Shown here piece by piece: positions 1 to 49,634 of a stretch of DNA of 49,634 nt. A program made the position numbers and the translations under genes. The notes beneath the pieces were generated by a model, which did no database searches, was not told the DNA's origin, and worked only from the letters and a program-made list of their open reading frames with translations. Numbering within the stretch: position 1 is the first letter of the stretch; each line of letters starts with the position of its first letter. This DNA is from an uncultured Fidelibacterota bacterium (GTDB taxonomy: Bacteria; Fidelibacterota; Marinisomatia; Marinisomatales; UBA1611): contig CACLYL010000004.1 in assembly GCA_902611135.1 (NCBI GenBank), positions 1 through 49,634 on the forward strand, written 5' to 3'.

Positions 1-133
1 TAACACCTTTTTCAGATACTTCATTCTGTGTAGTATGCTTTAACATTTGGTCCTTATTGTCACTAGAGCATCCAGGAATGGTCAAAATAAAAATGAGGAT
101 AGAACAAACATAAATATAATTAGTTACTTTCAT
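1..133 (-). CDS. N-terminus of a lipoprotein, truncated by the window edge
   Basis: Reverse strand from ATG at 133: MKVTNYIYVCSILIFILTIPGCSSDNKDQMLKHTTQNEVSEKGV...; hydrophobic signal plus lipobox-like IPGC; open to the window edge; not in the ORF track. Confidence 0.6.
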   Translation of the reverse strand, partial: MKVTNYIYVCSILIFILTIPGCSSDNKDQMLKHTTQNEVSEKGV

Positions 134-226
134 TTTTCTATTCAGTGGCATTTTAATATAAACAAACTAAAATATTATAGTGTAAATATAGGAAAAAGAT
201 ACCTTTTATTTCAAAAAAAAATAAAC

Positions 227-787
227 CTAATCCCAATCTTCAAATCCGTCTATTGAACATTTTTTTGTGTTTAAAACTTCATGTTCAGCAAAACTTGGAC
301 CAAGATTATTCACAAATGCAACTATACTTAACTCATTTTTATCAAATCCTTCAACGGTAATTAAAAATGTTTCTATGTATTCGCCAGATAAGATCGCCTC
401 AGATGAAATTGGACTACCTTGCGATTCAGTTAATATTAGCCTTAAGGTATGATTATGTGCATATCCTTGTATGGGATCTCCCAATCCAAAAAAGATGGAT
501 GATGTATCTGTATTATAAAAGTTTCGTTGATCAAATCCATAACCAGTTCCTGTTACATTATCTTCAATTAAATATACATTTAATCTTATATCACCTTGTA
601 TCTGTTCATTAAAACCAACATGAACATCAATTTCAGCATTACCATTAGATACATCAGATTTTATAGCTAATCCACAACTAGCAGTTTTTTCCAATTGTAT
701 TGTTGCAATATAATCCCACCATCCCCTATTCATAGAGACGATTGAATTTCCATAATAATCGGTGGTGGCAACAACTCGATCAACCAT
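227..787 (-). CDS. Omp28-related outer membrane protein, C-terminal part; probably 5'-truncated (frame open past the listed Met to about 870)
   Basis: GFPSGMVDRV, ...YAHNHTLRLILTESQGSPIS resembles the Omp28 family; upstream codons in frame still read protein-like (NSFNANFLINTYQNTGFPSG) without an ATG start. Confidence 0.6.
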   Translation of the reverse strand: MVDRVVATTDYYGNSIVSMNRGWWDYIATIQLEKTASCGLAIKSDVSNGNAEIDVHVGFNEQIQGDIRLNVYLIEDNVTGTGYGFDQRNFYNTDTSSIFFGLGDPIQGYAHNHTLRLILTESQGSPISSEAILSGEYIETFLITVEGFDKNELSIVAFVNNLGPSFAEHEVLNTKKCSIDGFEDWD

Positions 788-845
788 ACCAGATGGGAAA
801 CCGGTATTTTGATATGTATTTATTAAAAAATTAGCATTAAAAGAA

Positions 846-1349
846 TTGAATAAAGATTTATCCAGAGTGGAGGGTGATTTCGATGAGAATGGTGAGAAGG
901 ATGGCGTATGGTCTTACTTTAACAAAAAAGGTATCAAAGAGAAAGAAGTTACTTTTGAAGCTGGCCAAGATTTGGTTCATACATATTTTGACTCGACAGG
1001 TTTGAAAACTAAAGAAGGTAAGATGAAAGATGGAAAAGAAGAAGGTATGTGGTCTTTTTTTGATGAAAAAGGAAATAAAAAAAGAGAAACTGAGCATAAA
1101 GCTGGTAAAGAGGATGGCATTTATTTAATCTATTATGAAAATGGTCAAAAAGAAGCAACAGGTCCCTACACATCAGAGGCAAGAATTGGGAAGTGGACCT
1201 TCTGGCATGACAATGGTAACAAGTGGCAAGAGGGTAGTTATATAAAAGGTTCAAGAGATGGCAAGTGGTCTGTCTGGAAAGTAAACGGAAAGTTGAAGGA
1301 AGATTTAATTTATGATAATGGTGATTTTGTAGAGAGGATTGAGTACTAA
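846..1349 (+). CDS. MORN-variant (YwqK-like) repeat protein, probably 5'-truncated; TTG start, no signal peptide
   Basis: Repeats of the type ENGEKDGVWSYF / DGKEEGMWSFFDEKG / YYENGQKEATGPY / GKWTFWHDNGNKWQEGSY. Confidence 0.75.
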   Translation: MNKDLSRVEGDFDENGEKDGVWSYFNKKGIKEKEVTFEAGQDLVHTYFDSTGLKTKEGKMKDGKEEGMWSFFDEKGNKKRETEHKAGKEDGIYLIYYENGQKEATGPYTSEARIGKWTFWHDNGNKWQEGSYIKGSRDGKWSVWKVNGKLKEDLIYDNGDFVERIEY

Positions 1350-1418
1350 ATCTCATTTTTATATGCAATATAATTAAAGACAGTTCTTAAATTGTTTTTA
1401 GTTTAAAGTTCCTCTATT

Positions 1419-3206
1419 TTGAGATATCGTTTTAATTATATTTACTTTCTTACCGTTATTATGTTGTACTCTCAGCAAGGTAATTATGTTCGTAAGTCAA
1501 TTAGTTCTCCACGAACAATTTTAATATCGACGAATTCAATAAAAAACCTGGATTTTGATTATAAGTCTTTTGAGCGTTTTTTAAATTTTTACATTGAAGT
1601 TCCAAGATTTGATCAAAATAAACTTCCAGAAAAAGTAAACCAAAATTTTGAAAAAAAAGCAAAATTAATAAATAACTATGATTCTATAAATATTTCTAGG
1701 TTACTGAATAAGACCATTATTAGTGAAATATTAGAAATATTAAATGATCCTGATATACAAAAGAGCAGATTAAAAAATTTTCGAAACGAGTCTCAATTTT
1801 ATTCATTTGCAGATACAAAGGGAAAATCTTTAAATCTTAATTCTGAGGAGCTTAAATCAATGATGAATTCTGCATACATTTACATACCTTATATTTCATC
1901 TGCAAGATCTCATACAAATAGGCAAAGAATTGTTACACAAGATACAATTCTAAAATATAGAAAGGGAGTTAAAATAGAAAAGGTAAAATATGATACATTA
2001 GAGGTTGTAAATAAATATTTGGTTGAAATCAATGGTGGTATAATTTGGTATAGACTAAATATTGATGAAAATGGGAAAACGAAAATTAATATGATTGAAA
2101 ATATCACTGCCAGTTCATCTAGCCACTATAATCCTAATGATTACAATTCTAGAAAAAAATATAGGAGATTTTATTTTGGAAATGATTCTTGGAGAACGTC
2201 TCCTGAACAATACATACAGAATGATGCAATGCTCTCTTTTTGTAAAGAATTAGGCTTAAGAACTAAGAAAATTGAAGATTTTCAATTATCAGCTCAGATT
2301 ATAGAAGCGAATAAAAGGACATATGGAATAGATATTGGAAGAGCAGAAGGATTAAATCTTGATGATGGATTTTATATTTATGATCTTGAAGAAGATATAA
2401 ATGGAAATGAAATTGAGCAAAAAATAGGATATGCTAGAGTAATAAAAACCGGCAATAACTTAGAAAATCCAAATGACCTTAGCTATATAAAACAAATTAT
2501 GGGACCGATTGTAGCTGAGGGGTCCTATATTAGAGAACATACAAAGCTCGGACTATCTCTCGATGTCCAAATAGGTAGATCTTCCGATGTATGGATTAAA
2601 CCCAAACATACCTCGCTCACATTTGCCGATATTGATCAAAATATTATAGAAAAGGATGTCAAAAACATTTCAACTTTCGCAATTGGCTTATCTTATAATA
2701 TTGCAGCGATAATAAATTTAACACAGTCATATATTAAATTAGAATTTGGACTTGGATTCCCACATGGGCAAAAAGTCAGTGATGATTTTGGAAATGGAAA
2801 AATGTATATATTATCTCCTTATTTAAATCTTAAAAAGAGATTTGGTAGTAGATTGTTTAACGGAATTCAATTAGGTGCTGGCTTTGATAATTTATTTATC
2901 TCTGATTCAACAGAAATATATGACTATGCCTTTAATATTTTTTCAACAAACTTTAAAGTTGAAAATGAAATTGGATTTTATATAAATCCTGAACTGGTAA
3001 TCATATTCTCATCCCATTATAAAACCAATATCTATCCGCTTTCTGTAAATTTAAGTCTTCATGATAAAAATTATAAAAATAATAATAGTTATCTTTTTAA
3101 CGACTTTTATTTAGGTGGAATTTCTATTAATATTGGGATGATTTATGAAATTAAAAATATTGGAACTAACATTTTTGGTCGATTAGACCCCCTTAAAGTA
3201 TATTAG
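1419..3206 (+). CDS. Exported hypothetical protein with FlgT-C/SH3-like segment and probable beta-rich C-terminal domain
   Basis: 595-aa ORF with N-terminal hydrophobic signal; segment YGIDIGRAEGLNLDDGFYIYDLEEDINGNEIEQKIGYARVIKTG; C-terminal alternating beta-barrel-like pattern. Confidence 0.6.
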   Translation: MRYRFNYIYFLTVIMLYSQQGNYVRKSISSPRTILISTNSIKNLDFDYKSFERFLNFYIEVPRFDQNKLPEKVNQNFEKKAKLINNYDSINISRLLNKTIISEILEILNDPDIQKSRLKNFRNESQFYSFADTKGKSLNLNSEELKSMMNSAYIYIPYISSARSHTNRQRIVTQDTILKYRKGVKIEKVKYDTLEVVNKYLVEINGGIIWYRLNIDENGKTKINMIENITASSSSHYNPNDYNSRKKYRRFYFGNDSWRTSPEQYIQNDAMLSFCKELGLRTKKIEDFQLSAQIIEANKRTYGIDIGRAEGLNLDDGFYIYDLEEDINGNEIEQKIGYARVIKTGNNLENPNDLSYIKQIMGPIVAEGSYIREHTKLGLSLDVQIGRSSDVWIKPKHTSLTFADIDQNIIEKDVKNISTFAIGLSYNIAAIINLTQSYIKLEFGLGFPHGQKVSDDFGNGKMYILSPYLNLKKRFGSRLFNGIQLGAGFDNLFISDSTEIYDYAFNIFSTNFKVENEIGFYINPELVIIFSSHYKTNIYPLSVNLSLHDKNYKNNNSYLFNDFYLGGISINIGMIYEIKNIGTNIFGRLDPLKVY

Positions 3207-3262
3207 TATTATGCGCCTAAAAACTGAAATAGTCAACAATGTAGTTCAAATGAGATTATAAT

Positions 3263-4531
3263 ATGTATAAGTTTTACTGTACATTTTTTTTATCACTAAA
3301 TTTTTTCTTTAGCCAAGAGCCAATTTCAAAACAAGCTACTTTAATCGAAACGATTTCCTCATCCGAAGTAATGGTCGAATCGGTCGGGATATACTATGGA
3401 AAAGGAAAAAAAAATAGACACAAAAGAAAAGATATAAAAAAAAATGGGCTCATAAATGCGTTAGCCGATGCAAGAAAGTCTTGTATTTATTTCATTTTAT
3501 TTGGAAGTAATGATCCTTTATTAGCTTCGGATGAGATTGTCTTAAAGTATAAAAATCATAAAGATTTCTTTTTTAGCTCTTCGAACGTCTCAAGATATAT
3601 TACATATGAAGACTCTAAGATTATTAAAAAGGTCACGATAGATAATGGAACCGGGCTAAAAGTAACCAAACGTTTTAAGGTTAATAAAAAATACCTTTTG
3701 AATGATCTAGAAGAGAAGGAAATCTTAATTAGTAACCAAAAGTTATCAAAAATGTTAGGAAACCCTTTTATTTTAGTTTTACCAAGCGTGAAAAAGGGTC
3801 TCAGTCCCATACTAGCTTTAAGTGCTGACAAGTATCTTAAACATTCAGCTACAGTAATCGAGAGTTATTTAACCTCTAGAAATTTTGATGTTGTTGTTTC
3901 GGAACAAGTTGAAGTTATTGAGAACCTCAACAATGCTCAGGCATCCCTTGGTGATCAAGGTGAGGATCTTGCTTACCAACTTGCTTTATCTATTGGAAGC
4001 GATATCTACTTTCAATTTTCTGGAAAATTTGAAGATGGCAGTTATGGAACCAATAAATATTCAATTACAATTCGAGTTTTTGAGACTACAACAGGCAGAT
4101 TATTGGGTTCAGAAACGGGCTATAGCAAATCACGAAAAGCAGAAAAAATGCTTAATATTGAAGAGGCCATAAATGATGCAATAGATAAGGTAATAACTAA
4201 GGTTATTAATTATTGGAATTTAGATTTACAGAATGGAATTCAGTATAAAACAATTATTCAAATTTCCTCCGAATTTGATAATGAAGAGATTGAAGAAATT
4301 CAATTTAGTCTAATGGATGCAATGGATAACATGGTCAATGAATCAAAAGAAAATATTATAACTGATGAAACAATGGATTACGTTATATGGTGCGATCCCA
4401 TAAAATATAATAAGACTTCAAAGGTATATAGAACTTTAAAAAGTAACTTTAATAAAAAGTCAAATTTAGGTACCTTAAAAAAGATAAATATCAATAGAAA
4501 AATACTTCTTTTAAAAATCGATAATGACTAA
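3263..4531 (+). CDS. Exported CsgG/TolB-N-like (possibly DUF6175-like) protein
   Basis: Signal peptide; ILVLPSVKKG...VIESYLTSRNFDVVVSEQVEVIENL...LALSIGSDIYFQFSGKFEDGS...ITIRVFETTTGRLLGSETGYS. Confidence 0.6.
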   Translation: MYKFYCTFFLSLNFFFSQEPISKQATLIETISSSEVMVESVGIYYGKGKKNRHKRKDIKKNGLINALADARKSCIYFILFGSNDPLLASDEIVLKYKNHKDFFFSSSNVSRYITYEDSKIIKKVTIDNGTGLKVTKRFKVNKKYLLNDLEEKEILISNQKLSKMLGNPFILVLPSVKKGLSPILALSADKYLKHSATVIESYLTSRNFDVVVSEQVEVIENLNNAQASLGDQGEDLAYQLALSIGSDIYFQFSGKFEDGSYGTNKYSITIRVFETTTGRLLGSETGYSKSRKAEKMLNIEEAINDAIDKVITKVINYWNLDLQNGIQYKTIIQISSEFDNEEIEEIQFSLMDAMDNMVNESKENIITDETMDYVIWCDPIKYNKTSKVYRTLKSNFNKKSNLGTLKKININRKILLLKIDND

Positions 4532-6158
4532 GTCTACCTTAAAGTTTCTTAACTGTTTTCTTTTTTTTATTTTATCCTCTGATCAAATTTTAGAAGCAGA
4601 TGAGCCTAGTTGGTTCCTTAGTTCCGATATTGAGGGTTATCCAAAGAATGAATTTTACATAGGTGTTGGATCGGGCTTAACCTTAAATAAAGCTTTAGAA
4701 CAAGCACAAAATATAATTGCAACTCAGATTCAAGTTTCAATTGAATCATCAATTGAGACAAGATTAAGATCCATAACTGATGGCGATGATGAGTATTATT
4801 CAGACGCGTATTTTCAAAACATAAAAACCACTACAAATTTATCAATTAACGGAATAGAAATTATTGACAGGGAAAAAAATAAACTAAAACACTACGTCTT
4901 AACTGTCCTTAATAAACAAAGATTTCAAAGTGCTTTAAAAGCTGAGCTTTATGAACTTAATCGAGCTGTGAGGCGTTATCAAAAAATGGCTGAGAGTGCA
5001 TTACTAGAAAATAATATTATAGAGGCAATTATTTATTACAGTAAGGTCAAAGAAATTATACCCCATTTTTTATCAAAAAAAACCTTCTATAATTCTATTG
5101 CATTAAATCCTTTTATGGATTTGGAGAGTAAAACCCTAAATGATGTATCAGATGAGATGCGAAAAGTAATCTCTAAAATAAAGCTAAAAGTCTTAGTTGG
5201 GGATAAACAATATGCATTGGTAGGTAGAATGTTACCTAAAGAAGTGAAGATTCTTGCGTATTACAAAAATGAGAATAGTCCAATACCTGGAATGCCATTG
5301 GTAATAAAAAATAATTCTCGTGGAACTATTCAAGAGGGTTTAACAGATGAAAAGGGGATCTATAGTTCGAGATTTTGGGCAATCTCATATGGAAGCAGTG
5401 AGGAAGTTTTACTTGTTTTTCCAAATCTCTCGGCTTTTACAAAACAATTTGAAGACCTTCCTACTAAAACATCAGTGAAAATTAAATATACGATTATTAA
5501 AAATCCGCCGATGGCTTTTAATTTATCTATACAAAACTCTGAGGGTATAATTCTCCACAAGGTTGAAAATAAAGTATTAAGAAGCCTACAAAAACTTGGT
5601 CACTATTTATCGGAGGATGCTGATCTGAATCTACATGGTAGTGCCAGCGTAGTTGACAAAAAGGAAATTGAAGGAAAAAATGGATTACAATTCCTAGTTA
5701 AATCTGAATTAGATTTGAATTTAACGTTGAATAAAAACGGCTCTAGGTTGGCTAGTTTTACAATTGTTGGCAAAGGTGTATCAAAGAATAGTTATGAAGA
5801 ATCAATTGAAAAATCGTTCAAAAAATTTAAAATTGGGCAAAGGGATCTTGCCAACATAATCGAGAGTTCAAAGGGCAAGATAAATGAACTTCTATTTGAA
5901 AAATCAAAGTTAAATTTTGAAAAAGGAAATAATGCTTTCAAGGAAAAAAACTATTTGGAATCTATGAAATTCTACTCTGAGGTTACGGTTGATCAGATTT
6001 TGGTTGATAAAGCAATTATTCAAATTGCTAAAATCCAGCAGAAATTAAATCTTAAAGAAAAAAAGAAACCAAATAAAAAGCCATCAAATTGGCATAGAAG
6101 TGATTCCATAGATATTTCGAAAGCAAGAGAGAGAGCAATAGATATTATTAAAAACTAA
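4524..6158 (+). CDS. Exported LPP20-like protein with C-terminal repeat region
   Basis: PSWFLSSDIEGYPKNEFYIGVGSGLTLNKALEQAQNIIATQIQVSIES resembles LPP20; overlaps the previous stop by 8 nt. Confidence 0.6.
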   Translation: MTKSTLKFLNCFLFFILSSDQILEADEPSWFLSSDIEGYPKNEFYIGVGSGLTLNKALEQAQNIIATQIQVSIESSIETRLRSITDGDDEYYSDAYFQNIKTTTNLSINGIEIIDREKNKLKHYVLTVLNKQRFQSALKAELYELNRAVRRYQKMAESALLENNIIEAIIYYSKVKEIIPHFLSKKTFYNSIALNPFMDLESKTLNDVSDEMRKVISKIKLKVLVGDKQYALVGRMLPKEVKILAYYKNENSPIPGMPLVIKNNSRGTIQEGLTDEKGIYSSRFWAISYGSSEEVLLVFPNLSAFTKQFEDLPTKTSVKIKYTIIKNPPMAFNLSIQNSEGIILHKVENKVLRSLQKLGHYLSEDADLNLHGSASVVDKKEIEGKNGLQFLVKSELDLNLTLNKNGSRLASFTIVGKGVSKNSYEESIEKSFKKFKIGQRDLANIIESSKGKINELLFEKSKLNFEKGNNAFKEKNYLESMKFYSEVTVDQILVDKAIIQIAKIQQKLNLKEKKKPNKKPSNWHRSDSIDISKARERAIDIIKN

Positions 6159-6297
6159 ATTAGTAGAATTTGTTTATATTTATTTTTCTGTTTCTAATAT
6201 ATCTTTTTTGCTTTGATTAATTATTTTAGAAATATTTCTAAGTTTTTTTTCCTTTTATAGAAATGTGGTAACTAAAAGTAACGGAGAAGTTTATACC

Positions 6298-7428
6298 ATG
6301 AATTATTTTTGTCTAATAGCTTTTATTCTTTTCTTGAATAATTGCTCTGTGAAAAAGGATAAACATCTCACAAAGATTGACGCCATCAATTTAGCGAGCA
6401 CCATTTATAAAGAATTCAAACTAGATATAATGAAAAATAAATTAAATTCTATGGAAAAAGGGGTCGTCAAGGTGAATCGAAAATCGATGAAATTTGACTT
6501 TAAGTATTTTGGTGAAAAACCGATAAATGGGTGGAGTATGTATCTGTCTTTGCATGGTGGAGGAGGCGTACCAGACTCTGTAAACGAAAATGCATGGCTA
6601 AGACACAAATCGTTATATGAAGTTAAAGAGGGAATTTATTTAACTCCGAGATCACCATCAAATACATGGAATATGTGGCACCAGGGTCATGTTGACACTT
6701 TAATTGATGAATTAATTAAAAATATGATTGCTATATATGAAGTAAACTCTAACAGAGTTTTTTTAATGGGATATTCAGCAGGCGGTGATGGTGTTTACCA
6801 ACTCGCACCAAGGATGGCAGATAGATTAGCTGGTGCTGCAATGATGGCTGGACATCCAAATGAAGCATCACCACTAGGATTAAGAAATATTGGATTTACA
6901 TTGCATATGGGGGAGCAAGATTCAATGTACAATAGGAATCTGGTTGCTGTCCAATGGGGTAACATGTTAGGTGAGTTACGAAATAAAGATCCATTTGGAT
7001 ATAAACATTTTGTTAAAATTCATAAAAATATGGGGCATTGGATGGGTGGATTAGATACATCTGGTATTCGTTGGATTTCTCAATTTGAACGAAATCCATA
7101 CCCTAAAAAAGTTGCTTGGAGACAAGATGATGTTTTAAATAAACGATATTATTGGTTGAAAAATAACAATCCTAGTGAGGGGGACACACTGATAGTATCT
7201 ATCTTAGAGCAAACCATAACTGTTGAAAAAACAAATATTCCAAATTTTACAGTTTATTTGAATGATGATTTAGTTAATATGGATCAAATTGTCAGTGTAA
7301 GTTATAATAAAAAAGAAATTTATAAAGGACATGTTAAAAGAGATAGTAACATTATTAGAGAATCCACCATAGAGCATGGAGACCCCCAATCAGTGTATTT
7401 TGGAGAAATTGAAATAAATATTAATTGA
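6298..7428 (+). CDS. Lipoprotein alpha/beta hydrolase (PHB depolymerase/esterase-like); start moved from 6265 to ATG 6298
   Basis: MNYFCLIAFILFLNNC lipobox; LHGGGGVPD, GYSAGGDGVYQ nucleophile elbow, MGHWMGG. Confidence 0.75.
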   Translation: MNYFCLIAFILFLNNCSVKKDKHLTKIDAINLASTIYKEFKLDIMKNKLNSMEKGVVKVNRKSMKFDFKYFGEKPINGWSMYLSLHGGGGVPDSVNENAWLRHKSLYEVKEGIYLTPRSPSNTWNMWHQGHVDTLIDELIKNMIAIYEVNSNRVFLMGYSAGGDGVYQLAPRMADRLAGAAMMAGHPNEASPLGLRNIGFTLHMGEQDSMYNRNLVAVQWGNMLGELRNKDPFGYKHFVKIHKNMGHWMGGLDTSGIRWISQFERNPYPKKVAWRQDDVLNKRYYWLKNNNPSEGDTLIVSILEQTITVEKTNIPNFTVYLNDDLVNMDQIVSVSYNKKEIYKGHVKRDSNIIRESTIEHGDPQSVYFGEIEININ

Positions 7429-8549
7429 AAATTTTAATGTATTTAATTTCAAATAAATTTTATCTACCTCTCATTTTTTTAATTCTTTTGAATAACTTAT
7501 TTGCGTTTGAGTACAAAGTTAATATAATTCAAAGCAAAATAGTTTATAAAGAAAAGGGTATTTATGCCTGCTTTCCAAATATTTTTACAATCAAAGATAC
7601 TATTATAATTGGTTTTAGTACTCGAATAACATCCTCCCATTATGATAAAGAAGGTGGAGGAAAACGGTACATATCAACGGATAATGGCTCTACATGGTAT
7701 GAAACCAAACAAAATCATATTTATCCAGGTTATAAAAATTTAGAGGGTAACTATACAATAACCGTTCCCAAAAACTGGAGAAAAATTAATAAAGAAGATT
7801 TGCAAAAAAAAAAGAGTGAATCAATTACCATTAAAGTATCAAATGGTTTCTTTTGGGAATCTATAGGTATATATCAAAAAACAATAAATTCCAAAGGCCT
7901 TCAAATCTCTTCAAAAACCATCCAGTTGCCTAAACATTCACTATTGATGGGAACAAATCTATCATCCTATCATAGAAGAGATGATGGAGCAAGACTGATA
8001 GGTCTTTTTGGTAAACTAAGTAATCAACAAAAAGAGAATCAAATTTTTATTTTACAATCTTTCAACGACGGCAAAAAATGGACATTCATTAAACCTTATA
8101 GTGATCCTGGCAAAATTGGTAATATCGGCTTGGGAGAGACAGCATTAATTGAGACTGAAAAAAATGTAATTATTGGAATATCGAGAGGGTCAGATGGATA
8201 TTTGTATAGTTCTCATTCAAAAAATTTCGGATCTAATTGGAGCAATCCAATGAAAATGAATATATGGGGGTATCCTGCAAATCTAATTAAGTTAAATAAA
8301 AAGCTTTTGGTTTGTACTTACGGGTATAGAAAAAGTCCAATTGGAATTAGAGCTTTAATTTTAGATTCTGAAACATTAGAACCTAAGTCCAAAGAGTTCA
8401 TTTTGCGAGATGATGGTAAAGGAAATCCATATGATACTGGATATCCTATGACAATAAATTTAAAAGAAAACACTTTTTTAACTTGCTATTACTTTACATC
8501 TGCGGATAACATTACCCATATTGCAACGACAAAATGGGAAATTATTTAA
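7425..8549 (+). CDS. BNR-repeat / sialidase-like beta-propeller protein
   Basis: Asp-box motifs STDNGSTWYET, SFNDGKKWTF, SKNFGSNWSNP; N-terminal signal. Confidence 0.7.
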   Translation: MKILMYLISNKFYLPLIFLILLNNLFAFEYKVNIIQSKIVYKEKGIYACFPNIFTIKDTIIIGFSTRITSSHYDKEGGGKRYISTDNGSTWYETKQNHIYPGYKNLEGNYTITVPKNWRKINKEDLQKKKSESITIKVSNGFFWESIGIYQKTINSKGLQISSKTIQLPKHSLLMGTNLSSYHRRDDGARLIGLFGKLSNQQKENQIFILQSFNDGKKWTFIKPYSDPGKIGNIGLGETALIETEKNVIIGISRGSDGYLYSSHSKNFGSNWSNPMKMNIWGYPANLIKLNKKLLVCTYGYRKSPIGIRALILDSETLEPKSKEFILRDDGKGNPYDTGYPMTINLKENTFLTCYYFTSADNITHIATTKWEII

Positions 8550-8550
8550 C

Positions 8551-9351
8551 ATGGAAATACAATTAATTGGAAAAATATTTACGAATCCCCTGGTCTTTAT
8601 TTTCTCAATTATCATTTTCTTAAGCTTTAAAGCGTCACTTAATGTAAAAATTAAATTCCCTATTTTGATTTTTATCTATCTTTTTTCAATCCCCTTAACC
8701 TCAAACACCCTACTAAACATTTGGTCAAAAGTTGATACAATTAAGAAAAATGAGAAATATTTCTCAGCAATCGTTCTTGCTGGAGGATTGGATTATAATT
8801 GGCATTTTAGGCAAGAAATCGAAAATCCATATAAAATAAATTTTGATAACTTTACAAAATTTAAAAATTCTGAAGAGCGAATATTTGCAGGAATTGGGGT
8901 TGTAAAAAAAGGTATTGCGAATAATTTACTCCATTCAAACTGGGTTCCAAAGCTTAAGCATAAAGGGGAGATTCATAATTATAATGTAAGTTTAAAATTA
9001 AAAAGGTTTGCAGTTGAAAAAGGTCTGCCTAAAAGAAAATTTAAGATTTACGGAAATAAAGTTAAGAGAACTTTGGATGAAGCATCAGAATTAAAAAAGT
9101 ATCTAGGGAAAAATTCAGCAAATAGGTTACTATTAATCACAAGCCAAAGCCATATGAGAAGAGCATTAGCTATTTTCCAAAAGAGAGGTATTTATGTCGA
9201 TTGTATGTCAGTCGAAAAGGTAGACACTATAATGAATTCTATTCAAAGAACTAAGAACTATATACCAAGCGTTGAGGGATTATTTGGTATGAGAACCTTT
9301 TTGTATGAATTTATTGGATATATTGGTTATTGGCTGTTAGACGATATATAA
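8551..9351 (+). CDS. YdcF/ElyC (DUF218) family membrane protein; start moved from 8521 to ATG 8551
   Basis: AIVLAGGLDYN...ERIFAGIGVVKKG...RTLDEASELKKYL...RLLLITSQSHMRRALAIFQKRG. Confidence 0.8.
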   Translation: MEIQLIGKIFTNPLVFIFSIIIFLSFKASLNVKIKFPILIFIYLFSIPLTSNTLLNIWSKVDTIKKNEKYFSAIVLAGGLDYNWHFRQEIENPYKINFDNFTKFKNSEERIFAGIGVVKKGIANNLLHSNWVPKLKHKGEIHNYNVSLKLKRFAVEKGLPKRKFKIYGNKVKRTLDEASELKKYLGKNSANRLLLITSQSHMRRALAIFQKRGIYVDCMSVEKVDTIMNSIQRTKNYIPSVEGLFGMRTFLYEFIGYIGYWLLDDI

Positions 9352-9358
9352 ATAAACT

Positions 9359-10651
9359 ATGAAGATATTATTTTTGTTCTTTTTGAGTCTCAATATGATT
9401 TACAGTCAATTAGGTCCAACATTTAAAGAATACAATTATACCAATATAATTTTGAGAAATAATATCTATCTAAAAAAATTTAGTGATAAAGTTGTTGATG
9501 GGAGAGTTTATCAAAATATTTTAGATGAATATATATACATGGGTAGAGTCAAAGATGGAAATATAAATGGTTCTTGGATAGAATGGCATGAAAATGGTCA
9601 AAAAAAAATTAAATCTAATTACATAGATGGAAATTTGGATGGCTACTTGACAATTTGGAATGAAAATGGATCTAGGGATTCTAAATCATATTTTTATAAT
9701 GGAAGACTAGATAGTTCATGGACGTATTTCCGAAACGGAAATATCAAAAAGGAAGAAACTTATAAAAATAATATAATCTCAAATATAAAACTTTTTTTTA
9801 AAAACAATTCTCTTTTTTTGAATGGAAAGTTTACAAATGGAGAAAAATATGAAGGCGAGTTTATTGAGAAAAGAAAAAGAATTAGTAATTTAAAAATATT
9901 TGATGATTCTTGTATTGTATCCTATAAAAATAAACGAGAGATTAATATTTCCTACTTTAGGGGAGGCACTTTTAAATATGAATCCAAACCAAAAATTTAT
10001 TTAATTCAAGATTGTCGAGTGGATAGCTGCTATGATGTCCATGAAATCGAGAATGCGTTGATTAATCTAAAAGAACAAGAAAAAGATAAAAATAAAAGAA
10101 AGATAATTAATCAGGTTATTAAGGCTAATGACAGCCTAATAAATTTAAATCCTATGTCACATAATCCATTATCCAAAAAGATAAAGGTTAACATAATTAA
10201 AGAAGAGGTTGAGCAATATATAAATCGAAATAAACGATTAAATGAGTCTTTGATACAGGAAATAAATAAATTAGAACAAAAAATAGAAAAAGTTGAAAAA
10301 GATGATTTGGAAAAAGAAAATAATTTGAAGAGAAGGTTTTTAGAAGGAAAGTTTTTAGAAATAAAAAGATTAGAGCGACAAAAACCAATAACTATCTATG
10401 AAAATAATTTCTTTCGTTTTTCCTATAAAAATCTTGAGAACACCCAAAATAAAAATATAGCAATATTATTTCAAAATAAAAGTTTGGCAGAGCTGTCAAA
10501 GATAAGCTTTTTTGTTGTAATGGAGAGAAACGGAACAGAGGTTTTTAGAGAGGAATTTTCTTTTAGTAACATTATAAGCAATCAGATAAAGCAGTTGGCA
10601 ATAGAAAATTATATAGTATTTAATAAATTAAAAATAATTCCCTTTGATTAA
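9359..10651 (+). CDS. Secreted MORN-variant repeat protein with C-terminal coiled coil
   Basis: Signal peptide MKILFLFFLSLNMIYSQ; NGSWIEWHENGQKKIKSNYIDGNLDGYLTIWNENGS repeats. Confidence 0.75.
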   Translation: MKILFLFFLSLNMIYSQLGPTFKEYNYTNIILRNNIYLKKFSDKVVDGRVYQNILDEYIYMGRVKDGNINGSWIEWHENGQKKIKSNYIDGNLDGYLTIWNENGSRDSKSYFYNGRLDSSWTYFRNGNIKKEETYKNNIISNIKLFFKNNSLFLNGKFTNGEKYEGEFIEKRKRISNLKIFDDSCIVSYKNKREINISYFRGGTFKYESKPKIYLIQDCRVDSCYDVHEIENALINLKEQEKDKNKRKIINQVIKANDSLINLNPMSHNPLSKKIKVNIIKEEVEQYINRNKRLNESLIQEINKLEQKIEKVEKDDLEKENNLKRRFLEGKFLEIKRLERQKPITIYENNFFRFSYKNLENTQNKNIAILFQNKSLAELSKISFFVVMERNGTEVFREEFSFSNIISNQIKQLAIENYIVFNKLKIIPFD

Positions 10652-11076
10652 AAGATATCATGCAAATACATGCTATGAGGAAAGATAAAAATATGGATCA
10701 GAAGCCAGAGTAAGCTTATAATTCTTGCTGGAATAACTGTGATTGGATAATATTTTGATATGAGGTAACCAAAAACGGTTATTAATGGATCTGAAATAAA
10801 CCTATTTGCCCAAAACTCCACCCCCTGAAACCAATATTCAACTGATTCTCCTGCTAATCCCGTTTCTAAATAATGTTCTGCAGTCTCCCAAATATATGCT
10901 ATCAGAAGTACCAATATCATATCAAAGTAATAGCCTTTATCCGTATCTATCTTAAATTCATTTTTGATCATTTTTTTGTTAAAGTATATGGAAAAAGAAC
11001 CAATTGAAATACCGCTTAAAAGATGTTCAACGGTCCAAATGTCAAAAAAGGCAACAGTTTTTAAACCCCATATCAT
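10648..11076 (-). CDS. Integral membrane protein of unknown function
   Basis: 142-aa ORF with several hydrophobic helices; IWETAEHYLETGLAGESVEYWFQGVEFWANRFISDP; stop overlaps the convergent gene. Confidence 0.6.
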   Translation of the reverse strand: MIWGLKTVAFFDIWTVEHLLSGISIGSFSIYFNKKMIKNEFKIDTDKGYYFDMILVLLIAYIWETAEHYLETGLAGESVEYWFQGVEFWANRFISDPLITVFGYLISKYYPITVIPARIISLLWLLIHIFIFPHSMYLHDIF

Positions 11077-11171
11077 ATATTCGTTTCAATCTTCATATTT
11101 TACAACTTAATATCATTATTATAGAATAAACAATATTAATTTAATTGACCTGCCATAAGGGTATTTAGGAC

Positions 11172-12545
11172 TTGAAAAGTTCTATATTAACAACTCTAAT
11201 TTTTTCAATCAGCATTTTCTGTTCAATTTGTTTATCACAAAAAGATATTTATGAGGAACCAACATATTTTCGAAATAAAGTTGATAACAAATTAAAAATA
11301 AAGAGTAAATCCTCATTCCAAAGCTAATTAGAAATTGATGGTAAAGATTTTACTAAATACAAGTTTCAAGGAAAAAGTCATTACTACTTAAATCTTAAAG
11401 AGAGTACTAGAAAATCTATAGCAATAAAGTTAAATAATAAACTTGAATCTAAATTAAAATTTTTTGTTATTGATTTAAATCATAATGGATGGATTGGTCC
11501 TTATCAAAACCTTAACAAATTAAGTTTACCTAAAATAACGGATCGAATTAAGAGCAATTACATTTTATTAGAACTAATCCTAAAAGAGAATGAACAACTA
11601 ATAAATCCTTTTATCGATATTTTATATTTTGATAATTCGTCAAAACGAATTATCAATTCTTTTAAAAACAATAGGTGGAAGACTTTAAAAAGAGACCATC
11701 GTAGGAATATTTTTTTTCGTGAATATTGACCTCCAAGCAATGAGTGCATTCGTCCTTTCAGTCGAAATCAAGAACTAAATCCTGAAGGGTGGATTGGCCA
11801 AAATTGGGAAGGAAGTGGCTTTGATGTGGTATCCTACTTTCCAACCTTTTCTCCGGCAGATTGTAATAATTGTGGACAAGGCAATGGTGATTTACAAGTT
11901 GATTACCAATTAACATATGAAGACTGGTTGAATATCGTTGATTCAATACAGCCAATAGCAATCATAACGTTTAGTAGAGGAAGCATAGATAATACATGGG
12001 AATTTAAATGGAATTATTAAAATAGTATAAATTGGGTAGATGACTTTACACCTCCTTACCAACCAACGCCAGCACCTCCAGATTCTATATTAGAAGCTGT
12101 TTCGGCTAGATTCTCTATTCTTCCAAAGGACTCTATAGTCTCAAAAATTTATTCTTCAAATTTAGATATATATCCTTTTATCGATTATAACTTAGGTGCT
12201 GGTAATTACTTATCAGAGTTTATTGGTTATAATGGGGTTTGGTATAGAGATCTAAATATTAATGATACATTAAACATAAAGTTTATTAGCTGGGCATGTT
12301 CATGTGGAAGGTGTAATTCCTTGGGATACTGCTTTTGAGGGAGCAAAAATTAGTCTATAATCGGTCATTGAAAAACTAAATGATTTATTGCCTATAATAG
12401 GATATAAATATGGATGGAACAATTTCAATATTAGATATAATTCTATAGATTTCATTTTTAAGTGGGGATTACAATTTTAATGAAATTGAAAATCATAATG
12501 CAGATATAAATTTGGCCCTAGGACAGATATTTTTGATTTACTAAT
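11172..12545 (+). pseudogene. Decayed secreted peptidase-like gene (pyroglutamyl-peptidase/C15-like C-terminal part)
   Basis: One reading frame from TTG 11172 interrupted by TAA 11325, TGA 11727 and TAA about 12018, with protein-like sequence throughout; shift near 12300 then AGHVHVEGVIPWDTAFEGAKISL*SVIEKLND (fourth stop). 3' end approximate. Confidence 0.7.
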
Positions 12546-12583
12546 TTTATCGGATAATTTGTTGTTAGGCAGATAAGATAATT

Positions 12584-13072
12584 TTAGTTTAATTTTTCAA
12601 AATATTCTCCACTCTTAATTGTCCCTTCTTTTAAAACTTTGCAGTACCACCCTCTACGATTTTTTAGTGTTTTTATGAAACTACCTATTTTTGATAAACC
12701 TACATAGTTCAAATTTTCTAATTTTTTACAAGGAGCACATACGAATGAGATTTGTAATTCAACATTTCCAATTTTATACTTATTGCCTGGTTTTAGGGAA
12801 TTGTAGTTTACATTATCTAAGGTTAGATTTTCTCCTAAGTCACCAGGCCTTACAGGCCAGCCTTCAAGTTGTAATTTATTTATAACATCCATAGACAATA
12901 TCATTATTGCCATATCAAGTGTATTTTTTTTTTTTAATTTTCTATAATTATTAAAATCTTTTTCGATTCCATCAAAGCTGATGATGCCTTCTGAAACACT
13001 CTCTTTTGGCAAACCGATACCATCTTGAGTATTCGGTTTCACATTTATTTGATATACTTTTGATTTTAACAT
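12584..13072 (-). CDS. MOSC domain protein
   Basis: RPGDLGENLTLDNVNYNSLKPGNKYKIGNVELQISFVCAPCKKLE. Confidence 0.85.
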   Translation of the reverse strand: MLKSKVYQINVKPNTQDGIGLPKESVSEGIISFDGIEKDFNNYRKLKKKNTLDMAIMILSMDVINKLQLEGWPVRPGDLGENLTLDNVNYNSLKPGNKYKIGNVELQISFVCAPCKKLENLNYVGLSKIGSFIKTLKNRRGWYCKVLKEGTIKSGEYFEKLN

Positions 13073-13119
13073 ATAAAAATTTAATTCAATAAACTATAAA
13101 TAAAATTGTAAAATTAATT

Positions 13120-13923
13120 ATGGATTATTTCCTGAAAAAATTAATAAAAAGAGATAATATTCGTCTTTTCATTCTTAAATGTCATTTATTATTAGGATTT
13201 ATTTTTATATTTAATAATATGGTATTTGGAATAAATGGTTTGGGCGTTAATAGTGGCTTTACATACTTTGACGTCAAAACATCTTTAGATTCTAAAATAT
13301 TCAAAAAACAGGAATTGGTAGGATACCTGACAAATCATGGATTTAAAAACGGACTAAATCATGGATGTTATTTCTATTACGAGTATAACAATTATGAATT
13401 TGAAACGGAAATAAACATATTAACCAAGAAATACAGTTTTTCATTTAAAAATCAGCTTCATAACTCAAACACTCAAACAAAAATTTACAATACTAACTTT
13501 AAACTAGAAAATATATTATTAAATGTAGTAAAGCCTTTTACGCTTTTAAATATTAAAAAAGTAATTCAATCTGATTTTTTATTAGGGTTTGGATTAGGAA
13601 TGAGTCGTACAACACCAATCGTCTATAATTTTTTTTTAAATCAATATGATAATTTTTTTATATTTGATGTTAATGGTGATCCTGACCTGTCAAATGGTAC
13701 ATTGTCTTTAAAGACATTAAACAGAAGGTTAAATATATTAAAGACTGAAAATATAGCTTACTCGGTAAATGGTCAGATAGGTTTTAAGGTTAGAATGTTT
13801 AACATAGAAACTTCAAGCTTTTTTAGATACACATTCTTAACGCAGACTACAAATAAAAGAGACTTGATACATGAGCTAAAAGGATTTGGAACATTACTTA
13901 TGAGGTTGGGGATATACTTTTAA
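13120..13923 (+). CDS. Hypothetical envelope protein (beta-rich)
   Basis: 267-aa ORF, N-terminal hydrophobic segment, divergent from the MOSC gene. Confidence 0.6.
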   Translation: MDYFLKKLIKRDNIRLFILKCHLLLGFIFIFNNMVFGINGLGVNSGFTYFDVKTSLDSKIFKKQELVGYLTNHGFKNGLNHGCYFYYEYNNYEFETEINILTKKYSFSFKNQLHNSNTQTKIYNTNFKLENILLNVVKPFTLLNIKKVIQSDFLLGFGLGMSRTTPIVYNFFLNQYDNFFIFDVNGDPDLSNGTLSLKTLNRRLNILKTENIAYSVNGQIGFKVRMFNIETSSFFRYTFLTQTTNKRDLIHELKGFGTLLMRLGIYF

Positions 13924-14091
13924 TTTTAAAAAATTTGTTACCACTTTAATTAATCTTTGATAAGAGCTACAAACCCTTGTTAAAAAGGTTTTTTCTTTTA
14001 TATATTTAAAAGCTGTTACAAAAAAATTTAAACATTTATGGTTTCTAAAAAATTTGTTAAAATGAAAAAGGAATTAAAATAGAGATAAAAG

Positions 14092-14454
14092 ATGGCAAAA
14101 AAGAAAAAAAATATTATTGAAGAAGAATACGATATCTATGATGATATCAAACTAGCAAAACGGAAAACCATTACTAATGGTGAAAAGTATAACTTTTACA
14201 TATTTGACATGCTTGCAATTGAAAAGGAATTATCCAATGGTAAATATGGTAAAGGAGATACGACTATTAGTATTATGAAAGATTTTAAGCTTATGGATGA
14301 AGAGACTGGTGAGATGCTTGATGTAAAATTGCGTTGCTCCAAGAAAATTAATGATGGGTTAGAATTAGAAATGCCAGAAGCAGAGGAAGTATTTGAAAAA
14401 TGTATTAAAAAGCTTGAAGAAATGGGACTAACCAATACAGCTGAAGGAGAATAA
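14092..14454 (+). CDS. Hypothetical charged cytoplasmic protein
   Basis: 120-aa ORF, Lys/Glu rich, no signal. Confidence 0.6.
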   Translation: MAKKKKNIIEEEYDIYDDIKLAKRKTITNGEKYNFYIFDMLAIEKELSNGKYGKGDTTISIMKDFKLMDEETGEMLDVKLRCSKKINDGLELEMPEAEEVFEKCIKKLEEMGLTNTAEGE

Positions 14455-14537
14455 TTTTGCAGATACTTTTCTTGGTTTAGAGATACTCAATTAAAAATTT
14501 CATTTTTCATGAGCAAAGTTATACAGTTAATTATTTA

Positions 14538-14747
14538 ATGGCATACATATACATAGTTATCTTATCTTTTTTATTGTATTGTATTTTTTACATTTACAAG
14601 TTTATCATAATAAATAAAAGTGAAGTAAAGTTAATTTTTCAAAGAGCATTTTTTTTTCGCACAAATCCATATATTAGAAAAACAATAATTATCTCGTCAT
14701 TAAAATTATTATTTAGGCTTATTAGAAAGTTTATCATAAAATATTAA
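14538..14747 (+). CDS. Small membrane protein, hypothetical
   Basis: 69-aa ORF, N-terminal hydrophobic helix, basic tail. Confidence 0.4.
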   Translation: MAYIYIVILSFLLYCIFYIYKFIIINKSEVKLIFQRAFFFRTNPYIRKTIIISSLKLLFRLIRKFIIKY

Positions 14748-14764
14748 ATAAGAAAGATTCATAT

Positions 14765-15253
14765 ATGAATTTTTCATATAGAGATATAAATAATAATGAT
14801 TTTAAAGAAATAATTGCCCTTAACACAAAATTTGAGTCTTATCTTAGTCCTCTAGATAACTCAAAGCTATTATTCCTTTTAAGAGAATCTAGTTTTGCTA
14901 AGTCAATTAGATTTAAACAAAGGTTAATCGGATTTTTGATAACTATTCCTCCTAATTCAGTCTATGATAGTATTTATTATAATTGGTTTAACAAAAAGTA
15001 TAATTCTTTTATCTATATTGATAGAGTATGTATATCAAATGAATTTCAAAGGTATGGATTAGGTCAACATTTTTACAATGAAGTTAAAAGTAACTTTAAA
15101 AAGATGACTAAAAGAATGGTTTGTGAGGTAAACATATTTCCAAAAAACAAAATATCGGAGTCATTTCACATGTGGTATGGATTTAAACAAGTAGGAAAAC
15201 TAAAATCTAAAAATTCTTTAAAAGTAGTTTCATTAAAGTCCTATGAATTTTAA
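14765..15253 (+). CDS. GNAT family N-acetyltransferase
   Basis: YIDRVCISNEFQRYGLGQHFYNEVKSNFKK...NIFPKNKISESFHMWYGFKQVG. Confidence 0.75.
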   Translation: MNFSYRDINNNDFKEIIALNTKFESYLSPLDNSKLLFLLRESSFAKSIRFKQRLIGFLITIPPNSVYDSIYYNWFNKKYNSFIYIDRVCISNEFQRYGLGQHFYNEVKSNFKKMTKRMVCEVNIFPKNKISESFHMWYGFKQVGKLKSKNSLKVVSLKSYEF

Positions 15254-15303
15254 AAACATTATTTTTTAAATTAAGCATCTAAAGTTTCTCAAAAAAGATA
15301 GAA

Positions 15304-16020
15304 ATGAACTCTAAGAAAGAAAATCCAATATTTAGTATTACTTTAAATCTTATTTTGCCGGTTATTATCCTAAAAAAAGGAGATAGTTGGATTGGTGCAG
15401 ATATACAATTATTTGGATTAGAATCCTCGATGCTGGTTTTAATAATGGCGTTATTATTTCCCATAATTTATTTTTTAAATGACTTCATCAAGAATTCAAG
15501 AACAAATTTTATATCAATTTTGGGTTTTGTTAATATTCTTCTTACTGGTTTGATTGGTATACTAGGAGAAAAATTTGGTATCTCTAAAAATTGGTTTATA
15601 ATAAAAGAGTCCATTATTCCATTAGCAATAGGTATTTTAATTTTAGTTTCTATGAACTCTAAATCACCACTTGTAAAAACAATAATATTTAATGATTCGG
15701 TTTTTAATATTGCTAAGATAAATCAACACATTAAAGAAGAAAAAATAAGTATTTTTGATGAAATTTTTAGGAATTCTACTTATCTGATAAGTGGTAGCTT
15801 TTTTTTAAGTTCAGTTATTCAATTTTTTTTGGCAAGAATTATCATCACCGTTGATCCAGGACATGCAGACTTTAACGATCAAGTAGGTACAATGACATGG
15901 ATGAGTTATTTTATTGTAATGATCCCCTGTATGTCAATGTTTGGTTACGCAATCTATAAGATCATGAATGGAATAACAGAAATAACTGGATTAAAGCGCG
16001 AAGAAATTCTAAATAGTTAA
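15304..16020 (+). CDS. Multi-pass membrane protein, hypothetical
   Basis: 238-aa ORF with about 6 hydrophobic stretches, including a VxxC3-like septaprenyl segment without a clear family. Confidence 0.6.
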   Translation: MNSKKENPIFSITLNLILPVIILKKGDSWIGADIQLFGLESSMLVLIMALLFPIIYFLNDFIKNSRTNFISILGFVNILLTGLIGILGEKFGISKNWFIIKESIIPLAIGILILVSMNSKSPLVKTIIFNDSVFNIAKINQHIKEEKISIFDEIFRNSTYLISGSFFLSSVIQFFLARIIITVDPGHADFNDQVGTMTWMSYFIVMIPCMSMFGYAIYKIMNGITEITGLKREEILNS

Positions 16021-16023
16021 ACG

Positions 16024-17121
16024 TTGGTCGATATTTTAGATAAAGTAAAATTTAAAAAAATTATTCATATTGATATGGATGCTTTTTATACCTCAGTTGA
16101 ACAATTAGATGATCAAGGTTTAAAGGGAAAACCTGTTGTTGTTGGTGGAGATTCTGAAAGAGGCGTTATAGCAGCAGCTTCATATGAGGCAAGATCTTTT
16201 GGAATTAAGTCTGCAATGTCTTCAAGCTTGGCAAAAAAGAAGTGTGTCAATTTAATCTTCATAAAACCTAGATTTTATAGATACAAAGAAATTTCAGAAA
16301 AGGTTCGATCCATTTTTTATAAGTATACAAATTTGGTTGAACCATTATCATTAGACGAGGCTTTTTTAGATGTTACCAAAAATAAATTGAACCTTCCTTA
16401 CGCATCCAAAATTGCTCTATTAATTAGAAAAGAGATTCAAACAGATGTTGGTTTAACAGCGTCAGCAGGTATATCCATAAATAAGTTTACTGCTAAGGTA
16501 GCAACTGAAATAAATAAACCAAATGGTCAAAAAACCATTCTTCCTGAAAATGTTGGTCCCTTTTTAGAAAGTCTGCCTATAGAGAAATTTTTTGGCATCG
16601 GAAAAGTCACCTCAAAAAAAATGATAAAGCTAGGTATAATGAATGGTTATGATCTTAAAATGAAATCTTTAGAATTTTTAAAAAAGAACTTTGGAAAACA
16701 AGGTGCATCTTTTTTTAATATTGTCAGGGGTATACAAAACAGTCCTGTTAATCCAAATAGAATTAGAAAATCAATAGGCGCAGAAAGAACATTTTCTAGA
16801 AATCTTTCTTCAATTCAGTACATGCTTGAGAAACTAAATGATATTTCAAATGAATTGGAAAAAAGAATAAAAAGGTTTAATAAAAGGGCAAGAACAATTA
16901 CTCTTAAAATTAAATATAATGATTTTTCCATACAAACTCGGTCAAAAACGGTTGACCGAGGCTTTTCAAATAAATCTGACTTTTTTCCTATAATTGAACA
17001 ATTAATTAATAAAAATAATATACATAAACCCGTAAGATTATTAGGTATATCTGTTAGTAACTTTGAAAACTGGCCGCAAAATAATGATCGAATTAATATT
17101 CAATGTAGTTTTGATTTTTAA
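16024..17121 (+). CDS. dinB: DNA polymerase IV (Y family); TTG start
   Basis: IIHIDMDAFYTSVEQLDDQGLKGKPVVVGG...SLDEAFLDVT...GIGKVTSKKM. Confidence 0.93.
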   Translation: MVDILDKVKFKKIIHIDMDAFYTSVEQLDDQGLKGKPVVVGGDSERGVIAAASYEARSFGIKSAMSSSLAKKKCVNLIFIKPRFYRYKEISEKVRSIFYKYTNLVEPLSLDEAFLDVTKNKLNLPYASKIALLIRKEIQTDVGLTASAGISINKFTAKVATEINKPNGQKTILPENVGPFLESLPIEKFFGIGKVTSKKMIKLGIMNGYDLKMKSLEFLKKNFGKQGASFFNIVRGIQNSPVNPNRIRKSIGAERTFSRNLSSIQYMLEKLNDISNELEKRIKRFNKRARTITLKIKYNDFSIQTRSKTVDRGFSNKSDFFPIIEQLINKNNIHKPVRLLGISVSNFENWPQNNDRINIQCSFDF

Positions 17122-17153
17122 TTGGTAATATTTAAGGTTCAAATTTTATTTTT

Positions 17154-18587
17154 ATGTATCTAAAACATATTTTAGTTTTTTTATTTTCAGTATGGCTATT
17201 GTTGATAGCTGATGATCATGCTATTAGATTTGATGGAATAAATGATCACATCATAATATCAGATCATCCGGATCTTGACCTTACCTCATCCTACACCCTA
17301 GAGGCCTGGATATTTCCAGAATCATTCTCCTGGCTCTCTGGCATCATATCGAAATATCATACCAGTGGATCAAATGGATACATGCTTCGATTAAGCCAAA
17401 ATGCACCCTATAATGGTATTGGTTTTGATGAACAAGAGACCAGTAACGGTGTTTTAAATGAAAGCCAGTGGTATCACCTAGCTGCAGTTAAAGATGGAAA
17501 TAGCAGAAGATTATATATAAATGGTATAGAAACTAATTTATCGGGTAATGGTTTAAATGTTAATTCAAACAGTGACCCTTTAAGGATTGCTTCCGATTAT
17601 GCAGGTCGCTTTTTTGATGGTAAAATAGATGAAATTAGGATATGGTCTAATGCTCGTAGTGAAGAAGAAGTAAATACCTATATGGACTCATCACTTACGG
17701 GTTCTGAAACTGGACTTGTTGCTTATTATAATTTTAACACTGGAATAGGTGATACACTTTTTGATCTGTCAAATAATGAGCATCATGGAACCTTGATTGG
17801 AGGTCCAGAGTGGGTGGATGGTATCACAATAAATAGTATATTAGGAGATATAAATTTTGATGAGGTCCTTAATATCTATGATGCTGTTCAACTTGTTTCT
17901 ATATTATTGGATAATGCATTAGCAAATGAACAACAGCTTAATGCATGTGATACGAATCAAGATGGTTTAATTGATATTTCAGATGTCATTCATCTGGTTC
18001 AATGGATTTTAAATCTAGACATGAGCAATTACTCCAATCTTCAACAAGTTATTGTTCAACAAGATCAAAATCACGTTGTTATCAGTTCTAGTGGTGATAT
18101 AGCTGGCTTCGTCTTAACCTTTTCCGACGACTTAAAAAGCAATGAATTTATAGAACTACCTGATGGCTGGACGCATAAAATATCAGGGAAAAAATTGGTA
18201 GCATTCAGTATGGATGGAAGTTCATTGCCGCTAAATTATAATATAGAGTTAAAACAACCCTCTATCATCAATAAAGTTATTGCTTCTGGATGGAATGGAG
18301 AAACTCAGTCAGAATTAGTTAGTCCGCATAATTACGCTATTGCCTCCTATCCCAACCCATTCAATAATAGATGTATCATTAGGTATACAAAACCACATGA
18401 CGGAGATACTATCCTGAATATTTTTGATGTGAACGGAAGAGAAGTAGAAAATTACATTCTAGGGTTTCAATACAAAGGTTTGCATGAATTTCATTGGCAA
18501 CCTAACAATATTGGATCTGGTGTATATTTTATTTCTTTAGAAAATGATATAAAAGTCAACGCAATAAAAGTCGTCTTTTTAAAATGA
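17154..18587 (+). CDS. Secreted LamG/concanavalin-like protein with type I dockerin and T9SS sorting tail
   Basis: LamG: SYTLEAWIFPESFSWLSGIISKY...WYHLAAVKDG; dockerin: GDINFDEVLNIYDAVQLVSILL...CDTNQDGLIDISDVIHLVQWIL; YPNPFNNRC...GVYFISLEN. Confidence 0.85.
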   Translation: MYLKHILVFLFSVWLLLIADDHAIRFDGINDHIIISDHPDLDLTSSYTLEAWIFPESFSWLSGIISKYHTSGSNGYMLRLSQNAPYNGIGFDEQETSNGVLNESQWYHLAAVKDGNSRRLYINGIETNLSGNGLNVNSNSDPLRIASDYAGRFFDGKIDEIRIWSNARSEEEVNTYMDSSLTGSETGLVAYYNFNTGIGDTLFDLSNNEHHGTLIGGPEWVDGITINSILGDINFDEVLNIYDAVQLVSILLDNALANEQQLNACDTNQDGLIDISDVIHLVQWILNLDMSNYSNLQQVIVQQDQNHVVISSSGDIAGFVLTFSDDLKSNEFIELPDGWTHKISGKKLVAFSMDGSSLPLNYNIELKQPSIINKVIASGWNGETQSELVSPHNYAIASYPNPFNNRCIIRYTKPHDGDTILNIFDVNGREVENYILGFQYKGLHEFHWQPNNIGSGVYFISLENDIKVNAIKVVFLK

Positions 18588-20275
18588 TAAAATACATCAT
18601 TCCATTAATTTTATTCTTTAAGAGTATGATATTTGCCGATACGACTATAATTGTTCTTGAACAGTTTCATCAATTTTTTGGTAATTCAGGAAATATGCGG
18701 ACCTATGTTGATACAATTAATTTTCCTGAAAATAATCTCTCATATTCAGAAATTTTTATGAATGTATCTCTAGATTGTCCTACTGGTGGATGCGATCCAT
18801 GGGACCGTAAGGCAAACATACAAATTAAACAGTTTGGTGAATGGTTTGAAATTGGACGTTATGTAACTCCTTACGGTATTGGCTGCAACTGGGTTTTTGA
18901 TGTAACGGATTACAGATCAATCTTAAAAGGCGAAAAAGAAATTAAATCCTACATAGATACTTGGGTTCAACCTGGGTGGCTTGTTACCATTGAATTTAAC
19001 TTTATTTCAGGTCAACCTTTTACACCAAATACAGTAGTAAGGAATGTATGGAATTATGATTATATGGTTTATGGTGATGAATCAAATCCTCCTAATATTG
19101 AGACGATACATGAATATATTCCAGAGGATGTTCAATTTGCAAAACTTAGAATAACCACCACTGGACATGGTCAAGGAAATACTGAAAATGCAGCTGAATT
19201 TTCTTATAAAATTCATGACATCCTTATTGATGACCAAAACGCTTTTTTGCATGACTTTTGGAGAAATGATTGCGAACTTAATTCTTGTTCTCCTCAATTT
19301 GGAACCTGGCAATTTGATAGAGCAGGATTTTGTCCGGGTGATAAAGTTTTCTGGGATGATTTTAATTTATTGAACTTATACACACCTGGAGAGATGATTT
19401 CATTAGATTATGAACTAGAAGACTATTTAAATGAATGTAGTCCAAACAATAGTGATTGCGTTGATGGTCAAACATGCACTTCATGTGATTATAACAACAA
19501 TGGTCATACTGAACCATTCTATTTTATAAGTTCGCAATTAATATATTACACCGAAGGTTATCATTCAAATGCAGATACGTACCTCTACCTAAATGATCAA
19601 GATAGTTTAAATAATCAAATAAAAATTTATTTTGAAAATTATGTACCTGCTTATGGAATCCAGCTTACACTAGATATAAGTAATCTTGCTGGATCAAATT
19701 TACAGGACATAGAATTTTATTCATCAGCGGGGGGTAGGGGTGAAGATAATGGTTGGACATTTTCAATAAATAACGAGGGTATGTTAATTGGTTTGTCTCA
19801 AGATTTAGGAACCCCACTGTTGCCTGGAGAAGGCCTTCTAACTGTTGTAGAATGGAATGGTAATACTATATCAAATTTAAGTGGTGAAATAGGCATTGTT
19901 GATTCAGAGGTCTCTGGTTACTTTGGATCGACATTATCAAATGAAATTGGACCAGATATTAACCTTGACCAAAACCTAAGTGTACAAGAAGAGAAAGAAT
20001 CCCGTAAAAGAAAGTTGAAATTAAATAATCCCTATCCCAACCCATTCAATCCAACGATAAAAGGTGACTTTTTTATAGATAATAGTATGATAATAAATTT
20101 ATCTATTTATAATCTAAAGGGGGAACTTGTGGATAAAATATTTTCTGGTGAAATGTTTAATTCAGGAAATCATCAGTATTCATGGAATGCTGAAAAAATA
20201 CCAAATGGCGTTTACATTGTAAGATTGGAAACTGACTATGATACTAAGAATAAAAAGATTATTTTACTAAAATAA
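18584..20275 (+). CDS. Secreted PNGase F-related protein with cohesin-like domain and T9SS sorting tail
   Basis: GCDPWDRKANIQIKQFGEWFEIGRYVTPYGIGCNWVFDVTDYRSIL...PGWLVTIEFNFISG; C-terminal YPNPFNPTIKG...GVYIVRLETD; 4-nt overlap with upstream gene. Confidence 0.75.
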   Translation: MIKYIIPLILFFKSMIFADTTIIVLEQFHQFFGNSGNMRTYVDTINFPENNLSYSEIFMNVSLDCPTGGCDPWDRKANIQIKQFGEWFEIGRYVTPYGIGCNWVFDVTDYRSILKGEKEIKSYIDTWVQPGWLVTIEFNFISGQPFTPNTVVRNVWNYDYMVYGDESNPPNIETIHEYIPEDVQFAKLRITTTGHGQGNTENAAEFSYKIHDILIDDQNAFLHDFWRNDCELNSCSPQFGTWQFDRAGFCPGDKVFWDDFNLLNLYTPGEMISLDYELEDYLNECSPNNSDCVDGQTCTSCDYNNNGHTEPFYFISSQLIYYTEGYHSNADTYLYLNDQDSLNNQIKIYFENYVPAYGIQLTLDISNLAGSNLQDIEFYSSAGGRGEDNGWTFSINNEGMLIGLSQDLGTPLLPGEGLLTVVEWNGNTISNLSGEIGIVDSEVSGYFGSTLSNEIGPDINLDQNLSVQEEKESRKRKLKLNNPYPNPFNPTIKGDFFIDNSMIINLSIYNLKGELVDKIFSGEMFNSGNHQYSWNAEKIPNGVYIVRLETDYDTKNKKIILLK

Positions 20276-20276
20276 T

Positions 20277-20831
20277 ATGATTAGGGTAGATTATTTATTC
20301 AAGATTTTCATTGTTACTTTCTCATTAACCTTTGGTCAAATCTTTAATCCCGAAACAGGTCAAAAAATTGAACCAACTTTTGATTCAAATACAGGAATTT
20401 TCCTAAAATCGGATAGTTCACAAAATATTTATGTTCCTTTAATAAGCAATATAAGTTTTGATCGAAATTATTTTCAACGAACCATTTACCGTAAAGATGG
20501 CTTTGGGGGACCCTACTATATTGAATATGGAAAGAAAATATCTACACGAAGTCTATTAGGTAGATTTGATACTTATGATGCCTCAAATGAGGTTAATAGA
20601 CAAATAAGAAGAAATAAAAACCTTTCTTTGCTAGGTGGAATATTAATCTTGACGAGCCCATTTTCGGGTTTAGTATTGGATTGGCCAAGTTTGTCTGTAA
20701 TCCAATTTTACGGAGGTACTTTTTTTCTCATAAAAGGATCTATAAATGTAGCTAATTTATTACATAAAGGAATCTGGATATTTAACAGGGAAACAGTAAA
20801 AGAATATTTCCAACATAAAATAAAAAAATAG
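20277..20831 (+). CDS. Hypothetical exported/membrane protein
   Basis: 184-aa ORF with signal peptide and internal hydrophobic hairpin. Confidence 0.6.
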   Translation: MIRVDYLFKIFIVTFSLTFGQIFNPETGQKIEPTFDSNTGIFLKSDSSQNIYVPLISNISFDRNYFQRTIYRKDGFGGPYYIEYGKKISTRSLLGRFDTYDASNEVNRQIRRNKNLSLLGGILILTSPFSGLVLDWPSLSVIQFYGGTFFLIKGSINVANLLHKGIWIFNRETVKEYFQHKIKK

Positions 20832-20890
20832 ATTTGTATAATTATTGAGCAAATGATATAATTAAATTGTAATTATCATCTTAACAATAA

Positions 20891-24205
<3,315 letters not shown>

Positions 24206-24245
24206 AATATTTTTGCAATTACATACTTTATTTTGATTTAATAGA

Positions 24246-25118
24246 ATGCTTAAAGTATTTAAAAATTATTCTGAACATGAAAAGATAAAAAATTATTTTA
24301 TTTATAAAAAAACGCCCTTTGTGATTAGAAACCTTTTTAAAAGCAATGTCGATTTAAAAATTTTAAGAAGGAAATATTCTGACTATGTTGTAAATAGTCT
24401 CAATAATAATTCCATTAAAGAGAAAATTTCAATTTTTGATCTAATCAATAAGATTAAAAAAGGACAAAAATATATATTGAGAGCAAATACTCTGATAGGA
24501 AATAAAATTTTTAAACATGTTGATACAAGCATCATAGATTATTTTAGAGACAAACAAAGCAACTTCTTAGATTATCTTCTGAGTCATGGAGAAACCTCTA
24601 GGCAAAAAACTCTTTTTCTCAGCACAAAAGGGTGTACATTTTCAAAACATGCTCACGTGATATCAGGAATGATCTTTCAGTTGGAAGGAACAAAAACTTG
24701 GTACATATCAAAGACATTGGATAACTTTTTTTCCATAAGATTTAAATCATTTTTAAATCCGAATCCACTTTATGTTACAGACAAAGATAAATCAAAAGAA
24801 GCTAGAGTCCTATTATACCCTGGTGATTTTCTATACATCCCAGCATATTGGTTTCACTATACTAATTGTAATGAAACCAGTTTAAGTATGAGCTACTTTT
24901 TTACTGAAAAATTAAATTATTACCTCAAAAAAACCCCATTGCTATTCTTATTTCAAGCATTTAGAAATCCAATACAGACCATTTATAAATCATTAAATAA
25001 GGAACCAGAGGATCATATATTTGACAAAATGAATATTTTAAGAAAATGTTATAAAATAAAAAATAAATATCAGAGAAGGGATACAATTGAATTTTTTAGA
25101 AGTAATGATTTTTCATAA
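24246..25118 (+). CDS. JmjC/cupin_8-like Fe(II)/2OG oxygenase-fold protein
   Basis: TKGCTFSKHAHVISGMIFQLEGTKTWYI...LYPGDFLYIPAYWFHYTNCNETSLSMSYFF. Confidence 0.75.
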   Translation: MLKVFKNYSEHEKIKNYFIYKKTPFVIRNLFKSNVDLKILRRKYSDYVVNSLNNNSIKEKISIFDLINKIKKGQKYILRANTLIGNKIFKHVDTSIIDYFRDKQSNFLDYLLSHGETSRQKTLFLSTKGCTFSKHAHVISGMIFQLEGTKTWYISKTLDNFFSIRFKSFLNPNPLYVTDKDKSKEARVLLYPGDFLYIPAYWFHYTNCNETSLSMSYFFTEKLNYYLKKTPLLFLFQAFRNPIQTIYKSLNKEPEDHIFDKMNILRKCYKIKNKYQRRDTIEFFRSNDFS

Positions 25119-25169
25119 TCAGGAGACCATTAAAATAATTGATATAAACATAATTAAAATGAGGCAAAC

Positions 25170-25877
25170 ATGAAACAATACTTTACAGGATTTTTTACAG
25201 CTACTTGTTTGGTAAGTAGTATTTTCATTTTTATTGGAGCACAAAATACTGAATTTGGTGATATTAAAGCTCATTCTATAAGTATAATTAATAATGATGG
25301 TAAGGAAACATTATGGCTTGGTAATGGTGAAAATGGAGGCGGTTTCTTGGAAACTTTTAATCGTAAAGGAAATAGAACAAGCTCTCTAGGGTCTAGTCAT
25401 AATCAAAATGGGAGCCTATCCTTATTTAACGTCGAGGGGAAAGCAATTTCTTATTTTTCAGATTACCTTGTTACTTTTAATTCGAATGAAAAACAAACAA
25501 CCTACCTAGGAAATACTAAAAATGGAGGTGGTTATTTAGCTACTTTTAACTCTGATGGGGCTGAGAGCGTATCTCTTGGTGTAGACGATCAAGAAAATTC
25601 AGGACATTTAAAGACATTCAATAAAAATGGAACTAAAACATCTTTTTTGGGATCAAATACTAAAGGAATAGGCCACCTTTTTACTTATGGAGCAGAGGGA
25701 AATAAGACCAATTTTTTGGGAAGTTCATCTGAGGGAAAGGGATATCTTGCCACATATAATTTAAATTCCATAACTGGATACTTTGGGACAGGACCCAACA
25801 GTGAAGGCATAATTGGTTTGCATGACGCAAATAAAAATTTAGGTTGGTCCGCAAGTGGAAAAACAAACAACAATTAA
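25170..25877 (+). CDS. Exported repeat protein (about eight 23-residue repeats)
   Basis: Repeats of the form (K/T)TxFLGxxxxGxGyLaTFNxxGx after an N-terminal signal. Confidence 0.75.
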   Translation: MKQYFTGFFTATCLVSSIFIFIGAQNTEFGDIKAHSISIINNDGKETLWLGNGENGGGFLETFNRKGNRTSSLGSSHNQNGSLSLFNVEGKAISYFSDYLVTFNSNEKQTTYLGNTKNGGGYLATFNSDGAESVSLGVDDQENSGHLKTFNKNGTKTSFLGSNTKGIGHLFTYGAEGNKTNFLGSSSEGKGYLATYNLNSITGYFGTGPNSEGIIGLHDANKNLGWSASGKTNNN

Positions 25878-25941
25878 AAGTTGTTATGGACAAAGTTCAT
25901 TATTTAATCCTATATTTGCTAAACAAAACTCGGAGATCAGT

Positions 25942-26250
25942 ATGAAATATATAGTTTTAATGCTTTCATTTATGTGTTCAATGTTATTAGCTAAAGAGAA
26001 TACTACCTACCTAAAGGTTGATGGGATGAAATGTAGTTATTCATGCTCTGGAAAAGTAAGTAATATCGTACAGAATATGAAAGGAGTGAAAAAAGTAGAC
26101 GTTGATTTTGAAAAAGGGATTGCAACTGTTAAATATGATGATAAGAAGACTGCCGTCAAAGATATCGTTGATGGATTAAATAACAAGACTTTTTACCAAG
26201 CAACAGAATTAGATCTAGAAAAGAATAAAAAAGAGCTGTCTAAAATCTAA
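25942..26250 (+). CDS. Exported heavy-metal-associated (HMA) domain protein; start moved from 25855 to 25942
   Basis: Signal MKYIVLMLSFMCSMLLA; YLKVDGMKCSYSCSGKVSNIVQNMKGVKKVDVDFEKGIATVKYDD. Confidence 0.85.
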   Translation: MKYIVLMLSFMCSMLLAKENTTYLKVDGMKCSYSCSGKVSNIVQNMKGVKKVDVDFEKGIATVKYDDKKTAVKDIVDGLNNKTFYQATELDLEKNKKELSKI

Positions 26251-26260
26251 AAAAGATCAT

Positions 26261-26297
26261 AGACTGAAGTAGAGCATTCTAGGTTCTACTTCAGTCT
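26261..26297. terminator. Bidirectional hairpin between convergent genes
   Basis: Perfect 13-bp inverted repeat AGACTGAAGTAGA...TCTACTTCAGTCT, flanked on the minus-strand exit side by a T run (ATGATCTTTTTT). Confidence 0.75.
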
Positions 26298-26722
26298 TCA
26301 TCTAAGTTTATTTTTAAATCTAATTCACGCTCAATAACTTTTGCGATTTCTATTTCTTTTGTCATAATTATACCATCTGACTTTATTAATTCCGATATCT
26401 CATCTGTTAATATTTTTAATTGGTCTCCATCTAATACAACCTTAATTCTCTCGATTACTGCCAGAGTATAATTATCTCTTTCGAAGTCTTGTTTGTCATT
26501 GATAATTTTAAAAGCATCTGTTAAGAAATTATCAGCCCTATCTTCTAAAAAATCAGGAAAAAGCTTTTCGATTAAATTACTCCATGACTGTTTTTCTTCA
26601 TATTCTACCCGACCATCTGCCATTTGAATCAAAGCACATAGATGAGTAACAGATTCAAGCGGACTCATATCCTTTGGGAGATTGATTTTATCTTTTTTTT
26701 TCTTGCTGGTAAACCAAGACAT
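26291..26722 (-). CDS. TerB-like (tellurite-resistance fold) protein
   Basis: LESVTHLCALIQMADGRVEYEEKQSW...LTDEISELIKSDGIIMTKEIEIAKVIERELDL. Confidence 0.65.
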   Translation of the reverse strand: MSWFTSKKKKDKINLPKDMSPLESVTHLCALIQMADGRVEYEEKQSWSNLIEKLFPDFLEDRADNFLTDAFKIINDKQDFERDNYTLAVIERIKVVLDGDQLKILTDEISELIKSDGIIMTKEIEIAKVIERELDLKINLDED

Positions 26723-26724
26723 AT

Positions 26725-27027
26725 TTAACTATTTTTCCATTCAGCAGTCGTCAAGGTTTTCATGCTTAAAGCATGAATTTCATGTTTCATTAAATTTCCA
26801 ACGGCCTTGTAAACCATCTTGTGACGCGCGATAAGACTCTTATCTTTGAAGTCATCTGAAACAATGACAGTCTCCAAATGAAAACCTCCATCATTTAGTT
26901 TATGATTTAAATGTCTTCCTGTGAAATCTTTAACTTCAAAATGTTCTATTTTCAAAGAATCTTTTAGTCTTTTTAATAATTCATTGTTTAGAAAATCAGA
27001 GGAGTTATTGTTTGTTTTAGGGTCCAT
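26725..27027 (-). CDS. BolA family protein
   Basis: HFEVKDFTGRHLNHKLNDGGFHLETVIVSDDFKDKSLIARHKMVYKAVGNLMKHEIHALSMKTLT. Confidence 0.88.
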   Translation of the reverse strand: MDPKTNNNSSDFLNNELLKRLKDSLKIEHFEVKDFTGRHLNHKLNDGGFHLETVIVSDDFKDKSLIARHKMVYKAVGNLMKHEIHALSMKTLTTAEWKNS

Positions 27028-27065
27028 ATATGATATTTTATGTAAGGAATTAAAGAGTTGAAACT

Positions 27066-27299
27066 TTAAGATTGATCATTATCATTTTTAAGTGGACATT
27101 TCATGTCAGGAAATTCCTCTTCTGAAAATTGATACTGACATTTATGACACCACCAAGGTTTCCCAAAGTAATTAGGTACATCTTCAGCCAACTCCAGATT
27201 ATGATCAAACTTTGGACAATTACGTCCGGAACCAGGTTCTGGCCATTTATAATCAGGCTTATACTTTAGACCATTTTCGTATGTATGATGATCTTTCAT
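27066..27299 (-). CDS. Small Cys-rich, zinc-ribbon-like protein
   Basis: 77 aa; WWCHKCQYQFSEEEFPDMKCP and GRNCPKF. Confidence 0.6.
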   Translation of the reverse strand: MKDHHTYENGLKYKPDYKWPEPGSGRNCPKFDHNLELAEDVPNYFGKPWWCHKCQYQFSEEEFPDMKCPLKNDNDQS

Positions 27300-27338
27300 G
27301 ACTGGAAATTACTATTATTTTTCTAAAAGTAACAAAAA

Positions 27339-27764
27339 TTAAAATATAGAAAAGATTACGAATAGAAGTACTCCCACCAAAGATGCACCAACAATGTTCT
27401 GTAATCTAAATTCTGTTTCTAGCTCATCGATTTGGGATAAGTAATGATCATAGAATAAAAAAACTTCCAATGTATCATTTATGGCAACATAAACACGTTT
27501 AATTCCTTCAGATAAATTATCCTTAATCTTCTCATGCTGGATATTTGGTGGAATATAACTAACCTCATGGAAGCCGGGCAAAACAGGAACTGGAGTTTTT
27601 AATGGGTGAGTGCCCACGAAATAACCATCAACAAAAAATGGAACATTCATACTATCTGTTTTTATATCTAAAAATCCAAACTTGTTCATATCATTAATTT
27701 CTTGTGAAAATATAGTAGAACAGTGAGAGATAGTTATCCAAATTAATAGGGATTTAAAAATCAT
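27339..27764 (-). CDS. PEGA-domain-like exported/membrane protein
   Basis: GFLDIKTDSMNVPFFVDGYFVGTHPLKTPVPVLPGFHEVSYIPP; C-terminal TM. Confidence 0.65.
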   Translation of the reverse strand: MIFKSLLIWITISHCSTIFSQEINDMNKFGFLDIKTDSMNVPFFVDGYFVGTHPLKTPVPVLPGFHEVSYIPPNIQHEKIKDNLSEGIKRVYVAINDTLEVFLFYDHYLSQIDELETEFRLQNIVGASLVGVLLFVIFSIF

Positions 27765-27820
27765 TGATAAGTATAAAATTTTATTGAGACCATTATTCTA
27801 TTTTGTAAATTATAACAGAA

Positions 27821-29548
27821 ATGTTTCCTTATCTACATAAAATATACTTCCTATTCTTATCTATTTTCCTCTTTCTTAAAGGTTGTGCTTATTTTAACAC
27901 CTTTTACAATGCAAAAGTTTATTATCAAGATGCAGAAAAAATTCGAATTCAAAAAGAAGGTGAGAGTATACCTATATCTGCTATTGATAAATATGGAAAA
28001 GTTATCGAGAAGTGTAAAAAGGTATTAAAAGATCATCCTGATTCAAAATATGTTTCAAATGCACATTTACTAATGGCTAAGGCAAGATTTTTTAGGGGAG
28101 ATTATACCTTAGCACTTGAAGATCTTAAAAGAGTTGGAGACATTAAAAAAAGAAAGATTATTGAGGAGGCCCAATACTGGGAGGCATTATGTAATTGGAA
28201 GATTGGAAAATCTAACCTTGCAACAAATCAATTAGAATCCTTACTTGAAATATCGAAATCAAATACTATAAAATCTAAGTGTTATCTATCTCTTTCTGAA
28301 ATATATCGTGAATTTAGTGAGACAGAAAAAATGGTATCTTACTTAAATCAAGCCGCCAAATTTTCATCAGACAGAGCTGAAAAAGCATTAATATATGGTA
28401 GACTTGCTGAAATTGCTTTCAATAAAGAAGATTTTCAAGCATCTCTAGAAGGTTACAGAAACTTAATTAGCTATTCTCTCTCTAAAGATAAAATTGAAGA
28501 TGCAAACCTTCAAATTTTGAAAATCATGAGATTAACGAAAGATTATAACGCTGCTGAAAAAAAGGTAAAATCACTTTTACTTGATGAAAAGTTTAAAGGG
28601 ATTGCAGGTGACCTAGAATTGGAATTAGTTCAACTTTATCGAGCGCAAGGAGATAGCGAAGAAATAGAATCTAGGTTGAATACAATTGTTAATCGATATC
28701 AGAAAACATCTGTATCTGCTGAAGCATATTATCAATTAGGTCAAATATATTCATCTACATTATGGGATTTATCCAAAGCAAAAGAATACTTTTCATTGGT
28801 AAGTAAGGAGTCAAGTAAATCAATTTTTGTTCCAATGGCAAATAGTAGAATCAGTGCAATAGATACTTATAATGATATAAAGAAAGATTTAGAAACTCAT
28901 CAAAGTCTGAAAAAAATTGAGAACGAGTTTGATGACTCAACAAAAACAAATGTATCGGTTGTCCTTCCTGACAAAACAGTCCCTGAATTGTTGTATCATC
29001 TCGGAGATCTTGAAGCATTTACCTTTAAAAGATACAATATTGGAATTGATTATTTCAATATTATTATTGAACAGCATAGAAATTCTATCTTTCATGCTAA
29101 ATCTCATTTTGCACTAATGTTTATTTATGACATAATTGGGGATTCATCATCATATAATTCAACTAAAAATACTCTTCTTACCAACTTCCCAAATTCAGAA
29201 TACAGTAGATATTTAGATAGTGAGCTTATTCTTCAAGAGGATATGAATAGCCTAAATTCGATTTTCAAGAATGCCGAAGCTCAGATTAAAAGTAATCAAA
29301 GTATTGCAATATCTATTTTTAAAGATATTCTATCTGAAAATATTAATGATCCACTTTCACCATATGCGGCAATGAACTTAGCATATATTTATGATGAAGA
29401 GGCTAAAGTAGATAGTGCCATTAAATATTACAATTGGATTATCGATAATCATCCTTCAACCGAGCACTCTATTAAATCACAAAAAAGAATTGGTGAATTA
29501 AATGTAGCTTTATCAAAAATTTTAGAAACTAACAATTCCGAGTATTAG
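27821..29548 (+). CDS. TPR lipoprotein
   Basis: Lipobox FLKGCAYFNTFYNAK; repeated TPR-like helices throughout. Confidence 0.8.
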   Translation: MFPYLHKIYFLFLSIFLFLKGCAYFNTFYNAKVYYQDAEKIRIQKEGESIPISAIDKYGKVIEKCKKVLKDHPDSKYVSNAHLLMAKARFFRGDYTLALEDLKRVGDIKKRKIIEEAQYWEALCNWKIGKSNLATNQLESLLEISKSNTIKSKCYLSLSEIYREFSETEKMVSYLNQAAKFSSDRAEKALIYGRLAEIAFNKEDFQASLEGYRNLISYSLSKDKIEDANLQILKIMRLTKDYNAAEKKVKSLLLDEKFKGIAGDLELELVQLYRAQGDSEEIESRLNTIVNRYQKTSVSAEAYYQLGQIYSSTLWDLSKAKEYFSLVSKESSKSIFVPMANSRISAIDTYNDIKKDLETHQSLKKIENEFDDSTKTNVSVVLPDKTVPELLYHLGDLEAFTFKRYNIGIDYFNIIIEQHRNSIFHAKSHFALMFIYDIIGDSSSYNSTKNTLLTNFPNSEYSRYLDSELILQEDMNSLNSIFKNAEAQIKSNQSIAISIFKDILSENINDPLSPYAAMNLAYIYDEEAKVDSAIKYYNWIIDNHPSTEHSIKSQKRIGELNVALSKILETNNSEY

Positions 29549-29549
29549 T

Positions 29550-30608
29550 TTGAGGATTATCTTCTTTAGTTTTTTTTATAAAACTACCAGATTATTAGTT
29601 ACAAAGTTAATCTACCTTACTCAAAGGCTCACTTTTCAAAAAAAGGATTTAGAGCCAGCAATTAAATTTGGTGATTTTTGTTTAACTGCCCTTATTCCAT
29701 TAAAAAGGTTTACATATAATTTTGAGATTCCAAATAATATTCAAGTTGAAATATTTAACTTAAGATTTAGATCGCCTTTGATTGGTTCCTCATTTAAGTC
29801 AAATGAAAAGATTATATCAATTTGGTTGGATATGGGATTAGGTAGTGCAATATTTAAGACAGTAATGAAGAACGAAAGACTTGGAAATAAAAGGCCAAGG
29901 ATTCAAGATACCTATTATAATAATGAAAAAGGAATTGTTAATGCTCTAGGTTTACCTGGATCGGGGACTCATAAATTTTCAAAAAGTTTAAATGATTCTA
30001 TCCTATGGAATTATGATTGTCCAATTGGAATTAGTATTGGTGGAGATTCAAGTTCAGAATATGTAGAAAATATTAAAAAGATAGAAATGAATCAATTTTT
30101 GAAAGAAAAACAGTATTTCTATGAATTAAATATAAGTTGTCCAAATACAACTGATGGACGTACTTTGAACGATTCTCCTGATAATTTCGATAGTGTTTTG
30201 AAAGAAATAAATAAGATAATTAATGTCCCAATATCTATAAAAATTTCTCCTGATTCATCAAATGATATCATAAGAAAAATTGCTGAAATATGTAGTATTC
30301 ATGATCAAGTTATTATCAATGCAGGTAATTCTCAATATAAAAGTAAGTCCGAACTTAATATTCCATCAAATTCATTAACAACCATTGGAGGTGGTTTGTC
30401 AGGAACCAGCCTATTCAACCGCACCTTGGAAGTCGTTAAAATATTAGCGCCTTTTAATATACCGATTATTGCAACAGGAGGAATAAATAATTTTGATCAA
30501 ATTGAAATTCTTAAAAAGGAAGGGGCAGTACTATTCGGCATGGCAACTGCACTAATTTTTAACCCATATTGTATACCTAAAATAAATTCCAATTTGAAAA
30601 ATGTTTAA
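29550..30608 (+). CDS. pyrD: Dihydroorotate dehydrogenase-like
   Basis: YELNISCPNTTDGRTL...VPISIKISPD...GGGLSGTSLFNRTLEVVKIL...IPIIATGGINNFDQIEILKKEGAVLFGMATALIF; TTG start. Confidence 0.82.
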   Translation: MRIIFFSFFYKTTRLLVTKLIYLTQRLTFQKKDLEPAIKFGDFCLTALIPLKRFTYNFEIPNNIQVEIFNLRFRSPLIGSSFKSNEKIISIWLDMGLGSAIFKTVMKNERLGNKRPRIQDTYYNNEKGIVNALGLPGSGTHKFSKSLNDSILWNYDCPIGISIGGDSSSEYVENIKKIEMNQFLKEKQYFYELNISCPNTTDGRTLNDSPDNFDSVLKEINKIINVPISIKISPDSSNDIIRKIAEICSIHDQVIINAGNSQYKSKSELNIPSNSLTTIGGGLSGTSLFNRTLEVVKILAPFNIPIIATGGINNFDQIEILKKEGAVLFGMATALIFNPYCIPKINSNLKNV

Positions 30609-31059
30609 TATTGTTTTGATGGAACCAAAAATACCTCCAAATACTGGATCGACTGGGAGATTATGTGGAGCAACGAATTGCAAGTTGCATGTTGTTGGTA
30701 AATTAGGTTTTGAACTTTCAGATAAAACATTAAAAAGAGCTGGCTTGGATTATTGGGACAATATTTCTTGGAAATATTATAAAAACATTGATTATTATTA
30801 TAAAAAACTTCTCAAAGATAGTAACTTTCATTTACTAACTACTAAATCTCCCTATTCTTACACATCAAAAAAGTTCAGAAAAGGAGATTCGATAGTTTTT
30901 GGAAGTGAAACCAAAGGAATTGATGAACAATTTTTAAGAGCGAATTGGGAAAAAACCTGCACTATTCCGATGATGAATAACAATATCCGAAGTCTAAACC
31001 TTGCTACTAGTGTTGGGATTGTCTTATATGAAGCATTGAGGCAAAATGGAAAAACCTAA
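30601..31059 (+). CDS. trmL: tRNA (cytidine(34)-2'-O)-methyltransferase
   Basis: MFNIVLMEPKIPPNTGSTGRLCGATNCKLHVVGKLGFELSDKTLKRAGLDYWD; FGSETKGIDEQFL. Confidence 0.9.
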   Translation: MFNIVLMEPKIPPNTGSTGRLCGATNCKLHVVGKLGFELSDKTLKRAGLDYWDNISWKYYKNIDYYYKKLLKDSNFHLLTTKSPYSYTSKKFRKGDSIVFGSETKGIDEQFLRANWEKTCTIPMMNNNIRSLNLATSVGIVLYEALRQNGKT

Positions 31060-31579
31060 AAAGATACTTTATATACTCTTTTTGTTTATAATATTTTCTG
31101 GTTGCACTAGTTCTCCAAGGTATTTGACAAATAATACTACATATAAAACCAGAGAAAAAGGAATTAAGAAAAGTAAAAAGAAGAAAAACACTTCTAAAGT
31201 AAAATTTATTGATCCTGCATCAGTAAATACTAATATTAAACACAAAAAGCTAATGAAAGGGGTGAGTTCTTTCTATTCAGAAGATTTCCATGGAAAATTA
31301 ACAGCTAATGGTGAAATATTTGACATGTATGGTCTGACAGCTGCTCATAAAACTTTACCATTGAATACTATTTGTCGGGTTACTAATCTTGACAATAATA
31401 AATCTTTAATTTTAAGGATAAATGATCGTGGCCCGTATGTAGTTGGTCGAATTTTAGATTGCTCATATGGTGCAGCTAAAAAGTTGGGTTTTGTCGATAA
31501 AGGAACTACTGAAGTTAAAATTGAAGTGATAGAATGGGGTGATGGTGAATACATGCACCATAGAAAAAAGAGAGAATGA
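31046..31579 (+). CDS. rlpA: RlpA-like septal lipoprotein
   Basis: Lipobox FSGC; GVSSFYSEDFHGKLTANGEIFDMYGLTAAHKTLPLNTICRVTNLDNNKSLILRINDRGPYV. Confidence 0.88.
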   Translation: MEKPKKILYILFLFIIFSGCTSSPRYLTNNTTYKTREKGIKKSKKKKNTSKVKFIDPASVNTNIKHKKLMKGVSSFYSEDFHGKLTANGEIFDMYGLTAAHKTLPLNTICRVTNLDNNKSLILRINDRGPYVVGRILDCSYGAAKKLGFVDKGTTEVKIEVIEWGDGEYMHHRKKRE

Positions 31580-32469
31580 AAAATTTATATATGATCGTAA
31601 ATCCTCATGGTGGATTAAAGAGAGGATTAAATATATTAAAAAAGGTTAAACCTATTTTTAAAGAATCAGATATAAAACTACATATTAAAGAAACAGAATA
31701 TGCAAATCATGCATTTGAATATTCTAATACTCTTGATTTTAAAAACATGGATGGACTCTGTGCTATTGGAGGAGATGGTACAATGCATGAAATCATAAAT
31801 GGGATGTTAAAGAGGGATGATAAAAAAACTTTACCAATAGGATTAATTACTGGAGGAACAGGTAACTCATTTATGCATGACCTCAATTGTTTGGATCCTG
31901 TTCTTGCGGCAAAAAAAATTGTAAAAAATTCATTGAGACCTATCGATATAGCTAAAGTAAAGTATGGCAAGAAAAATAAGATTATTTACTCCTTTAATAT
32001 TGTTGGCTGGGGTGTCGCCACTGATGCAAATGCAAGGGCAGAGAAAATGCGTTGGTTAGGTGAATTTAGATATAATGTTGCTGCAATAATAGAAGTACTA
32101 AAAGGATCGAAAAGGCTAGCAAAGTTTTCATATGATGAAAATACCGAAAAAAATGATTTTGTCTTTATTTTAGCTTGTAATACTATTCACACCGGCAAAG
32201 GAATGAAGGCAGCTCCTTATGCTAAACTCGATGATGGGCTTATTGATTTAGTGATAGTAAAAAAAACTAACAGGCTTAAACTACTTCTACTATTTCCAAA
32301 AATTTTTTCAGGGAAACACATAAACAGTCCATTAGTACAATACCAACAAGTTAACAGTTTTTCTATTTTTCCCGAATTAGATAGTGGTTTAAATATTGAT
32401 GGCGAGTTGATTGGAAATACACCTTTATCCGTAACTGTAAAGGCAGGTCTCATAAAAGTTTTAGTTTAA
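31576..32469 (+). CDS. Diacylglycerol kinase family (YegS/DgkB-like)
   Basis: MIVNPHGGLKRG, CAIGGDGTMHEIINGML, LPIGLITGGTGNSFMHDL. Confidence 0.88.
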   Translation: MKNLYMIVNPHGGLKRGLNILKKVKPIFKESDIKLHIKETEYANHAFEYSNTLDFKNMDGLCAIGGDGTMHEIINGMLKRDDKKTLPIGLITGGTGNSFMHDLNCLDPVLAAKKIVKNSLRPIDIAKVKYGKKNKIIYSFNIVGWGVATDANARAEKMRWLGEFRYNVAAIIEVLKGSKRLAKFSYDENTEKNDFVFILACNTIHTGKGMKAAPYAKLDDGLIDLVIVKKTNRLKLLLLFPKIFSGKHINSPLVQYQQVNSFSIFPELDSGLNIDGELIGNTPLSVTVKAGLIKVLV

Positions 32470-32480
32470 GGAGTATTTAA

Positions 32481-33302
32481 ATGTTTACATTATTGAAAGG
32501 GCGCAACTTGATTAATTTTTTAGGTATACCCTTATGGATTTTCCTAATTTTAAAAGGCGATCTTTTCTATGCTGCTTTTATATTGGTCGCATCGATACTG
32601 GGTTTAGGAGAATTTTACAATATAACAACCAAAAAAGGTGCTAAACCCTTAAGGTGGGTTGGTATGGTAACTACCGTTTTTATCATTGATTATTTTTACA
32701 TACAACCAGACCTTAGGGCCGAACAGTATCTTGGTTTTTTAATTTTTTTAGTTCTTATGACTCTCATATGGGAATTGTTTTCTAATCACAAAGAGTCTAC
32801 ATTTAATATACTTGCAACCTTGGGAGGTATTCTTATTATCCCTTTGCAATTAGGCACTTCAATATATATTAGACAATTTGATTCTCTAATGGATACAAAC
32901 CTAACCTTGGTATTAGTTATATCTATCTGGGGATGTGATTCCGCAGCTTTCATCTTTGGCTCCATATTTGGTGAAAGAAAGATTTTTCCAAGAGTAAGTC
33001 CAAATAAAAGCTGGGTTGGCTCATTATCAGGTCTTATAACATCAATCCTGATTTTTCAATTATCCTATTCAAAGGGCTGGCTTGGCGAAATTTTTACATT
33101 GAATGATGCTATAATATTTGGCTTAATATCTGGTTTCTTTGGTCAACTAGGGGATTTTTCTGAATCGCTATTTAAACGGGATGTGAATATTAAAGATAGT
33201 GGTAAAATCTTACAAGGTCATGGAGGAATATTGGATAGATTTGATTCCTTGTTATTCGCATCACCATTTACCTATCTTTACATTCTATTTTTTATCAAAT
33301 AA
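32481..33302 (+). CDS. cdsA: Phosphatidate cytidylyltransferase
   Basis: WGCDSAAFIFGSIFGERKIFPRVSPNKSWVGSLSGL...GDFSESLFKRDVNIKDSGKILQGHGGILDRFDSLLFASP. Confidence 0.93.
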   Translation: MFTLLKGRNLINFLGIPLWIFLILKGDLFYAAFILVASILGLGEFYNITTKKGAKPLRWVGMVTTVFIIDYFYIQPDLRAEQYLGFLIFLVLMTLIWELFSNHKESTFNILATLGGILIIPLQLGTSIYIRQFDSLMDTNLTLVLVISIWGCDSAAFIFGSIFGERKIFPRVSPNKSWVGSLSGLITSILIFQLSYSKGWLGEIFTLNDAIIFGLISGFFGQLGDFSESLFKRDVNIKDSGKILQGHGGILDRFDSLLFASPFTYLYILFFIK

Positions 33303-33322
33303 CAACTCATTAAATCTTTTTT

Positions 33323-35137
33323 ATGAAATTAAATTCAATATTAGCAACAGATTGTGGCAGTACTACAACAAAGGCAATTTTGATTCAAAGAATTGATGGT
33401 GAGTTTAGGCTAACCCATAGAGGTGAGGCTCCCACTACTGTTGAAGCACCCTTTGAAGATGTGACCCGAGGAGTTTTAAATGCTGTGATGGAGATCGAAG
33501 AATTGGCCTCAAAAAAAATCCTTAATGGGAACAAAATTTTATCGCCACAAAAAGATAATGAAGGAGTTGATATCTTTATATCAACAAGCTCCGCTGGAGG
33601 AGGGCTTCAAATGATGGTTGCGGGAGTAGTTAAATCTATGTCAGGCGAGAGTGCAGAAAGAGCAGCATTAGGAGCAGGTTCAATTGTTATGGATGTGATG
33701 GCCTCAAATGATGGTAGGCTTGGCCATGAAAAAATTAAAAGAATACGAGATTTAAGACCTGATATGATTTTATTATCTGGAGGGATAGATGGAGGGACGA
33801 TTTCTCATGTAGTTGAACTTGCAGAAGTTCTCTCTGCTGCAAATCCGCAACCAAGACTGGGTCAAAGTTATAAATTACCAGTTATTTATGCCGGAAATAA
33901 AAAAGCTAGAAATCAAATTAAAAAGGCTTTAGGGGACAAAGTAGATTTAGATATTGTAGATAATATCCGCCCTGTTTTAGAGCAGGAAAACCTCGAACCA
34001 TCGCGTGATAAAATCCATGATCTTTTTATGGAACATGTTATGCAACAAGCGCCTGGATATAAAAAGTTAATGACATGGACGGATGCTCCAATCATGCCAA
34101 CTCCAGGTGCGGTTGGTTTTTTAATTGAAATGATAGCAGAAAAGGAAAATATATCTGTGGTAGGTGTTGATATTGGCGGAGCAACAACAGATATTTTTTC
34201 AGTATTTCAAAAAAAGTTTAATCGAACAGTAAGTGCAAACTTGGGCATGAGTTATTCTATTTGCAATGTATTAGCTGAAGCGGGTTTGGATAATGTTTTA
34301 AAATGGGTGCCATTTGATATTGACCGACAAGAGTTAACAAATCGTATTGGAAACAAAATGATTCGTCCCACAACGGTTCCTCAATCTCTAGAGGAACTTT
34401 TTATCGAACAAGCTATTGCAAGAGAAGCACTTCGTTTATCATTTAAACAACATAAAGAATTTGCAGTTGGATTAAAAGGCGTTCAAAAGAAAAGAACTAT
34501 ATCAGATGCATTTGATCAATCTAGCTCGGGTGAATCTCTGGTCAATATGATGGATTTAGATCTTCTTGTTGGATCTGGAGGAGTTTTAAGTCATGCTCCG
34601 AGAAGAGAGCAGTCAGCAAAAATGTTGATAGATTCGTTTATGCCAGAAGGCATAACTCAGCTTGCAGTTGACTCAATATTTATGATGCCACAATTAGGTG
34701 TTCTTGCTAATATTGATAAAAAAGATATAAGCGATGAGGCAAGAAATGCTGCTCTGGAGGTTTTTCATAAAGATTGTCTTATCAGGTTAGGCACTTGTAT
34801 TACACCAATTGGTAAAGTAAAAGACAATTCAATAGTATTAAAAGCGAGCATTATATTTCCAAATGGAGAAAAAGTACTGAAAGAGATTAAAAAAAATGAA
34901 TTAATCCGTATTGAGGCTAAATTTGAACCATTGGACGCTGAACTTACACCCCATAAAAGTATGGATATTGGAGCAGGAAAAGGTGAAACAATAAAAACTA
35001 AAATTTTCGGAGGGGTAGTTGGATTAATTTTTGATGGTAGAGAAAGGCCCATTACACTACCCTCAAATAAGGAAAAGAGATTATCTCTTCTAAAAGGTTG
35101 GTCTGATGCCCTCAATGAATATCCAAAAAAGAGTTAG
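33323..35137 (+). CDS. MutL/GlmL family actin-fold ATPase-like protein
   Basis: Phosphate-1 TDCGSTTTKAILIQR, phosphate-2 VVGVDIGGATTDIFSVF, SAGGGLQMMVAGVVKSMS, RPDMILLSGGIDGGT. Confidence 0.85.
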   Translation: MKLNSILATDCGSTTTKAILIQRIDGEFRLTHRGEAPTTVEAPFEDVTRGVLNAVMEIEELASKKILNGNKILSPQKDNEGVDIFISTSSAGGGLQMMVAGVVKSMSGESAERAALGAGSIVMDVMASNDGRLGHEKIKRIRDLRPDMILLSGGIDGGTISHVVELAEVLSAANPQPRLGQSYKLPVIYAGNKKARNQIKKALGDKVDLDIVDNIRPVLEQENLEPSRDKIHDLFMEHVMQQAPGYKKLMTWTDAPIMPTPGAVGFLIEMIAEKENISVVGVDIGGATTDIFSVFQKKFNRTVSANLGMSYSICNVLAEAGLDNVLKWVPFDIDRQELTNRIGNKMIRPTTVPQSLEELFIEQAIAREALRLSFKQHKEFAVGLKGVQKKRTISDAFDQSSSGESLVNMMDLDLLVGSGGVLSHAPRREQSAKMLIDSFMPEGITQLAVDSIFMMPQLGVLANIDKKDISDEARNAALEVFHKDCLIRLGTCITPIGKVKDNSIVLKASIIFPNGEKVLKEIKKNELIRIEAKFEPLDAELTPHKSMDIGAGKGETIKTKIFGGVVGLIFDGRERPITLPSNKEKRLSLLKGWSDALNEYPKKS

Positions 35138-35140
35138 ACT

Positions 35141-36265
35141 ATGGCACATTCATACACACCAGGATTGAAAGTTTTAAAATCATCCATAATTGATAAAAAC
35201 CGTAGATTACCAATAAAGGGCGAAGTAAGAAAAAAAGTTGGAGATAGTGTATCACCTGATGATATTGTAGCTAAAACAAATCTTCCAGGTAATGTTCAAA
35301 TAATCAAAGTGGCTAGTCAATTGAATATTGGTCCTGCTGATATTCTTGAAGCTTTAAAGGTGAGTGAGGGAGAGCAAATCAAAAAGGGTCAGCTATTAGC
35401 ACAAACTGGAGGTTTATTTGGATTATTTAAATCTGAAATATTTAGTCCAATTGATGGAACAATAGAATCTATTTCAGATGTAACAGGTCAAATTATAATG
35501 CGTGAAGCGCCCATTCCTGTGGAAATAGATGCCTATACTTCCGGAATTGTAAGGGATATAATTCCTGAAGAGGGCGTTATTATTGAAACAAAGGCAGCTT
35601 TTATCCAAGGTATTTTTGGAATTGGTGGCGAAGCTCGAGGGATTTTAGAAATTATTGTTCAAGATAGGAACGATGAAATTACACCCGAAATGCTAAACAG
35701 CTCTCAAAAAGGAAAAGTTATAGTAGGCGGAGGATTTATTGGTTTGGAAGCATTTAAAAAAGCAATTTCTTTAAATATATCAGGTATTGTAATAGGTGGT
35801 TTTAATTATTATGACCTCAAAGAAATTTTAGGTTACAACTTAGGCGTTGCAATAACTGGATCAGAAGATATTAATACGTCACTTATAGTTACTGAGGGAT
35901 ATGGACATATAAAAATGAGTAGGGGAACATTTAGTCTTTTAAAAGAAAATGAAAATAATTTTTGTTCTATTAATGGAGCAACTCAAATTAGAGCAGGTGT
36001 CATAAGACCAGAAATTGTCATACCAGTAAAAGAAGATAGCTTAAAATCAGTCAAAGAAAGTAAAATTGGTAAAGGTATAGTGATAGGTAGTTTGGTTCGA
36101 GTGATAAGAGCGCCTTTTTTTGGATTAATGGGTAAAGTGACTGAATTACCATCCAAGCTACAAAAAATGGAATCTGAAACTTTGGTTCGAGTTGCTAAAA
36201 TTAATGTTGACGATCAAGATATAATAATTCCAAGATCTAATTTAGAAATGGTAGAAACAGATTGA
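35141..36265 (+). CDS. Protein with lipoyl/biotinyl-like hammerhead domain; cluster component
   Basis: VSEGEQIKKGQLLAQTGGLFGLFKSEIFSPIDGTIESISDVTGQIIMREAP; starts 3 nt after the MutL-like gene. Confidence 0.7.
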   Translation: MAHSYTPGLKVLKSSIIDKNRRLPIKGEVRKKVGDSVSPDDIVAKTNLPGNVQIIKVASQLNIGPADILEALKVSEGEQIKKGQLLAQTGGLFGLFKSEIFSPIDGTIESISDVTGQIIMREAPIPVEIDAYTSGIVRDIIPEEGVIIETKAAFIQGIFGIGGEARGILEIIVQDRNDEITPEMLNSSQKGKVIVGGGFIGLEAFKKAISLNISGIVIGGFNYYDLKEILGYNLGVAITGSEDINTSLIVTEGYGHIKMSRGTFSLLKENENNFCSINGATQIRAGVIRPEIVIPVKEDSLKSVKESKIGKGIVIGSLVRVIRAPFFGLMGKVTELPSKLQKMESETLVRVAKINVDDQDIIIPRSNLEMVETD

Positions 36266-36316
36266 TAGATATTTTCCTTTCCTGAGGTTTTAATTTTAAT
36301 TAAGATTTAGTGTAGA

Positions 36317-36634
36317 ATGAAAAAAGATAATTCACAATCACATATAATAGAGCATAGTGATAATGTATTTATTGATCGTATTTCAAATAAAATATATGAT
36401 TCAGGCCTTATCACACCAGCTATTTTCTTCCTTGAGATGACAAAGCCTATCTCTCTTTTGGGAAGTCACTTCCTTATATTTTTGGGACCCGTGGTAAATG
36501 CATTTATCCAGTCAGATGATTATTATCGAGCAGCCCAAGTTTTTGAAGATTCTAAAAATGTAGAGTTATTGATTCAGAAACTAGAAACATTAGAATTAAA
36601 AAATCATAAGAAGAGAGAAGCAATTGAAAGATAA
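36317..36634 (+). CDS. Small hypothetical protein, possibly membrane-associated; cluster component
   Basis: 105 aa; hydrophobic SLLGSHFLIFLGPVVNAFIQ; overlaps the next ORF by 11 nt. Confidence 0.7.
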   Translation: MKKDNSQSHIIEHSDNVFIDRISNKIYDSGLITPAIFFLEMTKPISLLGSHFLIFLGPVVNAFIQSDDYYRAAQVFEDSKNVELLIQKLETLELKNHKKREAIER

Positions 36635-37496
36635 GAATTTTATTGTCTCATCAATAATTATTTTTTTTGCTTTCACCTATCTACAGCTATTTAAGCCAGA
36701 TCTTTACATTGATGAAAGGGGCTTGCTCCTTTTTTTAATCTTGCTTTTTGGTGGAATACTACAATACTCTACTAGACATGCAATTAGAGGTGGTGATATT
36801 TTTTTAAGGACGATACCGGGAGTAAAAGCAGTTGAAGAGGCAGTAGGAAGATCTACTGAAATGGGTAAACCTGTCCTTTATGTTCCTGGAATTCAAGACA
36901 TGGATCAAGTAGAAACTGTTGCTGGAGTAGTTATTCTTGGACATGTATCAAAAATGACCGCCAGATATGAAACACCCCTGAATGTTCCTGTTGCAAGATC
37001 AATTGTATTAAAAGCCGCACAAGAGGCCTGCAAAGAATCATATTTAATTGAAGGAAAATCAGATATATATAATGAAAATATGGTTCATTATCTCACTGAT
37101 GATCAATTTGCCTATGCCGCAGGTGTAAATGGTATCATGAATAGAGAGAAACCAGCTGCATGTTTGTACATGGGTAAATTTTATGCTGAATCACTTTTAC
37201 TTGCAGAAACAGGAAATTCAATCGGAGCTATTCAAATTGCAGGTACTGCTTCACAATCTCAAATCCCCTTTTTTGTTACAGCCTGTGACTATACTCTTAT
37301 TGGAGAAGAATTTTTTGCTGCCAGTGCATATTTATCACAAAAGCCCGAACTATTAGGAATTGTAAAGGGTCAAGACTATATCAAACTTTGCATAATCATT
37401 ATGATAGTTGGCGGTGTGCTCCTAAGATTTTTGTATGATATAGATCTAATCGATTTTAATGTTCTAGATTTTTTGACTGTTTCAAACTTGAAATAA
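36624..37496 (+). CDS. Membrane-anchored conserved protein (DUF6754-like); cluster component
   Basis: Two N-terminal TM, soluble core QYSTRHAIRGGDIFLRTIPGVKAVEEAVGRSTEMGKPVLYVPG...VAGVVILGHV...GAIQIAGTASQSQIPFFVTACDYTLIGEE, C-terminal TM. Confidence 0.7.
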   Translation: MKDKNFIVSSIIIFFAFTYLQLFKPDLYIDERGLLLFLILLFGGILQYSTRHAIRGGDIFLRTIPGVKAVEEAVGRSTEMGKPVLYVPGIQDMDQVETVAGVVILGHVSKMTARYETPLNVPVARSIVLKAAQEACKESYLIEGKSDIYNENMVHYLTDDQFAYAAGVNGIMNREKPAACLYMGKFYAESLLLAETGNSIGAIQIAGTASQSQIPFFVTACDYTLIGEEFFAASAYLSQKPELLGIVKGQDYIKLCIIIMIVGGVLLRFLYDIDLIDFNVLDFLTVSNLK

Positions 37497-37497
37497 T

Positions 37498-38316
37498 ATG
37501 ATGCTAAAAAGACAAGTTCCCATTTTCATCGTGATGTTTTTTGGATTCCTAACATTATTTGGATGGTTTATTGATCAAAATCAAGTTAAAGATTTCGTTG
37601 ATATTCATGGCTTACAGTGGTACAGTATAATTTCTACATTTGCCATCTTCCTTGGAATTATTACACTAATTAAGCTTCAACTAATAAAAATACTAAAAAA
37701 ACAAAAAGGTTGGCAGTATTCAGTCGTCGCTATTTTGGGCGTTCTATTTTCGTTTACAGCTGGGTTTATTTACAAAGGAAATCCCGATGTAGAATGGGGA
37801 GGACATGTTATAGAAAAAGGAACTCTGTTCAAATGGATTTTCGAGTTCATGTTTACCCCTTTATCAGCTACTATGTTTGCATTACTTGCATTCTTTGTCG
37901 CTTCTGCTTCATATAGAGCATTTAGAATTAGAAATTTTGAAGCAACATTATTACTTATCTCTGGTATGATTATTATGATAGGTAGGGTACCAATTGGAAG
38001 TTCAATTTCAAGCTGGTTTGTCCTTTATCTATTGGTGTTTGTTATTTCGATAATCATAAATAGCATATTTAAAAATAAAACCTATACCATGATTTCTTTT
38101 TCATCAGGATTAATCATCGTTAGTTTGCTGGGTTTTTACATGGGCTGGCCTTTAGATCGTCCAGGTATTTTCTACCTTCCTACATTACAAGAATGGATTT
38201 ATAAATATCCAAATGTTGCAGGTGCCAGGTCAATATCTATTGGTATAGGTCTAGGAATATTTGCAACGTCAATTCGATATATATTAGGATTAGAAAAATC
38301 CTACATTGGAGAATAG
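37498..38316 (+). CDS. Multi-pass membrane protein; cluster component
   Basis: 272 aa, about 7-8 hydrophobic helices. Confidence 0.75.
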   Translation: MMLKRQVPIFIVMFFGFLTLFGWFIDQNQVKDFVDIHGLQWYSIISTFAIFLGIITLIKLQLIKILKKQKGWQYSVVAILGVLFSFTAGFIYKGNPDVEWGGHVIEKGTLFKWIFEFMFTPLSATMFALLAFFVASASYRAFRIRNFEATLLLISGMIIMIGRVPIGSSISSWFVLYLLVFVISIIINSIFKNKTYTMISFSSGLIIVSLLGFYMGWPLDRPGIFYLPTLQEWIYKYPNVAGARSISIGIGLGIFATSIRYILGLEKSYIGE

Positions 38317-38318
38317 GC

Positions 38319-39161
38319 ATGAAGTCTGTTTTAAATTTAATACTAAAACTTAGTAGCATAGATAGAAGATGGATTTTTTTAATTATAGGCTTATCTGTTT
38401 TCCTTCCTCTATTTTTTCCTTTAGGACTTCCAATAAGAGCAACGGATACCACCCAAATTGTATATGATGCCTTTGATTCTTTAGATCCAAATTCGAAAGT
38501 ACTCCTATCTTGTGAGTATGGTCCCAGCACAAAGCCTGAAATACACCCTATGGTTATTGCAGTATTGCATCAACTTTTTAGAAATAATCACAAAGTTTAT
38601 GTGAGCTGCTTGTGGCCTGACGGTCAATTTATGGCAGATGAGGCTCTAAGAAAAGTGGCACCGTTGTATGATAAGACATATGGAGAAGATTATGTAATTT
38701 TAGGTTATAAACCTGGAAATGAAGCAGTTATAAAAGGGATGGTTAGGGATCTAAGGGCAATATTTAGCACTGATGTTAAAGGTAAGAAGGTTGAGGATAT
38801 CCCAATGATGAATAAAATTTTTAAGTTCGAAGACTTTGATTTTTTATTTTCTGCCTCTGCAGGATTTCCTGGATCAATAGAGTGGATGCAATATGCTACA
38901 GATAACACCGATGTAAAAATGAGTACTGGAACTACTTCAATCATGGTAAATGATATAATGCCCTTTGTTGTATCTAAACAAATACAAGGGATACTGGCGG
39001 GTATGCCAGGTGCTGCTGAGTATGAGACCTTAGTTGGTGAACCTGGTATAGGGACTAGTGGTATGGATGCACAGTCTCTTGCTCATTTAGTTATAGTATT
39101 ATTTATTATTTTTGGAAACATTGGCTATTTTATTGAAAGAAATAAAAGAAAAAGATACTAG
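38319..39161 (+). CDS. Membrane-anchored protein with large soluble domain; cluster component
   Basis: N-terminal TM (RRWIFLIIGLSVFLPLFFPLG), C-terminal TM; VLLSCEYGPSTKPEIHPMVIAVLHQLF...KMSTGTTSIMVNDIMPF...GILAGMPGAAEYE. Confidence 0.75.
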   Translation: MKSVLNLILKLSSIDRRWIFLIIGLSVFLPLFFPLGLPIRATDTTQIVYDAFDSLDPNSKVLLSCEYGPSTKPEIHPMVIAVLHQLFRNNHKVYVSCLWPDGQFMADEALRKVAPLYDKTYGEDYVILGYKPGNEAVIKGMVRDLRAIFSTDVKGKKVEDIPMMNKIFKFEDFDFLFSASAGFPGSIEWMQYATDNTDVKMSTGTTSIMVNDIMPFVVSKQIQGILAGMPGAAEYETLVGEPGIGTSGMDAQSLAHLVIVLFIIFGNIGYFIERNKRKRY

Positions 39162-39172
39162 GGATTAAATTA

Positions 39173-40000
39173 ATGATTTTTAATGATATTTTTGGAGCAT
39201 GGGTTGCTGTTTTTTTTACTTTAGCAATATTTTCTTTTCTTTATAAAGACAATCCTTTTTATAAGATAGCCGAACATGCTTACATTGGTATTTCAGCAGG
39301 ATATTGGTTATCAATTGGTTTCTGGACGATAATACAGCCAAATTTATTAGGCAGATTGTGGCCTTCAAAAGAATATTCAGAAGAAAGTTTTTGGTATTCT
39401 ATTTATGATTTTCTTAGCTCCATAATTCCTTCAATATTTCCAAACGGGGGTATAGATAAAGGTCATAATATGGATCTTACCTATTTAATTCCGCTTGTTC
39501 TAGGTATTATGATGATTTTAAGTATTTTTAAACAATTTAATTGGATGGCTCGTTGGGGAATTGCATATACTGTTGCAATTGCTGCAGGATTGAGAGCATA
39601 TGGCTACTTAAATTCGTATATTTTGGGCCAAATAAAAGGTACTATTGTGCCATTGGCAAATACAGAGTACCCTATTTTCCATATTTCAGAACCCTCTTTA
39701 TTAAATAATTTGTTGATATTACTCGGTACGGTCACTGGACTTTTATACTTCTTCTTTTCTAGAGAACAATCCGGTTCATTTGGTAAAATAACCCGGTTAG
39801 GAATTTACTTCTTAATGATTTCTTTTGGTGCATCCTTCGGCTTTGCTGTTATGGGTAGAATATCACTTTTAATTGGAAGATTTGTTTCGCTTATCGACTA
39901 TTCAAGCTCTCAATATCATCATGCTACATTGTGGGTTTTTTTTCTAATGATTATATTATTGATTTATTCTGCAATTAACGATCGATCTACATCCAGTTAA
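39173..40000 (+). CDS. Multi-pass membrane protein; cluster component
   Basis: 275 aa, about 7-8 hydrophobic helices. Confidence 0.75.
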   Translation: MIFNDIFGAWVAVFFTLAIFSFLYKDNPFYKIAEHAYIGISAGYWLSIGFWTIIQPNLLGRLWPSKEYSEESFWYSIYDFLSSIIPSIFPNGGIDKGHNMDLTYLIPLVLGIMMILSIFKQFNWMARWGIAYTVAIAAGLRAYGYLNSYILGQIKGTIVPLANTEYPIFHISEPSLLNNLLILLGTVTGLLYFFFSREQSGSFGKITRLGIYFLMISFGASFGFAVMGRISLLIGRFVSLIDYSSSQYHHATLWVFFLMIILLIYSAINDRSTSS

Positions 40001-40019
40001 TTTTAAATAAAGCTTAAAA

Positions 40020-40505
40020 TTGACAACTTTTAATTTTAAGGTCAATTTTGTATTTATTTTTTTTATTTATCTCTCTTGCACTAATATCAGTTCAAGAAAT
40101 GTTATATCAAAAAAAAATGATTTCATCTGTTTTTCAGATTCAGGTATTTTTCAAAAATCGGCAATAAAAATTTTGGAGGCATTTCAGTATCAGGTTAAAA
40201 ATTTTGAAGTTCTTCCGAACAAAAATATTATTGAAACTAATTGGAAAATTCACGATAACAGATCTGATTTTAAATTCCCTAGTTCATATGGAAAGGCAAG
40301 AAGTAGGTTGATTCTCACATCTATTAAAAATATTAAAACAGATACTTATAATAATTTAAATATTATCGAATCCTATTTTAAAATAGAATTTGAGAGGTAT
40401 AATAAAGACGGATGGTATAGTGTACCTGTTTCAGATGAATTAGCTAAAGTGAAAGTTGCCTTTATTCGAGAACTAAAAAAAGAAATAGAAAAACAGAATA
40501 AATGA
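40020..40505 (+). CDS. Lipoprotein, hypothetical; TTG start
   Basis: FVFIFFIYLSCTNISS lipobox. Confidence 0.6.
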   Translation: MTTFNFKVNFVFIFFIYLSCTNISSRNVISKKNDFICFSDSGIFQKSAIKILEAFQYQVKNFEVLPNKNIIETNWKIHDNRSDFKFPSSYGKARSRLILTSIKNIKTDTYNNLNIIESYFKIEFERYNKDGWYSVPVSDELAKVKVAFIRELKKEIEKQNK

Positions 40506-41209
40506 ATTTAAATAAAATAGAAACTGAAAAATTTGATTCCATAATATTTTTTACTGGGGCTGGAATGTCTAAAGAATCAAATATTGATACTTATCGAGGA
40601 GATGGTGGAATCTGGAATACTTATAATTGGAAAGAATTTGCATGCCAAAAAGCCTTTATAAAAAATCCTTTAAAAGTTCAAAAATTCCACGAAGTAAGGC
40701 GTAAAGAAATTTTTGATAAAAAGCCTCATTATGGGTATAAGATTATTTCTAGCCTACAAAAAAAACACAATAACATATATATATTGACACAAAATATTGA
40801 TGGTCTTCACAAAAAATGTAGACAATTAAATGTTATAGAATTACATGGATCTCTCTGGCATTTACGTTGTGAAAAAACCAGAAATATTTTCGAAGACCGC
40901 AAAAGATGGAAATATGAAAGGAGAAAGTGTCGATGTTCAAAATATTTGAGGCCAGATATTATTTGGTTTGAAGATAACTTAAAGAAAAACACCTTATCAA
41001 GTGCAATTAAACTTGCAGAAAAATGTAATTTATTTATTTCTGTTGGTACAAGCGGGCTGGTTTATCCATCAGCATCAATACCATCAATAGCAAAAAAAGC
41101 GGGTGCTTTTTGTATTGAAATTAACCCAGAGGAAACGGAACTATCTTACCTATATGACCATAACTTAAGACAGGTAGCTACTTCTGGATTAAAATCATTA
41201 TTTATTTAA
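40502..41209 (+). CDS. cobB: Sir2-family NAD-dependent deacylase (CobB-like)
   Basis: FFTGAGMSKESNIDTYRGDGGIW, ILTQNIDGLHKK, VIELHGSLWHLRCE, KCRCSKYLRPDIIWFED. Confidence 0.9.
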   Translation: MNLNKIETEKFDSIIFFTGAGMSKESNIDTYRGDGGIWNTYNWKEFACQKAFIKNPLKVQKFHEVRRKEIFDKKPHYGYKIISSLQKKHNNIYILTQNIDGLHKKCRQLNVIELHGSLWHLRCEKTRNIFEDRKRWKYERRKCRCSKYLRPDIIWFEDNLKKNTLSSAIKLAEKCNLFISVGTSGLVYPSASIPSIAKKAGAFCIEINPEETELSYLYDHNLRQVATSGLKSLFI

Positions 41210-41587
41210 TTAGGCTAATACTTGCTCAATATCGTCGCGAATTAGAACTAAAATAGCAGATTGCGATACAATAAGGTATTTCCTTTTTTCTAGCTCTATT
41301 TCAATGCTTGCTTTCGATAAAAATAAAACATAATCACCAACCTCAGCTTGAGTTGGTATATACTTTACATTGCTCTTTTTTTCTTTCCAAGGTTCATCAA
41401 ATGTAGAATCAGGGGATCCAAGGGGAATTCCAGGTCCAACCTCAACAACCACTCCACCGCGTACATCTTGTTTTTCTATAACGCTTGGAGGCAAATATAA
41501 CCCAGATGGAGACTTCTTTTCTCCGGTGTCAGGCCTAATTAAGATCCTGTCACCAACTACAATTATATTCTTCCCGTTATTTCTCAT
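41210..41587 (-). CDS. GroES-like co-chaperonin, extended/atypical; likely start ATG 41587
   Basis: VVGDRILIRPDTGEKKSPSGLYLPPSVIEKQDVRGGVVVEVGPG...EVGDYVLFLSKASIEIELEKRKYLIVSQSAILVLI. Confidence 0.75.
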   Translation of the reverse strand: MRNNGKNIIVVGDRILIRPDTGEKKSPSGLYLPPSVIEKQDVRGGVVVEVGPGIPLGSPDSTFDEPWKEKKSNVKYIPTQAEVGDYVLFLSKASIEIELEKRKYLIVSQSAILVLIRDDIEQVLA

Positions 41588-41591
41588 GCTA

Positions 41592-41628
41592 GAAAAAAGC
41601 AATAAGCCCTGAATTAACAGGGCTTATT
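41592..41628 (-). terminator. Strong hairpin with T tract on the minus strand
   Basis: AATAAGCCCTG-TTAATT-CAGGGCTTATT followed by GCTTTTTTC. Confidence 0.8.
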
Positions 41629-41690
41629 AACACTGCACCGCCGGTTGAAAGGAGGGTCTAGGAGGGTAACTAGCAAATGCAGCATAAAAA
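41601..41690 (-). ncRNA. Candidate structured RNA or 5' leader upstream of the GroES-like gene
   Basis: GC-rich relative to surroundings; CTGCA/TGCAG closing stem, tandem ACCCTCCTAGACCCTCCTTTCA, then the terminator hairpin; no coding potential seen. Confidence 0.4.
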
Positions 41691-41691
41691 T

Positions 41692-42258
41692 TTATTTAGT
41701 ATCTAATTCCTTATCCACTGCGGTTGGGACTTCCTTCTTTGGTTTGGAACCCCAGTAATTTACATTAGAATTCAATAAAAAATAAACATTATCATTGGTT
41801 CTGTAAACATCACTAGAATTATTTGCTCTTACATAGTTATGTTGATAATCTTGTCCTGAATTTCCAAATACATAGTGAACTAACTCTTTTTCTGAGTCAT
41901 CAAATAATTTTAAATGCTTGCCTAAAGAGTCATCTACGCCAAATTTTTCCCATTTAGACTCTTTATTTGTCACTTGAATCTCTTTTTCAACGACAATCAC
42001 TTTATCAAAAAACCTATCAAGCTGGTTTTCTTTGACTACAAGACTATCAGCCTGAACAATCGACCATGTAGAATCATTTTTGATTAATTCTAGTACTTTA
42101 TCTTTTTCTGAGATTTGAATTTTTGATATTAGATCAATATTCCCATCAAAAATTTTACCTGGTTTTATGCTATGTTCGCTTTGCAACCTTTGATTAATAA
42201 AAAATAAAATCAATATAACCAGTAATGCACCAAGTCCTATTTTTATGTTATTAGTCAT
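41692..42258 (-). CDS. DUF4340-type protein associated with Gld-like ABC system
   Basis: TM anchor then ISKIQISEKDKVLELIKNDSTWSIVQADSLVVKENQLDRFFDKV...KWEKFGVDDSLGKHLKLFD. Confidence 0.75.
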   Translation of the reverse strand: MTNNIKIGLGALLVILILFFINQRLQSEHSIKPGKIFDGNIDLISKIQISEKDKVLELIKNDSTWSIVQADSLVVKENQLDRFFDKVIVVEKEIQVTNKESKWEKFGVDDSLGKHLKLFDDSEKELVHYVFGNSGQDYQHNYVRANNSSDVYRTNDNVYFLLNSNVNYWGSKPKKEVPTAVDKELDTK

Positions 42259-43783
42259 ATATTTGCCTCAATATTTCTGCGTTTTGTTTTTGACCTCTCA
42301 ATCTCAGGAAGCCAAAGCCTACTATTAAAATAGATGGAAGCAACATATTTGCAAATTTCCAATTCCTTTTAGTCGAGTCATCCATCTCTTCAAGCGGCCT
42401 ACTTGTAATTTCTCTTGATCTCAAAGCAATTAATTCTTTGTCTCCGGCTAAATAATCAACAGCATTCATCACAAAAACTAAATTATCTTGAATAGACATT
42501 CCACCATCATCAGCAAAGAACTTTGAATCACTTACCAGTATAATTTCAGCACCAGTTGATAATTTAGATAGCGCTGATAATATTTTACCTTTTTGGCCTA
42601 ATATATTCAAAAAAGGATTTTGCTGAGGATCAGGACTTAGCATAAAATTACCTTCCATGATACCGCTATTATTGGATGAAGAAAAAAGAGATAAATTGTT
42701 TATTACCAAATCGTTTGATGTAGTATCAAGTTCAATTTCACTTGGAAAAAAGGTTAAAACTTGTTCTAAATCAGATACGAGAATCTCATCATTATTAAAG
42801 TTTTGAACAACCGGAAAGAAAGGATATTCCATTGGCCTATTCATAAGAAAAATTCCTCTTCTTTCCTGAACTTGTACACTACCACACTTTTTATCTAAAA
42901 CTAAATTTTTCTTAACAGTTAAACCATAATTCTGCAGTAGGGTAAAAATATCAGAATCGATTGGATTTGCTTGTTGTGTTTGTATATCTGTTGTAAGTCC
43001 ACTCTGCGTTATGAAAACTTTCTTCCCAAGATTTATGAAGGTTTCTAAATTAGTTTTAACTTCAGGTTCAAGTGAATCAGAAGCTGCGGTTAAAAGTAAT
43101 ACATCAATTTCAGGGGATATAGCGTTTTTTAAATCTAAAGTGGTAAATGAATAATGCTGATTTAACTGAGCCGACAGATTTTCGGTTTTTATTGGATTCT
43201 CTTTATCTAATTGGGCAATCCCTATAGTTTTTTTATCAATATCTATTAAGGACTTTATTTTAGTACTGATCATATATTCTAGCCCAGCAGTAGTTTGAAT
43301 AACTGGAATTACTTCCTTTTTATTTTCATAAAGTAAAACCATCCCTAGATAAACCTTTTTAATTTCAACTTTGTCATTTTCAATAACCTGCATTTGAACT
43401 GGTTGTATACCATCTTTTCTAGCCTGTTCCTCTAAATCTGTATCAGATTCAGGATTATGAAAGAAAAACCTAACTTCATCGGACCATGCGCCATATTCCT
43501 CAAGGATATCTTGTAAAAATCGTCTAGTGTTTCCTAATTCATTTGGAAGATTATCAGAGAAGTATACTTTCATCGTCAGAAGGTCATCTAAACTTTCAAC
43601 AATCTTTCTACTAGATGAAGATAATGAATACATACTATTGTCTGTTAAATCAAACCTTTTAAAAATATCTCTAGCAATTAGATTGAGGAGAACTAGACCA
43701 ACGACTAGTCCAACAGCGTAGAGGATAAATGAATTTTTATTTTTTGTTAGCATATCAACTCCATTTCCTAGATTCAAGAACAC
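42251..43783 (-). CDS. GldG-like ABC-type auxiliary protein
   Basis: FDLTDNSMYSLSSSSRKIVESLDDLLTMKVYFSDNLP...LLTAASDSLEPEVKTNLETFINLGKKVFITQ; C-terminal TM. Confidence 0.85.
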   Translation of the reverse strand: MFLNLGNGVDMLTKNKNSFILYAVGLVVGLVLLNLIARDIFKRFDLTDNSMYSLSSSSRKIVESLDDLLTMKVYFSDNLPNELGNTRRFLQDILEEYGAWSDEVRFFFHNPESDTDLEEQARKDGIQPVQMQVIENDKVEIKKVYLGMVLLYENKKEVIPVIQTTAGLEYMISTKIKSLIDIDKKTIGIAQLDKENPIKTENLSAQLNQHYSFTTLDLKNAISPEIDVLLLTAASDSLEPEVKTNLETFINLGKKVFITQSGLTTDIQTQQANPIDSDIFTLLQNYGLTVKKNLVLDKKCGSVQVQERRGIFLMNRPMEYPFFPVVQNFNNDEILVSDLEQVLTFFPSEIELDTTSNDLVINNLSLFSSSNNSGIMEGNFMLSPDPQQNPFLNILGQKGKILSALSKLSTGAEIILVSDSKFFADDGGMSIQDNLVFVMNAVDYLAGDKELIALRSREITSRPLEEMDDSTKRNWKFANMLLPSILIVGFGFLRLRGQKQNAEILRQIYD

Positions 43784-44468
43784 GAGTGGTCATAAATAGA
43801 AAAAATCCAATTATTGATCCAAAATAAATCAGATTCCGAGTATCAATTACACCTCTAGATATATTGCTGAGGTGAAACTCGGTACTCATGTACTGGACAA
43901 TACCTGCTAAAGATGCAGGAACAAAGTACAGTAACTTATCCATTAAAAAGAAAACAAGCACTATAGCTATTCCAACGATGAATGCAATCACCTGATTTTC
44001 TGTTAAACTGCTGGCAAAAACACCAATAGATGTGTAGACTCCAGCAACTAAAGCTAATCCCAAGTAACCTGTGAACACGGCACCATGATCAATTGTAGTT
44101 CCGAACTTTATGAGGGTAAAATAATGAATCACTGTTGAGAAAAGGGATATAATTATCAGAGTTAAACCCGCTAAATATTTTCCCAATACGATGTCTCTTT
44201 CTTTTATGGGGAGAGTACTGATAATTTCAATTGTACCGATTCCTTTTTCCCTTGATATTAGACCCATGGAGACTGCAGGTATGAAAAAAAGGTACACCAT
44301 AGGAACAATTCCAAACAAAGCTCGCATGTCTGATTGGTTATATAAAAAGAAGGTATTTGTGAAGAAATAGCCATTCACTAATGCAAAAATAACTAAAAAT
44401 ATATATGCCATTGGACTTGAAAAAAAAGAGCTCAATTCTTTCTTATAAATTGCGCGAATATTATGCAT
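43755..44468 (-). CDS. ABC-2 type permease, GldF-like
   Basis: IYKKELSSFFSSPMAYIFLVIFALVNGYFF...SMGLISREKGIGTIEIISTLPIKERDIVLGKYLAGL. Confidence 0.88.
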   Translation of the reverse strand: MHNIRAIYKKELSSFFSSPMAYIFLVIFALVNGYFFTNTFFLYNQSDMRALFGIVPMVYLFFIPAVSMGLISREKGIGTIEIISTLPIKERDIVLGKYLAGLTLIIISLFSTVIHYFTLIKFGTTIDHGAVFTGYLGLALVAGVYTSIGVFASSLTENQVIAFIVGIAIVLVFFLMDKLLYFVPASLAGIVQYMSTEFHLSNISRGVIDTRNLIYFGSIIGFFLFMTTRVLESRKWS

Positions 44469-45408
44469 CTTCAGGTCCTCCTTGTTTAGTTAAATTTCGA
44501 AAAATATCTTCTAAATTTCGTTTAGTACTGTTCATTTTTATTATTATCCACTTTTTTTCAACTGCATAATTGAATACGTCCTTTCTGGGATCTGATGTGT
44601 TCGCATATTCCAAAGAAACTTGGTGCCTTTTTTCATTTTCAGTTTGTGACTTTATTTTGATACTTGGAATATTTGCCTTCATATTCTTAATGTCATCTTT
44701 TTTAGCATTAAGTAATTCAAGTTCGAGTTGATTTAATCCTTTAGAATCTTTTATCAATTCATCACTCGTACCATCAGCAACAATCTCTCCATTATGAATG
44801 ATTACTATCCGATCGACAGTTGCCTGAATTTCTTGCAATATATGTGAGGACATCAAAACTAATTTTTCTTTCCCAAGTCTTTTGATTAGTTGCCGAATTT
44901 CAACAATTTGATTTGGATCTAACCCAGTTACAGGTTCATCAAGTATTAAAATTTTAGGATCATGAATCATTGAAGCTGCAAGCCCAATTCTTTGCTTATA
45001 ACCTTTAGAACAATTGCTTACAGTTTTATGCACAACTCCCTGTAAACCACATTGAGAAACAACCTTTTCAAGAGATTTATTAAATTTATGCCCTTGTATT
45101 CCTCTTACATCTGCATGAAATTTTAGATAATCAAAAACTTTCATTTCTCCATAAAGTGGATTCAATTCAGGTAAATAGCCAATCATTTTTTGAATTTCGA
45201 TACTGTGGTCGATTATATTTTTATTATCAACAAAAACATTCCCACTAGTAGGTGTAAGATATCCTGTGATCATTTTTAGTGTAGTACTTTTCCCAGCACC
45301 ATTAGCACCTAGAAAGCCTACAATCTGAGAATCTTCTAATTCAAATGATATAGACTTAACAGCCTTTACATCCCCATAATGTTTGGTTAAATTTTCAATT
45401 TTAATCAA
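44461..45408 (-). CDS. ABC transporter ATP-binding protein, GldA-like
   Basis: GFLGANGAGKSTTLKMITGYL Walker A; NCSKGYKQRIGLAASMIHDPKILILDEPVTGLDP. Confidence 0.93.
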   Translation of the reverse strand: MIKIENLTKHYGDVKAVKSISFELEDSQIVGFLGANGAGKSTTLKMITGYLTPTSGNVFVDNKNIIDHSIEIQKMIGYLPELNPLYGEMKVFDYLKFHADVRGIQGHKFNKSLEKVVSQCGLQGVVHKTVSNCSKGYKQRIGLAASMIHDPKILILDEPVTGLDPNQIVEIRQLIKRLGKEKLVLMSSHILQEIQATVDRIVIIHNGEIVADGTSDELIKDSKGLNQLELELLNAKKDDIKNMKANIPSIKIKSQTENEKRHQVSLEYANTSDPRKDVFNYAVEKKWIIIKMNSTKRNLEDIFRNLTKQGGPEDA

Positions 45409-45563
45409 TTTTTATCTCCATTATTAGTACTATACAAGACAATTATATAGATGCGTTTACAAAAAGTTCCATATTCAATCAGAAATATTAAAAAAAAAAT
45501 ATTAAAATCAATAGAGTTTAAATCATTCTTAATGGTTCAGAGATTGATTTATGTATTTACCAC

Positions 45564-45593
45564 TTGACTTAATAGGATAACATGAAATACATT
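45564..45593 (+). promoter_or_regulatory. Candidate sigma70-type promoter
   Basis: TTGACT - 18 nt - TACATT upstream of the 80-aa cationic ORF. Confidence 0.4.
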
Positions 45594-45656
45594 TACCGTG
45601 ACTAGTCAAAGTATTTTGGCAAGTAATGGTATACCAAAACAAAAAAGGAGAGTATA

Positions 45657-45899
45657 ATGACTCGCTTATTAAAAGTAATCGCTTCTACTCTAGTAATGGT
45701 TTCAATGGTTTTCGCAGTTCCAACCGAGACTGTAGAAAATAAATGTTCAGCTGAATATTCCGTTCAACAGGATGGATCTGAAACTATAGTTGCTAGCGCA
45801 GACGTCAAAAAGAAAAAGAAAAAGGGTAAAAAGATCGGAGGATCAAAGGGCAAAAAATCCAAAAAAGGCTTTTTTTCCAAGATCTTTGGTTCTAAGTAA
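45657..45899 (+). CDS. Small exported Lys-rich protein
   Basis: Good SD (aaggagag); signal MTRLLKVIASTLVMVSMVFA; tail KKKKKKGKKIGGSKGKKSKKGFFSKIFGSK. Confidence 0.75.
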   Translation: MTRLLKVIASTLVMVSMVFAVPTETVENKCSAEYSVQQDGSETIVASADVKKKKKKGKKIGGSKGKKSKKGFFSKIFGSK

Positions 45900-45922
45900 C
45901 TAAACTTTTCTGAAAAAGTAAT

Positions 45923-45953
45923 AAAAAAGGGTGCGGAAACGTACCCTTTTTTA
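45923..45953 (+). terminator. Rho-independent terminator with GNRA-type loop
   Basis: AAAAAAGGGTGCG-GAAA-CGTACCCTTTTTT. Confidence 0.85.
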
Positions 45954-46002
45954 TTTTAAATATTACTGTTATTTTATGGTAATTAATTCGAGGTTAGTTA
46001 TA

Positions 46003-47106
46003 ATGTTTATTTCAAAGTACTTTGTAATAGCAGTTATTGTATTAGGTAATATTTTTGGTCAAAATGCGGACACAACAAAATCAAGTAATGGAAATCGAGA
46101 AATGTATACTAGTATTGATTTCAGTTACTCGAAAGATGAAGGAAATACAAACTATAGATCCGTTTATTATGGTTTTGACTTTTCGATTTTAGGGGATGTT
46201 GGCCCTTTAAAAGATACTGAATTTTCTATAAACTTTTACAAAACGGATGATGTGTTTGATGGAGAATTATTTGCCAATGACCAATATTTAACCTCTAAAT
46301 TTGACCTATGGGCAAATCAGAGATTGTCACCATTTTTATTTTTTCAAGCTTCGTATGATAGCTTAATTGGTTTAAATCAAAGAATAAACTTTGGTTTAGG
46401 AGCAAAAGCTGAAATTTTTGGTCCTCTTTCATTAAGTTATGCGCTCTTGTGGGAATCTGAAAATTACAAAGAGTTTGATGTTACATTATATGACTCATTG
46501 AATTATGAATGGTATGATTATACTGATTCAGTCTTTGTTGGTTTATACGATTACGACTCTACATTAATTGACCCAAATGATTTTGACGGTGACTATTATT
46601 ATTACTATTATTACGGTAACTGGGATGTTTTATGGCCATCAATAAATGCAGACGGGGATAGCATACTTCAATTTTTTAGGTATGATTCGACCTTAGCAGA
46701 TGGATACTTTTATTACACAGATTCTGTCAGAAATGAAAGTGAGGATTTTTACTACTATTCTGATTCGACAACTGAATCTACTGGGGGAGAAGAACAATTT
46801 TATAGGCATTCAATAAGGCCAAAATTTAAAGTTAAGCTGTTTGATGAGAGTTTAGTATTTGACTATCGCTTATTTTACAAGCCTAGAGTAGACGATTGGG
46901 AGGATTATTTGCTAGAACATTCACTACAAATATCAATCGCCACTTTCTATGACGCGTTAACTTTAAATTTTAATTATTCAGATAAATATAATGCTCGCTA
47001 TGATTTAGAAGCAAACGATGGAATACGAATTATTAATCCTGAAACAGGTGTTTTATTCAAGGAAAGAGATTCAAGTATCAATATTGGGTTTTCATTTATG
47101 TTCTAA
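46003..47106 (+). CDS. Exported, probable outer-membrane beta-barrel protein with Tyr/Asp-rich insertion; start moved from 45931 to 46003
   Basis: Signal MFISKYFVIAVIVLGNIFGQ; alternating beta pattern; FDGDYYYYYYYGNWD. Confidence 0.7.
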   Translation: MFISKYFVIAVIVLGNIFGQNADTTKSSNGNREMYTSIDFSYSKDEGNTNYRSVYYGFDFSILGDVGPLKDTEFSINFYKTDDVFDGELFANDQYLTSKFDLWANQRLSPFLFFQASYDSLIGLNQRINFGLGAKAEIFGPLSLSYALLWESENYKEFDVTLYDSLNYEWYDYTDSVFVGLYDYDSTLIDPNDFDGDYYYYYYYGNWDVLWPSINADGDSILQFFRYDSTLADGYFYYTDSVRNESEDFYYYSDSTTESTGGEEQFYRHSIRPKFKVKLFDESLVFDYRLFYKPRVDDWEDYLLEHSLQISIATFYDALTLNFNYSDKYNARYDLEANDGIRIINPETGVLFKERDSSINIGFSFMF

Positions 47107-47134
47107 CTTTTTTAAATCTACTCTTTAATTATTA

Positions 47135-47164
47135 GGGACATGAAAGTAATTTCATGTCCCTTTT
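47135..47164 (+). terminator. Rho-independent terminator / possible attenuator upstream of leuS
   Basis: GGGACATGAAA-GTAA-TTTCATGTCCC-TTTT, perfect 11-bp stem. Confidence 0.85.
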
Positions 47165-47166
47165 AT

Positions 47167-49566
47167 ATGAAATATAATCACCTAAAAATAGAACAAAAAT
47201 GGCAACTTATTTGGGAGCAGCAAAATAGTTTCTCAAGTGAGATTGATCCTTCTAAAAAGAAGGTATACGTTTTGGACATGTTTCCATATCCATCTGGAAG
47301 CGGTCTTCATGTTGGACATCCCCTTGGTTATACTGCCACAGATATATATAGCAGATTTAAAAGACTGAAAGGGTACAATGTTTTGCATCCAATGGGATGG
47401 GATGCATTTGGATTGCCTGCAGAACAGTATGCCATTAAAACAGGCACGCATCCAAAAAAGACCACTAGAAAAAACATCGAAAATTTTAAAAGACAAATTA
47501 AAAGCTTAGGTTTCTCCTATGACTGGAAAAGGGAGATAAATACAACCGATGAGAAGTATTACAAGTGGACCCAGTGGATATTTTTACAACTTTATTACAA
47601 GGGACTTGCTTATGAAGCAGAAGTTCCCGTTAATTGGTGTCCCGAGCTAAAAGCAGTATTAGCAAACGAAGAGGTAATAGATGGAAAATCAGATATAGGA
47701 GGCCATCCTGTTATTCGCAAACCCATGAGACAATGGATGTTTAAAATTACTGAATATGCTGAATCATTGCTCGAGGGTTTAAATGATTTAGATTGGCCAG
47801 AGAGCGTTAAAGATCTTCAAAGAAATTGGATTGGAAAATCAAAAGGGTGCAAGGTTGTATTCAAAATTGCATCAAATGAATATAATATTACAGTGTTTAC
47901 CACAAGACCTGATACACTTTTTGGTGCTACTTATTTGGTTCTTGCACCCGAACATCCATTAGTAAATCAATTAACAACAGTTGAAAACAAATCAGCGATT
48001 GATGAATATGTAATAGAATCACAAAAAAAGTCGGATTTTGATAGGGGAGAGGTAAATAAAAATAAAACAGGTGTATTTACTGGCTCATATGCAATAAACC
48101 CTGTCGATAATAACAAGATTCCAATATGGATAGCCGATTATGTTTTAATGAGTTATGGAACTGGCTCAATTATGGCTGTTCCAGCTCATGATGATAGGGA
48201 TTACGAATTTGCCAGCAGATTTAATCTTCCCATCAAAGAAGTAATAAGCGGAGGTAATATTAAATATGAAGCATTTACTTCAAAGGAGGCTACTATTATT
48301 AATTCATCAAATGATAGAGGTTTAAACTTGAATGAATTACCTGTTGAAAAGGGTATTATTATCATAACAAAGTGGTTAGAAGACACATCGAATGGGGAAG
48401 GCACGATTGAATATAAACTTAAGGATTGGTTATTCTCTAGACAAAGGTATTGGGGTGAACCTATTCCCATTATTCATGGCAAAGATAAAGTAATCCCATT
48501 GGACTTTTCTGAACTTCCACTAAAACTTCCTGAAGTTGATAAGTATGAACCTTCGACTTCGGGTGAATCTCCATTAGCAAATATTCCAGAGTGGTTAAAT
48601 ACCGAAAAAGGCAGAAGAGAGACCAATACGATGCCGCAATGGGCAGGATCTTGTTGGTATTATTTAAGATTTATTGACCCAGATAATGATGAAGTTCCAT
48701 GGGACAAAAATAAAGAAAAATATTGGATGCCAGTTGATTTATATGTAGGTGGTGTAGAACACGCTGTTCTTCACCTATTATATTCAAGATTTTGGCACCA
48801 TGTTTTATTTGATTTAGGATTAGTATCAACAAAAGAACCATTCAAAAAGTTATTTAATCAAGGAATGATCCAAGGAGAAGACGGACAAAAGATGAGTAAA
48901 TCAAGAGGGAATGTTATTAATCCTGATGAAGTTGTCAAAGAATTTGGTGCCGATAGTTTTCGTTTGTATGAAATGTTTATGGGACCCCTTGATAAATCAA
49001 AACCATGGAATACAAAGGGTTTACAAGGATGTCATAGGTTTTTAAACAAGGTATGGAATTTGTATAAAAGCAAGGATAAATCTATAAAACAGAATTGCGT
49101 TGATGATAAAACAAGAACCCTTTTTCATATAACTATTAAAAAGGTTACGGAAGATTTAAATAATTTGCGTTTTAACACTGCAGTTTCACAACTAATGATT
49201 TTTACGAATCACCTATCATCCTTAAAAGTACTGGATAAAGAAATTCTAGAGCGTTTTTTAATCATATTAAATCCATTTGCTCCACATATTACAGAAGAAT
49301 TGAATCAAAATTTTGATAATGAACCAATTACTACCATGAATTGGCCAGCTTTTAATGAAGAGTATATTGTTCAAGAAAAAGTCACTATTGCGGTACAATT
49401 TAATGGTAAAACTAGAGGGAAGCTTGAATTGGCACCTGGTTTTAGTCAAGAAAAGACTATGGAATATTTAAAAAAGTCTGCCTTTGGAAAAAAGTATTTA
49501 TCTGCTGGGGAAATTGTTAAGATAATACATATACCTAATAAAATTCTAAATATTGTAATTAAATAG
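47167..49566 (+). CDS. leuS: Leucyl-tRNA synthetase; start moved from 47140 to 47167
   Basis: [68 protein letters not shown]. Confidence 0.96.
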
Positions 49567-49606
49567 TTTTAAATAAAAGATAAAGTAAGAAGTGTAGGAG
49601 CATATT

Positions 49607-49634
49607 ATGAAAAACCCATTACTAAGTTTCTCGA
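49607..49634 (+). CDS. Start of a CDS truncated by the window edge
   Basis: SD-like gtaggag then ATGAAAAACCCATTACTAAGT (MKNPLLSFS...). Confidence 0.45.

Follow-up and report, generated by a model that had tools for sequence, protein, structure and literature searches.

A conserved seven-gene cluster joining a MutL-type ATPase module and a DUF6754 membrane module in Marinimicrobia and other bacteria

The sequence analysed here (the window, 49,634 nucleotides) is one entire contig from an uncultured bacterium, with a genome of 1.36 Mb that is 58% complete. A preliminary description of this DNA had noted seven co-directional genes with small gaps and one overlap between positions 33323 and 40000. 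The coordinates of the open reading frames confirmed this arrangement: seven ORFs were found at the same positions, all on the + strand, with a spacing of 3, 51, -11 (overlap), 1, 2 and 11 nt in order. The window encodes no mutase subunit, as had also been stated. The genes are as follows.

33323..35137, + strand: MutL-type ASKHA ATPase (MutL), 604 aa, based on PF13941 and ATP motifs
35141..36265, + strand: barrel-sandwich hybrid (RnfC_N-like) and KOW protein (Bsh), 374 aa, based on Pfam matches
36317..36634, + strand: small conserved protein (p105), 105 aa, based on an alignment of 44 homologues and gene order
36624..37496, + strand: DUF6754 protein, 290 aa, based on PF20539, a model and charge-based topology
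37498..38316, + strand: polytopic membrane protein (TM1), 272 aa, based on an alignment of 41 homologues and hydropathy
38319..39161, + strand: p280, a predicted periplasmic Rossmann-like domain between two TMs, 280 aa, based on a model and topology
39173..40000, + strand: polytopic membrane protein (TM2), 275 aa, based on an alignment of 39 homologues and hydropathy

In the MutL, DUF6754 and p280 trees the closest named relatives of the window proteins were Marinimicrobia. Assignment of the first gene to the MutL/GlmL type proved firm, with a PF13941 profile score of 413 bits against a Pfam cut-off of 27. The phosphate and adenosine motifs (DCGSTTTK, DIGGATTD and SGGV-SHAP) were invariant or nearly so in 20 diverse homologues, and from this conservation the system MutL is probably an active ATPase. 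Identity to the window MutL was 59-81% across phyla. PF13941 and the ASKHA ATP motifs are also common to the GlmL/MutL of glutamate (methylaspartate) mutase and to Or-4 of ornithine degradation. In comparison to these proteins the system MutL is about 130 aa longer, with a C-terminal extension that is absent from GlmL, and it occurs without mutase genes; Bsh always occurs with it, joined in the present system by a membrane module. The window MutL scored below the NCBIfam cut-offs for the GlmL equivalog (219.5 bits, cut-off 475), the TIGR01319 GlmL family (157.5 bits, cut-off 204) and Or-4 (213.4 bits, cut-off 600). In the MutL tree the system MutLs and Bsh-linked paralogues were split from GlmL and Or-4 by a long branch with a support of 100/99, where the GlmL rows are themselves long branches and the split is claimed, not the root. 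PADLOC models did not match any of the seven proteins, and PHROGs gave one weak partition-protein match to MutL (E 4e-4), placing the genes in neither a phage nor a defence set.

The second product had been labelled lipoyl/biotinyl-like; a more accurate description is a barrel-sandwich hybrid resembling RnfC_N and HlyD, followed at the C terminus by a KOW motif. The canonical biotin or lipoate lysine motif was not found in the Bsh consensus. The RnfC_N-like domain covers residues ~74-129, and the Pfam RnfC_N profile matched 16/39 Bsh homologues. Bsh resembles the barrel-sandwich hybrid proteins RnfC and NqrA in this domain, whereas the remainder of those proteins is unmatched in Bsh and the seven-gene set contains no Rnf or Nqr genes. 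Several Marinimicrobia families encode MutL and Bsh in a single fused ORF (999-1022 aa; loci L136-L140), and a diverged family of fused MutL-Bsh proteins has no membrane module nearby (loci L141-L144). The p105 gene adjoins MutL in several phyla; its product matched no family, and likewise no Pfam family was matched by TM1, p280 or TM2.

Hydropathy, charge and models agreed with the earlier view of the membrane proteins, with TM1 and TM2 polytopic and the DUF6754 and p280 proteins TM-anchored with alpha/beta cores. Gene 36624 is a clear member of PF20539 (368 bits, Pfam cut-off 27, E 2e-110), a family that carries no assigned function. Two N-terminal TMs, an alpha/beta core and a C-terminal TM were predicted for this protein (model pLDDT 81), and its positive flanks predict a cytoplasmic core. 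An FN3-like domain is present on the outside of DUF6754 proteins from other lineages. Mapping of conservation on the DUF6754 model gave equally high values in 71/192 shifts. The p280 model (pLDDT 94) has a Rossmann-like core, predicted by charge to be periplasmic with both the N and C termini inside. Here the conserved residues lie at the C-ends of strands (1/185 shifts equally high), the usual position of the ligand or active site in Rossmann-like folds, and the invariant ligand-site-like residues suggest a specific small ligand. PDB fold searches with the DUF6754 and p280 models gave no match at E <= 0.001, and apart from an FN3-like match (E 0.05) the PDB sequence-profile searches gave matches at chance level only. 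Neither fold nor sequence linked TM1, TM2, DUF6754 or p280 to a transporter. Homology between DUF6754 and p280, or between TM1 and TM2, was unsupported on comparison.

Conservation of the gene neighbourhood across phyla, which had been put forward as a check, was found. In a scan of GTDB genomes at least 561 DUF6754 loci were confirmed, and the best 80 of these span about ten phyla: Marinimicrobia, Eisenbacteria, Gemmatimonadota, Latescibacterota, WOR-3/Stahlbacteria, Zixibacteria, Fermentibacteria/Aegiribacteria, Riflebacteria, Planctomycetes and a Methylomirabilis-labelled bin, with some labels possibly reflecting misbinning. All four membrane genes occurred together in 70 of these best 80 loci and the complete seven-gene set in 47, with many of the others ending at contig edges. 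MutL-Bsh was truly absent locally in five (L057, L069, L081, L083, L089) of the 39 loci that have flanks of over 7 kb in both directions. The apparent absence of p105 in L085 and of p280 in L087 and L094 was an artefact of overlapping ORFs. DUF6754 was present in 47/61 Marinimicrobia genomes (our own and 60 relatives), and beyond these all 30 tested DUF6754-bearing genomes had MutL somewhere in the genome. DUF6754 was not detected on plasmids at E 1e-5. The recurrence of the seven families together is far from chance. The system is thus widespread and highly conserved in little-studied and in many cases uncultured bacteria, and genomes of merely 0.9-1.0 Mb (G046, G056) retain the whole set.

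The gene order differed between phyla. Marinimicrobia have the order MutL-Bsh-p105-DUF6754-TM1-p280-TM2, Riflebacteria DUF6754-TM1-p280-TM2-p105-MutL-Bsh, and Latescibacterota, Aegiribacteria and Planctomycetes p105-MutL-Bsh-DUF6754-TM1-p280-TM2. Two modules thus emerge from the set, p105-MutL-Bsh and DUF6754-TM1-p280-TM2.

Next the two modules were compared across genomes. Among the 61 Marinimicrobia genomes, 45 had both MutL and DUF6754, 11 had neither and 5 were discordant (Fisher p 6e-8, uncorrected for relatedness or contig breaks); both were absent from four genomes that are 91-97% complete (G038, G053, G057, G058). The cassette with the fused MutL-Bsh gene stood apart from other Marinimicrobia in the MutL, DUF6754 and p280 trees and grouped with a Planctomycete sequence in all three (support 100/100, 99/98 and 100/100, respectively), and therefore parts of both modules have moved together between phyla. 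Thirteen genomes carried 2-7 DUF6754 genes each and at most one system-type MutL, a count that omits Riflebacteria genome G064, where the second DUF6754 is a distant copy. The surplus MutL matches in the thirteen were the paralogous fused form or fragments, and L078 and L089 carry membrane modules in tandem that are old, diverged copies. The distant Riflebacteria copy gave no hint on function. Thus, inheritance, loss, transfer and duplication act on the parts as modules, and a genome can combine several different membrane units with one ATPase unit. The preliminary description had proposed a membrane-associated multi-protein assembly, and the conserved modules, fusions, co-occurrence and congruent trees support it; judged from these sequence comparisons, the products of the seven genes very probably form one system.

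The proposal that this system is undescribed also held, as no characterised complex was matched in the open-access literature or in PDB sequence and fold searches. The components are known by family names alone (MutL, DUF6754). DUF6754 was not mentioned in the open-access literature searched, and papers beyond that may differ; searches of the same literature for GlmL and related terms gave no description of the system. Cytoskeletal and pilus systems aside, no dedicated multi-subunit membrane complex is known to us to be driven by an ASKHA-fold ATPase.

The most likely arrangement is a common ATPase unit in the cytoplasm that works for exchangeable inner-membrane units with a periplasmic ligand site. 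MutL, the ATPase, would make up the cytoplasmic energy unit together with its partner Bsh and probably also p105, and the membrane unit would consist of DUF6754 with its cytoplasmic alpha/beta domain, TM1, TM2 and p280 with its periplasmic Rossmann-like domain. Binding and hydrolysis of ATP by MutL would be relayed via Bsh/p105 to DUF6754 and would make the TM1/TM2 core cycle between conformations. In this way a ligand bound to p280 on the periplasmic side, or to DUF6754 on the cytoplasmic side, would be moved through the inner membrane or handed over to its other side. Specificity would be set by the membrane unit, with the ATPase common to all. That the system moves or hands over a ligand is a tentative reading of the genomics, and one that may quite possibly be correct. 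In ECF transporters, too, several membrane units that bind substrates share an ATPase unit, and a genome has one energy unit for several exchangeable membrane units, which in the present system is indicated by gene counts. In contrast to ECF transporters, the ATPase here is ASKHA-fold and not ABC, and transport is something we infer; Pfam and NCBIfam searches found no ABC-type ATPase, EcfT or S-component among the seven proteins. It is possible, but rather doubtful, that these parts make up a new class of primary active membrane machine, in which a GlmL-lineage ATPase with the ASKHA (actin/Hsp70) fold acts through a barrel-sandwich adaptor and powers several interchangeable inner-membrane units, which would carry different cargoes across the envelope in many uncultured phyla. 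The modular logic of one ATPase and many membrane units renders the function testable module by module.

The main rival to transport also takes the seven proteins as one system, though not as a transporter. DUF6754, p280, TM1 and TM2 could together be a membrane enzyme whose substrate is a metabolite of the envelope or one linked to a lipid, with MutL-Bsh as the activase or reactivase that keeps it active, similar to the EutA/DdrA-type factors of B12 enzymes. The described members of the MutL family are enzyme accessory factors, the p280 and DUF6754 cores are alpha/beta with p280 showing the strand-end conservation typical of active sites, and a chaperone, too, could serve many membrane units as their single ATPase. 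However, two polytopic proteins without an enzyme signature are always included, and a catalytic motif of a known enzyme was not found with Pfam, NCBIfam or PDB fold searches. We consider this explanation somewhat unlikely.

The neighbouring genes count in favour of transport and also bear on two further explanations. In eight Marinimicrobia loci the cassette interrupts an Opp4-like ABC operon (SBP5-OppB-OppC, the seven genes, OppD), and in Riflebacteria SBP5-OppD-OppF adjoins it. The Riflebacteria neighbours include Wzy and Wzz, and the gene upstream of SBP5 encodes a Wzy_C protein (O-antigen ligase) with TPR repeats. WOR-3 loci have SLBB export proteins, Stahlbacteria loci DUF4388 together with ExbB/ExbD-type genes, and Aegiribacteria loci ExbD; a TonB-receptor-like protein is encoded in L078 and the other members of its cluster. 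The recurrent neighbours point to envelope traffic, yet they are lineage-specific, and because they differ between lineages they do not agree on one cargo. A trans-envelope regulator or mechanical coupler, linking cytoplasm and periplasm by a signal or a force on behalf of envelope machines without moving a cargo, would fit with the different envelope machines found beside the cassette in each lineage, with the predicted domains on either side of the membrane and with the FN3-like outer domains of some DUF6754 proteins. The machines served would be those of polysaccharide export, TonB uptake and peptide uptake. However, none of these neighbours is obligate, and the ligand-site-like residues of p280 suggest a specific small ligand, which makes this explanation improbable. 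The position within or beside Opp genes could also mean that the seven proteins serve a peptide ABC importer of the Opp type as accessory subunits. This was largely contradicted by seven genomes of 91-98% completeness that keep the system without any SBP5 gene (G010, G039, G044, G046, G050, G055, G056, including the two of 0.9-1.0 Mb), and the SBP5 genes of our own genome lie on contigs other than the window; such a role is very improbable.

Finally, the relation of MutL to glutamate mutase was addressed. MutE (PF06368) was not found above the cut-off in any of the 61 Marinimicrobia genomes, including our own, and was absent in 29/30 further system-bearing genomes. MutE thus does not co-occur with the ATPase, which is independent of glutamate mutase as the preliminary description had supposed; a role as glutamate mutase helper was contradicted by this absence. 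Databases may list this ATPase as 'glutamate mutase L', and such a label would misdirect metabolic reconstruction of the carrier phyla. In the reference GlmL loci the order is glmS-glmL-mutE, and the system MutL was not adjacent to glmS or mutE. Methylmalonyl-CoA mutase was found in 61/61 Marinimicrobia genomes, including four near-complete ones without MutL, and therefore it does not need MutL. It is hardly credible that MutL reactivates glutamate mutase or some other B12-dependent mutase and that the membrane genes just happen to lie next to it: PF13941 membership and the universal methylmalonyl-CoA mutase would agree with it, but the distribution of both mutases, the scores below the NCBIfam GlmL cut-offs and the separate MutL clade argue against it. 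The weak MutE match in our own genome was methylmalonyl-CoA mutase, which is universal and present also in system-free genomes. In the exception among the 30 genomes, Riflebacteria G064, contig C9 carries MutE next to a 493-aa GlmL of its own, and the 620-aa system MutL is encoded on contig C4.

An Opp4-like oligopeptide ABC transporter operon was found to enclose the cassette at eight of the homologous loci compared (L026, L027, L032, L036, L048, L052, L055 and L059), with the gene order SBP5-OppB-OppC, the seven cassette genes, then OppD or another ABC ATPase. In Riflebacteria, SBP5-OppD-OppF adjoins the cassette. At L059 the cassette is followed (14575-17456) by genes for L-piperidine-6-carboxylate dehydrogenase and L-lysine 6-transaminase, both scoring above the NCBIfam equivalog cut-offs. 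This dehydrogenase/transaminase pair is a lysine degradation pair. Its neighbour-protein clusters, c9 and c11, were found in 20-22 Marinimicrobia loci, and its position beside the cassette is possibly merely phylum-wide synteny.

A small membrane protein of ~140-170 aa, for which no Pfam family was found, is encoded immediately 5' of p105 at L057, L061, L062, L069, L075, L078, L087 and L094, and immediately 5' of MutL instead at L088. It is possibly an eighth component of the system.

Downstream of the cassette in the window, the following genes were named by eye:
41210-41602 (-), GroES/Cpn10-like ORF, 130 aa
41692-45408 (-), ABC ATPase, ABC-2 permease, GldG-like auxiliary protein and DUF4340-like protein
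The GroES/Cpn10-like ORF stands alone, with no adjoining groEL, and by eye has an apparent insertion. The second group resembles, also by eye, a gliding-type ABC transporter set.

A diverged second MutL-Bsh family has no membrane module nearby:
L141:6322-9168, fused
L142:3-2741, fused
L143:3926-6898, fused
L144:5806-8724, fused
L148:2963-5537, split
The fused members are 913-991 aa long, and at L141 and L142 histidine ammonia-lyase-like genes adjoin them.

The WOR-3 chromosome record CP070664 (G071) carries MutL in two pieces, L152 and L153, ~2.1 Mb apart; the gene may have been split or rearranged, or the record may be misassembled. Outside the cassette, a distant DUF6754 protein (61 bits) is encoded in Riflebacteria at L184:6214-6960, adjoining a flavin reductase-like gene, and retains the TM-core-TM layout.
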